From positions 1-47,808 of the IMG/VR virus record IMGVR_UViG_3300042453_003633: 47,808 nt of DNA, one strand, 5' to 3'. The first letter of the stretch is position 1. Each line of letters starts with the position of its first letter. This document shows, one piece after another, positions 1-47,808 of the stretch. The DNA comes from a virus. The translations under genes were made by a program, and so were the position numbers. The notes beneath the pieces were generated by a model, which was not told where the DNA came from, ran no database searches, and saw only the letters and a program-made list of their open reading frames with translations.

Positions 1-1046
1 GTGGAGTCGGAGTATGTATGCTTTGCATGGTTGCCCGCAGCGCCAGCCTGAAGCCTGACGTTTGTATCTGCAGCGGCTCCTGCATTGATATGCAAGATTG
101 AGCTAACAGTCGAAGTCCCCAGACCTACACGCCCGCTTGAATCTATACGCAGTCTTTCAGTAGGACTTGCTGCACCATCAGCCGTTGTACTGAAGACCAG
201 GCGCCCTGGCATGTCATTGGTGCCAGGCGTCCCATCTACTTCACCGGCAACAGTTGCCGCTTCGATAAAACTAGTACCATCTGCACCGTGAAAAGTTAAA
301 GTTCCAAGGCGGCTTCCACTGACAACCGCAGCATTTGAACCAAGTGTTGCTGCACCTGATCTTCCAAGAAGAACGTAAGGAGGGTCATTGCTTACAGCAT
401 TATTAATTACGCTTAAAGCACCCCGTGCAGTAGAACCACCTGTTCCTTCTGTTTGAGTTAAAGAACTAAGAGTTGTGCCAAAGAAATTACTACGCGCTGT
501 AGATGTGCCAACTAACAGGCGTCCACTGGAGTCTAGGCGCATGCGCTCGACGCTGTTTGTCCAAAAAGTAATTGGTTGCGCTGCTGTCTGAAATAAACGG
601 GTCAATCCTGTAGTGTCTTGACCGATTAAGAACGGATCAGGGCTGCCATTGTTGCCACTGAAAGTGGCATACGCAGCGGCAGATGTACCAGCAAAAACAT
701 GCAGCGATGTTTGCGGGCTTGCTATGCCCACCCCAACACGCCCATTCGCATCAACGAACAACCGCCCAGTGCCATTAGTTGAGATGGCTACTTGGTTTGC
801 CCCTGGTGAGTACACTCCAGTGTCTGGGTCTGTGGTCCAGCTGTAGGTTGGGGCGGAAGCACTACCTAATGAAACAGCTTCTAATTGACCAGCGGAATCA
901 ATCCGTAAGCGTTCAGTTGTATTAGTTGCAAACGACAGTTGATTTGTCGCAGACAGGTACACACCATTTGCAGGTGCACTACTTGTTCCAGTAAAAGAAA
1001 GTGCCTGAACTAAATTATCAATTAGCTGGGCTTTTGTCTGCGACAT
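1..1046 (-). CDS. Tail fibre / receptor-binding protein, partial
   Basis: An open frame runs leftward from an ATG at 1046 to the window edge, giving about 348 codons with the C-terminus missing. The protein is rich in Gly, Ser, Thr and Asn and carries four spaced copies of a short motif. The copies are ERLRIDSAGQ near residue 44, GRLFVDANGRVGVG near 93, ERMRLDSSGRLLVGT near 165 and ERLRIDSSGRVGLGT near 295. Such R-I-D-SSG-R-VGIGT repeats are typical of cyanophage and marine phage tail fibres, where they build trimeric beta-rich shafts. It is the only recognisable structural gene on the leftward strand and points away from the structural block. The frame is unbroken over the whole segment. Confidence 0.85.
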   Translation of the reverse strand, partial: MSQTKAQLIDNLVQALSFTGTSSAPANGVYLSATNQLSFATNTTERLRIDSAGQLEAVSLGSASAPTYSWTTDPDTGVYSPGANQVAISTNGTGRLFVDANGRVGVGIASPQTSLHVFAGTSAAAYATFSGNNGSPDPFLIGQDTTGLTRLFQTAAQPITFWTNSVERMRLDSSGRLLVGTSTARSNFFGTTLSSLTQTEGTGGSTARGALSVINNAVSNDPPYVLLGRSGAATLGSNAAVVSGSRLGTLTFHGADGTSFIEAATVAGEVDGTPGTNDMPGRLVFSTTADGAASPTERLRIDSSGRVGLGTSTVSSILHINAGAAADTNVRLQAGAAGNHAKHTYSDS

Positions 1047-1081
1047 CTTAAAGAACGGTTTCCAGTTCTTTCATTTTAATG

Positions 1082-1342
1082 TTAGTTGCCCAATAACCTT
1101 TCAAGTGAATGCGCCTGGTGTTGCTGGTAGTAACCAAGCCGTTCTTGAATCAAGTTATAGTAATTGATGGCAGCATCAACCATTTCTTCTGCATCCATAC
1201 TGGCAGCCAGTTGTTCATTAGCCAGCATGCCTGCAGTTAAAACAGTGACGCCCCATTCAAGCTTGGAGCCAATAATTGCAGGAAGAGGAGTGCCATCGCT
1301 GGTGAACCCAGCCATTAATCTGGTCAGGTTCTCATCAGCCAT
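1082..1342 (-). CDS. Hypothetical protein, 86 aa
   Basis: ATG start at 1342; the stop lies 35 bases before the tail-fibre start. The product is mostly helical and acidic, with a C-terminal half rich in Gln, Tyr and Leu (YYNLIQERLGYYQQHQ). No signal peptide, membrane segment or known motif is visible. Its place directly before the tail fibre suggests a fibre-associated or chaperone role, but this is inference from position only. A 79-residue frame on the opposite strand is treated as a shadow. Confidence 0.6.
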   Translation of the reverse strand: MADENLTRLMAGFTSDGTPLPAIIGSKLEWGVTVLTAGMLANEQLAASMDAEEMVDAAINYYNLIQERLGYYQQHQAHSLERLLGN

Positions 1343-1378
1343 AGCACTCCTGTGTTGTTACCTTTATTGTATAGGCTT

Positions 1379-1627
1379 TTATTTAGTAGCCCGTTCTAAA
1401 TAATACCAATAAGCATGGGTTGCATTTTGGTGAAACCGTTTGCCAAGCAATAGCTTGAGTTTTTTCTGCTCCAGTTCATCCATACGATTTTCATTGTATG
1501 GAAGGACATCACCACTGCCATCTTTAAGCATGTTCATCTCAAGGTCATTCATCTCCAGCTGGAGATCAAAGTCTTTGATGGCATGCTGATGACAATTCAT
1601 CTTGATGGAAGCTTCTTCAGCATTCAT
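1379..1627 (-). CDS. Hypothetical protein, 82 aa, coupled to the Gp157-like gene
   Basis: The start is the ATG at 1627, inside the last codons of the upstream gene: the two overlap by 11 bases, so the ATG is followed by the upstream TGA. The frame is open further upstream to 1957, but that part lies antiphase within the Gp157-like gene and reads as low-complexity Ser/Lys/Gln, so it was discarded. The remaining protein is helical and charged, with alternating Leu/Met and acidic residues (DFDLQLEMNDLEMNMLKDG). It is not recognised. Translational coupling suggests a partner of the upstream protein. Confidence 0.6.
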   Translation of the reverse strand: MNAEEASIKMNCHQHAIKDFDLQLEMNDLEMNMLKDGSGDVLPYNENRMDELEQKKLKLLLGKRFHQNATHAYWYYLERATK

Positions 1628-2336
1628 CGGCGCATCGATCTTCAGGAAGAAGGTCTCTTGGATACTCGGATGACGCCAGGTCCACTGAGGACTTTCCATA
1701 GATTCGAGAGGAGCGGATGGAATATTCTTGAAAGACCTTGACTCCTTGGGGGAGTAGCTGACCAGCTTGGTGGGCACTGCGGATTGCATCAAGGTTTGGG
1801 AGAACGTTTGTTTTATTAGAAGGTTCAATCCTTTCAGAAAGGATTTCTCCTGACATTGAACGTAACACAGTTCGCTTGGTTGTGGTGACTTCTTCTTCAA
1901 CACAAAAGTGCTGTCGTTCTTCAGAAGACCAAAACTCCGGATCCGACTTGATTTCAACAGTTAAGTCTTTCTTTTTAACAAGAGTGAACTGATAGTTGCG
2001 GCCAGTAATTTTATTGGCATCAACCGGTAGCACCCGCTTCAAATAATTGAGCAGGTGCTTGAGGCTATCGACTTGGGACTCGTGATGCTTTTGGGCCTTT
2101 AGGATAAGACCCTTTTCTTTTTTGATCCGCTCAACAGCATCCTCATGGGCTGCCATGGCGTAGTAGATACGATCAATCTTTTCAGACCGTAGGGTAATAC
2201 AAGCTTCCAGCTCTGCTCGCGCCAAGTCTTGGGACTCAGGAGTGAGGAGAGGAAGAGAGCGTTCCAGGGCACCATAGTGCTCGTATAGCTGGATGACATT
2301 CAGCTCTTTGAGCTTAGTGTGAGTGATTTGAGCCAT
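1617..2336 (-). CDS. Gp157-like phage protein
   Basis: This 239-residue protein resembles the phage Gp157 family in layout. A long N-terminal coiled-coil region (about residues 35-105) is rich in Glu, Lys and Leu. It is followed by a beta segment (KITGRNYQFTLVKKKDLTVEI) and a C-terminal NLDAIRSAHQAGQLLPQGVKVFQEYSIR segment that matches the family ending in which a G-x-x-x-x-G-x-x-hydrophobic stretch closes the fold. Gp157 proteins of streptococcal phages were linked to phage resistance; their molecular role is unknown. The last 20 or so residues go beyond the usual family end. ATG start at 2336, with no strong ribosome site. Confidence 0.7.
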   Translation of the reverse strand: MAQITHTKLKELNVIQLYEHYGALERSLPLLTPESQDLARAELEACITLRSEKIDRIYYAMAAHEDAVERIKKEKGLILKAQKHHESQVDSLKHLLNYLKRVLPVDANKITGRNYQFTLVKKKDLTVEIKSDPEFWSSEERQHFCVEEEVTTTKRTVLRSMSGEILSERIEPSNKTNVLPNLDAIRSAHQAGQLLPQGVKVFQEYSIRSSRIYGKSSVDLASSEYPRDLLPEDRCADEC

Positions 2337-2384
2337 GGCTTGATTTGTGTTGGAATGGTGTTACGGCTAATCAGGCAATAACCA

Positions 2385-2504
2385 TCAGCCGTTTTGAAAG
2401 TGTGATTGAAGTTTATTGAGTGTGTAGGCCAGCAGCGCTGCGGCTGCTGTCCAAAGAAGATCACGGACAACAGAAGTAATGCTTGAAAGAATGAAGTCGA
2501 ACAT
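2385..2504 (-). CDS. Small membrane protein, 39 aa
   Basis: A short frame starting MFDFILSSITSVVRDLLW carries one hydrophobic helix over about residues 1-29 and ends in a polar SHFQNG tail. It starts 25 bases downstream of a family B hairpin element, in a CA-rich leader (CCACACCATCCAATG), which is the arrangement of other true leftward gene starts. That placement is the main reason to call it. Function unknown; a holin-like or host-membrane peptide is possible but unsupported. Confidence 0.55.
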   Translation of the reverse strand: MFDFILSSITSVVRDLLWTAAAALLAYTLNKLQSHFQNG

Positions 2505-2528
2505 TGGATGGTGTGGTTAAAAAGCTGG

Positions 2529-2552
2529 TCAGTTTAACGTCATGACCAGGAC
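2529..2552 (-). promoter_or_regulatory. Family B leader element, copy 1
   Basis: Read on the minus strand: stem CGTC, loop CTGGTCAT, stem GACG, then TTAAACTG. It lies between the stop at 2559 and the start at 2504. In this copy the loop can also pair with the GACCAG just downstream, which would make a pseudoknot. One of six copies; see findings. Confidence 0.7.
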
Positions 2553-2558
2553 GGAGAC

Positions 2559-2975
2559 TCAAGCTGACGTTTCCGCCGAGTCGTCGAAGCAGTCTACCAG
2601 GTCTGTCAAGCCAACCTTGGTGACTGTTACAAGGTTTGCAATGTAATCCGTCAATGCTTCAACCTTGGCATTGACAGAGTCCAGTTTTTCGGACAGTTCT
2701 TCGCGACTTGGTGAAATAAAGTCAAGGGTTTCTTCTTTGAAGGTGTCAGGGTTTTCTTTGCGTTGAATCTTGCGGGCGTCATCGTTTGTTGAATAGAGAA
2801 CATCGGTAAACAAATCGTATTTAGTTTTTTCAGAAGGCTTGGCATAACCAAAGTCCTTTGCACATTTTTCAATGGCTTTGTCAAATTCAAAATACAAGTA
2901 CAGCAAATGTGCTGCTTCTTGCAAGAACAGATCCTTGTAGCGGTCAAACTCAAGGCCGTAAGTATCAAGTGACAT
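2559..2975 (-). CDS. Hypothetical protein, 138 aa
   Basis: The start is placed at the ATG at 2975 (MSLDTYGLEFDRYK), which overlaps the upstream stop by 11 bases; longer starts at 2990 or 3041 would overlap the neighbour further. The product is helical, with an aromatic N-terminal half (LLYLYFEFDKAIEKCAKDFGYAK written in part) and a likely coiled coil around ELSEKLDSVNAKVEALTDYI. Four genes from 4278 to 2559 overlap in series, so this one closes a translationally coupled operon. Not recognised. Confidence 0.6.
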   Translation of the reverse strand: MSLDTYGLEFDRYKDLFLQEAAHLLYLYFEFDKAIEKCAKDFGYAKPSEKTKYDLFTDVLYSTNDDARKIQRKENPDTFKEETLDFISPSREELSEKLDSVNAKVEALTDYIANLVTVTKVGLTDLVDCFDDSAETSA

Positions 2976-3165
2976 GGGGAAAATCGACATCAATGGCGGT
3001 TTGTAAAGCTTTAAGGACAAAGTCCTGCTGGTGTTGTTCACCCCAGCTGGTCCATTCTGCTAGATCTGGGTCGGTATCGTCCCACTCAATGTGGATACAA
3101 CACCCACCATCGTCTTCTTCAATCACCTCTAGCTGCAGCTTCGTTATCCAAGTGTTGTTCGACAT
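2965..3165 (-). CDS. Hypothetical protein, 66 aa
   Basis: The ATG at 3165 gives a small acidic protein, MSNNTWITKLQLEVIEEDDG, with an ExDDxx-CCIHIEW beta-like segment and an acidic middle (WDDTDPDLAEW). It overlaps the upstream gene by 47 bases and the downstream gene by 11. The long upstream overlap makes the exact start uncertain. Not recognised. Confidence 0.5.
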   Translation of the reverse strand: MSNNTWITKLQLEVIEEDDGGCCIHIEWDDTDPDLAEWTSWGEQHQQDFVLKALQTAIDVDFPHVT

Positions 3166-3346
3166 GGGCAATCAACATGTTTTGAACATAGTCTTCGTGA
3201 TGCATCCTAAGGTCTGCAGCCATCTTTACAAGTTCCCAGTGAGTGTCTTCTGGAACTTCAAGGTCATAGCGTTGGTAGTTGCTCATGAAATTAACAGTTG
3301 GTTGCGTTGCAAGTTGACGAGCGTATTCAAGGATGTCGTCAGTCAT
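3119..3346 (-). CDS. Hypothetical protein, 75 aa
   Basis: The start codon overlaps the stop of the SWIM-type gene as ATGA (3343-3346), a classic coupled junction. The protein is short, charged and helical (LVKMAADLRMHHEDYVQNMLI), without recognisable motifs. The MHHEDY and HVEQH stretches could be metal-binding, but nothing else supports that. Confidence 0.6.
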   Translation of the reverse strand: MTDDILEYARQLATQPTVNFMSNYQRYDLEVPEDTHWELVKMAADLRMHHEDYVQNMLIAHVEQHLDNEAAARGD

Positions 3347-4278
3347 TTTTTGGTTGTAGTTTTGAGTTGAGGCAAAGCAACACCTGGGAAAGGCACGTAG
3401 CCTGACTCCAGCATGTTATCGAACAAAGTCCAGGCATCATGCTGGGTGAACACCTCCTTTGGTTTGTAGGTACGCCAGTGGGTTAGCGGTGCTTGTGCAC
3501 CATGTTTGGTGTGCAGCAACAAGAAACGTCCATCCGTAATGGCATCCGACGGTGGTGCATACCACCAAGCCACACACTTATCAGGTGCGTAGGCAGGACA
3601 GGCATTGCGTACTTCAGTACGTTTGCACAGAAGATCTCTGTATTTGTTGAACCAAGTCAGGTGGATGCACCAAGGTTTGAACCCTTGGATCTCTTGTTGG
3701 AATTGCGATAGATGATTGAGCTGACGCTGAAAGGACCCACACGAGCAGCTAGGTTCGCCAAAGCTGGACCGTTGTTCATTCTCATCCAGTTCAGAGTCCA
3801 TGTCAACGAGCCGATCCTCAAGCCGAAACCCGTCCGGTGCAACCAGATATCCAAGGTCGGTCTGGTCAGACTGAAGTACGGCTTTGAGCTGGTCTTGGTC
3901 TGAAAGGCGAATGAACTTGTCTGCCCACTGGGCTTGGAGACGAGCGTTAACGGTGTGCGATCCAAGGGCATGAACGTAGCTCCATCCTTTGAACATAACG
4001 TAGGCATTCTGATTCCAGATACTTGGACCCCTGTAATTGGGGCCAAGGTAAGCAAAGAAATCTTTTAGCCTGTTGGTAAAAGAAACAAATGCTTCTTTTA
4101 TTGGTTGGCGTGGATAATCAACTTTGCTACCGTCACGGTAAAGCACACGGCAAAGGTCATCAAAAAGATAGATGCCCGTGACATCGGCTTCATTGAAGTC
4201 CGGGAACGCACGGCGTATATTCGTCCGTGTGTAGATGAACGTTTGAGCTTCATTAAGTTCAAGCAGAGTTTCAGTCAT
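3343..4278 (-). CDS. SWIM zinc-finger-like protein
   Basis: A 311-residue protein with an EPSCSCGSFQ segment (about residue 177) followed, after roughly 25 residues, by KPWCIHLTW. This fits the SWIM zinc-finger pattern CxC...CxH. SWIM domains bind nucleic acid or protein and are common in phage and transposon proteins. The N-terminal half contains a YLGPNYRG-x-SIWNQNAYVMFKGWSYVHALG segment; the C-terminal part has further Cys residues (RNACPAYAPDKC). It heads a coupled four-gene operon. Its leader contains TTTCACACCACACCA but the ATG lies about 10 bases further on. The exact role is unknown. Confidence 0.6.
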   Translation of the reverse strand: MTETLLELNEAQTFIYTRTNIRRAFPDFNEADVTGIYLFDDLCRVLYRDGSKVDYPRQPIKEAFVSFTNRLKDFFAYLGPNYRGPSIWNQNAYVMFKGWSYVHALGSHTVNARLQAQWADKFIRLSDQDQLKAVLQSDQTDLGYLVAPDGFRLEDRLVDMDSELDENEQRSSFGEPSCSCGSFQRQLNHLSQFQQEIQGFKPWCIHLTWFNKYRDLLCKRTEVRNACPAYAPDKCVAWWYAPPSDAITDGRFLLLHTKHGAQAPLTHWRTYKPKEVFTQHDAWTLFDNMLESGYVPFPGVALPQLKTTTKK

Positions 4279-4304
4279 AGCAGATTGGTGTGGTGTGAAA
4301 TGTG

Positions 4305-4508
4305 TCAGATGAACAGATCGGGATCTTGTCCTGACCGCTGGAGCTTAACACGTTCTTGTTCCTTGAGGTAGGCGGATTTACCAACCTTGTAGGTTGCGTA
4401 GCCAAGTGCTGCCCAGGCAACGGGATTACCAAGGACAAGAAGTGCACCGGCTCCAATGGCGCCAAATGTTCCTGCAGTTTTAAGAACTGCTTTGTGCTCT
4501 GGTTTCAT
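4305..4508 (-). CDS. Small Ala/Gly-rich membrane protein, 67 aa
   Basis: MKPEHKAVLKTAGTFGAIGA starts a short protein with two hydrophobic stretches, GTFGAIGAGALLVL and PVAWAALGYATYKVG, then a basic polar tail. The N-terminus is positive-in-like. The start at 4508 faces the divergent rightward gene at 4590 across an 81-base gap. It could be a holin-like or host-membrane-modifying peptide, but there is no direct evidence. Confidence 0.6.
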   Translation of the reverse strand: MKPEHKAVLKTAGTFGAIGAGALLVLGNPVAWAALGYATYKVGKSAYLKEQERVKLQRSGQDPDLFI

Positions 4509-4527
4509 GAGGTGATTGTTAATACAT

Positions 4528-4566
4528 TTGGAAAAAGATAAACGGTGTTTACTATAGAAGTAAAAT
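4528..4566 (+). promoter_or_regulatory. Promoter region of the rightward gene at 4590
   Basis: On the plus strand TTGGAA (4528-4533) is followed after 16 bases by TACTAT (4550-4555), a plausible sigma-70-type pair. Further on, TAAAATTAA at 4561 sits 23 bases before the ATG. That box and spacing recur before several late genes, so this gene may have both host-type and late-type control. Inference from sequence only. Confidence 0.4.
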
Positions 4567-4589
4567 TAAGTAACAATTGAATACATTCC

Positions 4590-4853
4590 ATGGATCAAAT
4601 TAAGTATGTGTCGCTGTCTCAATTCCAAATCGAACCATCGTTAGACGATAAGTTTTGGGAAGAGAAGCTAAAGCGCACAATCCAGGAATGTAATTCGGTT
4701 AGTGCATTGAAAGAAATAGCGACCCTCTTAGCGAGGATCGCTACCCAAAGACAAGGTGTAATAAGGGGATTGGTACAAGATATGTTCATCTTTAATAACG
4801 TTGCCGTTAATCAAGATGATCTTGCCAACCCCCAGGTTGAATCAGATCAGTGA
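4590..4853 (+). CDS. Moron-like small protein, 87 aa
   Basis: One of only a few rightward genes inside the leftward region. The product (MDQIKYVSLSQFQIEPSLDD start) is helical with a central ALKEIATLLARIATQRQGVI segment and an acidic Asn/Asp/Gln tail. The composition recalls small cyanobacterial helical proteins of unknown function, but I cannot name a family. It has its own upstream promoter-like sequences, and its 3' end overlaps the convergent gene at 4842 by 12 bases. Isolated, oppositely oriented and self-controlled genes of this sort often modify the host. Confidence 0.65.
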   Translation: MDQIKYVSLSQFQIEPSLDDKFWEEKLKRTIQECNSVSALKEIATLLARIATQRQGVIRGLVQDMFIFNNVAVNQDDLANPQVESDQ

Positions 4854-5942
4854 ATCGTCTTCACCGGTCATTGGATCACGGGCAGGCAAAGCCTTGACTT
4901 CGACATCCGTGGTGCGGGACACAGGAAGAATCTCAACACCAGCCTTGATTCCATAGGCACCGCCAAGCTTTTCAGCATCTTGCCGTGCGTGTTGGTTGAT
5001 GTAATCGCTGAACATTTCCTGGAACTTCCAGGTGGATTCACGATCTTCATCAGGAATCGAGAGGCGATTCAATGATTCGATTGCAGTTTCCTGATCGGAA
5101 TAATCAGGGATGTCAAACGATTCAATAGCGCAGATCTCAACGTTGTTGGCACCGCGCATCTCATTGGCAAGCACCGGAGCAAAGACGGTGGTTGCATAGA
5201 ACTTCTCGTTGAATGCAAGAGGAACTTCAGAGTCCAGTGCTTTGCTCAGACACTTGGACATTTCCTTCTCATACATCTTGATCTTCTCAGACACGTCGGT
5301 GCCATTAAGACCCTTCAAAGTCAAGACCATGGGGATCTTGTGGGCACGCTTGTTGTCTTCCGTCAGGATGTAAACAAGGTACTTGGTACGCACACTGTAC
5401 TTGCGCTTGTACATCTCACCTTTGCTATTGGCAAGGTCGGATGCAATCTTATCGGCTTCAAACAATTCTTTAACGTCTGGATCCTCAAAGGTTCCAATCG
5501 TCTGCCTCATCCCAGTTGTTTCCTCAACCATAAGGGGAGAACGTAGAAGGACTTGAAGTCGAGGCTCAGTAAAATTGAGTCCTTCTTCCACTGAAGTATT
5601 GGGAGCCATACCAAAAGTTTGCTTGTAGTTCCAGATAAGTGAACCTTTAGCAAATTGATCTTCAGTGGCGTTCCATCCACAAGTGTCAAGGTCTGACTTC
5701 CGCACGAACCAACCTCGTGTCTTGGATTTGTTGAGAGGTTGGATGGTGACGAGATTCTGGTATCCGGACACAAACTTTTTATCTTGGAAAAGTTTGAAGG
5801 AATCCAGGCCACGGGTGGCAAGAGCAGAGGTTTTCTTCATGGTCAAAGTCGTAGTAGGTTTCTTGGGAGAAAAGGAATCAACTTTGGATTGGAGTTCATC
5901 CATCCAAGCTTCATCCATCATGTCAACAGGAGTCGTTGTCAT
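4842..5942 (-). CDS. DUF5895-like protein, probable DNA-associated
   Basis: A 366-residue protein; the ATG at 5942 (MTTTPVDMMDEAWMDEL) was preferred over a TTG seven codons earlier because it follows a GAACCAACC leader. The section GWFVRKSDLDTCGW... SLIWNYKQTFGM... FTEPRLQVLLRSPLM, followed by RTKYLVYILTEDNKRAHKIPMVLTLKG, resembles the cyanobacterial DUF5895 family as I remember it. Its place right after the SSB gene suggests a role with single-stranded DNA or recombination; this is inference. A family B element and a GC-rich hairpin precede it. No catalytic motif is visible. Confidence 0.55.
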   Translation of the reverse strand: MTTTPVDMMDEAWMDELQSKVDSFSPKKPTTTLTMKKTSALATRGLDSFKLFQDKKFVSGYQNLVTIQPLNKSKTRGWFVRKSDLDTCGWNATEDQFAKGSLIWNYKQTFGMAPNTSVEEGLNFTEPRLQVLLRSPLMVEETTGMRQTIGTFEDPDVKELFEADKIASDLANSKGEMYKRKYSVRTKYLVYILTEDNKRAHKIPMVLTLKGLNGTDVSEKIKMYEKEMSKCLSKALDSEVPLAFNEKFYATTVFAPVLANEMRGANNVEICAIESFDIPDYSDQETAIESLNRLSIPDEDRESTWKFQEMFSDYINQHARQDAEKLGGAYGIKAGVEILPVSRTTDVEVKALPARDPMTGEDDSLI

Positions 5943-5970
5943 GGTTGGTTCGTAGTAGAACAACAGATGC

Positions 5971-6019
5971 TTTTAACGTCATCCCAGGACGGGCGCCTAG
6001 TCTAGGAGTGACCAGGCGC
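5971..6019 (-). promoter_or_regulatory. Family B leader element, copy 2, plus adjacent hairpin
   Basis: Minus strand: a hairpin with arms GCGCCT and AGGCGC (5993-6019) is followed by CGTC, loop CTGGGAT, GACG and TTAAAA (5971-5991). It lies in the gap between the SSB stop (6042) and the start at 5942. Confidence 0.65.
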
Positions 6020-6041
6020 TATGGAACATCAGCGTTTGTTA

Positions 6042-6857
6042 TCAAAACGGTGCGTTGTCGTCATCTTTGGATGGGCTGCCGTATTGACCAGGGAGATCAG
6101 GCAGTCCGCTTTCACCATGACCCCAAGGATCAGGTTGTTCATCCATAGTGCGACCACCCCACAGTGAACCAACATTCCCTTCGGATGCAACAGTTGTTTG
6201 GGGCTGGATCGGAGCGGAACCATCGACTGCCTTGGGAGACAGCGTCATCTTCTTAAGTTCGATCTTAGTTTGTATTTTCTTTTCCCTTGAATCTTTATCG
6301 ATCCAGGAATCAGTAACCAGTCGACCCTTAATTGTTAAGCCCGTTCCTTTGCGGGTGAAGTTACACAGAAGTTCTGCGTAGTTAGGCTTATCTTCTGCGT
6401 TGTTAATTGCGTAGAAGTTAAAGAGATCAGATTGATTGCGACCAGTATTAACCGCAAGGGTTTGGTTGCAGATCATCAAACCACTTGGTGTGGTTTTAAA
6501 AGCACGTTCATCTTCGTGGTTGACATCTTTGACGCAACGTCCACTAAGGATGACAGTGTTAAGAATCGGAAATGTCTCTGCATTAACCATGCCAATGACA
6601 CCACCATGCAAAGAGAGTTGCCTGGTATCTAAGTCATAGCGGAGCGTGGAATCATGCAGGTAAATTCCCATGTTCTTTTTCATGCGAGCAAAACGTTCAG
6701 CCGTCTTGCCGTAGATGTTAAGTTCGATGGGAGTGTCTGCTTTCTTAGCGCCGACAGCCGGTAGGCTAATCATGCAGCGCATTGCAGTTGAGTTGGCGCC
6801 TGTAAAAACTTCCCGAGGATCTTCAAGAAGTTGAGCGCAACCAGCAAAGAAATTCAT
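6042..6857 (-). CDS. ssb: Single-stranded DNA-binding protein with two OB folds
   Basis: A 271-residue protein. Residues about 95-205 read as a typical SSB OB fold: NTVILSGRCVKDVNHEDERA, then TPSGLMICNQTLAVNTGRNQ, FYAINN, AELLCNFTRKGTGLTIKGRL, DSWIDKD. The N-terminal 90 residues (FFAGCAQLLEDPREVF ... IELNIYGKTAERFARMKKNM) look like a second OB fold. The C-terminus is Pro/Gly-rich and ends DDDNAPF, close to the DDDIPF tip with which bacterial SSBs recruit partners. Bacterial SSBs have one OB fold per chain, so a fused pair could halve the number of subunits needed. Upstream lies the polymerase, which fits a replication operon. Confidence 0.8.
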   Translation of the reverse strand: MNFFAGCAQLLEDPREVFTGANSTAMRCMISLPAVGAKKADTPIELNIYGKTAERFARMKKNMGIYLHDSTLRYDLDTRQLSLHGGVIGMVNAETFPILNTVILSGRCVKDVNHEDERAFKTTPSGLMICNQTLAVNTGRNQSDLFNFYAINNAEDKPNYAELLCNFTRKGTGLTIKGRLVTDSWIDKDSREKKIQTKIELKKMTLSPKAVDGSAPIQPQTTVASEGNVGSLWGGRTMDEQPDPWGHGESGLPDLPGQYGSPSKDDDNAPF

Positions 6858-6880
6858 TGCAAGAGAAGTAGGGTGGAAGG

Positions 6881-6904
6881 CAGTTTAACGTCATACCTGG
6901 GACG
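6881..6904 (-). promoter_or_regulatory. Family B leader element, copy 3
   Basis: Minus strand: CGTC, loop CCAGGTAT, GACG, TTAAACTG. It lies between the polymerase stop (6916) and the SSB start (6857). The loop differs at several bases from the CTGGG form while the stem is kept. Confidence 0.7.
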
Positions 6905-6915
6905 GGTCCATAGAT

Positions 6916-8739
6916 TTAGTGGGTATCAGACCAAGTCTTACCAACTCGGGAGTCACCTTCAATCAAGCATTGAAAGTTAAAAAACTCCTGGGCCTGGGGG
7001 AATGAAAGCATAGCTTGCTCCCTGATTTTTTCTGTGTGATCTGGATGGCATGCAATTTGGATTTCATCATGCACCATCAACAGCTGCTCCCAGTCTTGAC
7101 CGTAGACCAGACCAAGGTTTTGTTCAATGTTTTGTTGCGTAAAAACAACAACTTGTTTCATAAGGATTGCACCTGCGGATTGCAGGAGAACATTCAATCC
7201 TTTGAACGCAGAGCGACAATGCAGAACGCGACGATCAAGACCACGCAAATAACCCCGGGATCCAATAGTTTCATCAATCTGTTGTTTAAGTTTCTTTAAT
7301 GCAGGTACACCTTTCATGAATGAATTGATAGCATTACTTCCCAGTTGCCGGAGAACTAATTCATCCTTTTCATCAGGGTCGATAATGGTACCAGCCTTGG
7401 CAGCACCACATCCGTAAAGCATTCCATACAATAACCGCTTACTAATATCACGAGTTGCTACGCCAAACTGCTCTTGGTTATACGTATGGATATCAATTTC
7501 CGGGTTAACAACTAGAGAAGCATACTCTCCGTTGTCCCAAAGGGCCAAGTATCCAGCAAGGCAGCGCAGCTCAAGTGCTTTAGCGTCAATACCAATGAGG
7601 TCCCACCCGTAAGGAGCATGGAATAAATTGCGACATTCCTTTCCATATGGGGAGTAAGACGCAGGCACTTGGCCCATGTTTGGATTACGGTGTGCGCACC
7701 GCCCAGTGATGCAACCGTTAGTAATAAGGTCGCCGTGGATACAGCCAGATTCGTTGTTGAACAACTTGATCCAAGCATTGTTGCCATCTGCAATTTGACC
7801 AAGACGTTTTTTGACCAGCATGTATTCTGCCAATGGCTTGGCTTCTGGGAAAGGCAATGTCTCTAATACCTCATCATTAAGGATTGGATTTCCTTTCTCA
7901 GTAGTTTTTTCTGGTCGCCATCCGTACTTCTGCGCAAGTCGATTAGCAATCTGGTCACGAGATCCAGGATTGAATTCTTCAATGCAGACTTTTTCAAATG
8001 GGACACCTTTGACATAGCCACGGGTTTTGTTGTTGACCTTGGGAGTAAACCAAGAGCGATGTTCAATAGGCGGGAAGACTTTCTTTAACTCGTCTTCAAG
8101 TTCTTTTTGTCTTGTGCGTAGTACATCCACAAGATCAAAAGCTGCATCAAGATCAAAAGGAACACCTGATCTAACTTGTCGATCAATTGCAAGCGCAAAG
8201 TCGTGCTCCAGTTTGAGCGCCGCCTCTGGGTAGTGTTGCTTGCAGATGTGTTCCCAAAGTTTCTTAGTAACTTCCACGTCTTGGATGCAGTACTTAAGCA
8301 TCTCTTCTGAATAGACGGAGAAGTCCTTGAAGTTGATCTTATGATCGGCCAAGCGCCATCCCCACGCCTTAAGCGATGCGGATCCACGTAGGTTCGGTGA
8401 AACCTGCGAATATTGTTCGATGTCAAGGTCATAGAGAAGTTCTTTGGGCCAGATCAATCGTGTGCAAATGAGTGTGTCAATGATGCGTGATTTGCATGTG
8501 AATGAATGTAGTTTTTGTAGGACTGGAATGTCATAGAAAATAATATTGTGCCCGATCAAAACATCAGCGGTTGCCAGATGAGCAAGAGCATCAGCAATGT
8601 GATCAGGCCCATAAGTAAAAGTTTGTTTGCGTCCAATGTCATAGAGAACAATGCAGTGGATAACTGTGACAGCATCATAAAGATTGTCAGACTCAAGGTC
8701 AAAGACCAACCAGGTTTCACTTACGGAATCTGGCTTCAT
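6916..8739 (-). CDS. DNA polymerase, family A (T7 gp5-like)
   Basis: A 607-residue replicative polymerase with a 3'-5' exonuclease. Exonuclease motifs: FDLES (D14, E16), GHNIIFYD (63-70) and YCIQD (150-154). Polymerase motif A is LIGIDAKALELR (D385). Motif B is RDISKRLLYGMLYGCG (R430, K434, Y438), aligning with T7 R518/K522/Y526. Motif C is MVHDEI (H557-D558-E559). The length is about 100 residues below T7 gp5. The ATG at 8739 was chosen because the family N-terminus begins at TWLVFDLE; the frame is open to 8817. It overlaps the upstream gene by 23 bases. The Tyr in the O helix is the residue found in T7 polymerase, which incorporates dideoxynucleotides readily. Confidence 0.92.
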   Translation of the reverse strand: MKPDSVSETWLVFDLESDNLYDAVTVIHCIVLYDIGRKQTFTYGPDHIADALAHLATADVLIGHNIIFYDIPVLQKLHSFTCKSRIIDTLICTRLIWPKELLYDLDIEQYSQVSPNLRGSASLKAWGWRLADHKINFKDFSVYSEEMLKYCIQDVEVTKKLWEHICKQHYPEAALKLEHDFALAIDRQVRSGVPFDLDAAFDLVDVLRTRQKELEDELKKVFPPIEHRSWFTPKVNNKTRGYVKGVPFEKVCIEEFNPGSRDQIANRLAQKYGWRPEKTTEKGNPILNDEVLETLPFPEAKPLAEYMLVKKRLGQIADGNNAWIKLFNNESGCIHGDLITNGCITGRCAHRNPNMGQVPASYSPYGKECRNLFHAPYGWDLIGIDAKALELRCLAGYLALWDNGEYASLVVNPEIDIHTYNQEQFGVATRDISKRLLYGMLYGCGAAKAGTIIDPDEKDELVLRQLGSNAINSFMKGVPALKKLKQQIDETIGSRGYLRGLDRRVLHCRSAFKGLNVLLQSAGAILMKQVVVFTQQNIEQNLGLVYGQDWEQLLMVHDEIQIACHPDHTEKIREQAMLSFPQAQEFFNFQCLIEGDSRVGKTWSDTH

Positions 8740-8950
8740 CTTGAATTGAGAGGTCTTGACCAGAGAGCTTGTCATTGTTCTTGTTAATCCACGCCAAGAT
8801 TTGCTGCGCACCCGCACGGTACGGATGAGAGAAAATCTTGTTGAGAGCTACGTCAGAGTCTAACGGAATCAACAGAAATTGATTGGATTTATTACACGCA
8901 GTAATGGCGTGTGGCACTCCATTTTTCCAGGTTGCAATGACGTAGCTCAC
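8717..8950 (-). CDS. Hypothetical protein, 77 aa, upstream of the polymerase
   Basis: Begins at a GTG (8950) after a CAACGTTCACC leader and ends inside the polymerase start region. The product (MSYVIATWKNGVPHAITACN) has a short beta-rich N-terminus, a helical LNKIFSHPYRAGAQQILAWI segment and a charged tail. Not recognised. The overlap with the polymerase gene suggests coupled translation. Confidence 0.6.
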   Translation of the reverse strand: MSYVIATWKNGVPHAITACNKSNQFLLIPLDSDVALNKIFSHPYRAGAQQILAWINKNNDKLSGQDLSIQDEARFRK

Positions 8951-9013
8951 GGTGAACGTTGAAAGAACGCTCAGATAATATCCGATTTATTGAGCAATGC
9001 AAGATGTGCGGAA

Positions 9014-9775
9014 TTACTTTCGATTTGATTTGCCGTATCCCACAAAGTCACCATCTTTCTTGCGTTGAGACAACGCCTTGCTGGCTTCTGTACCAGCGCG
9101 TTGACTGCCATGTACCAGCAGTGCAAACGGCTTGTCGCCCAAGCAATGGCTATCGTCGTGATCGATTTCCAATCCCAGCTCAGTTGCCTGCTGTTCTGTG
9201 TAGACCACATAGGCAATGCGCTTGAACACCTTGGGGTGTTTGGGAATTAGGTAATCGAGCGTACCACCATGGGACGCAGTGAGATAGAAGTTAGGTGGAA
9301 TGATGTCGGCAAGGTTAAGCCACATGCCCAACGACTTGGTGTAGGCATAGAAGGTTTGGTTGGGCCGCTCGGTTGCAGCCATGAACCAAGCCTTCATGTA
9401 GTTCTCTGTCCAGAAATCACCAGACTCATGAACCCGCACCAATTGTTTGGGCGGCATCATGGTCAAGGACAGATCAATGAGGTCACGCAGCAGTGTGACT
9501 TGGTTGCCATTGGAATACAACGTTTCACGCAGCAAATCCCAGTTGTGCCAGCGTGCTTCCCTGACGTTGGGCCGCACTTCTGACATAGCTGCAAAGCAGC
9601 GGAACTCATCTGCTGTGGTACCAGTGGTCTGGGGCAGATCAGTGATGGTACCTGTGGCACGGTCAGCAAAGGTCTTGCAAACACCAGCGTGCGGGCAGGA
9701 GTAACCCGCTGGAAGCGAGAAGATCAAACGGTTCTTGAGCTTACCGTTACCGGTGGAAAACTTGAGGAGTTTCAT
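9014..9775 (-). CDS. GP88-like phage protein
   Basis: A 253-residue protein matching the phage 'gene product 88' family in its layout. The N-terminus reads LLKFSTGNGKLKNRLIFSLP, then AGYSCPHAGVCKTFAD with two Cys, a later FRCFAAMSEVRPNVREAR, and VRVHESGDFW and FYAYTKSLGMW blocks. The SCPxAxxC...RCFAA...P-VR spacing is diagnostic for the family. Its biochemical function is not established. The ATG at 9775 directly follows TCCACACCACACC, the CA-rich leader seen elsewhere, and was preferred over the frame's earlier opening at 9802. It is followed by a 63-base gap before the gene at 8950. Confidence 0.75.
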   Translation of the reverse strand: MKLLKFSTGNGKLKNRLIFSLPAGYSCPHAGVCKTFADRATGTITDLPQTTGTTADEFRCFAAMSEVRPNVREARWHNWDLLRETLYSNGNQVTLLRDLIDLSLTMMPPKQLVRVHESGDFWTENYMKAWFMAATERPNQTFYAYTKSLGMWLNLADIIPPNFYLTASHGGTLDYLIPKHPKVFKRIAYVVYTEQQATELGLEIDHDDSHCLGDKPFALLVHGSQRAGTEASKALSQRKKDGDFVGYGKSNRK

Positions 9776-9815
9776 GGTGTGGTGTGGATAAAAGATAAGC
9801 AAAGCTTATGGATGA

Positions 9816-9836
9816 GTTTAAGGACATCCCAGGTCC
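9816..9836 (-). promoter_or_regulatory. Family B leader element, copy 6 (compensatory stem)
   Basis: Minus strand: GGAC, loop CTGGGAT, GTCC, TTAAACTC. Both stem arms differ from the usual CGTC/GACG yet still pair, which is the strongest compensatory change in the family. It lies 46 bases upstream of the GP88-like start. Confidence 0.65.
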
Positions 9837-9849
9837 GTTGATGTGTTAC

Positions 9850-9905
9850 ATGATGAACGACATCATATACAACAACGATCATATACTTTCCGTATCAATA
9901 GATAC
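9850..9905 (+). promoter_or_regulatory. Putative promoter/operator of the rightward pair
   Basis: The gap before 9914 holds an inverted repeat ATGATG-AACGA-CATCAT (9850-9866), a TATACT box (9882-9887) and a second inverted repeat GTATC-AATA-GATAC (9892-9905). No convincing -35 box was seen. The arrangement suggests a regulated promoter for the two small rightward genes. Confidence 0.35.
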
Positions 9906-9913
9906 AGAATCTT

Positions 9914-10066
9914 ATGGAACTAACGTATCGCGGCTGCAAGTATGACAAAGGGCAACAAGCCAAGAAGGATAGGGACTGGTGGAACCTGACCCATCGCCCT
10001 TGGCTGCGCCTGACATACCGTAATATTGGATACCTTCCTTACCTGATCGGAGGTCAAATCAAATGA
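9914..10066 (+). CDS. DUF4278-like small protein, 50 aa
   Basis: MELTYRGCKYDKGQQAKKDR begins like the cyanobacterial DUF4278 family, whose hallmark is M-x-L-x-YRG-x-x-Y at the very N-terminus. A second similar segment, LRLTYRNIGYLP, follows at about residue 31. DUF4278 proteins are short, of unknown function and found essentially in cyanobacteria and their phages, so this gene is one of the best host clues. It is rightward against the surrounding leftward genes, overlaps the next gene by ATGA and shares a terminator with it. Confidence 0.6.
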   Translation: MELTYRGCKYDKGQQAKKDRDWWNLTHRPWLRLTYRNIGYLPYLIGGQIK

Positions 10067-10179
10067 ACAAGGCACTGATTGTTTACTTAATTGATCAAAA
10101 GAAAAAGACGGCACGTAAGGATATTGAATCCAAACATGCCATCAAAGAATTAAAAAAACAACCGGCCTCGACTTTTTAA
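10063..10179 (+). CDS. Small basic protein, 38 aa
   Basis: Starts in the ATGA overlap with the DUF4278-like gene and ends 14 bases before a perfect terminator hairpin. The product MNKALIVYLIDQKKKTARKD is Lys-rich with a short hydrophobic N-terminus. Not recognised; it is called because of the coupled start and the terminator that closes the pair. Confidence 0.5.
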   Translation: MNKALIVYLIDQKKKTARKDIESKHAIKELKKQPASTF

Positions 10180-10193
10180 TTCCCGTTCATCAG

Positions 10194-10218
10194 CCTCCGG
10201 ATCAAACGGAGGTTTTTT
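10194..10218 (+). terminator. Rho-independent terminator, rightward pair
   Basis: CCTCCG, loop GATCAAA, CGGAGG, then TTTTTTATT. It ends at the 3' end of the convergent thyX gene. Confidence 0.85.
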
Positions 10219-10849
10219 ATTGGAAGACAGCTTCTCCGATAACAGGGAATTGGTCACAGAAGATTTGCTGGATGTCTCGGGCGATTTGTTGGTGTTCGAG
10301 TTGGGTTCCATTGGCAGTGCGCAGTTGAAGGTAGTGTATCCACGAACGGAGTGTACCGTTCATGTATAGACGTGTCTGTGTCGAAAGCGGCAAAACCGCA
10401 CGAGCACATTCCTTGGCGACACCGTTACTGATCATCTCACGGTACAGATGTTCAGCGTCTTCATATAGATGACTGATGCGACGGTAGTAACCAGAGATTA
10501 AATCAGAATCCAAATCATCAATACTGTTTTGACGATTCTTCTGATCTTGACGACGCAGGTGAGGGATCACAGCGGAGCCAAGTTCACTGGCATCTGCATA
10601 GCGTTGACTGAATTCCTGGAAACTAAATGAACGATGGCGCAAGATCTGTGGTGCGATTGCACGTGTCGTTTCAATCTCAACGCACATGTTTGCCATCTCA
10701 TACGGCGACCAATGGTTGTTGTTAATTAGATAACGCAGCAACCGTGGTGCAGTGTCCATGTTGTCTTGATTGCGCGGTGCAGAAACACGCGCCATCTTGA
10801 CGATCATTTCTTCTGCGTTGGGCGTTGCCCATACCAATTTGACAGGCAT
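10217..10849 (-). CDS. thyX: Flavin-dependent thymidylate synthase
   Basis: A 210-residue ThyX. The signature RHRSFSFQEFSQRY (residues 71-84) is the FAD/dUMP-binding ThyX motif. It makes dTMP from dUMP using methylene-tetrahydrofolate, NADPH and FAD and is common in cyanophages, which need dTMP during replication. The length agrees with the family. The start ATG at 10849 follows a GGAG ribosome site at good distance, unlike most leftward genes. The upstream gene ends two bases away, so the two are probably co-translated. Confidence 0.95.
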   Translation of the reverse strand: MPVKLVWATPNAEEMIVKMARVSAPRNQDNMDTAPRLLRYLINNNHWSPYEMANMCVEIETTRAIAPQILRHRSFSFQEFSQRYADASELGSAVIPHLRRQDQKNRQNSIDDLDSDLISGYYRRISHLYEDAEHLYREMISNGVAKECARAVLPLSTQTRLYMNGTLRSWIHYLQLRTANGTQLEHQQIARDIQQIFCDQFPVIGEAVFQ

Positions 10850-10851
10850 CT

Positions 10852-11151
10852 TTATTCTCCAGGTACCACGGTATTTTTGCTGAGTTGATCGAGATGATCA
10901 ATAGGACAAATACGCATTTGCGCGTGCTCCGTTGGAGAAGCAAGGTGGTCCCATTGGACGACAAGGACTTTCATCTTGGTACCACGGGAGTCACGCTTTT
11001 CCTTGAAGTCAATGACCGTACCGTAGCGTTGTGTCCTGTGTTGTGCGATGCGTTCACGCACATCTTGTTTGTTGGTGAAGATCCCATGGGTCTTGGGACG
11101 TTCAGCAACGCGATCACCAATGGTGTATTTGAACTGTGCTTTGTTTGCCAT
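10852..11151 (-). CDS. Hypothetical protein, 99 aa
   Basis: Begins at MANKAQFKYTIGDRVAERPK; the ATG at 11151 shares one base with the upstream TGA (TGATG). The IGDRVAERP...YGTVIDFKEKRD...MKVLVVQWDH pattern suggests a small SH3-like barrel (KOW/chromo-like) of the sort that contacts nucleic acid or proteins. It sits between a zinc-ribbon/HTH protein and thyX in a tightly packed operon. Function unknown. Confidence 0.6.
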   Translation of the reverse strand: MANKAQFKYTIGDRVAERPKTHGIFTNKQDVRERIAQHRTQRYGTVIDFKEKRDSRGTKMKVLVVQWDHLASPTEHAQMRICPIDHLDQLSKNTVVPGE

Positions 11152-11495
11152 CAGATGTGAGTCCAAGCTTTTCGGTTAACAATGCGTGAGATGTACGATA
11201 CGCTGATGCCGTATTTTGCAGAGATTGCTTGATGGTTAAAACCCCAGGCATGCATACGGCGAATATGCAGTACGTTCTTTTCAGTCAGTACAGCATTACC
11301 GTTGTCAGCTCCACGGGCAACGTTACCAGGCCTTGGTTTACCCTTAGGAGGACCCGGCTTCAAGACTTCGTATCGCTCAATGGTGCGGTACTTAGCATCA
11401 CATGAAAGACATCGGCAATAGCGTTTAGTAAAACCAGGGAAGTGATTGGTGCAGGTGACGCGTGTGTACTTGCTTGAGCAAGACGGGCAGTTCAT
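11151..11495 (-). CDS. Zinc-ribbon / helix-turn-helix DNA-binding protein
   Basis: A 114-residue two-domain protein. The N-terminal 45 residues form a four-Cys ribbon, MNCPSCSSKYTRV ... RYCRCLSCDAKYRTIERYEV, strikingly like the NrdR zinc ribbon (MxCPxC...RRRxCxxCxxRFTTxE). The C-terminal part, LTEKNVLHIRRMHAWGFNHQ followed by AISAKYGISVSYISRIVNRK and AWTHI, is the HTH often found at the end of phage homing endonucleases. The ATP-cone of NrdR is missing, so it is not NrdR itself. A regulator of neighbouring genes such as thyX is plausible. It overlaps the upstream gene by ATGA. Confidence 0.75.
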   Translation of the reverse strand: MNCPSCSSKYTRVTCTNHFPGFTKRYCRCLSCDAKYRTIERYEVLKPGPPKGKPRPGNVARGADNGNAVLTEKNVLHIRRMHAWGFNHQAISAKYGISVSYISRIVNRKAWTHI

Positions 11496-11854
11496 TGGGG
11501 ATCAAGTGAACAGGGTGCGTTATCAATAGATTGATTACGTATTTCTGCATACTTATCTAACTGCAAAGAATCCAATAAATACAGAGTATTTTCTGGGCCA
11601 ATGATCTTGAATGCATCAACAATTAGATCATGCTTACGCAAAGGGATGCGGTAGTAATCCAAAAGGATTTCTTCTGCACGATCAAAGTCATCGATGGTTC
11701 CAGTCAACCGTTCAACAACAGTGCTTGGCATGTTGTCAACAATGTTACCAACAATGGCATCGATGACTGCTGACCAAGTCTCGGATGGAATCATCGCGAT
11801 GACTTTATCAACCAAGTCAAGATCAATGGGATCGTTTTGAGACTGACTGATCAT
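11492..11854 (-). CDS. Hypothetical protein, 120 aa
   Basis: First gene after a terminator and head of the operon that runs to thyX. The product is acidic and helical (DLDLVDKVIAMIPSETWSAV, DDFDRAEEILLDYYRIPLRK), without known motifs. The start ATG at 11854 lies only a few bases after the terminator U-tract, so either readthrough or a promoter inside the terminator region must serve it. Confidence 0.65.
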   Translation of the reverse strand: MISQSQNDPIDLDLVDKVIAMIPSETWSAVIDAIVGNIVDNMPSTVVERLTGTIDDFDRAEEILLDYYRIPLRKHDLIVDAFKIIGPENTLYLLDSLQLDKYAEIRNQSIDNAPCSLDPQ

Positions 11855-11858
11855 AAGG

Positions 11859-11883
11859 AAAAAGCCCCCGGTTTCCCAGGGGC
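11859..11883 (-). terminator. Rho-independent terminator, leftward
   Basis: Minus strand: GCCCC, loop of about ten bases containing TGGGAAACC, GGGGC, then TTTTT. It lies between the stop at 11905 and the start at 11854. Confidence 0.75.
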
Positions 11884-11904
11884 CGTCTGCACTTCTCGTG
11901 TAGT

Positions 11905-12267
11905 TTAGACCGCTTGAACCTGGGTGTCCACCACTGGTTCCATCACGCCAGCTTCTTTGAGTTTATCGAGCATGGCGCACATGATTGTGGCGTGCTGATG
12001 GGTTTGTTCCATGAAGTGTTTGGCACGATCAGCGGTAATGGTGTGAGTACAACCATTGGGTTCGGTGTACTTCCAACTGCCATCCGGTTGAGGATCGCCT
12101 TGGAGCGCAAGGCGTTCAGAGTTGTGAACGTAGCGCAGTTCCAAGTTGTGGTAATCCTTGAGACCGTCTGGTGCAGTCCAAGTTGCACCGAGGTTGTAGC
12201 GATTGTCTTCGTCAGAAAACGCATGGAATTCAGGGATAACTGATTTGAAAGCAGCAAGAATTTGCAT
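11905..12267 (-). CDS. Hypothetical protein, 120 aa
   Basis: Starts at ATG 12267 in a TCAACACC leader, 18 bases after the tRNA 3' end. The product has a beta-rich middle (LGATWTAPDGLKDYHNLELRY, SWKYTEPNGCTHTITADRAK) and a helical C-terminus with several His. It is the only gene between the tRNA and the terminator at 11859. Not recognised. Confidence 0.6.
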   Translation of the reverse strand: MQILAAFKSVIPEFHAFSDEDNRYNLGATWTAPDGLKDYHNLELRYVHNSERLALQGDPQPDGSWKYTEPNGCTHTITADRAKHFMEQTHQHATIMCAMLDKLKEAGVMEPVVDTQVQAV

Positions 12268-12285
12268 GGTGTTGAGTAAGGGAAT

Positions 12286-12361
12286 TGGTACCCGAGGTGA
12301 GATTCGAACTCACGCTGGAGCGATTTTAAGTCGCTTGCCTCTTCCGCTGGGCTACTCGGGC
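12286..12361 (-). tRNA. tRNA-Leu (anticodon UAA), short variable loop
   Basis: A 76-base cloverleaf read on the minus strand. Acceptor GCCCGAG pairs with CTCGGGU (first pair G-U). The anticodon stem AGCGA/UCGCU is perfect with loop CUUAAAA (anticodon UAA). The T arm is GUGAG-UUCGAAU-CUCAC. The discriminator is A, and CCA is encoded. The variable loop is only five bases, which is odd because bacterial tRNA-Leu normally has a long variable arm. The 5' ten bases overlap the 3' end of the upstream small gene. Confidence 0.85.
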
Positions 12362-12573
12362 GCACTTGGACTTACGCTTACATCAATGGATGCATGCTGC
12401 CAAGTGTGGTCATGGGGCAATGGCTCAGTGCCATATTCCCATGTGTCGTAGTCTTCTTCATTACGTGGATCGTCTTCGATCAGTACGTAATGCGGAGAGT
12501 TGTCATGAATGAAATCTCCGATGTTTGCCATAGCCATAGCCAGGAGTTGATCATCGGTGTAGTCGTGTTCCAT
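12352..12573 (-). CDS. Hypothetical protein, 73 aa, overlapping the tRNA
   Basis: MEHDYTDDQLLAMAMANIGD starts an acidic protein with a WEYGTEPLPHDHTWQ segment. The start at 12573 follows a hairpin and a CTTCACC leader. Its last codons run through family A element copy 1 and ten bases into the tRNA gene, so the 3' end may be trimmed off when the tRNA is processed. Not recognised. Confidence 0.55.
   Translation of the reverse strand: MEHDYTDDQLLAMAMANIGDFIHDNSPHYVLIEDDPRNEEDYDTWEYGTEPLPHDHTWQHASIDVSVSPSAPE
12363..12406 (-). promoter_or_regulatory. Family A structured element, copy 1
   Basis: Minus strand: outer stem CACTTGG/CCAAGTG enclosing CA, an inner hairpin CATC-CATT-GATG and GTAAGT. It abuts the tRNA 5' end and lies within the last codons of the 73-residue gene. 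Confidence 0.6.
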
Positions 12574-12580
12574 GGTGAAG

Positions 12581-12612
12581 GACCAGCCCTAGTATCGAGG
12601 CTAAGGCTGGTC
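12581..12612 (-). promoter_or_regulatory. Leader hairpin before the gene at 12573
   Basis: Minus strand: GACCAGCC and GGCTGGTC form an 8-bp stem around a 16-base loop, ending 7 bases before the ATG. There is no U-tract, so it is not a simple terminator. Confidence 0.55.
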
Positions 12613-12628
12613 AATTTGGCTTCGGCCT

Positions 12629-14335
12629 TTAAGAGGCTAGCTGTTCATTGCGGGTTTGCAATGCCTCATGGAACCCTTCGGTGTATTGGTCTCGCTGATC
12701 AGGCGTCAGGTTTTGATTAGATAAACCTTTGATTTGATCAACGGACATCATGCCACCGTCAACCTTGAGTTGAATGGTGAACCTGGGTTTACCTTCTACC
12801 ATACAAAGCACAATGAAGTGCTTCTTCTTACGAACACCTTCAGCGTAACCAGAGGCAGAGCCAACGCAATTGCGTACGGCTTGACCCCACATGGCGAGCT
12901 GATGCGTGTCGTGTGGCTGGAAGAACGACCAAGTTTCACCATCAACAGATACTTTGATGGGTTCAGGGAATAAATCCTGCGGTAGCTTTTCATTTGGATT
13001 TTGAATCTTCCATGACTCTGCCTGGACATGGTCATGGAATTCATTGATGCGCCAACGTTTGGGAGGATTTAGATCCTTGTGCTCAAGCACGCGGTTAAGC
13101 ATGTTGATTGTGTCTGACCATTCGTAGAATCCATAAACGTGTAGACCAAGGTCACGTTCCATGGTGACGTTAGAGCCATTAGCACGTACACGTTGCTGCT
13201 CTTCTTCATAGTATTTGGCAAAGATGCCAAAGAAAGAAGCAACAGGCATGTGTTGACGCAACCAATCAATAGTCTTGTCTTGCACGGCGTACGAACGAAT
13301 GCGTATGCCTAGCAATTCTTGAATGTGGTTTTGATAATAATCAATGGGACAATCAGGCCAGATGCCATGAACATAGCTAATGGAATCAACTAGTTTCTTA
13401 GCTTGATTAAAAGGTTGTTTGATGTTGACTTGTAGTTTGTTGTTCTTATCTTCATAGACAGCAATAGATTCATCTAGTTTTTGCTGGACCCACTTACGGA
13501 AGAATGGTGTATTAAAGATGTGTTTGACATTGCGTAGTGGCAGCCAATCAAGGTATGCAGGCGTTCTTAATTCAGTAAGTGAATAGAAGTTATCAACAGT
13601 TAGCTGCCAAGTTGATTGCTCTTCTTGACTTACAAAGACAGGAGGAATCTCAAGAGCTTGGGCAATGCCAGCACATTGAAGGCGGCTAAAAAGGAAACGG
13701 CTATCATCCCAGGTGGGAATTGATTCTTGCAAGGCTTTACTGAATTCTTCAACAGCCTTGGCAATGTTCCGTCCCTTTTGGGTATAACTACCAAGATAAC
13801 GAGCACGCCATTCACGATCTTCTTTGCCATCAATGATGTCTTGACGAGTTACAAGACGACGGTCAATGAAGAATGTTGAGCGGCCAATCTCAATCTTGTT
13901 GTAGTTATCAATGTTGTTGATGATATCGCGTGGAATTGTCTTACGTGCTGATGCAGTGTCACGGAAGACACGTGCATAGCCATAGACATACTTGTCTTCT
14001 TGGCCAGCTGGCGGCAGCCATCCGGCGTACCAACATTGTTCGAAGTGATAAAGGATTGCGCGTGTCTGGAGACGGGCCTGCGGAGTAGCAACATCCACAG
14101 GCTTGGTAAATGAGTGGTGACGATCTGGCGCAAGCTGCGTGTTAATCGAATCAATTGCATCTTGCTGCAGTGATTCACGCACCACGTCATAAGGAATGAC
14201 ATGCGGGATGTTGCCAAGGGGATACTTGGCTTTCTTGGCAGGAGATGATTGCTTTTGTTGGCGAACCAAAGCTTTGAGCTTGGGATCGTAGGCAATCAAC
14301 TCGGTCTGCAAGTTTTGAGGAAGTTGGAATTGCAT
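12629..14335 (-). CDS. PcfJ-like protein
   Basis: A 568-residue protein whose C-terminal 120 residues match the PcfJ-like family: HQLAMWGQAVRNCVGSASGY, then KKKHFIVLCMVEGKPRFTIQ, MMSVDQIKGLSNQ. The NCVG followed by a basic stretch, a beta hairpin and Q-x-G-x-x-N is the family hallmark. PcfJ is encoded on conjugative plasmids and in phages; its biochemical role is unclear. The N-terminal 400 residues are Gln- and Asn-rich and not recognised. The start ATG at 14335 follows GAACTCACC, and a family B element lies 40 bases upstream. Confidence 0.65.
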   Translation of the reverse strand: MQFQLPQNLQTELIAYDPKLKALVRQQKQSSPAKKAKYPLGNIPHVIPYDVVRESLQQDAIDSINTQLAPDRHHSFTKPVDVATPQARLQTRAILYHFEQCWYAGWLPPAGQEDKYVYGYARVFRDTASARKTIPRDIINNIDNYNKIEIGRSTFFIDRRLVTRQDIIDGKEDREWRARYLGSYTQKGRNIAKAVEEFSKALQESIPTWDDSRFLFSRLQCAGIAQALEIPPVFVSQEEQSTWQLTVDNFYSLTELRTPAYLDWLPLRNVKHIFNTPFFRKWVQQKLDESIAVYEDKNNKLQVNIKQPFNQAKKLVDSISYVHGIWPDCPIDYYQNHIQELLGIRIRSYAVQDKTIDWLRQHMPVASFFGIFAKYYEEEQQRVRANGSNVTMERDLGLHVYGFYEWSDTINMLNRVLEHKDLNPPKRWRINEFHDHVQAESWKIQNPNEKLPQDLFPEPIKVSVDGETWSFFQPHDTHQLAMWGQAVRNCVGSASGYAEGVRKKKHFIVLCMVEGKPRFTIQLKVDGGMMSVDQIKGLSNQNLTPDQRDQYTEGFHEALQTRNEQLAS

Positions 14336-14367
14336 GGTGAGTTCAGAGTAAGTTCGTAGTGTGTGAG

Positions 14368-14391
14368 CAGTTTAATGTCATGCTCAGGACA
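14368..14391 (-). promoter_or_regulatory. Family B leader element, copy 4 (compensatory pair)
   Basis: Minus strand: TGTC, loop CTGAGCAT, GACA, TTAAACTG. Relative to the other copies, the outermost C-G pair is replaced by T-A. Confidence 0.7.
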
Positions 14392-14396
14392 GGGGA

Positions 14397-14654
14397 TCAG
14401 TCTAGATCGTAATCGGAGGTGTCGACGAGTTGCCAGTGAAGATCGAGCTGATCAAGATAGCAGCAGAAGCCATCTTCATCAGTAGGGATTTGTTGTTCCT
14501 CATCCAGCTCAAAGCTTGCTGTGCAAAGAGCTGGAGCCCATTCTTCAGGTTCGAAATATGTTGCCCGATAGAGCAAACGCATTTCGTCAACCACTGCTGT
14601 AACTGTGACATTGGTACCTTCGATGATGGTGTCTTCAATAGCAAGGACAGACAT
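14397..14654 (-). CDS. Hypothetical protein, 85 aa
   Basis: MSVLAIEDTIIEGTNVTVTA starts a small acidic, beta-rich protein with a C-terminal DLHWQLVDTSDYDLD. The start at 14654 lies 3 bases after the upstream stop, so the pair is probably co-translated. Not recognised. The acidic Tyr/Asp end could be a DNA-mimic feature, but the length and charge alone do not show this. Confidence 0.55.
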   Translation of the reverse strand: MSVLAIEDTIIEGTNVTVTAVVDEMRLLYRATYFEPEEWAPALCTASFELDEEQQIPTDEDGFCCYLDQLDLHWQLVDTSDYDLD

Positions 14655-14657
14655 GAG

Positions 14658-14855
14658 TCAGACCTGAATGAATTGCTTGGGTTTCATGAAGTCAGATGTT
14701 GGTCCATACTTCTCGATAAGATCAGGGAATGCGTCGAGCAAACGCTGACGATTCACTGGATCTGCAACGCGCAGTGCTTGTGCAATCGATGAAACAAATG
14801 AACCACCATGTGATTGCATGAGGCAAATCATGGCGGTCAGCTGAGCTGAATTCAT
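14658..14855 (-). CDS. Hypothetical protein, 65 aa
   Basis: The ATG at 14855 (MNSAQLTAMICLMQSHGGSF) was chosen. The frame is open to an ATG at 14894, but that ATG is part of the family B hairpin, and the 13 extra residues are encoded by the conserved element and leader. The product is a short helical protein with VNRQRLLDAFPDLIEKYG. Not recognised. Confidence 0.5.
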   Translation of the reverse strand: MNSAQLTAMICLMQSHGGSFVSSIAQALRVADPVNRQRLLDAFPDLIEKYGPTSDFMKPKQFIQV

Positions 14856-14880
14856 GTGTTGAATTGCAATGGAATGTAGG

Positions 14881-14904
14881 CAGTTTAACGTCATACCCAG
14901 GACG
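14881..14904 (-). promoter_or_regulatory. Family B leader element, copy 5
   Basis: Minus strand: CGTC, loop CTGGGTAT, GACG, TTAAACTG, just after the stop at 14910 and 33 bases before the start at 14855. Confidence 0.7.
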
Positions 14905-14909
14905 TATCT

Positions 14910-15107
14910 TTAGAATAATTTAATGTTTCGTTTGCTCAATCCTGTGCCAGGAATTGAGAACGATCCAAGCAGTCCAGACGGACGTGCGTTGAGTGTGAAT
15001 TGGATGGGGCCAAGTCGTATCGATTTGGTGAACGACTTGATGCCCCGTTCCGTGATGTTGACTCCGGCAATAGTTTTGTCGAAGTTAAAGGCTGAGCGTT
15101 CAGTCAT
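14910..15107 (-). CDS. DUF4236-like small protein, 65 aa
   Basis: MTERSAFNFDKTIAGVNITE begins a beta-rich protein whose second half, LGPIQFTLNARPSGLLGSFS then IPGTGLSKR, resembles the end of DUF4236 proteins (Gly-rich strands followed by GIPGTGLSYR). Function unknown. It overlaps the upstream gene by 8 bases and ends a four-gene chain of coupled starts from 15670. Confidence 0.5.
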   Translation of the reverse strand: MTERSAFNFDKTIAGVNITERGIKSFTKSIRLGPIQFTLNARPSGLLGSFSIPGTGLSKRNIKLF

Positions 15108-15396
15108 AACAAGAATTGGATTCGGCCAATGTAAATCTCAATTGAAAGTATTCATCTTGATCTTTGTCTTTGGCGTAGTAACGGGCTTCAAATCCACCAG
15201 AGCCAACAACGTTGTTCTTGATGGATTCTCTTAGCAAATGGCGTGCCATTGCTTTAAGTCTTGCGATGGATGGAACTGCGTGCCCATTACCTTCAGTTGT
15301 TTGCCACTGCCAGTCAACCGCTGTCATAGCAATGTAAACACGTTGAAAATCAAACGTGTCAATTACGTTATCAATCAATGATTCTTTTGAGTCCAT
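15100..15396 (-). CDS. Hypothetical protein, 98 aa
   Basis: The ATG at 15396 shares a base with the stop of the 23-residue peptide upstream (TAATG). The product has an aromatic VYIAMTAVDWQWQTTEGNGH segment, a helix LKAMARHLLRESI and a beta-rich FEARYYAKDKDQDEYFQLRF end. The pattern resembles small phage proteins of unknown function; I cannot name a family. Confidence 0.6.
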   Translation of the reverse strand: MDSKESLIDNVIDTFDFQRVYIAMTAVDWQWQTTEGNGHAVPSIARLKAMARHLLRESIKNNVVGSGGFEARYYAKDKDQDEYFQLRFTLAESNSCYD

Positions 15397-15467
15397 TAGT
15401 TGTAGATCATGTCGAGGGACAAAATGATTGCACTAAGGAATAACATGGAGCAGAGAAGGATCATCAT
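15396..15467 (-). CDS. Single-helix membrane peptide, 23 aa
   Basis: A 24-codon frame (MMILLCSMLFLSAIILSLDM start) that is almost entirely one hydrophobic helix. It starts in an ATGA overlap with the upstream stop and ends in a TAATG overlap with the downstream start. The exact linking of both neighbours makes it more likely real than chance. Confidence 0.45.
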   Translation of the reverse strand: MMILLCSMLFLSAIILSLDMIYN

Positions 15468-15670
15468 TTGAGGTCATCAGGAAGGAGCATTTGAGTGTCT
15501 TCGTCAGACATGTTGGTCATCATGAACTTCTCTCCGTTGGGTGAAATGAAACCACCAACGAAACCAACTCCGTACTTGTCAGCTGATTCCTTCATCTTTG
15601 CTACGAGTTGCATAGCGGATAGACGTTGGAGATCAATGGAGTCTGGGATGCGGGGAGTGTTGTCAGGCAT
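15464..15670 (-). CDS. Hypothetical protein, 68 aa
   Basis: First gene of a coupled four-gene chain (15670 to 14910). The product contains AMQLVAKMKESADKYGVGFV and GGFISPNGEKFMMTNMSDED, suggesting a small alpha/beta protein. The start at 15670 follows CACTTCATTCCA, without a purine-rich ribosome site. An extended stem-loop lies 31 bases upstream. Not recognised. Confidence 0.55.
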   Translation of the reverse strand: MPDNTPRIPDSIDLQRLSAMQLVAKMKESADKYGVGFVGGFISPNGEKFMMTNMSDEDTQMLLPDDLK

Positions 15671-15701
15671 TGGAATGAAGTGGAATGATTGATGGAGTGT
15701 A

Positions 15702-15770
15702 GCAGGGAATAGGGGGAGTAAACATTAGTTTATCTAATAGAATTAATGGTTCCCCCCTGGTACTCCCTGC
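15702..15770 (-). promoter_or_regulatory. Extended stem-loop leader before the gene at 15670
   Basis: Arms GCAGGGA and TCCCTGC enclose a run of five G opposite a run of C, and an inner ATTAG-TTTAT-CTAAT hairpin. It is about 69 bases long in all and fills the gap between 15670 and 15785. No U-tract follows. Confidence 0.5.
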
Positions 15771-15784
15771 GGGGTTGTAGGGGT

Positions 15785-16042
15785 TCAGCTGTGCATAGCT
15801 TGATGTTCTTTCCATGCATTGGTATGCATTTCATCCAAAGTCAAAGGCGGTTCATTGACTTCGTCTGGATCAAAGTCAGCATCAAGGTAATTCACAAGCA
15901 TTGGAATGATTTCCTCTTCGAGTAAGCAATAGATGGACGGAGTGAGATGCTGGTCCATCTGATGCCGCTTCGCTTCACGTGCCATGACATCTTGGAGGAT
16001 AGTCAATGCTTGACGCACGTGGACATACTCGTTTTGTTCCAT
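15785..16042 (-). CDS. Hypothetical protein, 85 aa
   Basis: MEQNEYVHVRQALTILQDVM opens a helical protein with an acidic C-terminal half (YLDADFDPDEVNEPPLTLDE). The start at 16042 directly follows CACACCACACC, and family A copy 2 lies 26 bases further upstream. Not recognised. Confidence 0.6.
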   Translation of the reverse strand: MEQNEYVHVRQALTILQDVMAREAKRHQMDQHLTPSIYCLLEEEIIPMLVNYLDADFDPDEVNEPPLTLDEMHTNAWKEHQAMHS

Positions 16043-16068
16043 GGTGTGGTGTGTAGGTTGAATGGGAT

Positions 16069-16123
16069 GACCTGGGACTTACACCATTATTGAGAAGAGT
16101 TCTCAATTGTGGATGCCCAGGTC
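16069..16123 (-). promoter_or_regulatory. Family A structured element, copy 2
   Basis: Minus strand: outer 8-bp stem GACCTGGG/CCCAGGTC, then CA, inner 8-bp hairpin ATTGAGAA-CTC-TTCTCAAT, then GTAAGT before the closing arm. It ends 26 bases before the start at 16042. Confidence 0.75.
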
Positions 16124-16143
16124 TTGTTGTGTTGCCAGAGAAA

Positions 16144-16386
16144 TCATCTGGGATCAAGGATGATCCAGCCCGTGTAGTTATCGCTGGTGCGATCCACACG
16201 AATTAAGCGTTTCTCTTCGAGGCTTTCAATGGTGCGTATGTAATCAGCCATTCGATTTCCTTGGACCGGAATCTTTGGTACGAAACATGGAGTGTTCGCA
16301 TGTTTCCTCCTGTGATTTAAGTAATACAGATAGAGATTCCGTTGGTTAATACTCAGGCTGAGTGGTGCTGAGTTGTCGATTTGCAT
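16144..16386 (-). CDS. Probable winged-helix DNA-binding protein, 80 aa
   Basis: An 80-residue protein with LSINQRNLYLYYLNHRRKHA, a helix MADYIRTIESLEEKRLIRVD and a wing-like SDNYTGWIILDPR end. The order helix, helix, 'L-x-x-L-E-x-K-x-L-I', beta hairpin is typical of winged-helix repressors. The ATG at 16386 overlaps the upstream stop as TAATG. A transcriptional role is inference from fold pattern only. Confidence 0.5.
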   Translation of the reverse strand: MQIDNSAPLSLSINQRNLYLYYLNHRRKHANTPCFVPKIPVQGNRMADYIRTIESLEEKRLIRVDRTSDNYTGWIILDPR

Positions 16387-16721
16387 TAGATCAATCCAAG
16401 AAGACTAAGCCAACTATCGGGATGGTCCGGTTCTACTTCGTCGTCGTCCGGTGTGAACGCGACTGAGTCGAACGACCACTCTTCGATTTCCTCGTTGGTC
16501 GGGACATCGTACCAGCCTTGGAGTTCTTTGTCGGCGTACCGTGGGATCCAGTAGCACCGGAGGATGCCTCGCTTGTTGCGATAGACATCGCCGTTGCTTG
16601 GACGTTCGCCTTTCTCTCCGTCGTAGTTGACTTCGGCTTGGTACTGTTGGTCGAGGTCTTCTTCTGAGAAGGGGACGTAGCCGAAAGATTCGGCAATTTC
16701 TTGGGTGACGGGGTGAAGCAT
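16386..16721 (-). CDS. Hypothetical acidic protein, 111 aa
   Basis: MLHPVTQEIAESFGYVPFSE begins a strongly acidic protein with a GERPSNGDVYRNKRGILRCY segment and an acidic C-terminus (VAFTPDDDEVEPDHPDSW). Locally GC is higher than in neighbours. It is co-translated with the winged-helix gene (TAATG). A second open frame with a membrane segment overlaps its 5' region. Not recognised. Confidence 0.6.
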   Translation of the reverse strand: MLHPVTQEIAESFGYVPFSEEDLDQQYQAEVNYDGEKGERPSNGDVYRNKRGILRCYWIPRYADKELQGWYDVPTNEEIEEWSFDSVAFTPDDDEVEPDHPDSWLSLLGLI

Positions 16722-16810
16722 GAGATTAGTACCGTGATGAGGATTGAGATGAGTGCGATGACATGAATAATGATGTCATCTTCTTGAGGACTAGGAGTCT
16801 TCGTCGTCAT
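16433..16810 (-). CDS. Possible overlapping membrane-protein frame, 125 aa
   Basis: In another frame, an ATG at 16810 opens MTTKTPSPQEDDIIIHVIAL followed by ISILITVLISCF, a clean membrane helix that lies just before the start of the 111-residue gene. The rest of the frame is Ser/Thr/Lys-rich and overlaps that gene for about 290 bases, so only the first 35 codons look selected. It may be a real overlapping gene, or a small gene whose stop codon was lost, or chance. Confidence 0.3.
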   Translation of the reverse strand: MTTKTPSPQEDDIIIHVIALISILITVLISCFTPSPKKLPNLSATSPSQKKTSTNSTKPKSTTTERKANVQATAMSIATSEASSGATGSHGTPTKNSKAGTMSRPTRKSKSGRSTQSRSHRTTTK

Positions 16811-16928
16811 AGATGACGCCCTCCCACTCATCTTGATTGGATTCTGTCATTGCTTGATATTGTTCTTCTGCCATGTCAGCCATGGCATCAAGCAAGTCAG
16901 CGTTGTAGTTGTTGTCGAGTTGAGTCAT
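16791..16928 (-). CDS. Small acidic protein, 45 aa
   Basis: MTQLDNNYNADLLDAMADMA starts a 45-residue, very acidic helical peptide ending VIYDDEDS. The start at 16928 follows TTCAAACC and lies 26 bases after family A copy 3, the usual arrangement for leftward transcription-unit heads. This placement is the main evidence. Not recognised. Confidence 0.5.
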   Translation of the reverse strand: MTQLDNNYNADLLDAMADMAEEQYQAMTESNQDEWEGVIYDDEDS

Positions 16929-16954
16929 GGTTTGAATTGGTATAATGAATTGAA

Positions 16955-16999
16955 AGCCTGGGACTTACGCACCGAGCTGGCGTCGGTACTGCCCAGGCT
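16955..16999 (-). promoter_or_regulatory. Family A structured element, copy 3
   Basis: Minus strand: outer 8-bp stem AGCCTGGG/CCCAGGCT enclosing CA, inner hairpin CCGA-(7)-TCGG and GTAAGT. It lies 26 bases before the start at 16928. Confidence 0.75.
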
Positions 17000-17031
17000 A
17001 TTTGTAGTACTGACGTACTAACGGACGTGGG

Positions 17032-17451
17032 TCAAACCTTGACGTGAGACCAAGCTTTGCCCTTGTGGATATTGGAGATGGTGTGTTGGCTAACGCCGTA
17101 CGCCTTACCGATCTCGATGTACGCACGATTGGTGCTCTTGAATTCCTTCATGATTGAAGGCGTTGCAAGGACACCTTTGATCTCGCGGACATCGCTCTCG
17201 CTGAGCTTGGCATTGCAGAAGGCAGCTGGCTTAATTCTCCCGGAGAATTCGCCGCTTGTGATCTTCTTAACCAATGCCATCTCACCGTCCTGCTGGAGAG
17301 CAGGCCGAGGCGTGGTATTGAGAACCTGACGGATGGGTAGACCAAGAGTCACAGAAGTTCCGTCTTTTATGACGGAGATCGTGACCTTGCCTTCTCGGGT
17401 GATAACCGAGACGTGATCAGGGTTCTGGATGTCGAGTTGACTGATGGCTTC
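17032..17451 (-). CDS. Helix-turn-helix DNA-binding protein
   Basis: A 139-residue protein; the ATG at 17451 (MEAISQLDIQNPDHVSVITR) was preferred to a GTG at 17529. The C-terminal region KLSESDVREIKGVL ... IEIGKAYGVSQHTISNIHKG then KAWSHVKV is the same HTH type as at the end of the zinc-ribbon protein at 11151 (AISAKYGISVSYISRI... KAWTHI). The N-terminal 60 residues are beta-rich (VSVITREGKVTISVIKDGTS). A phage transcription regulator is likely; no endonuclease motif is seen. Confidence 0.65.
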   Translation of the reverse strand, partial: EAISQLDIQNPDHVSVITREGKVTISVIKDGTSVTLGLPIRQVLNTTPRPALQQDGEMALVKKITSGEFSGRIKPAAFCNAKLSESDVREIKGVLATPSIMKEFKSTNRAYIEIGKAYGVSQHTISNIHKGKAWSHVKV

Positions 17452-17510
17452 CATGAGTTGAGTGGAGTGCAGTACGAGGATAGCTGGATGATTACTGGAT
17501 GCAAGTACTA

Positions 17511-17575
17511 GGTCTAGTCCACAGCACACTCTCCCACGCCACCGGTAGTGGCGCAGGGGGGAGTGGGGACTGACC
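17511..17575 (-). promoter_or_regulatory. Extended stem-loop leader before the gene at 17451
   Basis: Three stacked stems: GGTC(T)AGTCC/GGACTGACC, CACTCTCCC/GGGGGAGTG (with mismatches) and CGCCAC/GTGGCG around CGGTA. The 65-base structure fills nearly the whole upper part of the leader and directly follows the stop at 17578. Confidence 0.6.
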
Positions 17576-17577
17576 TT

Positions 17578-17934
17578 CTACCTCATGTAGAGGTAAGAGC
17601 CTGCCCAATCAGCATTGTGGAGACAAGCTTCGTAGGAGGCGTCATCCAGTAGTTGGTAGCGGACGTGAAGAGCTGGTGCCTTCCAGCTGGCGGGCTTATA
17701 GACTGCACCTGTCTCACGTGAGACAAATGCATGTACAGATCGCCCGACACGTCCGGCACCAGAATTTGTGACTTGAATGATCTTGTAATACTTGGTACCA
17801 CGAACAATCTCGTGGTTCAAGTAGTCAGGATATTCTTCACGTTGTGGATACTGCTTGTAGTAACGCTTGGTTAGTACATCGATAACGGCATTGATGCGAT
17901 CTTCGATGAGCTGCGTTTTCTCAGCGAGTTTCAT
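17578..17934 (-). CDS. Conserved phage-type protein, 118 aa
   Basis: The ATG at 17934 (MKLAEKTQLIEDRINAVIDV) overlaps the upstream stop by 14 bases. The second half, YYKIIQVTNSGAGRVGRSVH then AFVSRETGAVYKPASWKAPA, matches a pattern I recognise in many phage proteins of unknown function: K-x-x-K-V ... S-V-H/W-x-F-V-x-x-x-T-G-x-x-x-K-x-x-x-W-K-x-P-A. The biochemical role is unknown. Confidence 0.6.
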   Translation of the reverse strand: MKLAEKTQLIEDRINAVIDVLTKRYYKQYPQREEYPDYLNHEIVRGTKYYKIIQVTNSGAGRVGRSVHAFVSRETGAVYKPASWKAPALHVRYQLLDDASYEACLHNADWAGSYLYMR

Positions 17935-18115
17935 GTTGAGTTTGCTGTGAGTGGATCTTGGTGATGTCGACGCCCAGTGCACCGCCAATCGTTAGTGCCA
18001 TTACTGCAATAGCAAAGACACCAACGAGGAAGTTGGCTATGGGCATCTCATTTCGAGAACCATAAGAATCAAGTTGAACATACTGATTCTTGCCAAGTGA
18101 GACAATGCGTTTCAT
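17921..18115 (-). CDS. Small membrane protein, 64 aa
   Basis: MKRIVSLGKNQYVQLDSYGS is followed by a hydrophobic segment PIANFLVGVFAIAVMALTIG and a polar His/Gln/Thr tail. One membrane helix is predicted by eye. The ATG at 18115 was chosen because the upstream open part (to 18172) lies in the leader's two-hairpin element. Not recognised. Confidence 0.55.
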   Translation of the reverse strand: MKRIVSLGKNQYVQLDSYGSRNEMPIANFLVGVFAIAVMALTIGGALGVDITKIHSQQTQHETR

Positions 18116-18140
18116 TAGAATAAGAATGAAGTGAACAGAG

Positions 18141-18204
18141 GCAGTCCTGGGTGAGGACTGCAGAAAACCCACCGCCGATACGAATTCGTATCAACGGAAG
18201 GGTT
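18141..18204 (-). promoter_or_regulatory. Two-hairpin leader element, copy 1
   Basis: Hairpin 1: GCAGTCC-TGGGTGA-GGACTGC (18141-18161). Hairpin 2: AACCC...GGGTT (18166-18204) enclosing the perfect palindrome GATACGAATTCGTATC (18177-18192). The related element at 18629 has the same order and the same GGGTTT(T/C)CTGCAG junction on the minus strand. Confidence 0.6.
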
Positions 18205-18215
18205 AAGTGCAGTCG

Positions 18216-18605
18216 TCAGAAAGGAATTTCTTCCAGCGTCGGCTCAACCTTGGATTCAGCCACTGGTGTGACTGCAGGCTTAGCCTCCGGTGATGCACCG
18301 ATGACAGCACGGACTCGCGTCAGTGCAATCTCTGGATATTTGAGGGCTACCAGCTGGTCATCTTTGACGTAATGCGTGCGAATACTGGCGATCCGCACAT
18401 CATACTGGACAAGGATCAGCTGCTGACCAACCACCAACGTACCGTTGTTGTAGGCAGTAAGTAGCCCGTTGCCATTGTTGAATTTGATGCGGCAGACACC
18501 ATCGAACTGGTCCTTGACATACATGGTGATCGCAAGGAACTCGCGACCTTCATGCACAGCAGTTTCCATGTAAGCAATGTTGCCGATGATTGTGTTGCTA
18601 AACAT
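18216..18605 (-). CDS. Second SSB-like OB-fold protein, 129 aa
   Basis: MFSNTIIGNIAYMETAVHEG then REFLAITMYVKDQFDGVCRI, IKFNNGNGLLTAYNNGTLVV and GQQLILVQYDVRIASIRTHY look like successive strands of an OB fold. The C-terminal 30 residues are Pro/Ala/Glu-rich and end in PTLEEIPF, matching the acidic D/E-D-I-P-F tip of SSB proteins. It is half the length of the SSB at 6042 and far from it, so the phage seems to carry two SSB-type proteins. DNA binding itself is inference. Confidence 0.55.
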   Translation of the reverse strand: MFSNTIIGNIAYMETAVHEGREFLAITMYVKDQFDGVCRIKFNNGNGLLTAYNNGTLVVGQQLILVQYDVRIASIRTHYVKDDQLVALKYPEIALTRVRAVIGASPEAKPAVTPVAESKVEPTLEEIPF

Positions 18606-18628
18606 AATCAATGTGAAGTAAGGGACTA

Positions 18629-18671
18629 GCAGGAATGAATCCTGCAGGAAACCCTGGTGTTACTCAGGGTT
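18629..18671 (-). promoter_or_regulatory. Two-hairpin leader element, copy 2
   Basis: Hairpin 1: GCAGGA-ATGAA-TCCTGC (18629-18645). Hairpin 2: AACCCTG-GTGTTACT-CAGGGTT (18650-18671). It lies 23 bases upstream of the start at 18605. Confidence 0.65.
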
Positions 18672-18682
18672 AATTGCAAGAA

Positions 18683-18871
18683 TCAGTTGTTAGCAAGCTG
18701 TGTATACAACTTGCGGGCACCAGCGAGTGAGAGGCTGGTGCTTTGGTCGTAACCTTTGTGACCCTTGCGGATCAACTTGGTTACATGCGCCACATTTCCC
18801 TCCGTATACACGAAGAAGAAATAGATGGCTTGGTCCGTTTCAACTGCCAGGGTCTTATCAGGGTTAGACAT
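18683..18871 (-). CDS. Hypothetical protein, 62 aa
   Basis: The ATG at 18871 directly follows CAACACCACACC. The product MSNPDKTLAVETDQAIYFFF then VYTEGNVAHVTKLIRKGHKG is a short beta-rich protein with a helical end LAGARKLYTQLANN. Not recognised. Confidence 0.6.
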   Translation of the reverse strand: MSNPDKTLAVETDQAIYFFFVYTEGNVAHVTKLIRKGHKGYDQSTSLSLAGARKLYTQLANN

Positions 18872-18892
18872 GGTGTGGTGTTGAATGTGCCG

Positions 18893-18941
18893 TGCCCATC
18901 TCGGCGTTGGGCAATGGCTGGACCAGGGATTGCACCTGGTC
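18893..18941 (-). promoter_or_regulatory. Two leader hairpins before the gene at 18871
   Basis: Minus strand, in order: GACCAGG-TGCAATC-CCTGGTC (18921-18941) and TGCCC...GGGCA (18893-18913, in plus-strand order). The first looks like a tRNA T arm, but the surroundings do not fold as a tRNA. Confidence 0.5.
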
Positions 18942-18949
18942 ACTCGCTT

Positions 18950-19114
18950 CTACGAATCAGCTGTTGTCATGGGTAATTCACCAGTTGGTTCAATCGCCTT
19001 GGCGATCTGCACCCTGGTATTACGTATCCACATCTGAATACGTTCTTTGCTCTGGTCTTCTGCTACTACCTTGGCAGCAGCGATCAGACCAGTTGCTAGC
19101 TTGGCTCGTAACAT
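18950..19114 (-). CDS. Small helical protein, 54 aa
   Basis: MLRAKLATGLIAAAKVVAED begins a 54-residue helical, amphipathic protein. Unlike most leftward genes it has an AGGAG ribosome site, and it lies 29 bases after family A copy 4. It is the first gene of the leftward block after the control gap. Not recognised. Confidence 0.55.
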   Translation of the reverse strand: MLRAKLATGLIAAAKVVAEDQSKERIQMWIRNTRVQIAKAIEPTGELPMTTADS

Positions 19115-19143
19115 TGTGAACTCCTGGTTAAATCAATTGAATT

Positions 19144-19178
19144 GTTTGGACTTACCCGCGCTGTGCGCGGTGCCAAAT
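19144..19178 (-). promoter_or_regulatory. Family A structured element, copy 4 (minimal form)
   Basis: Minus strand: TTTGG, CA, hairpin CCGCGC-ACA-GCGCGG, GTAAGT, CCAAA. This is the most compact copy, and it defines the conserved core: CA before and GTAAGT after the inner hairpin, both enclosed by the outer stem. Confidence 0.75.
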
Positions 19179-19283
19179 CAAAGTAAACTCAGTTACAATT
19201 GAAGTCTTATTCCAAGTGGTTGTTAAGTTACAGTCTTTATCTGAAAGCTATTGCGGCGCGGGGCTTTCCCCAATTTCGAGCAC

Positions 19284-19299
19284 GATATGAATTCGTATC
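19284..19299. promoter_or_regulatory. Palindrome GATATGAATTCGTATC, possible operator
   Basis: A 16-base near-perfect inverted repeat that recurs as the perfect GATACGAATTCGTATC at 18177-18192. Two such sites flanking the first leftward genes suggest binding of a dimeric regulator. This is inference. Confidence 0.45.
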
Positions 19300-19343
19300 A
19301 ATCGATAAATTGCCACCGAATTGTGTTAGTTTCAACAAATTAC

Positions 19344-19423
19344 TTGACAAATTTGCACTCTTAGTATCTAATTTGACCTGACCTTCACTACATCATGTGG
19401 AGCCATCACGCATTCTTTTTTTT
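19344..19423 (+). promoter_or_regulatory. Promoter-like pair with nearby T-tract
   Basis: TTGACA (19344-19349), 17-base spacer, TCTAAT (19367-19372). About 45 bases further is a weak hairpin (ATGTG/CGCAT) followed by eight T (19416-19423). The set could make a very short RNA, or the promoter could read through towards 19938. Confidence 0.4.
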
Positions 19424-19564
19424 CTCCCCATAATTCGCTTCGGTCAGGTGGTGGGAGAAGCGTCAGGTAATTTTGTCCCCTATTTCGGGCTATAACGGGG
19501 CCTTACTTTTAAGTAAAAATGCATTTATGTAGTAAATATCACCACTTTTCCCAAATTTTTACAC

Positions 19565-19590
19565 AAAAAAGCCGGGGTCTATTCCCCGGC
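19565..19590 (-). terminator. Rho-independent terminator of the gene at 19616
   Basis: Minus strand: GCCGGGG-AATAGA-CCCCGGC followed by TTTTTT. Strong and perfectly paired. Confidence 0.9.
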
Positions 19591-19615
19591 GTTAATTCAA
19601 AGTTTGGAAAATTTA

Positions 19616-19828
19616 TTATTCTCCCTTCTTTGCCTTGTATGCGAGCGTTGCACCCATTGCTTTTTTAAATGCTTCCTCATCGGGAAGCTCATAGGCCAGT
19701 TCTTTTTTAGCTGAAGTTACAAAATCACGCACTTCAAACGAATCTTTCCCTTCTTGTGCCATTTGCATTGCCTTGTCTTTAATCTTTTCCAAGGCTTCGA
19801 CACGTTTTTGGCGCGTTCCAGCTTCCAT
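19616..19828 (-). CDS. Small helical protein, 70 aa, own terminator
   Basis: MEAGTRQKRVEALEKIKDKA then MQMAQEGKDSFEVRDFVTSA describes a charged helical protein of 70 residues. It has a CCAAGG site close to the ATG and a strong terminator 25 bases after its stop, so it is a monocistronic unit at the edge between the leftward and rightward blocks. Position between divergent blocks would suit a regulator, but no HTH is visible. Confidence 0.65.
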   Translation of the reverse strand: MEAGTRQKRVEALEKIKDKAMQMAQEGKDSFEVRDFVTSAKKELAYELPDEEAFKKAMGATLAYKAKKGE

Positions 19829-19897
19829 CCTTGGTGCAAATTGAATTATTCTTCAACTATAACGCCTACATTTCTTGGATTCATCAACAATAGAATG

Positions 19898-19925
19898 TTG
19901 ACAGACAAAATAATCGGGCTATAAA
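19898..19925 (+). promoter_or_regulatory. Promoter of the rightward structural block
   Basis: TTGACA (19898-19903), 16-base spacer, TATAAA (19920-19925). The predicted start of transcription is within a few bases of the ATG at 19938, so the first mRNA would have almost no leader. Confidence 0.7.
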
Positions 19926-19937
19926 GCCATTAATGGC

Positions 19938-21380
19938 ATGACTCCTGCTGAATTAGCCGCTGCTTCGGCTTACCAACAAGAACAACAACGTTTAGCAGCG
20001 CAAAACCAGCAAGAACCGTCAAATATCCTGGACGTAATCGGAAAAATTGCGTTAGGCGCAGGTGTTGCCGCAGCCGGGACTCTGGGTGTTCGTCGTATGC
20101 TCCGTGGTGGAGCAGCAAAAGCAGCCACGCTGCAAGATGTAGCTTCTGCTGCCACTACTGGAGCGCCCAAAGCCAAAGAAGCGGTTGGTCGCCTTGGCGA
20201 AATTAATGAATACGTGCGGCAAGCAAGGACAGAACGTCCGACTGGCATTGTTCAAGCCAAACTTCCTACAGTTTCTGAGCTTGTTGCAGCAGAAGAAGAG
20301 TATCGGGCGTTCCGTCCAGACATCAGAGAAGATCTTTCGCCCGCTGTACAAGAAGCCCGCAGACAACAAGCAACTTCTAACTTGCTTGCCCGGGCACAAA
20401 AGATGCGTGAACCGTATCAAATGTCATTACCTGGCATTAATCCAACACTGATGGCAATCCGGGGGGCAGCGCAGGAGGTTGCCCCTAGCGTTGTTTATCA
20501 ACCTGGGCCGTCGGTGCGTCTTTCTGCTGCACCCAAACAACTTGGTATTTCTCTTGAGACTTTAACGTCTCAACAACAGGCAAATCTTCCTAATGTTTCT
20601 GCACACGCATCAAACGCCATTGGATCGGCAGAAGATCAAATTACAGGTAATGTGACGCGTGCTATCCAACGGAACGAAGATTTAAACCCTGAGCGTCTAC
20701 AGCAAATTATGCAAGGTCGCAGGGAAGCGGCGGCTGCTCGTGGGCGTCGGGGTCCTGCAATAGAACGTTCTTTAATTTTTAGGCCGGAAGAACGTGCAGC
20801 CTTTGAACAAAGCGTTGCATTATCTCAACCAACACCAGAAATTACTGTGCCGACCATTGGCGCACCCGGCGCTGAAGGCATGGGATTACTTGAGACTGGT
20901 GCCGTAACTGGCTCTCGCTCCAGCGTTATCAGCCAAGGTGCAAGTAATACATCTGTTCGCGGTATTTCTCGTGTTTCTTACGACTTGAGCACACGCAATC
21001 CAAGCACACAAGAATTTGAAGAACTTGGTGGTGGCATTGGCGTTTATGGTGTTGAACCTGCTTATGCCTCTGGTGCAGTCAAAAAAGAAACCGGTGAGTA
21101 CACTCCGACTGCAACACGCAAACCCACTGATCTTCCCCCTAGCTCCAAACGCTCTTTCCCTGAGGGGGTGATGTCACCCTTTGCCAAAATGTCGGACGAA
21201 GAGTTGGGCATGATGAGCATGGTGGGCGAAGGGGCCGAGGCACAAGCCGCACAACAGATGTTGAACCGTCGCCAGAATTTGGATTTAAACAGGGAGATAG
21301 ATAGAATATATAAATCAAATCCCCGTGAGCGGGCCCAACAACTCGTCTCTGATCTTTTAGATACCTTAAAGGGTGAATAA
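19938..21380 (+). CDS. Putative internal virion protein, 480 aa
   Basis: First gene of the rightward block. An N-terminal Gln-rich helix is followed by a membrane-like segment, ILDVIGKIALGAGVAAAGTL, at about residues 29-50. The rest is Ala/Gln/Arg-rich and low in Cys, ending in a helix VSDLLDTLKGE. Several following genes share this style (a Gly/Ala membrane segment plus helical repeats), as do ejection proteins of short-tailed phages. No enzymatic motif is visible. The ATG lies about 12 bases after a TATAAA box, so no ribosome site is possible and leaderless translation is implied. Confidence 0.6.
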   Translation: MTPAELAAASAYQQEQQRLAAQNQQEPSNILDVIGKIALGAGVAAAGTLGVRRMLRGGAAKAATLQDVASAATTGAPKAKEAVGRLGEINEYVRQARTERPTGIVQAKLPTVSELVAAEEEYRAFRPDIREDLSPAVQEARRQQATSNLLARAQKMREPYQMSLPGINPTLMAIRGAAQEVAPSVVYQPGPSVRLSAAPKQLGISLETLTSQQQANLPNVSAHASNAIGSAEDQITGNVTRAIQRNEDLNPERLQQIMQGRREAAAARGRRGPAIERSLIFRPEERAAFEQSVALSQPTPEITVPTIGAPGAEGMGLLETGAVTGSRSSVISQGASNTSVRGISRVSYDLSTRNPSTQEFEELGGGIGVYGVEPAYASGAVKKETGEYTPTATRKPTDLPPSSKRSFPEGVMSPFAKMSDEELGMMSMVGEGAEAQAAQQMLNRRQNLDLNREIDRIYKSNPRERAQQLVSDLLDTLKGE

Positions 21381-21382
21381 AA

Positions 21383-21604
21383 ATGGCTGAAAAAAAGAAA
21401 GAAAAAAAGTGGATCCAAGGCATGGACATGAAGGAAGGGGCCTTCACTGCCAAAGCTAAGAAGAAAGGGATTACTACCGCTCAGCTCCAAGAAAACGTGC
21501 TGGCCAATCCCGATAAGTACGATGAAAAAACGGTGAAGCAAGCGCGTCTTCGCCAAACGCTGGTAGGATTAAAAAAGAAAAAGAAAGAAAAGTCTGAGGG
21601 CTGA
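21383..21604 (+). CDS. Small basic phage protein, 73 aa
   Basis: Starts two bases after the previous stop. MAEKKKEKKWIQGMDMKEGA, then FTAKAKKKGITTAQLQENVL and KTVKQARLRQTLVGLKKKKK, matches the pattern of a widespread small virion-linked family (KKWIQ-A-x-x-x-GAFTxKAK... RARLAxTLRxL). Its role is unknown, though it is usually encoded among structural genes. It overlaps the next gene by one base (TGATG). Confidence 0.65.
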   Translation: MAEKKKEKKWIQGMDMKEGAFTAKAKKKGITTAQLQENVLANPDKYDEKTVKQARLRQTLVGLKKKKKEKSEG

Positions 21605-22257
21605 TGGCTAAAGACGCCAGGCTTGATCTAGGCCGTTATATTCAAAACCCTTTTAATCGACGCGGTGAAATTGGTAAGCGTCTAGATTTTGATGATCTGT
21701 TTCGGGCCAAACCTGAAACCGGTGACTATCCCTGGAACCCGTCAAGATTCAATGAACACGACCTTTTAAAGCGTTCAATGACACGTAAGGTCACCTTAAA
21801 CCCTGACCTTAACTTTGTAGGTAATACCCCGTTTTTTGACGACGCCGATTCTGGGGCAGACTTCCAGGTATTTGAAGGCTTGGGTCGTTTTAACCGTCCG
21901 GAAGATTATGACTTTAATGAGGGACGTGCACGTACAACCCAACGCCCTCAAGATCAACCAGACTTTAATCCCACCTGGATAGAAGCTTACAAAATTAGTC
22001 CAACTCTTAATCCTGGCAAGATGGCAAAAAATCCAATGCCACGCTTGCGTAATCCAGATCCCAACGGTTACCTCATGGCAATGGCTGAGAAACGTGTGGA
22101 GAGTGAGGCGGAAGATAAACCGTCAATTGCTCAGCTGTTAGATCGTCAAGGCCTTATTAAAAAAGAACAGGCCCAAGCTGAAGAACGGCAAGGTGAAAAA
22201 ACCGTTGATGCAGAACAAGTAGAAACAAACGTTTCTCCTGGTAAAAGCCAAGGGTAA
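21604..22257 (+). CDS. Hypothetical virion-block protein, 217 aa
   Basis: A charged, Asn/Pro/Asp-rich protein (GRYIQNPFNRRGEIGKRLDF, RKVTLNPDLNFVGNTPFFDD) with few hydrophobic helices and a Glu/Gln-rich C-terminus. It probably lacks a compact enzyme fold. One-base overlap with the previous gene suggests co-translation and a virion or assembly role. Not recognised. Confidence 0.6.
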   Translation: MAKDARLDLGRYIQNPFNRRGEIGKRLDFDDLFRAKPETGDYPWNPSRFNEHDLLKRSMTRKVTLNPDLNFVGNTPFFDDADSGADFQVFEGLGRFNRPEDYDFNEGRARTTQRPQDQPDFNPTWIEAYKISPTLNPGKMAKNPMPRLRNPDPNGYLMAMAEKRVESEAEDKPSIAQLLDRQGLIKKEQAQAEERQGEKTVDAEQVETNVSPGKSQG

Positions 22258-22290
22258 CCACCGATAAAATACAAATAACAAGGAGATAAC

Positions 22291-22914
22291 ATGATTCAAC
22301 TTGCGGGTAGATTTCTTAATGCAGCCAGAAGTTCGCCGCAAGTTCAACGGTTTCTTGCTGGTGGCGGTAAGGAGTTAATTGGTTCCTCGGTGCCGGGTGC
22401 CGTGTTAACCGGTGGTTTATCTGCGCTGTCCACAGGAAATCCCCTCGCAGGCTTGGTGGTTGGTGCAGCCGACCTGGTTACGAGCTCGGCACTTGCCCGT
22501 GGCCTTGGCAGCAAAACACTAGGTACTGCTTTAGAAAGAGCCGGGGCTCCAAAGGCGGCCACTGCATTGGCAGGTCGCTACGAAACCATTGTCCCGCAAG
22601 GGGGCAAAGCAGTTACTCGCTATTCGCCAAGTACACCGCAACACATTGCGATGGGCGTTGGAAGCATTGGTTCTACCTTGATGCTTGAACCGCTTTTCCA
22701 TCAAGCTGGCGCCGATCAACTAGCACAACAGCCGTATGTTGCAAGTCAAACCGCAACAGCTGATCAACAAATGTTACAGCGTGATTTAGTTAATAGGCTG
22801 CACGCTCAACAGCAGTTATCACCGGGCACCATGTATCAACTCCAGGGTTTGCCTGAGCGTATGGAAACTCCTTATGAGCTTGATCCATATATGCTCTCGG
22901 GAGGAAATATGTAA
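22291..22914 (+). CDS. Gly/Ala-rich membrane-active virion protein, 207 aa
   Basis: Strong AAGGAG ribosome site and a TAAAAT box 20 bases before the ATG. Residues 25-80 form hydrophobic Gly/Ser/Ala segments (GAVLTGGLSALSTGNPLAGL, VVGAADLVTSSALARGL), followed by a Gln-rich tail. The style fits an internal virion protein that enters the host membrane during DNA delivery. Function is inference. Confidence 0.6.
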   Translation: MIQLAGRFLNAARSSPQVQRFLAGGGKELIGSSVPGAVLTGGLSALSTGNPLAGLVVGAADLVTSSALARGLGSKTLGTALERAGAPKAATALAGRYETIVPQGGKAVTRYSPSTPQHIAMGVGSIGSTLMLEPLFHQAGADQLAQQPYVASQTATADQQMLQRDLVNRLHAQQQLSPGTMYQLQGLPERMETPYELDPYMLSGGNM

Positions 22915-23882
22915 TGGCGCCGCAAGTTAAATTTGCTAATCCAACAAAACTTACGGAATTTATTGGTGCCACTGTCGGCAAAATTATTCCGCAATCGGTG
23001 AAGGCAGGTTTTGCCACGGGTGTTGAAACCATGGCAGAACAGAAGGCACTCTCTCCTTCTACCCGTTACTCGGTTTTTTCTTCCAAGTTTCCTCAGCAAC
23101 TGGCAGAAAAAGGTGTGACCATTGGCCAAAAACCTGGCGAGTTTCTGGGTGCTTATGCCGCACGTGTATTAACTGATATTGGTAGTGATTCGTCACGCCA
23201 GGTGTATTGGCGCTACAACCATCCGATGGCGCTTGCTGATCGCGCTGTAGAGCAAATTGCAGGCACAGCATATGGTGATTTAGATCCCACGCAAAAAGCA
23301 TTAGTTGGCCTAGCGGTCGGCGCTCCGGTTGCTGCTTCTCTTGGAACAATGGATCTTACAAATCCTGGCGAGTTGTTCCGCCCCAAGGGATTCTCGCAAA
23401 GCTATGCAGAAGAGGGTTCGCAAGATCGACGGGAAACAGCTCAACCAGGGCTTGAGTTTGTTGAGCGTGTCGTTCTGGGTCGTCAAGGGCGCCCCTTAAA
23501 ATATGAAACGGCGCAAGAAGATATTCCTTCTTTAACGCCTGAGCGTTATGGCAGATATATGCAAAATTATTACCAGGATCGTGGCTTAGCTGGTCTTGGC
23601 TTGGTCAAGTTCACCCCCGAAAACCTTGAGGGTTATCCCGAAGCCCGCATCGTTGGTTTCCCAGTTGGCCTCCAAGCAGTAGGCGCTGTTGCTGGTGGTG
23701 CTACCGCAATGCGTCAGGCATTAAAACAACCGGGATTATCTACTGGCGGAAAAGCTGGTATTACTTTGGCCGGCTCTTTGATCGGTGCTGCAACAGGCAA
23801 TTTAATTAATAAAGCAATTGCATCATCACAAAATCATCCAGAAAAACTTCCTTCTACGTATGAATACCAGCAAAACATGTAG
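22914..23882 (+). CDS. Putative internal virion protein, 322 aa
   Basis: Overlaps the previous stop by one base (TAATG). It contains an Ala/Gly membrane-like stretch ALVGLAVGAPVAASLG near residue 128 and a second one, FPVGLQAVGAVAGGATAMRQ, near 250, then GKAGITLAGSLIGAATGNLI near 285. In between are Tyr- and Arg-rich helices (YGRYMQNYYQDRGLAGLGLV). Likely part of the same set of membrane-interacting virion proteins. Not recognised. Confidence 0.6.
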   Translation: MAPQVKFANPTKLTEFIGATVGKIIPQSVKAGFATGVETMAEQKALSPSTRYSVFSSKFPQQLAEKGVTIGQKPGEFLGAYAARVLTDIGSDSSRQVYWRYNHPMALADRAVEQIAGTAYGDLDPTQKALVGLAVGAPVAASLGTMDLTNPGELFRPKGFSQSYAEEGSQDRRETAQPGLEFVERVVLGRQGRPLKYETAQEDIPSLTPERYGRYMQNYYQDRGLAGLGLVKFTPENLEGYPEARIVGFPVGLQAVGAVAGGATAMRQALKQPGLSTGGKAGITLAGSLIGAATGNLINKAIASSQNHPEKLPSTYEYQQNM

Positions 23883-23921
23883 GCTGGTAAAATTAACTTA
23901 TTAAAAGCAGATAACTTTAAG

Positions 23922-24731
23922 ATGGCTAACGGTATTCCGGATCCCTGGTCAACGGCGGCCCAGGCTCCTTCTAGCCCTTTGTACGCTGCCCAAGGTGCTG
24001 CCACTTCTGGCATGGGGTTCCAGGATTTACTGAACCGCTTAAAAGGTGTTGGTACAAAAGGTCTTGAAGCAGGTCGCCAGGCCGCTGGCGCCGCAACAAC
24101 TCCCCTCGGCACTCGCGCAATCGGCTTGGCCGCTCCCGTTGCCGCAGGTGCAAGCAGCCTGATGCAAGGTGAAATTGCGAAAGGCGGTGGTGAGTTGGCT
24201 GGTGGTTTACTCGGTTATAAATTGACCGGTGGCTTAGCCTCTGCTGCTCAAACAGCAATGCCTGGTATTCGCGGCAAGATCGCTGGTGCTGGCATTCGCG
24301 CTCTCGGTGGTATTCTTGGCGGTGGCATTGGTGGCGGCGTCGCCGGTGGTGCTGCGCAGGCTGCACAAGACATCGTTGGTGGCGTTGAGCGCCGTCAGAT
24401 GGGCGCTGGCGAATCCCCCACAGGCGTTATCCCTGGCATTACCTCCAAGGGAGTTGAAGGGATCACAATGAATGATGTGCAACGGTTAATGATGCTTCAG
24501 CCCAAGATTGCTGAGCAGCTTATCCCGACATACAACCGCATGCGCGACGCTGACATGAGCCGCCAGATGCAGTTGAATCAACAGATGGGTCAACTCACGG
24601 GTGCTCTTAACCAGCAACGCTTCATGGCTGAGCTTGCCGGCGGCGCTCAATCCGAGGCTGGCGCTACCACTCGCAGCATCTTGACCGCAGCCAATCCTTA
24701 TGCAGCTTCTGCATTCCAATACAGGATTTGA
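23922..24731 (+). CDS. Gly-rich membrane-active virion protein, 269 aa
   Basis: A very Gly/Ala-rich central region (residues 65-150: GLAAPVAAGASSLMQGEIAK, GGGELAGGLLGYKLTGGLAS, IRALGGILGGGIGGGVAGGA) resembles the glycine-zipper segments of membrane-perforating proteins. The C-terminal part is Met/Gln-rich and helical. Genes of this style often form a channel for DNA translocation. A TAAAATTAAC box lies 28 bases before the start. Function is inference. Confidence 0.6.
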   Translation: MANGIPDPWSTAAQAPSSPLYAAQGAATSGMGFQDLLNRLKGVGTKGLEAGRQAAGAATTPLGTRAIGLAAPVAAGASSLMQGEIAKGGGELAGGLLGYKLTGGLASAAQTAMPGIRGKIAGAGIRALGGILGGGIGGGVAGGAAQAAQDIVGGVERRQMGAGESPTGVIPGITSKGVEGITMNDVQRLMMLQPKIAEQLIPTYNRMRDADMSRQMQLNQQMGQLTGALNQQRFMAELAGGAQSEAGATTRSILTAANPYAASAFQYRI

Positions 24732-24733
24732 TA

Positions 24734-25138
24734 ATGGAAAGTTTTTCCCTAGCCGGCAAGTATCCATTTTTAATGGATCCGGCTTTTCAAAAATTTTCTC
24801 CGGGTCTGCAAAAGCAAGTTTTTGCTGCTGAAACAGCAGGCAGTGAAACTAAAGCATTGACTGAGATGCTAGATCGCTTTAGCGATCCTGCGCGGATGCG
24901 CCAACAACTTCAGCTGGCTTCTGAATTTGATGAGCGTCGCTTAAAAGAAGCTGGTAAGTACAAGCTTCTCTTCGATCTTCCCGCTCAAATTACCGCTGCT
25001 TACGCAATCCCCGGCGCAATTGAAGCACAAGGTGGGGTCAATGTTGCCAACATTATGACAAGCGCTGGGGCTACAATTCCAAATCTTGTCGACTATCAAC
25101 GCGGTTCTTATAATTACACACCAAATCGTTATTTCTAA
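24734..25138 (+). CDS. Hypothetical virion-block protein, 134 aa
   Basis: The ATG at 24734 is preferred to a TTG two codons upstream; it lies 2 bases after the previous stop. The protein is helical (FSPGLQKQVFAAETAGSETK, MRQQLQLASEFDERRLKEAG) with a beta/Tyr-rich end (YQRGSYNYTPNRYF). Not recognised. Confidence 0.6.
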   Translation: MESFSLAGKYPFLMDPAFQKFSPGLQKQVFAAETAGSETKALTEMLDRFSDPARMRQQLQLASEFDERRLKEAGKYKLLFDLPAQITAAYAIPGAIEAQGGVNVANIMTSAGATIPNLVDYQRGSYNYTPNRYF

Positions 25139-25162
25139 TGTGAATGACATTAGACTGTAGAC

Positions 25163-25741
25163 ATGAGTGCTCCCGATTATTCTTCTATTTTTAGCAACTC
25201 AAAGTTTAATGCTTTTACACCAGTTGCTTTTGGTGAAAAAACCGGGAATTTAAGCAAAGCAGGAGGAGGAATGGCATTTGATCCCGTTACTTTAGGTCTA
25301 GGTGCTGCCAGCATTGGCGCTAGTCTCTTTGGTGCCGGCCAAGCTCGCCAAGCGCAAGCCAGTATTGCCAATGCCCAAATGGCAGCGGCAGCTGATCAAC
25401 TCAAGTGGCAGACCATGCTGGCCCGTGATACGGCCAAAGGTCAAATGGGTTCGGAAATCGGTTCTCGCGTTTTCCAAAGCACTGTTGCGCCTGATCTTGA
25501 GTTTGGTCGTCAACGGGAAGCCGCTATGTTTGCTGCTGGTCCCTTAGGTGAACGCCAGCTTGGTCTTGATGTTGAGCGTGCTCGGCGTCAATTTGGCCTA
25601 GAAGGTTCCGCTGAGGTGCGTGAAGCTAAGCAACGCGCAAATCGGGATGCCCTAAAGCAATCTTTGGCAGAAAGAGAAGCCACAATGGCTGGCATGTTTG
25701 GTCGTATTGCTCCACGTGAAGTGGGCACATTCTTTGTGTAG
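25163..25741 (+). CDS. Putative internal virion protein, 192 aa
   Basis: Contains a membrane-like segment PVTLGLGAASIGASLFGAG at about residue 42, followed by a long Ala/Gln/Arg helix (QARQAQASIANAQMAAAADQ ... AKQRANRDALKQSLAEREAT). This TM-plus-helix plan is like T7 gp14-type internal proteins. Function is inference from layout. Confidence 0.6.
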   Translation: MSAPDYSSIFSNSKFNAFTPVAFGEKTGNLSKAGGGMAFDPVTLGLGAASIGASLFGAGQARQAQASIANAQMAAAADQLKWQTMLARDTAKGQMGSEIGSRVFQSTVAPDLEFGRQREAAMFAAGPLGERQLGLDVERARRQFGLEGSAEVREAKQRANRDALKQSLAEREATMAGMFGRIAPREVGTFFV

Positions 25742-25751
25742 GAGTTAAATC

Positions 25752-26645
25752 ATGGGCGGCGGCGGAACCACAGTTCAATATCAATCTCCTCAGATTCCAA
25801 AGGATGACACCTTTGAGAAATATCTGGCGTATCAGCAGCAAAAAGAAACTGCTGCAGAAGAACGCGCTGCAAAAGAACGTGCAGAAGCTGCAGCTAAAGA
25901 AACGGCTCGTAAAGCTTCTGGCCAAGCCGGCTTCACTGGTCTTCGTACAGGTGTTGAACAGCAGCTGCGCCAAGGTTTAATTAGTTATTCCGATGCTACG
26001 GGTCAGCTGCGTGACTACGCCGCCAAATATGACCTGACGCCGCCTGAAACGGATATTGCTTCTTTAACCAAAACATATACAGAAGAGTTGCTCCCTGGTC
26101 GCCGCCAGACAGGTATCTCTGCCGCATACGAAGAACTTCTTGGCCGTCAAGCTACGGAAGAAGAAAAAGGCAAGGCAATGGAGCGTTTCCAGCAGGGCTA
26201 CTACAGCTCTGTCCAGGATCTGCGTGATTCTCTTTCCAAAGGTCAAGAGTATCAAGACAAATTTAATCAAAGTTATCTTGATAACTATTACGACACCATG
26301 TTTGGCAAGCAAGGTGTTGACGAGGCTGGTAAGAAAACGGGCAAGCGTACATTCACTTTTGACAAGAGTCTTCTGCCTACTTACGCAGAAACTACCAAAG
26401 ATCGAGCTGGCGTCGCACTACCTTCTTTTGCCGATCAGTTCCAAGGCAGCCCTGCAGAAATTGAAGAGCAGCTTCAGAATGTACGTGAAACACGCAAGTA
26501 CCTGTACAGTGCAGGTTTGACTAATCTCCAAGGAGAAATTGACAAAGAAACGCAGAAACTTAAGAATGAAGGTTCTTCTGCTGTTGCCAAGATTCAAGCG
26601 CAAGGAAATGTTTATCAACAACTTGTTGGCGCATTCAGTTTCTAA
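25752..26645 (+). CDS. Virion protein with DUF4214-like segment, 297 aa
   Basis: Starts MGGGGTTVQYQSPQIP, then a charged coiled coil (residues 28-55, Ala/Glu/Lys). At about residues 124-175 the stretch AAYEELLGRQATEEEKGKAM ... YYSSVQDLRDSLSKGQEYQD resembles the DUF4214/phycobilisome-linker-like helical unit: 'Y-x-x-L-L-G-R ... S-x-x-x-L-x-x-x-L-x-x-S-x-E-Y'. Such domains occur in cyanobacterial linkers and secreted proteins. A second coiled coil forms the C-terminus. The role in the virion is unknown. Confidence 0.55.
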   Translation: MGGGGTTVQYQSPQIPKDDTFEKYLAYQQQKETAAEERAAKERAEAAAKETARKASGQAGFTGLRTGVEQQLRQGLISYSDATGQLRDYAAKYDLTPPETDIASLTKTYTEELLPGRRQTGISAAYEELLGRQATEEEKGKAMERFQQGYYSSVQDLRDSLSKGQEYQDKFNQSYLDNYYDTMFGKQGVDEAGKKTGKRTFTFDKSLLPTYAETTKDRAGVALPSFADQFQGSPAEIEEQLQNVRETRKYLYSAGLTNLQGEIDKETQKLKNEGSSAVAKIQAQGNVYQQLVGAFSF

Positions 26646-26687
26646 AAGAATGTGCTTGATATAATTACTTTAGTTCTAAAAACGTAA

Positions 26688-26867
26688 ATGACCTACACTG
26701 CGCCCACCGGCCAAAGCGCCGCAGATGATTATTTTGACATTAATAAATTTGAGCAACTGCTTTCTCGCCTGGAATCTTCCAAGGGTCGTCAACAACGTCA
26801 AAAGTCTACCGAAGGTCGTCGTGACATTTATGCTCAGGGCCTTGCTTCAATGATGAGCAACTTTTGA
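26688..26867 (+). CDS. Tandem-duplicated small protein, copy 1, 59 aa
   Basis: MTYTAPTGQSAADDYFDINK then FEQLLSRLESSKGRQQRQKS and an RRDIYAQGLASMMSNF end. Exactly 200 bases downstream lies a near-identical copy. The product is charged and helical and is not recognised. A TATAATTA box sits 22 bases before the ATG. A 59-residue virion or packaging cofactor is plausible. Confidence 0.65.
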   Translation: MTYTAPTGQSAADDYFDINKFEQLLSRLESSKGRQQRQKSTEGRRDIYAQGLASMMSNF

Positions 26868-26887
26868 TCTTACCTGACATTTAAGTC

Positions 26888-27067
26888 ATGACTTATACTG
26901 CCCCCACTGGCCAAAGCGCCTCCGACGATTATTTTGATATTTCCAAGTTTGAACAGCTGCTTGATCGCCTGGAATCTTCCAAGGGTCGTCAGCAGCGTCA
27001 AAAATCTACCGAAGGCCGTCGCGATATCTTCGCTCAGGGTCTTGCTTCAATGATGAGCAACTTCTGA
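26888..27067 (+). CDS. Tandem-duplicated small protein, copy 2, 59 aa
   Basis: Same length and reading as copy 1 with a handful of changes (A to S at 12, N to S at 19, S to D at 26, Y to F at 48). The DNA differs mostly at synonymous third positions, so both copies appear to be under selection as protein. See findings. Confidence 0.65.
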   Translation: MTYTAPTGQSASDDYFDISKFEQLLDRLESSKGRQQRQKSTEGRRDIFAQGLASMMSNF

Positions 27068-27092
27068 TTTTTTCTTGTAAGATTTGTAAGCC

Positions 27093-27341
27093 ATGACCAG
27101 CAGCGTTCCCGCCGGACAAGTCGATGTTGATGATTGGTTCGACTTAGACAAATACCGTCAGGCTGCTGGCGTGGCCTATGAATTTTCCAAGAAAAAGATG
27201 GAGACCGCTGGTGAACAAGAACGAGAAACCATCGGCAAAGGCGCAGAAGAGCAGCGCACATCCGCTGAGCAGTCGCAAGAATTCAAGCAGCGCGACGAAA
27301 CCCGGGACTACGGCCAGGCCCAACGAGCTTATCGATATTGA
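27093..27341 (+). CDS. Third, diverged relative of the duplicated gene, 82 aa
   Basis: MTSSVPAGQVDVDDWFDLDK lines up with the N-terminus of the two copies (APTGQSADDYFDINKF), then diverges to a charged helix rich in Glu/Gln and ends DYGQAQRAYRY. The N-terminal DD-aromatic-FD-hydrophobic-x-K motif is shared by all three. Its 3' half overlaps the next frame. Confidence 0.6.
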   Translation: MTSSVPAGQVDVDDWFDLDKYRQAAGVAYEFSKKKMETAGEQERETIGKGAEEQRTSAEQSQEFKQRDETRDYGQAQRAYRY

Positions 27342-27828
27342 GTTATTCGATGCGTGGGTAGATAATCTCGACGCATCAACTCAAGAATCTTTCTGTGCGT
27401 TTGCCGCAGAAAATTACTCGTTAATCGAAATTTATCTCTACTCTCGTTTCCTTGGTTACAAGGGGACTATTACTGCGTGTGAACTCTGGGTTAAGGACAA
27501 CTACAAGAAACCCGATCACCGCAAAAAACTCCTTTATGAAATCGATGAGATGCAAGAGGATGTTCGTAAGTTACGTGAAGACGTAGAGAATGGTGTGGTC
27601 AAACGTGATGCAGGTGTTGCACGCGTTGCTTCTATGCAAAAAGAAATTAGAGGTCATATTGATCAAATTGAAAAATTCACCAATTCCAAAGACCGTAAGG
27701 GTTTGTTAATGGCCGGCGCAGATCGTGCCATTCGAGAGTTAATGTTTATTTTTAAAGATGACCCCATTGAGATTCCCTTGGAAGAAGCAACGATGAGTGT
27801 ATGGGCACGTATGCAACTTGAAGAATAA
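27178..27828 (+). CDS. Candidate terminase small subunit
   Basis: An open frame of 216 codons just before the terminase large subunit. The part after about residue 50 looks real: ELFDAWVDNLDASTQESFCA, an HTH-like LIEIYLYSRFLGYKGTITAC, then a long coiled coil EIDEMQEDVRKLREDVENGV. The first 50 residues lie antiphase in the previous gene and are Ser/Lys-rich. The true start may be the rare ATT at 27337, which overlaps the upstream stop as ATTGA, or a frameshift. The small-terminase role rests on position and on an N-terminal DNA-binding-like plus coiled-coil layout. Confidence 0.5.
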   Translation: MNFPRKRWRPLVNKNEKPSAKAQKSSAHPLSSRKNSSSATKPGTTARPNELIDIELFDAWVDNLDASTQESFCAFAAENYSLIEIYLYSRFLGYKGTITACELWVKDNYKKPDHRKKLLYEIDEMQEDVRKLREDVENGVVKRDAGVARVASMQKEIRGHIDQIEKFTNSKDRKGLLMAGADRAIRELMFIFKDDPIEIPLEEATMSVWARMQLEE

Positions 27829-27865
27829 TTCAGTTAGGATAGGTTTAAATCAAATAATTATACCG

Positions 27866-28135
27866 ATGGGCGCCAAACAGGTTGACATTACCGATCCTCA
27901 ACAACGTCAATTAGCACGCGAAGGAATTCGCATGCGTCAAGACAGTATTCGTCGTCAAGAAACCGCTCCGCAAACTGGCAGTGCGCCGATGGCGCCGGGA
28001 ACTGAGCCGGGCAATGCGTTTGCCGGCAGGCGCCCTGGTATTGAGTTTGGTCCTGGTCGTGCCAACCGCTTCCCCGAGCCTGGCTCTCCTGAGTATCAAA
28101 TGGCAATTGCTCGCATGCGTCGGGGTAAACGCTGA
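27866..28135 (+). CDS. Hypothetical protein, 89 aa
   Basis: The ATG at 27866 (MGAKQVDITDPQQRQLAREG) was chosen over the earlier frame opening. The protein is Arg/Gln/Pro-rich with a helix at residues 8-35 and a Gly/Pro/Arg tail, probably unstructured. It overlaps the next gene by one base. Not recognised. Confidence 0.6.
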   Translation: MGAKQVDITDPQQRQLAREGIRMRQDSIRRQETAPQTGSAPMAPGTEPGNAFAGRRPGIEFGPGRANRFPEPGSPEYQMAIARMRRGKR

Positions 28136-28299
28136 TGGCTAAAGGTAAGATGCCCCCTCAACTTCTTGAGCACTTTAAGAAGAAAGAAGCCAAGAAAGAA
28201 GATGGTACTGAGATGAGCGATAGCGAAAAACGCAAGGCAGCCTTGGATAAAGCGCGTAAATATAAAGAACAGAAAAAAGACAAAGAAGAAGCAAAATAA
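28135..28299 (+). CDS. Lysine-rich small protein, 54 aa
   Basis: MAKGKMPPQLLEHFKKKEAK then SDSEKRKAALDKARKYKEQK describes a small, strongly basic helical protein. The ARKYKEQK ending recurs in the proteins at 31071 and 31551. Its start overlaps the previous stop (TGATG). It could be a DNA-condensing or capsid-internal peptide; this is inference from composition. Confidence 0.6.
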   Translation: MAKGKMPPQLLEHFKKKEAKKEDGTEMSDSEKRKAALDKARKYKEQKKDKEEAK

Positions 28300-28331
28300 G
28301 ATAGTATTCAGTTAACAACTGATTTATTCTT

Positions 28332-29858
28332 GTGCCTAGCTATACGCATCTTGCCTATCGTCGCAATGCGAAGGCTGCGGCACGCCGCCAACAGATCCGA
28401 ATTCCGCGCAACGCAGAAGCACTGGAGCTTGCGCGGGAAGACTTTGCTTATTTCTGTGAGTATGTTGCAGATAAACCTCCCGCTACTCATCACAAAGAAT
28501 GGCATCGGCACTTTGTTACCAACGAAGACAGCAATTGTTTAATTAAAATTGCTGGTCCCAATATTGATCTTCTTGCGCCACGAGGATCAGCTAAATCAAC
28601 GGTTCTTGGCTTGCTGACTGCTTGGGCTATTGGTATTCATACACAAGCCAAGTTACCATTGCAGATCCTTTATCTGTCGTACACGGTTGATATTGCACGT
28701 TCTAAGTCCGCAACGATTAAACGCATTATTGAAAGCAAACGCTATCAGGAAGTTTTCCCGACGGTGCGTTTGATGAAGAACGTTACCAGTAATGAGTATT
28801 GGTCAATTGACCATAAGTTTGCTGGCATTGACACTACTGGTGACGAACAATTTACCCTCTGCGCTGCAGGCCTTAAGGGTTCGGTGACTTCTAAGCGTTC
28901 TCACCTGGTAATGATTGATGACGCTATTAAATCTGCCGCTGACATTGCCAACCCTGACATTCGGAAACAAATGCAGGAGAACTGGAACGCGGTGATTGCT
29001 CCCACCATGTTTGAAGGCGCACGTGCTATTTGCCTTGGAACTCGCTTTAGGCACGATGATATTCACGCCACTACTTTTAACAAACAGAACAATTGGATGC
29101 AGATCGTTCTTTCTGCAATTAATACAAACCTTAAAACAGGAGAAGAAGAGTCTTATTGGCCTGAGATGTGGTCACTAGACTACCTCAAAGAAAAGAAACG
29201 GCAAGCGCCAATTGCTTTCTCGTTTCAATATATGAATCAAATTGTCAGACAGAACGAGCTTTCCTTGGCGCCAGAACTAATTGTTAAAGCGGAAATTTCA
29301 ACGGAGTTTGATACGCTCGGTATTGGTGTGGACCTTTCTGCTGGCACCAAAGAGAAGAACGATTACACCGTGATGATCCTTGGCGGACGCATTGGCGACC
29401 GCATTCATATCATCGATTACAGGCGCATACGCGTCATGGGCAACCTGGAAAAACTGGACGCTCTTAAAGAATTGTTGAACGATTGGTCGGTGATTGGACG
29501 TGATGATAGCGGAAATTATTTTCCGACTTATTCCACATGTGATATTTGGTCAGAAGCCGTCCAATACCAAGCTTCTCTCGAAGCCGACTTCAAACGGGTT
29601 TGCCTGAATAACGAAGGTCTCTACAATTTGATTTGGCATCCAGTCAAGGGTTTCCGTGCAGACAAGCTGGCACGTTTCCGTGGAATCATGGGTATGTTTG
29701 AAGATCGAAAGATAATCTTCAATCGTTTCCGGAACTTCACAAATCTCTTCGAGGAACTCACAAATTTCGGCGTTAGTGGTCATGATGACTGCGTTGACGC
29801 GTTGGTTTGGTTGGTTACTGGACTTGCAAGAAAAGGTCAGTTGCACATTGATTACTAA
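28332..29858 (+). CDS. terL: Terminase large subunit
   Basis: A 508-residue packaging motor. ATPase domain: P-loop LLAPRGSAKST (residues 80-90), Walker B LVMIDDA (192-198) and a coupling-type ICLGTRFRHDD (about 233-243). Nuclease domain: first acidic residue in GVDLSAGTKEKNDYTVMI (D334), a middle acid in CDIWSEAVQY (D404), and a final HDDCVDAL (484-491). It cuts concatemeric DNA and pumps it through the portal. The start is a GTG at 28332. The candidate small subunit precedes it with two small genes between. Confidence 0.92.
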   Translation: MPSYTHLAYRRNAKAAARRQQIRIPRNAEALELAREDFAYFCEYVADKPPATHHKEWHRHFVTNEDSNCLIKIAGPNIDLLAPRGSAKSTVLGLLTAWAIGIHTQAKLPLQILYLSYTVDIARSKSATIKRIIESKRYQEVFPTVRLMKNVTSNEYWSIDHKFAGIDTTGDEQFTLCAAGLKGSVTSKRSHLVMIDDAIKSAADIANPDIRKQMQENWNAVIAPTMFEGARAICLGTRFRHDDIHATTFNKQNNWMQIVLSAINTNLKTGEEESYWPEMWSLDYLKEKKRQAPIAFSFQYMNQIVRQNELSLAPELIVKAEISTEFDTLGIGVDLSAGTKEKNDYTVMILGGRIGDRIHIIDYRRIRVMGNLEKLDALKELLNDWSVIGRDDSGNYFPTYSTCDIWSEAVQYQASLEADFKRVCLNNEGLYNLIWHPVKGFRADKLARFRGIMGMFEDRKIIFNRFRNFTNLFEELTNFGVSGHDDCVDALVWLVTGLARKGQLHIDY

Positions 29859-29888
29859 TCCTAGAATTAGAAAAAAAGCAGTGCATTC

Positions 29889-30182
29889 GTGGGACCCGAA
29901 TATGTAGCCATTGGCATCACTGCCCTTGTATCGGCGGTTACAGGCGCTACGTGGGTTGCCAATAAAATATTAGATAGGCATCAAGAGCGGATCCAACAAG
30001 CTTTTGATTACATTGGATCTCAAAAACGAAGGATTGACATCTTGGAAGATCAAATCAACCGCATGCCTTTGGACTATGTGCTGAAGGTTGATTTTCTCCG
30101 GGAGATCCAGGAGATGCATGATAATTTTAGACAAATCAATGACAAGCTTGATAAGCTAATGGAAAAGCTTTTGTCAAAATGA
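29889..30182 (+). CDS. Membrane-anchored coiled-coil protein, 97 aa
   Basis: GTG start; N-terminal hydrophobic segment YVAIGITALVSAVTGATWVA (about residues 4-24) followed by a long charged coiled coil (RHQERIQQAFDYIGSQKRRI, NFRQINDKLDKLMEKLL). This layout suits a holin-type or spanin-like protein, or a virion anchor. It is not adjacent to an endolysin. Four-base overlap (ATGA) with the next gene. Confidence 0.55.
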   Translation: MGPEYVAIGITALVSAVTGATWVANKILDRHQERIQQAFDYIGSQKRRIDILEDQINRMPLDYVLKVDFLREIQEMHDNFRQINDKLDKLMEKLLSK

Positions 30183-30361
30183 GCTACATTCTGGAAGTAG
30201 AAGAAGACGAAAACGGAGAAAATTTTATTACTTTGCCTGACGAACTAATCGAAGAACTTGGCTGGCAAGAGGGCGATGTTCTTGATTGGGATGTTCGCGG
30301 TAACGGAATTATTTTAACCAAGGTTAACGACTCCCCTGGTTACGAAGTTATAGAAGAGTAG
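30179..30361 (+). CDS. AbrB/MazE-like small protein, 60 aa
   Basis: MSYILEVEEDENGENFITLP then DELIEELGWQEGDVLDWDVR and GNGIILTKV fits the swapped-hairpin AbrB/SpoVT/MazE fold: 'P-x-E-L-x-E-x-L-G-W-x-x-G-D-x-L-x-W ... I-x-L-x-K'. Similar single-domain proteins are common in cyanophages. No toxin gene is next to it, so it is unlikely to be an antitoxin here; a DNA-binding or structural use is more likely. Confidence 0.65.
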   Translation: MSYILEVEEDENGENFITLPDELIEELGWQEGDVLDWDVRGNGIILTKVNDSPGYEVIEE

Positions 30362-30384
30362 AATACGAAAAAAGAGATAACGAC

Positions 30385-31071
30385 ATGTTTTACGGCGGTG
30401 AATCAAACGTTCCAGGCGCTCCCGGTAATTTACTGGCAGGCGCCCCAAGCTTTGACATTCGGCGTGTACCCGGTGCGTTAGGTGGCCGCTCAGGTGAACA
30501 GCTTCGCCGTTTGTATGAAGGCGGCACCCAACAGAACGAACAGCTCAATGACGAGTTGATGCGTCGTGGCATTATGCCCGGCAGTGGGCCGCAGCTTCCC
30601 ATGGCCTTTGGCTCCAGTAATCTCCCTGGGGCTGTAGGCAACATGGGCGGTATCGCCAATGCTCAGTTCTTTGAAGGTCCTCAGCTTGGTCAAGCCTCTC
30701 CGCAAGGTGAGCCACAAAAACCTTATGGTGGCGCACCAAATATTCCTCTGACTCCAGAGCAAAAGGCTAAGCTCATGCAGCAGGGCAGTCCGCCGCCCGC
30801 TGAGTTTAACATTCAAGATTATTTACGCAAAGCGCAGGCACCTGGCAGTTTTCAAGCAGATTCTTTAGTTGCCAATGTTCCCGGCCGTTATCCGAGTGGC
30901 ATGGAAGGCGCAGTAGACCTTACTTATCCAGCTGGAAGCCCTAACTATGGCAAGCCGGTGCCAAACCCTATGCAGCCCGGTCAACCCCTAGATGCAAACG
31001 CAGCAGAAATGGAAATGATTCGTCGTTTGCGTTCCGCTCCCCAAGGATTTCAAAATAAAATGGTTTACTGA
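30385..31071 (+). CDS. Pro/Gly-rich virion-block protein, 228 aa
   Basis: MFYGGESNVPGAPGNLLAGA and long Pro/Gly/Asn-rich stretches with short Arg-containing helices (RSGEQLRRLYEGGTQQNEQL, MEMIRRLRSAPQGFQNKMV). Mostly unstructured. It overlaps the next gene by one base. A head-completion or internal protein is possible; not recognised. Confidence 0.6.
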   Translation: MFYGGESNVPGAPGNLLAGAPSFDIRRVPGALGGRSGEQLRRLYEGGTQQNEQLNDELMRRGIMPGSGPQLPMAFGSSNLPGAVGNMGGIANAQFFEGPQLGQASPQGEPQKPYGGAPNIPLTPEQKAKLMQQGSPPPAEFNIQDYLRKAQAPGSFQADSLVANVPGRYPSGMEGAVDLTYPAGSPNYGKPVPNPMQPGQPLDANAAEMEMIRRLRSAPQGFQNKMVY

Positions 31072-31361
31072 TGGCACAAGACAATAGCAAATATTCCAAA
31101 CCTGAGCTGCGTGAGCGGATCAAAGATCGGATTATGGCCGGCGAAAAAGGCGGCAAAGCTGGTCAATGGTCGGCACGCAAGGCTCAGCTCCTCGCCCAGG
31201 AGTACAAAGAGGCCGGTGGCGGGTATCGTGGTGGCAAAGGGGAAAAGCAAAAATCCTTAGAGAAATGGGGTAAAGAAAAGTGGATGACTAAGGACGAATA
31301 CGAGAAACGGGGCAAAGCAAAAGCTGCTGCTAAAAAGTACAAAGAAACAAAGGATAAATGA
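31071..31361 (+). CDS. Small basic protein, DUF5872-like, 96 aa
   Basis: KYSKPELRERIKDRIMAGEK then GGKAGQWSARKAQLLAQEYK and EAGGGYRGGK is a pattern I recognise from proteins of phages and large viruses, which I believe is DUF5872 ('Y-x-x-P-E-L-R-E-x-I-K ... GGKPGQWSARKAQLL'). Function unknown. The C-terminus AKAAAKKYKETKDK belongs to the shared KYKE-type tail. It overlaps the next gene by ATGA. Confidence 0.65.
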   Translation: MAQDNSKYSKPELRERIKDRIMAGEKGGKAGQWSARKAQLLAQEYKEAGGGYRGGKGEKQKSLEKWGKEKWMTKDEYEKRGKAKAAAKKYKETKDK

Positions 31362-31558
31362 AACAACAACCAATTTCAGATCTTTCAGTTAATCTTGCTG
31401 TTGATCCAAAAAGTTCAATTTCGTTTCGAGGCAACCCTCAAGAGTATCTCGCCAATTTCATTGGACGAGCCGGTAATACGCGTCCCGGAGGCATGCTGAT
31501 TGGTGCGGATAAAATAATGGAAGAGATTCAAAGTAATTCCAGAAGATTCCGTGGCTGA
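31358..31558 (+). CDS. Hypothetical protein, 66 aa
   Basis: Begins in an ATGA overlap and ends in an 8-base overlap with the next GTG start. MKQQPISDLSVNLAVDPKSS then FRGNPQEYLANFIGRAGNTR has no known motif. Tight coupling on both sides argues that it is expressed. Confidence 0.6.
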   Translation: MKQQPISDLSVNLAVDPKSSISFRGNPQEYLANFIGRAGNTRPGGMLIGADKIMEEIQSNSRRFRG

Positions 31559-31760
31559 TAAAGCAATACAAAAAGGATATACAAAACGCTACCTTCCCGA
31601 GAAAGCGTGGGCTTCTTTGTCTAAAGAAGAAAGGCAGGAGACAGATCAAAAGAAACGAGAAGGCAGTCGCAAGGGAAAACAATTTGTTTCAAATACGGAA
31701 TCCGCCAAGAAAGCGGGCAAGGCTGCTCGCGCAGCTAAACGTTACAAGGAGTCAAAATGA
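31551..31760 (+). CDS. Lysine-rich small protein, 69 aa
   Basis: GTG start at 31551. The product KGYTKRYLPEKAWASLSKEE then RQETDQKKREGSRKGKQFVS and a SAKKAGKAARAAKRYKESK tail is strongly basic. The 'Y-L-P-x-x-A-W-x-x-L-S-x-x-E-R-x-x-T-D-x-K-K' core suggests a conserved phage family whose name I do not know. It overlaps the next gene by ATGA. Confidence 0.6.
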   Translation: MADKAIQKGYTKRYLPEKAWASLSKEERQETDQKKREGSRKGKQFVSNTESAKKAGKAARAAKRYKESK

Positions 31761-31903
31761 AAACTAAAAAACTTGTTAAGCAAGCGCTCAACCATCCCGA
31801 ACTTTATTCTTCTGCCGAACTCGTATTCTTTGATAAGTGGTTGCGCCTGAAGAAGCAAGCGAAGGCTGCTAAGATCAATAAAGATAAAAAGGCAAATAGT
31901 TGA
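31757..31903 (+). CDS. Lysine-rich small protein, 48 aa
   Basis: MKTKKLVKQALNHPELYSSA then ELVFFDKWLRLKKQAKAAKI: a short basic peptide with a hydrophobic middle. Starts in an ATGA overlap and shares one base with the portal start (TGATG), so the string 31071-31903 is fully coupled into the portal gene. Confidence 0.6.
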   Translation: MKTKKLVKQALNHPELYSSAELVFFDKWLRLKKQAKAAKINKDKKANS

Positions 31904-34248
31904 TGGCTGGGGACGCAAAGGCCAGACTTAAAGAAATCATTGACTCCTACCTCGAAAAAGACGGTGGAGCTTCAATCGATACTGGCGTCGTTGCGGCACA
32001 CCTTGCGCAGATGAAATTATTCGGCATCCGCCAGGGTGTCGAATTTTTTCCTGCCCAAGACAACTTTGGCAATCAACGCAAAGACTTTATTGATCGCGTA
32101 ATTAAATACAACCAACTTGATACGCGCCTTGATTCGGTTTGGGATTATTTCCTTTGTGATGGACAGGGGTTGTTTTACATCCGTCCTACGCAAAATAATT
32201 ACCGTCTTTACTTTTTCCGTAAACACGAATACAGAAGTTTCTACAATATTGACGGTGAGCTAGATGAAGTCGTCATCATTTATAGCTATAAGGTTCGTCA
32301 AGGTCTTGGCTTCCAGCAGGACATTGAAGTCAGTAACCTTAGTGGTCCGGCTGGCATGGGGCGGGGCGGCGTCAAGCGTTACATCCGTCTGTCGATTAAA
32401 CGTAAAACAATCGAAGAAACGCATTCTGAAGGCGAGATTTCTTTCGACACCAACTACCAATCTGTCCCTGGCCGCACAAAAACATTTAAAAATACTCTTG
32501 GTTTTATTCCCTGCGTTGAAATCTTTAACAACGCTAAGGGCTTCTCGACAGAGGGCGTTGGTGAATTCGATGCGTTAGCCAATCACATCTGTACGCATGA
32601 CGAAATGGTTCGCACCATGCGTAAGAACGTTCAGTTCTTTGGTAACCCAACACTGCTTTCGTCTCGTCCCAAGACAGACCTAATGGAGTCCGGTGGCGAA
32701 ACCGTTGTCCAGCGTCCGTCTATTGCAGCTAACTCTGGTTTCATGGGCGGTGGTGCTCTGAGTCAGTCACGCTTCAAAGCAGATCCCGTCTATCGCGGTG
32801 TTGATGGTCAGCTCCGCGTTCCACGCATCATTGCCAACCTGGAGCCAAACGACCGAGTTGGTTATATCGTCCCTGACGCCATCACTGGTGACCAAAATTC
32901 TTTTGCACGCCAGTATCGAGAGGAAATCCGTACCGCCCTTGGTGGCGTTGATGAACTCTCAATTTCTGCAGGTGTTACTGCAACTGAATACAAATCTTTG
33001 TTTGGACGTGTTTCTGCAACATCCAAGAAAAAAGCAATTTCTATTTATACCTATGGCATTTGCCGTTGTTTGGAACTGATTATTTTCCAAGAAGAACGTC
33101 TTTTCCGTGACACCCTGGCCGCTGCTGCAGGTCTTGAAAAGCCCCTGGAATTACCAGAGACAGCAACGCCTGAAGACTTTGTTGCCTACGAAGATGCCAT
33201 GGGCATGTTTGAAGATCAAGTCAAGCAGTTGATGATGGCTTGTCTGCGTACCCAGCAGATTCCTCCTGGTGTTTTAGGCCTTATTCCCGATGGTGATGTC
33301 ACCGTTCAGTGGCGTTGGTTGGGTCCTGTTTACGAAGATTCCACCCAAGATATTCTCAACAACTCCATTGTTGTTCGAAATCTGCAAGAATTAGGTGTTG
33401 ATAGCATTGAGGCACTGAAATACCTCTTTCCGTCTAAAACGGATGAGGAACGGGCCGAGATGCTATCTGGGTTCCCGTTCAGAATGGTGAACGAATTACA
33501 GGGTGCATACTCTGCTTTCGCTCGCTTAGTGGGAGGAATGATGCAGACCCCCCACCCGCAATCACCGGATTTACCGATGGCTGCGGACCCGCGATTGGAT
33601 TTGACCCCATATCTGTATCGCACTTTAGAAGCCTTACAAAAGGAGATGAGTTATGCAGGACGCTACCGTCCAATCGATCCCACAGACGAGCCAAGCACCA
33701 GTGGCCGTCGCTCCGAGCAGCTACGTGGTGGCAGCACCGCAGGCAGCTCCGGCGCAGGCTCCAGTGGCTTATCAGGTGGGTACCAGCTACCCCCAAGCGG
33801 TGCCTCAGGCGGCCCCCAGCTACCAATCAGCCCCTACTCAGTACGCCCCCCAATCCCAACCGGAGGCACCTCAGGGGAATCCTTGGGAATCGGCGTTCAA
33901 CAAGGTGGTGAACCTGCTGAGCGCACCAGTCCAATCCCCGTTCCAGGGTCAACAGTATCCAGCGACGACTCAGTTTACCCCGGCCAATTACGGACAGCCC
34001 AGCAGCCAAGCTACGCAACAATCGGCTCCGCAGACCTGGTCTCCCAGCCCGGCATACTCGCCCAGCTCTTCCCAAACTTCCTCGACTCCCTCCTTGGAGC
34101 AAATCGCGGACCTGGTGGGAATGAGCCAGGAAAGCCGTCAGGTGATGGACGCGTTCGGGATCGAAGCTCCGGCTCTGCTGAACAACTACGCTCTAAACCT
34201 GGAGCAAATGCTGGACAGCGCCGTCGCGTGGGGAAACCGCGCCGCTGA
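31903..34248 (+). CDS. Portal protein, with C-terminal extension overlapping the scaffold
   Basis: A 781-residue frame; the ATG at 31903 is used. The first 580 residues look like a portal: a helical N-terminus, a wing-type DFLCDGQGLFYIRPTQNNYR region (written in part), a stem/crown region with NDRVGYIVPDAITGDQNSFA and LSISAGVTATEYKSLFGRVS, and VQWRWLGPVYEDSTQDILNN near residue 470. It follows TerL and precedes the scaffold and capsid genes, the usual portal place. The last 198 residues are Ser/Gly/Pro-rich and are encoded over the first 596 bases of the scaffold gene in another frame. No stop codon ends the portal before that. Confidence 0.75.
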   Translation: MAGDAKARLKEIIDSYLEKDGGASIDTGVVAAHLAQMKLFGIRQGVEFFPAQDNFGNQRKDFIDRVIKYNQLDTRLDSVWDYFLCDGQGLFYIRPTQNNYRLYFFRKHEYRSFYNIDGELDEVVIIYSYKVRQGLGFQQDIEVSNLSGPAGMGRGGVKRYIRLSIKRKTIEETHSEGEISFDTNYQSVPGRTKTFKNTLGFIPCVEIFNNAKGFSTEGVGEFDALANHICTHDEMVRTMRKNVQFFGNPTLLSSRPKTDLMESGGETVVQRPSIAANSGFMGGGALSQSRFKADPVYRGVDGQLRVPRIIANLEPNDRVGYIVPDAITGDQNSFARQYREEIRTALGGVDELSISAGVTATEYKSLFGRVSATSKKKAISIYTYGICRCLELIIFQEERLFRDTLAAAAGLEKPLELPETATPEDFVAYEDAMGMFEDQVKQLMMACLRTQQIPPGVLGLIPDGDVTVQWRWLGPVYEDSTQDILNNSIVVRNLQELGVDSIEALKYLFPSKTDEERAEMLSGFPFRMVNELQGAYSAFARLVGGMMQTPHPQSPDLPMAADPRLDLTPYLYRTLEALQKEMSYAGRYRPIDPTDEPSTSGRRSEQLRGGSTAGSSGAGSSGLSGGYQLPPSGASGGPQLPISPYSVRPPIPTGGTSGESLGIGVQQGGEPAERTSPIPVPGSTVSSDDSVYPGQLRTAQQPSYATIGSADLVSQPGILAQLFPNFLDSLLGANRGPGGNEPGKPSGDGRVRDRSSGSAEQLRSKPGANAGQRRRVGKPRR

Positions 34249-34612
34249 CACGATCAAAGGCTACGCCGAGTTCTCTGTCAACGAGCACCAGGAGAACCTG
34301 GCTTACAACGAAATTCTGACCAACCCCGACGTGCTCAGCGATTACACGCTGAAATTCTTCGGTCCTGAAGGTCCCTATCCCGTGTACGAAAACGAAGCTC
34401 AACTGGAGACTCGCGGCTATCCTACCCAAGCCGTGGCTCAGCCTCAACTGGGTCAGCTGCCCGCTCCCCCGGCTGCCGCTGCTCCTCAGGCCCCCGAAAA
34501 CTTCTGGGGCAACTTCAGTGAGATGATGGCTCGTGATCCCCAGAATGCCTGGCGCGTTCTGAACCAAGCGCAACCTCAAACAGTTGCTAACAAACTGTTT
34601 GTGATGGAGTGA
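33653..34612 (+). CDS. Scaffold / capsid assembly protein
   Basis: A 319-residue protein just before the major capsid gene. The N-terminal 140 residues are rich in Gln, Pro, Ala and Ser and probably unstructured. The C-terminal part is acidic and helical (SLEQIADLVGMSQESRQVMD, LEQMLDSAVAWGNRAADTIK, ENFWGNFSEMMARDPQNAWR). Scaffold proteins of T7-like phages have this layout. A GGAG ribosome site precedes the ATG at 33653. Codons are strongly biased (C-ending, CGT/CGC, CTG), as for highly expressed proteins. The first 596 bases are also read by the portal frame. Confidence 0.75.
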   Translation: MQDATVQSIPQTSQAPVAVAPSSYVVAAPQAAPAQAPVAYQVGTSYPQAVPQAAPSYQSAPTQYAPQSQPEAPQGNPWESAFNKVVNLLSAPVQSPFQGQQYPATTQFTPANYGQPSSQATQQSAPQTWSPSPAYSPSSSQTSSTPSLEQIADLVGMSQESRQVMDAFGIEAPALLNNYALNLEQMLDSAVAWGNRAADTIKGYAEFSVNEHQENLAYNEILTNPDVLSDYTLKFFGPEGPYPVYENEAQLETRGYPTQAVAQPQLGQLPAPPAAAAPQAPENFWGNFSEMMARDPQNAWRVLNQAQPQTVANKLFVME

Positions 34613-34618
34613 TAAATA

Positions 34619-34694
34619 AGTCGGTAATTTGTTTAACTTTTAAAAATAAATTACCGACTGCTAAAATTTGTGTTAGATAAGACATATATTGTCT
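34619..34694 (+). promoter_or_regulatory. Intergenic hairpins between scaffold and capsid genes
   Basis: A perfect 12-bp stem AGTCGGTAATTT/AAATTACCGACT with a 17-base loop (34619-34659) is followed by AGACA-TATAT-TGTCT (34680-34694). There is no U-tract. The structures probably process or protect the capsid mRNA. Confidence 0.65.
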
Positions 34695-34744
34695 GAATCT
34701 TTCACCCGGCAAAATCTCCCCAAGATTCTGGAGGATAAAACAAA

Positions 34745-35908
34745 GTGTTCATTGATAACGATTTTCCAAAGATTTTAGGTGCGGAGCTCTACCGTCCCCA
34801 TCCTGCTTACATCGCTGAAATGGCGGTTGAGCCCGTGGTAGTCCACGACTTCACCCGTCAGCCTGGTCAAACCGTTCAGCTGGATCGCTACAAGTTCTGG
34901 GGTACCCCTGGTACTAAGGACAGCCGTGAGCGCATCGCTGACCAGACCATCGGTACTGCCAACAGCCGCAACATCACCAAGGAGAAGGTGCTTGTTGTGC
35001 TGAAGGAATACACCGGTCCTGCGGACCCGGGCGATCCGACCCAGCCCAGCACCTTCAAAATTGCTCGTGAAACCCTGGTTACCGCCCAGCGCCTGCTGCT
35101 GGACACCGGCAACCTGAACATGTTCCACCAGAGCATCGGTTCGCTGACCCTGCTCGACGACTATCGCCGTTGGCGCGACCGCGTCTTTATTGACGAACTC
35201 TCTAAAGCTGAAGCCAATGGTGCCGCTTCCTCCACCCAGGGCGGTTACTATTTCGCTGGTGGTAAGACCAAAGACTCTTCTGGTCGCGTGTCTTACAGCA
35301 CCGCCGAGTACGGCAATGAAGTGCAGCAGTTCCAGGTGCGTACCGACCTGTTGACCGTGGTCAAGGACCTGCGTAAGCGCAACGTCCCCACTTTCGCTGA
35401 TGGTCTGTATCGCTGCATCTGCGATCCTACCTTCATGATGCACCTGCGTCGTGATCCTGACTTCCGTGAGATCGCCCGCTACAGCGGCAACCCTGGCCAA
35501 GGCATGTACATGGGCAACCCCATGATGCCTAACAACGCCAGCTTCTACATGGGTCCCCAAGCTGGTCAGGCTTACTTCCTGGCTGGTGAACCCGTGATGC
35601 CCACCGGCGTTCAGTTTGAAGGCGTTAAGTTCTACGAGTCGACCAACTTCCCGATCAAGAACGTGACCGCCTCTTTCGATGGTGGTTCCGCCTACGCTTC
35701 CAAGGAAGTTGCCCAAGGCTACTTCTTCGGTCCTCAGTCCATCGGTGTTGGCATCGGCGGCCCGAACGCTCAGGTGCTCATCAACAACAACGACGACTTC
35801 AGCCGCTTCATCATCCTGATCTGGCAACTGTACGCTGGCTTCGAAATCCTGAACAAGGACTTCGTGACTACCGCCTACAGCTTCGTTCAAGATGATGGCG
35901 ACATCTGA
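34745..35908 (+). CDS. Major capsid protein
   Basis: A 387-residue protein from a GTG at 34745 with a GGAGG site. Motifs resemble the N4 gp56-type capsid family: an early RPHPAYIAEMAVEPVVVHDF and PGQTVQLDRYKFWGTPGTKD, a central GLYRCICDPTFMMHLRRDPD and FREIARYSGN, and a late DDFSRFIILIWQLYAGFEIL. The HK97-type fold is assumed from family, not seen. Codon bias is the strongest of the window, as expected for the most abundant protein. A scaffold precedes it, and a second high-expression gene follows 36 bases later. Confidence 0.85.
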   Translation: MFIDNDFPKILGAELYRPHPAYIAEMAVEPVVVHDFTRQPGQTVQLDRYKFWGTPGTKDSRERIADQTIGTANSRNITKEKVLVVLKEYTGPADPGDPTQPSTFKIARETLVTAQRLLLDTGNLNMFHQSIGSLTLLDDYRRWRDRVFIDELSKAEANGAASSTQGGYYFAGGKTKDSSGRVSYSTAEYGNEVQQFQVRTDLLTVVKDLRKRNVPTFADGLYRCICDPTFMMHLRRDPDFREIARYSGNPGQGMYMGNPMMPNNASFYMGPQAGQAYFLAGEPVMPTGVQFEGVKFYESTNFPIKNVTASFDGGSAYASKEVAQGYFFGPQSIGVGIGGPNAQVLINNNDDFSRFIILIWQLYAGFEILNKDFVTTAYSFVQDDGDI

Positions 35909-35944
35909 TAGTTAAATACATACCTTATACCTAGGAAAAGATAA

Positions 35945-36745
35945 ATGACCTATTTGTCTGCTAAGAAAATCTACCCCGGTAACTGGGCAGAGCCCCTGAA
36001 CGGTTGGTACAAGAACATTGATGCCGACTACGCAGGTGTTAATGATGGTTCCAAGGGTGGCCCCACTTCGGTGCTGGCCATCCCTGGCTACCGCTACTTC
36101 CAGCAGCGTGGCTATGTGCCCGTGAACGCTACCTCTGGTGGCGGCGCAATCGGCACCGGCAACGTGATCGTTCCTTCGCCTTACCGCCAGGACGACACCC
36201 GCCCCGACATCACCGGCATGGTGATCTCTGGTAGTGCCACCCTGCCTGCTTATGTGTATCGCGCTACCGTATCCGTGGCTTCTGGCTGGGGCGACGGTCG
36301 TGTGGCTTCCGGTGTGTATGCCGCTACCGGTAACGTGATCAGCTTCTGCCGCGATTCCAGCGGTCCTGTGGCTTCCACAGGCGTTGGTGAATCTGTGGCT
36401 CAGGCCAACCTGGCTTCTACCACCTCCGGCTCCCAGCCCGGCGAAGTCTTCTTCGCTGGTGGCTCGGCTGCTTATAGCACCAACGCTTTCCTCACCGCTA
36501 CCGGTGCTGCTGGCGTTTCCGGTTCCGTGGTGAACTATCAGGTGACTGCCGCTACCACCTTCAAGGTGTTCGCCCGTGGCACCACCACTGGCCTGACCAC
36601 TTCCGGTGGTTTCTACATCTCCAGTGGTGATGCATCTGCCAGTCGCACTGGTTACCTCGTGGTTGAAGTGTGCTACGTCCAGCCGGACGAAGCTCCTGGC
36701 TACGAAGATATCGACGGCTATCTGACCGGTCGCACAGTTAGCTGA
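35945..36745 (+). CDS. Putative capsid decoration / head fibre protein, 266 aa
   Basis: A beta-rich protein full of Gly, Ser, Thr and Ala (GYVPVNATSGGGAIGTGNVI, SGWGDGRVASGVYAATGNVI), following the major capsid gene at once and sharing its strong codon bias. No catalytic motif. Placement, composition and codon use suggest an abundant capsid-surface protein. The N-terminus (MTYLSAKKIYPGNWAEPLNG) is not Gly/Ser-rich and could anchor it to the shell. Confidence 0.6.
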   Translation: MTYLSAKKIYPGNWAEPLNGWYKNIDADYAGVNDGSKGGPTSVLAIPGYRYFQQRGYVPVNATSGGGAIGTGNVIVPSPYRQDDTRPDITGMVISGSATLPAYVYRATVSVASGWGDGRVASGVYAATGNVISFCRDSSGPVASTGVGESVAQANLASTTSGSQPGEVFFAGGSAAYSTNAFLTATGAAGVSGSVVNYQVTAATTFKVFARGTTTGLTTSGGFYISSGDASASRTGYLVVEVCYVQPDEAPGYEDIDGYLTGRTVS

Positions 36746-36757
36746 TTAGGGTAAACT

Positions 36758-36782
36758 AGGACCAGAATATTCTTCTGGTCCT
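36758..36782 (+). promoter_or_regulatory. Hairpin abutting the start of the HhH gene
   Basis: AGGACCAGAA-TATTC-TTCTGGTCCT, a perfect 10-bp stem whose last base is one base before the ATG at 36784. There is no room for a ribosome site. It could act as a weak terminator or as a translation control. Confidence 0.6.
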
Positions 36783-36783
36783 T

Positions 36784-37194
36784 ATGCTCTACCAGCACAG
36801 AAAGACTGGCGCTCGCGTCAAAATTGTAAGTGAATGGGATAACGGCGATTGGTTCATGGTCGAAGATCAGGACGGTCGCCTTTATACCGCTTACAAACAA
36901 GAACTTGAACCTGACGAAGCAGCAACAAAAACTGTTAAAACTCTTCAGGTAAAAGATAAAGCGGCTAAAGAAGAACCTCGGTCTTTCCCGCCCGACAATC
37001 GCCTCAACATTAATGCGGCGACCGCTCAGATGATCGCAGATCACATCAAGGGTATCGGCTTAAAGACAGCGCGTGAGATCAAAGATCTCCAGATGTCCTT
37101 GTCGGGTGAAAGATTCAACAATCTCGAACAGCTGAAGCAAATCAAACGGGTTGATTGGGATTCTGTTTTGGCGGCTGACCTAATCCGCGTCTAA
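36784..37194 (+). CDS. Helix-hairpin-helix protein, 136 aa
   Basis: The C-terminal half, RLNINAATAQMIADHIKGIG then LKTAREIKDLQMSLSGERFN and NLEQLKQIKRVD, is a clear helix-hairpin-helix unit of the ComEA/topoisomerase type ('N-I-N-x-A-T ... G-I-G-x-x-x-A-x-x-I ... F-x-x-x-x-x-L'). HhH units bind DNA backbone without base preference. The N-terminal half is SH3-like (GARVKIVSEWDNGDWFMVED). Between capsid and lysin genes it may sit at the head vertex and hold the DNA end; this is inference. Confidence 0.65.
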   Translation: MLYQHRKTGARVKIVSEWDNGDWFMVEDQDGRLYTAYKQELEPDEAATKTVKTLQVKDKAAKEEPRSFPPDNRLNINAATAQMIADHIKGIGLKTAREIKDLQMSLSGERFNNLEQLKQIKRVDWDSVLAADLIRV

Positions 37195-37211
37195 CACTCA
37201 TCTCCTCCAAG

Positions 37212-37234
37212 CCCCTGGGAAACCAGGGGTTTTT
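37212..37234 (+). terminator. Rho-independent terminator after the capsid operon
   Basis: CCCCTGG-GAAA-CCAGGGG followed by TTTTT, with a TACAAT box right after it (37240-37245), probably a promoter for the next operon. Confidence 0.9.
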
Positions 37235-37260
37235 CGTTTTACAATAAAAAGAAAAAGGAT

Positions 37261-38007
37261 ATGGCTGGCCCAGCAGTATATTTAGGTCGTCAAGGCTCTA
37301 CCGGAGATTCAACCGGTGAACATTTTCATTTCACTTTAAAAAATAAAAAAGGGCAGACAATTCCTTTTTCAACAGCCAGAACAGACGTTGGTCAATATCT
37401 GCAATACCGTTTACCAGGATCCGAAGAATGGGTAAATCTTTATAAGAAAAATCCTGCGGGAGGTTTTACCTCTGCGCCATATATGCAAGCTCCAACCGGG
37501 GGAAGTGCATATGGTATGCGGGAGTCTCATCCTATCCACGGTGATCGACGCATGCACTATGGAGAAGATTACCCTCTTCCCAAAGGAGCGCAGTTGCGTT
37601 TTCTTGGTCAAGGGTCTGTAAGCACGCACGCTGGTCGCGGTGGAGCAGGCAATGTTTCGGTTTTACGTTTGCCCAGCGGTTATGAATTAGAAACCTATCA
37701 CCTCAGCGAACTTCCCCAAGCAGCAACAACGCGCCCTTCTGATACCGTGGAAACTGCAGGTGCTCCCACAGATTCACGGACCGACGATATCTTGAAAGCG
37801 TTTATGTATGGCACACAACTTCAAAATAAAAAAGAAGAGGTGGCGGGTCCTTCTTTGCAAGATACGTTAAAAGGGCAAATTGTTGGTGGATTACTTTCCC
37901 AGGCCTTAAATCCCATGGGGTTTTTAGATTCCTATCGTGGAGGTAATCCCTTCCTCTCGGGTAAAACTGCAGCTACCTCTGATTACCTGGGCGGACTTTT
38001 TGGTTGA
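37261..38007 (+). CDS. M23-like peptidase, virion-associated or lysis enzyme
   Basis: A 248-residue protein. The M23 zinc-binding motif HxGxD appears as MHYGEDY (H99-D103), followed by PKGAQLRFLGQG and, later, YELETYHLSEL (H147), matching the usual 'Y-x-HLS' second site. An early GEHFHFTLKNKK may contribute further His. M23 enzymes cut peptide cross-links of peptidoglycan. The C-terminus (LQDTLKGQIVGGLLSQALNP) resembles that of the GH104 lysin at 39552, which suggests a shared docking tail. No signal peptide. Confidence 0.65.
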   Translation: MAGPAVYLGRQGSTGDSTGEHFHFTLKNKKGQTIPFSTARTDVGQYLQYRLPGSEEWVNLYKKNPAGGFTSAPYMQAPTGGSAYGMRESHPIHGDRRMHYGEDYPLPKGAQLRFLGQGSVSTHAGRGGAGNVSVLRLPSGYELETYHLSELPQAATTRPSDTVETAGAPTDSRTDDILKAFMYGTQLQNKKEEVAGPSLQDTLKGQIVGGLLSQALNPMGFLDSYRGGNPFLSGKTAATSDYLGGLFG

Positions 38008-38046
38008 TTACTTGCTTTTATAATTAAAAGATAAGGAGAAATAGAA

Positions 38047-38508
38047 GTGCGGCTCTCTGACTTCGACAAAAGTAGAGTCAGGTATCACCTGGGGTATTTC
38101 ACGGTTTCTGTTCCTGCGGGTGATTACGCTCGTCTAGAAGAAGCAATGAATACCGTCCCGGATTCATACTTCTATGACAAAATCACAATCCAGATCGGTC
38201 GTTGCGATACCGCTGAAAAGAAAACAGAAGTTGCAACTTCTCCTTCGACGCGGTTAGAAAGCATTGCCGGTGACGTGGATCGTACGATTCGCTCCAGCAA
38301 CGCCAAGGAAGCACTGAAGGTTTGGGACGAGATTTATCTCTACGAAACAAATCGTCTTGCTGGTATTCTTTACGTTCCCAACTACAAGGATCCTTTCCAG
38401 GCTCGTTATCGTTACGAACGTTCTGGTGCTGAATTTATTCAAGCACTTCCAGGCCCCGCTGATACTGCTGTGGGCTCCCGTATTTATCTACATGAGGTTT
38501 GGCGCTGA
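38047..38508 (+). CDS. Hypothetical head/tail-joining candidate, 153 aa
   Basis: GTG start with an AAGGAG site and a TATAATTAA box 22 bases upstream. The product has GYFTVSVPAGDYARLEEAMN, a central SPSTRLESIAGDVDRTIRSS and a C-terminal YVPNYKDPFQARYRYERSGA. Length and place would suit an adaptor, but no motif confirms it. It overlaps the next gene by one base (TGATG). Confidence 0.5.
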   Translation: MRLSDFDKSRVRYHLGYFTVSVPAGDYARLEEAMNTVPDSYFYDKITIQIGRCDTAEKKTEVATSPSTRLESIAGDVDRTIRSSNAKEALKVWDEIYLYETNRLAGILYVPNYKDPFQARYRYERSGAEFIQALPGPADTAVGSRIYLHEVWR

Positions 38509-39335
38509 TGTTTTTACTAAATAAAATTCTTCCTCCGCCTCTAACAAATCCCTTTTTCCCAAGCCCTGGTGCGGCGTTGGATGCCGTTACTGCCCCAGTG
38601 CGGAATGTGCATGGTATACCTGGCAGTTATGAATTTGTTGAGCAGGCGTTACGCAGTTTAATCGGTGGTAAAGCACCTCAAAGTAAACGAGCAATGGCAG
38701 AGGATGCCGCAAAGACTGGAATGTGGGGTAAATATGGTGCAGAAAAAGAACCCTTCAAGGTTCCTTCTATGGGAGAATCAGGGCTTAGCAATACGGCTTT
38801 AAGCAGTGCATCTGCGCCGAACGAACGCGCTTATCTGGAAGAAAAGCGTCGTGCTACCCAGTTAGCAGAACAAGATCAACTCTCTAAAAAATATAAGGTT
38901 GCTGATTTAACAAAGGCTTATAACACTGCCGCCACTCCCGAAGAAAAAGAAAAGATCGGCCTGCAGATTTGGGCCACAACAAATCCTCGTTTGGCAGAAA
39001 GACTGAAGCCGGGTCAACTTGGCTATACAGAAGCACAAACTGCAATCCAGGCTCAAAGTCCACTAGGCGCTTTTACACAAGCGACAGGCGATATGCAGTA
39101 TGCCGAGAAAATGAATTTTGGCTTGGCTTCTCCCACCGGAGCACCAGCATTTAATTTAAAGACTCCGCTCAGCGGTGTTCCTGTGCCGCCGGTTGATCAA
39201 GTTGGCATCTCAGAAGCATTTACGAAGGGTGCTGTTCCTGTTACCGATGCGTTTAAAGCCGGAGCATTTAAGCCTGATCTAAGCCAGACACAGCTGGCGC
39301 TATTAAAACAAGCTTTTGAGCGTGGGTTAAAATAA
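38508..39335 (+). CDS. Hypothetical virion-block protein, 275 aa
   Basis: The ATG at 38508 is used (MFLLNKILPPPLTNPFFPSP). The rest is helical and polar (EEKRRATQLAEQDQLSKKYK, ADLTKAYNTAATPEEKEKIG, LQIWATTNPRLAERLKPGQL) with a Pro-rich middle and a helical C-terminus PDLSQTQLALLKQAFERGLK. It precedes the lysin gene. Not recognised. Confidence 0.55.
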   Translation: MFLLNKILPPPLTNPFFPSPGAALDAVTAPVRNVHGIPGSYEFVEQALRSLIGGKAPQSKRAMAEDAAKTGMWGKYGAEKEPFKVPSMGESGLSNTALSSASAPNERAYLEEKRRATQLAEQDQLSKKYKVADLTKAYNTAATPEEKEKIGLQIWATTNPRLAERLKPGQLGYTEAQTAIQAQSPLGAFTQATGDMQYAEKMNFGLASPTGAPAFNLKTPLSGVPVPPVDQVGISEAFTKGAVPVTDAFKAGAFKPDLSQTQLALLKQAFERGLK

Positions 39336-39370
39336 GTAACTGGCTTCGTTTTTACGTGTAAGCCCAGCCG

Positions 39371-39404
39371 ACTGGACACAGATCTTTGATCTACGGGGGC
39401 CAGT
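39371..39404 (+). promoter_or_regulatory. Intergenic hairpin
   Basis: ACTGG...CCAGT encloses an inner AGATC-TTT-GATCT stem. It lies in the 216-base gap between 39335 and 39552; nothing else but the small frame at 39422 was seen there. Confidence 0.4.
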
Positions 39405-39421
39405 GTTGTTGCATTAATCCA

Positions 39422-39538
39422 ATGATTCTTTGTCCTAATTTTGTTAAACGACTTGCGGCTACTGTAAGCCTGGTTGCCTCTGTACAAACCGTGTTTACCC
39501 CTGGCCTCAAAGCGGAATCAAATTGGGTAGGAGAATAA
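39422..39538 (+). CDS. Possible secreted small peptide, 38 aa
   Basis: A short frame (MILCPNFVKRLAATVSLVAS start) with a basic residue pair, a hydrophobic core and a likely signal-peptide-style region, ending VFTPGLKAESNWVGE. It ends just before the AAGGAG site of the lysin gene. Both start and function are uncertain; there is no good ribosome site of its own. Confidence 0.3.
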   Translation: MILCPNFVKRLAATVSLVASVQTVFTPGLKAESNWVGE

Positions 39539-39551
39539 GGAGAAAATCACG

Positions 39552-40253
39552 ATGTCTGGTGAACGCCAAATTCTTGAACAATGGGCAAAGCGTAATCCCG
39601 GTCTTTATGAGGGACTAAAGCAGGCCGTTGCTGGCGCCGAAGGAACAATCCTTGGCGGAAAACCGGGATATAACGTCATGTTTGGCGGCGGCAGATTTAA
39701 GGATTTTTCTCGTCACCCGGACAGAGTTGTTCGCTCAGGTGGATACGCAAGTGCCGCAGCTGGCGCGTATCAATTCATGCCGGGAACTTGGCAGGGAGCT
39801 CAACAAAGCCTTGGCCTTTCGGACTTCGGTCCGCAGTCCCAGGACTTGGCAATGCTTAAGCTGGCAAGAGATCGCCTCAAGCCTATTGGTGGCCTGGCTG
39901 CAATCACCAAGTCAAATGCATTAACACCTGAGATCCAAGCTGCTTTGGCGCCCGAATGGGCTTCATTCCCAACTCAAAGTGGCAGCAGCTATTACGGACA
40001 ACCAGTCAAGAAAGCAGAAGAAATTCAACGCTTTTTTGAACAAGGTCGTCAGCGCGGTTCTCAAGTTACTGCTACTTCACCGGCGGCTCCTCAGCGTTCT
40101 GTAGAAGATATCTTGTCTTCCGTTTTGACAGGCGCTCAGAAACCTGGTCTTGAAGAAACAAATAAGAAGGCAACGTCTCTTGTAGACACAATCAAGGGAT
40201 CTCTTATCCAATCCTTGGTTGCGCCTCTTATTAATCCCCTGGGCATGCTCTAA
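39552..40253 (+). CDS. Lambda-R-type endolysin (GH104) with C-terminal extension
   Basis: A 233-residue enzyme. Residues 25-150 closely follow lambda endolysin: AGAEGT (catalytic E30), GYNVMFGGGRFKDFSRHPDR, AGAYQFMPGTWQ, LGLSDFGPQSQDLAMLKLAR, and WASFP...YGQPVKKAEEIQRFF. This family breaks glycan strands by lytic transglycosylation. A C-terminal extension after residue 160 ends in TSLVDTIKGSLIQSLVAPLI then NPLGML, resembling the M23 protein's tail. There is no signal peptide. It overlaps the next gene by one base, among virion genes, so a virion-borne enzyme is as likely as a cytosolic endolysin. Confidence 0.8.
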   Translation: MSGERQILEQWAKRNPGLYEGLKQAVAGAEGTILGGKPGYNVMFGGGRFKDFSRHPDRVVRSGGYASAAAGAYQFMPGTWQGAQQSLGLSDFGPQSQDLAMLKLARDRLKPIGGLAAITKSNALTPEIQAALAPEWASFPTQSGSSYYGQPVKKAEEIQRFFEQGRQRGSQVTATSPAAPQRSVEDILSSVLTGAQKPGLEETNKKATSLVDTIKGSLIQSLVAPLINPLGML

Positions 40254-40519
40254 TGGCGCGTTTTTCTGAATACTTAGACGCAAATTATCTTCCCGGGGAA
40301 GTTTATTCAGCGGGGCTTAGCGAATATCGCGACCGTCCCCAAGAGGTTGCTGATTATTTGGCACAGAAGAGATTTAAATTTAGCCCTGACGCAGAAGACG
40401 GCACTTACTTTCAAACCTTCTTGGCTCTGCAAAATAATCCAGAAGCCTTGTTTGAAAGCAAAATGCGTCTTCCAAAAAACTTTGAAACGTTTATGGCGTT
40501 ATCGGGTCGCGGAACCTAA
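40253..40519 (+). CDS. Hypothetical protein, 88 aa
   Basis: ATG at 40253 shares a base with the lysin stop (TAATG). MARFSEYLDANYLPGEVYSA then YRDRPQEVADYLAQKRFKFS is a small aromatic, charged protein. Not recognised; co-translation suggests a link with the lysin or with its virion placement. Confidence 0.6.
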   Translation: MARFSEYLDANYLPGEVYSAGLSEYRDRPQEVADYLAQKRFKFSPDAEDGTYFQTFLALQNNPEALFESKMRLPKNFETFMALSGRGT

Positions 40520-40551
40520 CGCTATAATTAACAAAAAAGCGGTGTAAAAAC

Positions 40552-41331
40552 GTGTCGAGTACTGCAACTAATAAGCAGCCTCTGCTTGTAGACAGGCCTT
40601 TGTTTGACTCTGTGCGTGTCACAACGCAGACAGTTGGCAGCGCGGCCTCCAACACATTGTTTGTGCAGGGTGGTCAAGCGCCTTCCGTGCTCGTCGACAT
40701 GGATGCATCTCTAAGCGAAGATAATAACAATGGCGGTGTTGTGGATTCTATTACGATTGTCCGCAATGATTTTCATCGTCCCGCTGATTACACTGTTAAC
40801 GCTGCAACGTCTGGCACCGTCATCTCGTTGATTAGCGGACAGATTGTCTACGTATCCTCCGCCACTGTTGTTGGCACAGCCCCCGCAAGTGGCGTCGGTT
40901 ACTACACCTACACCGGTGCAGCCACACTGACGGGCGTCAACACTGCACTGCTTTACTCTGGCGGCACCGCAACAGGCTTCACCTATAACGGTGTTAACTA
41001 CGGCTACAAGCCCTCCGTAACTTTTGCGTTCTACCACACGCGTGGTACCACGACTCCGATTCCGGCTTCTGGTGATTACAGGCTACTGTTCGCAAAAACT
41101 GTCCCTGCCGATAGCGGCGTGGTCGACTGTTCGGACGTAATGCCCCAGCTGGCCACCCCCGTTGTTCAAGCAGGCAACACCAACGGTCTTGGCGCCACAG
41201 CTCCTCTGCGTAATAAGGGTTTTTACCTGGAGCGTGGCGACCGCATTTACGTTGGCGTGTTCCCCGACGGCCCCAATGTTTCCGGGTATATTCCTGGTGC
41301 TCACGTGATTGCAGAAGGCGGCTTCTTCTGA
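40552..41331 (+). CDS. Beta-rich structural protein, 259 aa
   Basis: GTG start with a TATAATTAA box 23 bases upstream. The protein is rich in Gly, Thr, Val and Ala (ISGQIVYVSSATVVGTAPAS context) and ends GDRIYVGVFPDGPNVSGYIP. Composition and length fit a tail or capsid surface protein. Codon bias is moderate to strong, so it is probably abundant. Not recognised. Confidence 0.6.
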   Translation: MSSTATNKQPLLVDRPLFDSVRVTTQTVGSAASNTLFVQGGQAPSVLVDMDASLSEDNNNGGVVDSITIVRNDFHRPADYTVNAATSGTVISLISGQIVYVSSATVVGTAPASGVGYYTYTGAATLTGVNTALLYSGGTATGFTYNGVNYGYKPSVTFAFYHTRGTTTPIPASGDYRLLFAKTVPADSGVVDCSDVMPQLATPVVQAGNTNGLGATAPLRNKGFYLERGDRIYVGVFPDGPNVSGYIPGAHVIAEGGFF

Positions 41332-41333
41332 TC

Positions 41334-42902
41334 ATGGCGAAAAAGAGTGGTAATTCCTTTGGCGAGTTCGCCAGGACCACGATTTTCGAACCTAAAAACG
41401 TACAACCAATCAGGACAGAATTTTCTAAAGGATCTGTTCCTGATTCGATCTATTCGTCTAACCGGGAGTCTGCTTGGTCGCGCTGGCGGCGCGGCTTTGA
41501 AATTTACTGCAATACAAGCGTCAACAAGAACTACAGCTATCCATTTGATTATTTCATTCCCCTCCCTCCAGGGACCACTGTTGCCCCTGGCGCTAATCCC
41601 CCCAAGATCCCAGGAATCTTTCAGGGCTTTCCGACAAACAACAAGGATATGTGCATGCACTGGGCCGGAGTGCGTGTTGCGGGAAGTTTGCGGTTTGATA
41701 ATGTCCGCGACAAAGATGGTGATCCGTCTCCAATCTTGTCTGTCACCGAAGATGAAGACTATTGGTACGTGACCATAAGCGGAGATTGGAGCCCTGCCAC
41801 TCCATTGCCTGCTCCTTTGTTTATTCCACCCGTTGGACCAATCCCCAAGCAGTATCCAATCAACGGTGAGATTCTTGAGGATCGCATTGTTTCAGTCGGC
41901 GGGACGCCCATTACAAAAGACACGATTGATCCAACAACACAAAAGCGATACGGCTATGTACAAGCCGTTTTGGTATCAACGAACGAGGCCACAGGCGTCT
42001 TAAAACTACAGAAGCAAGGCTCCGTGGAAGCTACACCTGACGGTGTATTCCGTACTCCGGCTACCCGCCCACCTTCCGTGGGCCGTTACTTGATGACAGG
42101 TACGCGTTATTGCTGTTCCTGCCAGGACTTCACGCGTCGTGATTACGCATACATGATGGAGTTGGGAAGCAACAATAAAAAGGTATTCCCACGAACCAAC
42201 GTTTCTGTTATCAAGCCTGGTCGATATGAAGTCATGACGCTCCGTGGTGTGGTCGATAACAGTGCAATGACCAGTGCAACGGTCAACCGAAATATGCGCG
42301 TGGTTTCACCATCACCTGAATATAACGTTCCTCCGACAGTCACTCCAAATACATCAACTGATCCACGAGCACTCAGGGATAATCCTGGCGTGTTTCGAGA
42401 TTTTGGTAAAACATTCCTTCGCAACACACCGCTTCCTTCACTGGAAGGTGCAAGGGCAGAAGGCATGCCGCTATACGAAGACTACACCACATCGTTAAAT
42501 CCAGATGGTTCACACACCATCACATCTTTGACAGACTTTTGGACGCCGCTTCTTGATGAACTCCGTTATTGCAAACATATTTATGCAATGAAGTTTATGG
42601 AGAACGTCTTCCCCCCTGAGCCTTCTGACTTGCCGGTCGAGATGGGAAGCATCGTGGAATGGGAGCAAAAACTAGTGGAGGACACCATAAAAGAAAATGA
42701 AACATCAGCGTATCGATTGACCGAGCGCGGCTTATCAATCATGGATGTTCCTCCGTATAACTGCCAGGCACCAATGATGATGCCGATGATGCAGAAGTTA
42801 TTTAATGTGCCGTCTACATTTGTATTGATGTCTGGTTTTAGGATGTATGACAAGAACGGTGAGCAATACAATCCGTCAACAGGAGGTCGCCCGGGGGTCT
42901 AA
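41334..42902 (+). CDS. Large structural protein, 522 aa
   Basis: Starts two bases after the previous stop. The N-terminal region (RESAWSRWRRGFEIYCNTSV, YPFDYFIPLPPGTTVAPGAN) is followed by a beta-rich centre, a Cys cluster YCCSCQDFTRRDY near residue 260 that could bind metal, and a mainly helical C-terminus with Met-rich CQAPMMMPMMQKLF. Placement suggests a tail or neck component. The name cannot be given from motifs. Confidence 0.6.
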   Translation: MAKKSGNSFGEFARTTIFEPKNVQPIRTEFSKGSVPDSIYSSNRESAWSRWRRGFEIYCNTSVNKNYSYPFDYFIPLPPGTTVAPGANPPKIPGIFQGFPTNNKDMCMHWAGVRVAGSLRFDNVRDKDGDPSPILSVTEDEDYWYVTISGDWSPATPLPAPLFIPPVGPIPKQYPINGEILEDRIVSVGGTPITKDTIDPTTQKRYGYVQAVLVSTNEATGVLKLQKQGSVEATPDGVFRTPATRPPSVGRYLMTGTRYCCSCQDFTRRDYAYMMELGSNNKKVFPRTNVSVIKPGRYEVMTLRGVVDNSAMTSATVNRNMRVVSPSPEYNVPPTVTPNTSTDPRALRDNPGVFRDFGKTFLRNTPLPSLEGARAEGMPLYEDYTTSLNPDGSHTITSLTDFWTPLLDELRYCKHIYAMKFMENVFPPEPSDLPVEMGSIVEWEQKLVEDTIKENETSAYRLTERGLSIMDVPPYNCQAPMMMPMMQKLFNVPSTFVLMSGFRMYDKNGEQYNPSTGGRPGV

Positions 42903-43123
42903 TGTCTAACTTTGGAGATATCGTCGACGGAACTTTTATTCTTTCAGAAGAACAAGTTGATATTCGGAAATACGGCTTGAGTGAAATTCAAGCCAGTGGC
43001 ATTCCTACTGTTTATCACGTAGGAGATGTGATTAATTTGCCTTATGCTTCTGGAGAAATTTCCACAATGGAAGCAATTGGCCTGGCGTGGTATGCCTTTG
43101 CAAGTGGAATAACACCTTCTTAA
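42902..43123 (+). CDS. Hypothetical protein, 73 aa
   Basis: ATG at 42902 shares a base with the upstream stop (TAATG). MSNFGDIVDGTFILSEEQVD then YGLSEIQASGIPTVYHVGDV is an acidic beta-rich protein; not recognised. It closes this operon, as a terminator-like hairpin follows. Confidence 0.6.
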   Translation: MSNFGDIVDGTFILSEEQVDIRKYGLSEIQASGIPTVYHVGDVINLPYASGEISTMEAIGLAWYAFASGITPS

Positions 43124-43157
43124 GTGTTACAAATTCTTAATAATGTATACTTATATT

Positions 43158-43192
43158 AAGTCTCACGAGACTTATTAAGGCTTTTCTTTTTC
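43158..43192 (+). terminator. Terminator-like hairpin after the structural operon
   Basis: AAGTCTC-AC-GAGACTT (43158-43173), then a T-rich stretch CTTTTCTTTTTC after eight bases. The spacing to the T-run is longer than ideal. Confidence 0.5.
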
Positions 43193-43248
43193 CCTAGCGC
43201 CCTGGATAAGTCGACTGTTATGGTCGGGCCATCCAGTACACCTCAACC

Positions 43249-43671
43249 ATGTCACAGCACCCGCCTGTTGATCAGCGGATTGTGGATGAGTACTTTCAGC
43301 TGATCTCAAATCGAAAAACAAAAGACGTAGCCTGGCTTTACGGAATGGTTGCAACCTTTGGTCTAAAGCCAGAGGATTTAAGTGGATTCTCCTGGGGACC
43401 AGGGGGAACAATCTATACGACCAGTCGAAAGCGTTCTGTTTCCCCATTGCATCCACAGTGGGTTGTTTTATTTGGACTAAAAGAAAAAGAGCCTTGCGTT
43501 CAGCAAGACTCTTGGCAGTCCCTTTGTTCGTCTCTGTATCGTTCAATGGCATATCAAGACATTGCCTTGAACGTCACTGATTTGATGTTGGCACATCGCC
43601 TACGCAAGGGCCATTACCAGCGCTTTAAGCAGACACTGGCAGCTCCCCGCTCTTTCGCAGCTGTTTCCTAA
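43249..43671 (+). CDS. Tyrosine-recombinase-like fragment, 140 aa
   Basis: VAWLYGMVATFGLKPEDLSG, then FSWGPGGTIYTTSRKRSVSP and LHPQWVVLFGLKEKEP, follows the first half of a tyrosine recombinase catalytic domain ('T-G-L-R-x-x-E-L ... i-x-v-x-x-K-x-x-x-R-x-v-P-l'). The first catalytic Arg of GLR is Lys here, and no HxxR or Tyr nucleophile is recognisable, so it should be inactive. The usual N-terminal arm-binding domain is missing. A leader CACCTCAACC precedes the ATG. It converges with an excisionase-like gene, overlapping by 47 bases. Confidence 0.5.
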   Translation: MSQHPPVDQRIVDEYFQLISNRKTKDVAWLYGMVATFGLKPEDLSGFSWGPGGTIYTTSRKRSVSPLHPQWVVLFGLKEKEPCVQQDSWQSLCSSLYRSMAYQDIALNVTDLMLAHRLRKGHYQRFKQTLAAPRSFAAVS

Positions 43672-43843
43672 CCGCTTCCACGTTCCAGCGGTAACCGTCA
43701 CGTGAACGGGTTTCTGGGAACGCGGCGAAATGCGGACCCAACTTGAGGGTTCCGTTGTCGCGGTATTTGAAGAGGGTTTGACGGTCAATGCCGAGGAGTT
43801 CTTCGGCACGTTGAACGGGGACCCAGCCCCTGACTTTGGTCAT
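43625..43843 (-). CDS. Excisionase-like / MerR-type HTH protein, 72 aa
   Basis: VPVQRAEELLGIDRQTLFKY then RDNGTLKLGPHFAAFPETRS and DGYRWNVEAVRKQLRK has the winged HTH of excisionases and MerR-like regulators ('A-x-x-L-G-[IV]-x-x-x-T-L-x-x-Y/W-R-x-x-G-x-L'). It is leftward, against the neighbours. A -35/-10 pair (TTGACA, TACCTT) lies within an inverted repeat AAGGTATC...GATACCTT upstream of its ATG, which suggests autoregulation. Confidence 0.7.
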   Translation of the reverse strand: MTKVRGWVPVQRAEELLGIDRQTLFKYRDNGTLKLGPHFAAFPETRSRDGYRWNVEAVRKQLRKSGELPVSA

Positions 43844-43868
43844 GGCGCGAGAAGACGCGTGCTTTCAT

Positions 43869-43913
43869 AAGGTATCCGCCTTGTTCGATCTGTCAAGACT
43901 CTTAAGATACCTT
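43869..43913 (-). promoter_or_regulatory. Promoter and inverted repeat upstream of the HTH gene
   Basis: Minus strand: AAGGTATC, TTGACA (43891-43896), 16-base spacer, then GATACCTT containing the -10-like TACCTT (43869-43874). The arms AAGGTATC and GATACCTT could be operator half-sites. Confidence 0.5.
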
Positions 43914-43980
43914 TTATCTTTTTGTTGTGGTTGGATACAAATGTGGGGAAATTAAAATTAGATAACGGCAACTAAAGAGC

Positions 43981-44352
43981 ATGTTCAATAGTGAACAGGA
44001 TCCCCTCGCCCTGCTCATTGAATTAACTCCAAAGTTAGCAAAGAAACGTTATCGACAGTCTATTTACGAAGCCTGGGATTGTAAGTGTGGCTATTGCGGA
44101 GATGAAGCCACATCCCTTGATCACATTATCCCCCGCTTCCGTTCTGGTTCAAGCAATAGAAATAACTTGATTCCCGCATGCCGTCGTTGTAACACAAATA
44201 AGGCAAGCGCAAAGATGGAAGAGTGGTATCGTCAACAATCTTATTTCACAGAAGAAAAGTACACCCGCATTAAAGCCTGGGTGTCACAAGAGGTAATTGA
44301 TATTTTTGTTTATAATATTGATACGACTGCTCCTAGATTTGCGGCTGGATAG
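43981..44352 (+). CDS. HNH endonuclease
   Basis: A 123-residue protein with CKCGYCGDEATSLDHIIPRF then RSGSSNRNNLIPACRRCNTN and KAS. The CxxC, DHIIPR, N-N-L-I-P-A-C-R-x-C-N layout is the HNH/McrA-type metal nuclease core. A TAAAATTA box lies 22 bases upstream of the ATG. HNH enzymes in phages are homing endonucleases or packaging cofactors; as the gene is far from terL and followed by a virion gene, a mobile nuclease or DNA-degrading role is more likely. Confidence 0.85.
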   Translation: MFNSEQDPLALLIELTPKLAKKRYRQSIYEAWDCKCGYCGDEATSLDHIIPRFRSGSSNRNNLIPACRRCNTNKASAKMEEWYRQQSYFTEEKYTRIKAWVSQEVIDIFVYNIDTTAPRFAAG

Positions 44353-46919
44353 TGGGCCTTTATTACGACGCGATAAAACGAAAGTGGAATGTTTCATACG
44401 AAAAGACGGATTATCCTACAAACTTAAAAACTGATTATTCAACCACTCAACAAGTTAGGGTTAACTATCCTGTCACTGTATGTACGAGATGGTTTCTCGG
44501 ACATTGTGTCGCAACGGGAACGGAAACTCATCATAAATATGTAGATGATACCGAGGGCAACCGAAACCGAAACCTGATGAATAAAAATAATACAAAAGAA
44601 AACGCAACTAACACAGCATTAAATACAAAAAACCAATCTTTGAACGCTGCATATGATAAAACCGTTTCAGCCGCTGGAACAACAAAAGGCGGAGATTACA
44701 CTTCTCAACGCACATTAATACGAAATCTCGACGGTATTGATGCAGCCGTTAAAAAAGATTTAGAAGAGCAATACAAAACTTTTTATCGTACGGAAAAACT
44801 TCAAACATGGAATACAAACTTAGGCGCTAAGCCTTTGTATGGTGATTTTGATCCCAAGTATTACAAGCAGACATACCCTCAAGTTGAACAAGAATGGAAG
44901 GCCGCTGTTTCCAACGATGATATTGATGTCACCGAAAGATATGGCGAAAATGGTTACTACTTACAACATTACACATCCCAGGGTAAACCAGCTGGTTTCC
45001 GTGGTAACGCACCAGAAGCGACCTCTGCTGCTACTGGTTACGTCGAGAAAAAACCAACGGACCAGGATCTTCAAGCAGTCCGTGATTTACAGCTCGGCAT
45101 TGATACGACAACCCAAACAAATCGTCTTTTGAACATTCCAGAAATTGCTGCCGAGTGGAATAAAGCCAAGCGAGATGATCCCTACTGGATCAAATTAGCC
45201 AAAGACAATTATCTGGACGTAACCAAACCCGATGAATTTGTTACACTATTCCGCATTTCAGAACGGCCAGAGGATAGGCAAGTCAGTTTAAATTACAACA
45301 TTAACGCAGGCTATGGCATCACACAATTAGAAGATGCGCTCAATGAAGCTGTTGGCGAAAAAGCCACTGTGGACGTTAAAAAATTTGGTGCCTTAACCCA
45401 GGATGTTCTTAAACAGACAATCGAAGAAATGAAACAAGCCAAAGCCAAGGAAGAAATGCTCGGCTTAATGGGCGGCTTTGGCGGCTTCAGTGAAATTATG
45501 AATATCAACAATGAATTAAGCAACGCGATCCTTGGCGATACGGGAGTTGGCGGATTGCTTTCCTTTACGTCCGCAGGCAAAGCCGAAGAATCCCTAGAAA
45601 AAAGCCTTCAAAATATTACAGGTATTCGCAATAATGCGACCTATAACTGGCAGCAATGGTTTGATGGCGAACTAAAGAAACGATATGAACAAGACCTGGA
45701 GCTTGGCTATACAAATTCTGAAGCGGAAGAGAAGATAAAAATTGAAGGCGACTTTGCAAGAAACTTTATTGATGAATATTTAATTCCGCGCTTTAATACG
45801 GCGCGTTCGATGGATGAATTTGTTGAGTATCTTGATATTAGACAAGAAGAACAAAACCCATTCCAAACCCAGGACATGGTTAATGCAGTAAGTCTTGTCG
45901 CAAACCTACGTGCTAATCAATACCTGGATCAAATTAAAGCCAATAATGATCGTTATTTCAACGCAGATTTTTACTTTAATCCCACTGGGGATAAGGCAAG
46001 GCAAACAATGTATACAAACCAAGCACAAAGTGTTGCCCAGGATTGGGAAGCCGCCAAGAAGGGTGATCCGTATTGGGCACAGCAAGCTTATCGTTTTGGT
46101 GTCAATTTAAACGACAAAGATGCCTTTGCTCGTATGCATTTTCAAATCAAAGGACAAGGCTTGGGCTATGACGCGGCTGAAGATATTTTGAATGCAGGCA
46201 AGGTCCAAGATCAAATCTATAACAACATTTTGCCTTCTCTGAAAGAAGAAGCTTTGCGCCAGGGATCTGTCTTCGGTCAATTTATTACACCAGAGGAGTT
46301 TGCTGACGAAATGCTCCGTGGCCTGGATCCAAATGATAAATCAAGCTGGCAAGAAGTACTGCAAAGGTATGGCTTGACTGACTTCAAGGGAACAGTAGAC
46401 GAATTAAAACAGTATGTGGTTGAAACATTGCGCACAGGTTCGGCCCAGGATATTCGTGAGCAAATTAAATATTTAAATGAAAAACGTCAACGCCCAACAC
46501 AGCAAGTTCTTGGCCTTACTTACATTGAGCGGCCAGAGGATTATAAAGATGAAATGGCAACGCCACAAACTGAACTGTATAAAACGTTCCAATCCGCTGG
46601 TTACCAGGGTACAGAAGATGAGTTTTACAATAACTTCTTTCCAGATTTAGACAGGTCTGAACAAACAATCCTCACCAAGGCTGGCAGCGACAAGGCACTG
46701 CAGTCATACGGCCTTGACCTGAGTGATCCCTTCGCTTCTCTTGGCACAATCGAAAGTTTCTTTGATGAGGGAACAACAGGAAGCAAAGAGGAAGGTGGTG
46801 ATACTTCGGCAAGTTTCTTCAGATTAGGATTGGATGATGAAGATGAAGAAACTGATTACAAATCAAAGACAGGCACACAAATTTTGGGTGAGTTCACTTC
46901 AATGTTTAAAGGACTCTAA
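44352..46919 (+). CDS. Very large virion protein, 855 aa
   Basis: GTG start overlapping the HNH stop by one base. The protein is mostly helical and charged, with few hydrophobic segments. Three related modules are visible. FDPKYYKQTYPQVEQEWKAA is near residue 166, AAEWNKAKRDDPYWIKLAKD then NYLDVTKPDEF near 266-296, and VAQDWEAAKKGDPYWAQQAY then RFGVNLNDKDAF near 560-595. The C-terminal 50 residues are acidic. Size and place suggest an internal core or tail-tube protein delivered with the DNA; no lysozyme or polymerase motif is visible. Confidence 0.65.
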   Translation: MGLYYDAIKRKWNVSYEKTDYPTNLKTDYSTTQQVRVNYPVTVCTRWFLGHCVATGTETHHKYVDDTEGNRNRNLMNKNNTKENATNTALNTKNQSLNAAYDKTVSAAGTTKGGDYTSQRTLIRNLDGIDAAVKKDLEEQYKTFYRTEKLQTWNTNLGAKPLYGDFDPKYYKQTYPQVEQEWKAAVSNDDIDVTERYGENGYYLQHYTSQGKPAGFRGNAPEATSAATGYVEKKPTDQDLQAVRDLQLGIDTTTQTNRLLNIPEIAAEWNKAKRDDPYWIKLAKDNYLDVTKPDEFVTLFRISERPEDRQVSLNYNINAGYGITQLEDALNEAVGEKATVDVKKFGALTQDVLKQTIEEMKQAKAKEEMLGLMGGFGGFSEIMNINNELSNAILGDTGVGGLLSFTSAGKAEESLEKSLQNITGIRNNATYNWQQWFDGELKKRYEQDLELGYTNSEAEEKIKIEGDFARNFIDEYLIPRFNTARSMDEFVEYLDIRQEEQNPFQTQDMVNAVSLVANLRANQYLDQIKANNDRYFNADFYFNPTGDKARQTMYTNQAQSVAQDWEAAKKGDPYWAQQAYRFGVNLNDKDAFARMHFQIKGQGLGYDAAEDILNAGKVQDQIYNNILPSLKEEALRQGSVFGQFITPEEFADEMLRGLDPNDKSSWQEVLQRYGLTDFKGTVDELKQYVVETLRTGSAQDIREQIKYLNEKRQRPTQQVLGLTYIERPEDYKDEMATPQTELYKTFQSAGYQGTEDEFYNNFFPDLDRSEQTILTKAGSDKALQSYGLDLSDPFASLGTIESFFDEGTTGSKEEGGDTSASFFRLGLDDEDEETDYKSKTGTQILGEFTSMFKGL

Positions 46920-47218
46920 TGGCTGAAAAACATAAAAAAGCAGCGGCTGCAGCCAAGATTGCTAAGGACAAAATGGCGTGTAACAAGCCTCGCCGTACAC
47001 CTGGGCATCCCACCAAGTCCCATGTTGTCAAAGCCTGCAAGGGAGGAGAGGAAAAGATTATTCGGTTCGGCCAACAGGGCGTTGAGGGCGCTGGGAAAAA
47101 TCCGACCAGTGCCAAAGAAAAAGCAAGGAAAAAGTCATATTACGCAAGACATAACGCCCAAGATTCGAACCCCGACATCATGTCTGCCAGGTACTGGTCC
47201 CACAAAGTAAAGTGGTAG
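46919..47218 (+). CDS. Conserved basic phage protein, 99 aa
   Basis: ATG at 46919 shares a base with the previous stop (TAATG). KACKGGEEKIIRFGQQGVEG then KARKKSYYARHNAQDSNPDI and MSARYWSHKVKW is a pattern I recognise from many phages and some large viruses ('K-I-R-F-G-x-x-G ... R-x-S-x-x-A-R-H ... S-A-x-Y-W-x-x-K-V-x-W'). Its function is unknown. The N-terminus is Lys/Ala-rich. Confidence 0.7.
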   Translation: MAEKHKKAAAAAKIAKDKMACNKPRRTPGHPTKSHVVKACKGGEEKIIRFGQQGVEGAGKNPTSAKEKARKKSYYARHNAQDSNPDIMSARYWSHKVKW

Positions 47219-47236
47219 CGCCAACTCACTCCTGTC

Positions 47237-47362
47237 ATGGCAAAACCCAAATCATCTTCATCCGTCAAACTTGAGTCCAAGCCCAAGAAAACGCGTCAAG
47301 GCCAGGGTCAACACAGCCTTCCTAATCACGGACGCAAAAAAATGCGCGGGCAAGGTAAATAA
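47237..47362 (+). CDS. Small basic protein, 41 aa
   Basis: MAKPKSSSSVKLESKPKKTR then QGQGQHSLPNHGRKKMRGQG: a Lys/Arg/Gln-rich peptide with a 'T-R-Q-G-x-G-Q-H-S-L-P' centre that I recall from cyanophage genomes. The start is 18 bases after the previous stop. Not characterised. Confidence 0.55.
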   Translation: MAKPKSSSSVKLESKPKKTRQGQGQHSLPNHGRKKMRGQGK

Positions 47363-47378
47363 AATTTTGTGTATGATT

Positions 47379-47401
47379 GGGGGTAATAAAGTGTTACCCC
47401 C
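47379..47401 (+). promoter_or_regulatory. Hairpin abutting the start of the T4-type lysozyme gene
   Basis: GGGGGTAA-TAAAGTG-TTACCCCC, an 8-bp stem whose last base is immediately before the ATG at 47402. No ribosome site can fit between them. Confidence 0.65.
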
Positions 47402-47808
47402 ATGTCCGACTTTTCGCATGCGATTAACTTAATTCGCAAGTACGAAGGTTTCAGCGAAAAGGCGTACCCAGACTTAACCACTGGTGGTGAACCTTACACC
47501 ATTGGTTACGGCACTCAGTATTACCCAGACGGCTCTCCTGTTAAGCAAGGGCAGTGTTGCAGCAAAGAAAAAGCCTTGCAACACTTGTTCTACGAAGTGC
47601 AAATCATTGACAGTCAGCTGACTAAGCTCAATCTTGGTCTTGATCCCTGCATGCGGCAGGCATTGATTTCATTCATCCACTCAATTGGATGGCAGCCCTT
47701 CCTGTACAGCTCCGTAATCGACGCCATTGAAGCAGAGGACTTCTGCATGGCGACACAGGAAATGTCCAGTTGGATCTTTGATGCCGAACACAAAGTTATC
47801 GGCGGTCT
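47402..47808 (+). CDS. T4-type lysozyme (GH24), partial
   Basis: The frame starts at ATG 47402 and runs off the window after about 135 codons. MSDFSHAINLIRKYEGFSEK then AYPDLTTGGEPYTIGYGTQY has the catalytic triad spacing of T4 lysozyme: E15, D24 (nine residues apart as E11-D20) and T33 in YTIGYGT. It hydrolyses peptidoglycan glycan strands. Downstream, ALISFIHSIGWQPFLYSSVI fits the C-terminal lobe. No signal or anchor sequence is seen, so a holin or secretion route is needed. It is the third wall-degrading enzyme of the window. Confidence 0.85.
   Translation, partial: MSDFSHAINLIRKYEGFSEKAYPDLTTGGEPYTIGYGTQYYPDGSPVKQGQCCSKEKALQHLFYEVQIIDSQLTKLNLGLDPCMRQALISFIHSIGWQPFLYSSVIDAIEAEDFCMATQEMSSWIFDAEHKVIGG

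Follow-up and report, generated by a model that had tools for sequence, protein, structure and literature searches.

Family A, a small structured RNA element carried in several copies by the window (the whole stretch of viral DNA that was analysed, 47,808 nucleotides of IMGVR_UViG_3300042453_003633), is almost certainly a functional RNA family absent from Rfam, and it appears to represent a new class of signal at phage gene boundaries. This reading is based on its position between genes, its recurrence in many phages, the absence of a match to any known family, and its exchange with a second, differently folded element, hereafter family B. The initial annotation of the window had offered no mechanism; the geometry relative to stop codons, the replacing second fold and the occurrence in unrelated phages are new here.

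The four family A copies claimed initially were all confirmed at their positions on the minus strand. The tally itself was incomplete, as a weak fifth copy on the plus strand had been overlooked. The copies and their neighbors are the following:

12286..12361, minus strand: tRNA-Leu(UAA), Rfam tRNA match
12363..12406, minus strand: family A copy 1, 36.4 bits, 1 nt upstream of tRNA-Leu(UAA)
15785..16042, minus strand: ORF downstream of copy 2, with the element in 23 (A) and 1 (B) of 32 family members
16069..16123, minus strand: family A copy 2, 37.2 bits, 26 nt before the AUG of ORF 15785-16042
16791..16928, minus strand: small ORF downstream of copy 3, from a family with 17 A and 6 B among 29 members
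16955..16999, minus strand: family A copy 3, 41.6 bits, 26 nt before the AUG of ORF 16791-16928
18950..19114, minus strand: ORF downstream of copy 4, from a family with 5 A among 19 members
19145..19177, minus strand: family A copy 4, 41.4 bits, 30 nt before the AUG of ORF 18950-19114
39340..39367, plus strand: probable fifth family A copy, with a 4-bp outer stem and a GTAAGC linker, found by a relaxed search

As described initially, the outer stems of copies 1 to 4 were perfectly paired (7, 8, 8 and 5 bp), their inner hairpins were unlike one another, three copies preceded a start codon at a short distance (26, 26 and 30 nt from stem end to AUG), and the 12363 copy abutted the tRNA. Two inner hairpins were imperfect, with an A.A mismatch in the 12363 copy and an internal loop in the 16069 copy, the latter copy starting 20 nt past the stop codon of ORF 16144-16386. 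The minimum-free-energy folds of the four copies reproduced the described outer stem and inner hairpin, with folding z-scores of -3.1, -5.2, -3.5 and -2.8, in order. The pattern GGCA N{9,39} GTAAGTCC matched four times in the window compared to 0.11 expected, and at least four matches were reached in 0 of 100 shuffles. The fifth copy, which is absent from the covariance-model match list, lies 4 nt past the stop codon of ORF 38499-39335 in a rightward gene block. It was accepted because three related contigs possessed stronger counterparts ahead of the same downstream sequence; a fourth contig (L362) also had a family A copy, ahead of a sequence similar to that downstream of the fifth copy.

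In the refined consensus of family A, CUKGG-CA-(hairpin)-RUAAGY-CCMAG, CUKGG and CCMAG pair as the outer stem, and an asymmetric internal loop (C-A facing R-U-A-A-G-Y) separates this stem from an inner hairpin that varies freely. GGC, UAAG and CC were invariant in all 111 distinct rows of the alignment, and three further positions were nearly so: the G before UAAG (100 rows), the U after it (103 rows) and the A after GGC (91 rows). Accordingly, the initially proposed conserved CA held for its C, invariant within GGC, but not for its A, and the proposed GTAAGT core held for UAAG, the actual consensus being RUAAGY. The first inner pair was U.U in most rows, and mostly G-C or C-G in the rest. The motif is about 24-55 nt long with one internal loop. 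In some copies the outer stem has no more than 5-6 bp and the inner one 3 bp, lengths noted because RNase III sites are marked by roughly one helical turn of near-continuous duplex. The integron attC site was also considered in this context; the internal loop of family A is not self-complementary.

Covariation was assessed on two alignments. In the first (A1, 30 diverse copies), 86.8% of the cells were paired and the covariation score was 0.62 compared to 0.16 in shuffled alignments, with values of at most 0.15 when the alignment was slid and 0 of 500 shuffles reaching the observed score. In the second (A2, the 111 distinct rows), the score was 0.44 compared to 0.13 when shuffled. The compensatory stem changes in relatives thus exceeded the shuffled and slid controls, in support of the initial claim of a functional RNA. 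Together with the window shuffles and the reversed-sequence and reversed-pattern controls given below, this covariation ruled out a chance origin.

Two checks had been proposed with the initial annotation, namely a search for an Rfam match and a search for further copies with compensatory stems in related phages. Both came out in support of the initial interpretation. Many such copies were found. In Rfam 15, the window gave only the tRNA at the gathering threshold and nothing over the element region at E ≤ 10, and 25 further loci carrying relatives gave no match at the elements. These results excluded a known Rfam family as the identity of the element, so that its description as an unrecognised class stands within Rfam 15. 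A description of this element was not found in a literature search, and nothing useful came from comparing named phages by BLAST with three long stretches and two element-leader queries.

The nearest cultured phage to the window was Synechococcus phage S-EIVl (DNA polymerase 69% identical, 568-aa PcfJ-like protein 45%), and relatives were sampled as 41 IMG/VR loci encoding relatives of the PcfJ-like protein. A simple scan of these 41 loci recovered 83 family A copies compared to 1 in reversed sequence, and the covariance model gave 125 matches in 35 sources (the window, S-EIVl and 33 related viral loci), all 125 on the gene strand. A stringent form of the pattern (CCTGGGCA..GTAAGTCCCAGG) matched 88 viral stretches and 1 in the reversed control. 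Bacterial and archaeal genomes, scanned with this stringent form only, gave 2 matches in 257 Gb; these were taken as chance matches given the amount of sequence scanned and the lack of a covariance-model match in the first of the two genomes, and a bacterial chromosomal element was rejected on this basis.

Another form, TGGGCATCC-N-GGTGTAAGTCCCA, matched 107 stretches, many of them on contigs without proteins related to the S-EIVl lineage. S-EIVl-like genomes had several family A copies each, and unrelated phages had single copies. Among the latter, phages related to Synechococcus phage S-CBWM1 (portal 65% identical) had family A before the major capsid gene, cultured S-CBWM1 itself having no copy. 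Another unrelated group had it between a phrog_4652-like gene (resemblance judged by eye) and a GC-rich repeat region, and a further group (L261, L294 and L314) had it 6 nt before a tRNA-Asn. No Rfam match was obtained for the copies in these groups. Pattern matches with a poor inner hairpin in contigs unrelated to S-EIVl (e.g. L154) may be chance and were excluded as support. No element was detected at E ≤ 0.01 in cultured cyanophages B23, P-SSP7, S-PM2, Syn5, S-CBS2, S-CBWM1 and S-TIM5. In S-EIVl, the examined stretch contained two B copies and a single A copy, whose linker reads AUAAGU. The presence of the same element at different genes in different phages could also point to an element acting at the DNA level, such as a mobile repeat or a recombination site, but this is extremely improbable given that every one of the 125 model matches falls on the transcribed strand at a tightly constrained distance from gene ends, that the internal loop is kept unpaired, and that the copies within one genome have just the core in common.

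The position of family A relative to genes was strongly constrained. In S-EIVl-like phages, 87 of 120 copies lay 18-33 nt upstream of an AUG (mode 29-31 from the end of CCMAG), and a stop codon was present at most 30 nt upstream in 64 of 120, most commonly 4 nt before CUKGG. The same stop-codon offset was found in unrelated phages, with the stop exactly 5 nt before TGGGC in 23 of 50 copies and at 4-8 nt in 32 of 50, counts that are not independent since several copies sit at one homologous site. Concerning tRNAs, a family A copy ended 1-2 nt upstream of 25 of 30 tRNA-Leu(UAA) genes, this tRNA-adjacent copy recurring in most related contigs; with tRNA-Asn, the element thus adjoins tRNAs in two unrelated phage groups. 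Family A preceded many unrelated gene families and was present or absent among orthologs, and gene-specific regulation was rejected for these reasons. Stop-codon read-through was also considered, and the 64 cases showed nothing consistent: the in-frame extension past the stop had a median of 27.5 codons and exceeded 60 codons in 19, and the UAA of the linker was the next in-frame stop in just 11.

The leaders behind A or B were G-poor (5-6% G), and a Shine-Dalgarno-like sequence was found at 5 of 93 genes with A and 0 of 79 with B compared to 9 of 23 late genes. Along with the narrow distance to the AUG, these features would suit a control of translation, in which the element brings the ribosome or a translation factor to leaders devoid of a Shine-Dalgarno sequence, or prevents the leader from folding. 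Such a role is somewhat unlikely, as copies also occur directly before tRNAs, ahead of GC-rich stretches where no gene is evident, and some 50 nt upstream of capsid genes that possess a GGAG-type site. Moreover, the similarly G-poor leaders of other early genes do without the element, and a mere insulator would need no invariant core. The tRNA adjacency in two unrelated phage groups is likewise not expected of a signal acting on translation only.

At the PcfJ-like gene, most phages had family B in place of family A. Family B (CGUC-C-UGRGYA-U-GACG-UUAAAC-UGCYCA) is an H-type pseudoknot of about 28 nt with a 6-nt linker, UUAAAC, between its two helices. The window contains the following copies:

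2526..2553, minus strand: family B, 21 nt before an AUG at 2504
6877..6904, minus strand: family B, about 20 nt before the AUG of the single-stranded DNA-binding protein (SSB) gene 6042-6857
9810..9836, minus strand: family B variant, 34 nt before the AUG of the GP88-like ORF 9014-9775
14364..14391, minus strand: family B, 28 nt before the AUG of the PcfJ-like ORF 12629-14335
14877..14904, minus strand: family B, 21 nt before the AUG at 14855

A loose rule, which admits a few chance matches, found 115 B copies on the gene strand compared to 1 on the opposite strand. In an alignment of 20 B copies, 99% of the cells were paired, a percentage that leans towards structure because the rows were chosen for fitting the rule, and covariation was 0.55 compared to 0.24; the exchanges in both helices are independent of the choice of rows. 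A and B interchanged at the same gene position in six ortholog families, including the PcfJ-like family (3 A and 27 B of 34 members) and the SSB family (1 A and 20 B of 23 contigs). Their linkers (RUAAGY in A, UUAAAC in B) have the common form N-U-A-A-R-Y. In both folds, the linker connects the 3' strand of a helix to that of the stem, and the two linkers may be spatially equivalent.

A or B was present at the SSB gene in 21 of 23 contigs, which exceeds the share in other large gene families. The element might then be an operator for a phage RNA-binding repressor such as SSB, which would nucleate on B or A, spread over the unstructured leader and block the AUG, in the manner of gp32 on the gene 32 mRNA of phage T4. 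The form typical of a gp32-type operator, in which an SSB gene is preceded by a pseudoknot and then an unstructured leader, was found for B (20 of 23 contigs; 28-nt H-type pseudoknot, as in the T4 operator) and not for A, which is not a pseudoknot. The SSB of the window is an OB-fold protein (Pfam PF00436, above the cut-off) without a match to any gp32 family, and homology to gp32 was thus not found. A repressor of this kind would hardly account for the copies found beside tRNAs, ahead of capsid genes or in the late region, and an operator role is therefore unlikely.

The compact folds, their invariant unpaired cores and their exchange at orthologous genes are also features to be expected if A and B were two riboswitch classes for one ligand, small H-type pseudoknots being common among riboswitches. 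This is nevertheless quite improbable: no terminator was seen and the start region lay outside the fold (leader folds viewed by eye), and the association with many unrelated genes and tRNAs, in several copies per genome, is atypical.

In early and late gene blocks alike, and across unrelated phages, copies occur before tRNAs or directly past stop codons, which favors a general boundary or processing signal over a gene-specific switch. Judged from sequence and position, family A may, tentatively, mark boundaries or processing sites in polycistronic phage transcripts and be recognised by a trans-acting factor. A and B would present the same surface, a helix, a 6-nt UAA linker and a helix, to this factor, which would most likely cut in or near the linker, or protect the resulting ends. 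Upstream mRNAs would then end in a hairpin, and downstream units would begin with a short unstructured leader of about 35 nt for mRNAs and under 15 nt for tRNAs. Several points count against processing. Inner hairpins of 3 bp would be poor substrates for a classical RNase III, a core this invariant is atypical of RNase III sites, RNase P ordinarily needs no help in trimming bacterial tRNAs, and the constant AUG distance in the S-EIVl-like group fits a translation signal equally well. Separation of transcription units without any protein, by a putative self-cleaving ribozyme, would explain why copies are found in gaps and before tRNAs, and why unrelated phages have them; it is very improbable, the motif matching no ribozyme family of Rfam 15.

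The broader proposal, that two topologically different folds offer the same surface to one conserved factor and serve as a gene-boundary signal for mRNAs and tRNAs in unrelated lineages, is put forward with some reserve. Because the two folds take each other's place at one gene position, convergent recognition can be tested directly, and the A copy and two B copies of cultured S-EIVl make the question testable in culture. Family A is a well-supported RNA family outside Rfam, with several copies per genome in S-EIVl-like cyanophages and single copies in unrelated phages, and it could open the question of how phages with early genes lacking Shine-Dalgarno sequences organise their transcripts.

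Among known systems, the RNase III sites of phage T7 consist of a stem with an internal loop, located in the gaps of polycistronic RNA, with many sites per genome ahead of start codons. Family A resembles them in all these respects, and the logic of the proposed boundary signal would be comparable to that of the sites between T7 genes. It differs from them in its invariant loop core, its very short upper stems, its pseudoknot substitute and its adjacency to tRNAs. The gene 32 operator of T4 combines a pseudoknot of about 28 nt with a less structured 3' part containing UUAAA elements (PMC535899). Family B is similar to the T4/RB69 operator in being an H-type pseudoknot of this size before an SSB gene, with an unstructured leader and a UUAAA-type sequence, but it precedes many genes and its UUAAAC lies inside the pseudoknot rather than in the leader; in addition, A forms no pseudoknot and the SSB here is of the PF00436 type. 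Like family A, the manA, wcaG and PhotoRC-II motifs are structured RNAs of cyanophages and metagenomes, located in 5'-UTRs (Weinberg et al. 2010, PMC2864571). They are represented in Rfam (RF01745, RF01761 and RF01717, respectively) without matching A, and are tied to metabolic or photosystem genes, whereas A is not gene-specific. Finally, the RegB nuclease of phage T4 cuts within translation initiation regions and is inhibited by RNA secondary structure (PMC3014915). RegB sites mark early phage mRNAs near their start regions for a post-transcriptional event, as family A may do, family A differing as a stable structure located upstream of the initiation regions.

The second structured leader, family B, is a covarying pseudoknot with a UUAAAC linker, whose copies in the window lie 19-34 nt upstream of start codons and had no Rfam match there:

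2526-2553, 6877-6904, 9810-9836, 14364-14391 and 14877-14904 (-): family B, covarying H-type pseudoknot

Family B was also present in a few contigs not related to Synechococcus phage S-EIVl (L325, L326 and L341). Paired hairpins at 18142-18200 and 18632-18690 (-), consisting of AACCC..GGGTT followed by a GCAG..CTGC hairpin, possibly represent a third leader type, with start codons ~23-27 nt downstream. Unlike the spaced elements, a strong 12-bp hairpin at 12580-12616 (-) ends ~7 nt upstream of the AUG at 12573 and could occlude the start region.

Several sequences adjoined family A, the CA-[hairpin]-RUAAGY element. At two loci (L019:11986-12463 and L033:11965-12442), the tRNA-adjacent copy was followed by a tRNA 5'-half-like sequence, a 128-aa ORF (MKLYGPYTRKDGR...) and a complete tRNA-Leu; this looks like the insertion of a mobile ORF at the tRNA gene. 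In L266, L270, L273, L281, L286 and L312, the element was directly followed by long GC-rich stretches that appear to be non-coding; they consist of GGC-spaced repeats, and hairpins recur in them (CACAGACGGTGGCACGGAGG...CCTCCCTGCCA). Several phages (window ~39371-39412 (+), L359, L360 and L361) possessed a conserved hairpin (ACTGGACAC...CCAGTGTTGTTGC) 3' of the late-region copy, with an endolysin-like gene downstream.

16S rRNA contains the hairpin GGGUUAAGUCCC, to which the GGG..UAAGUCCC of all family A copies is similar; this likeness could be coincidence or mimicry.
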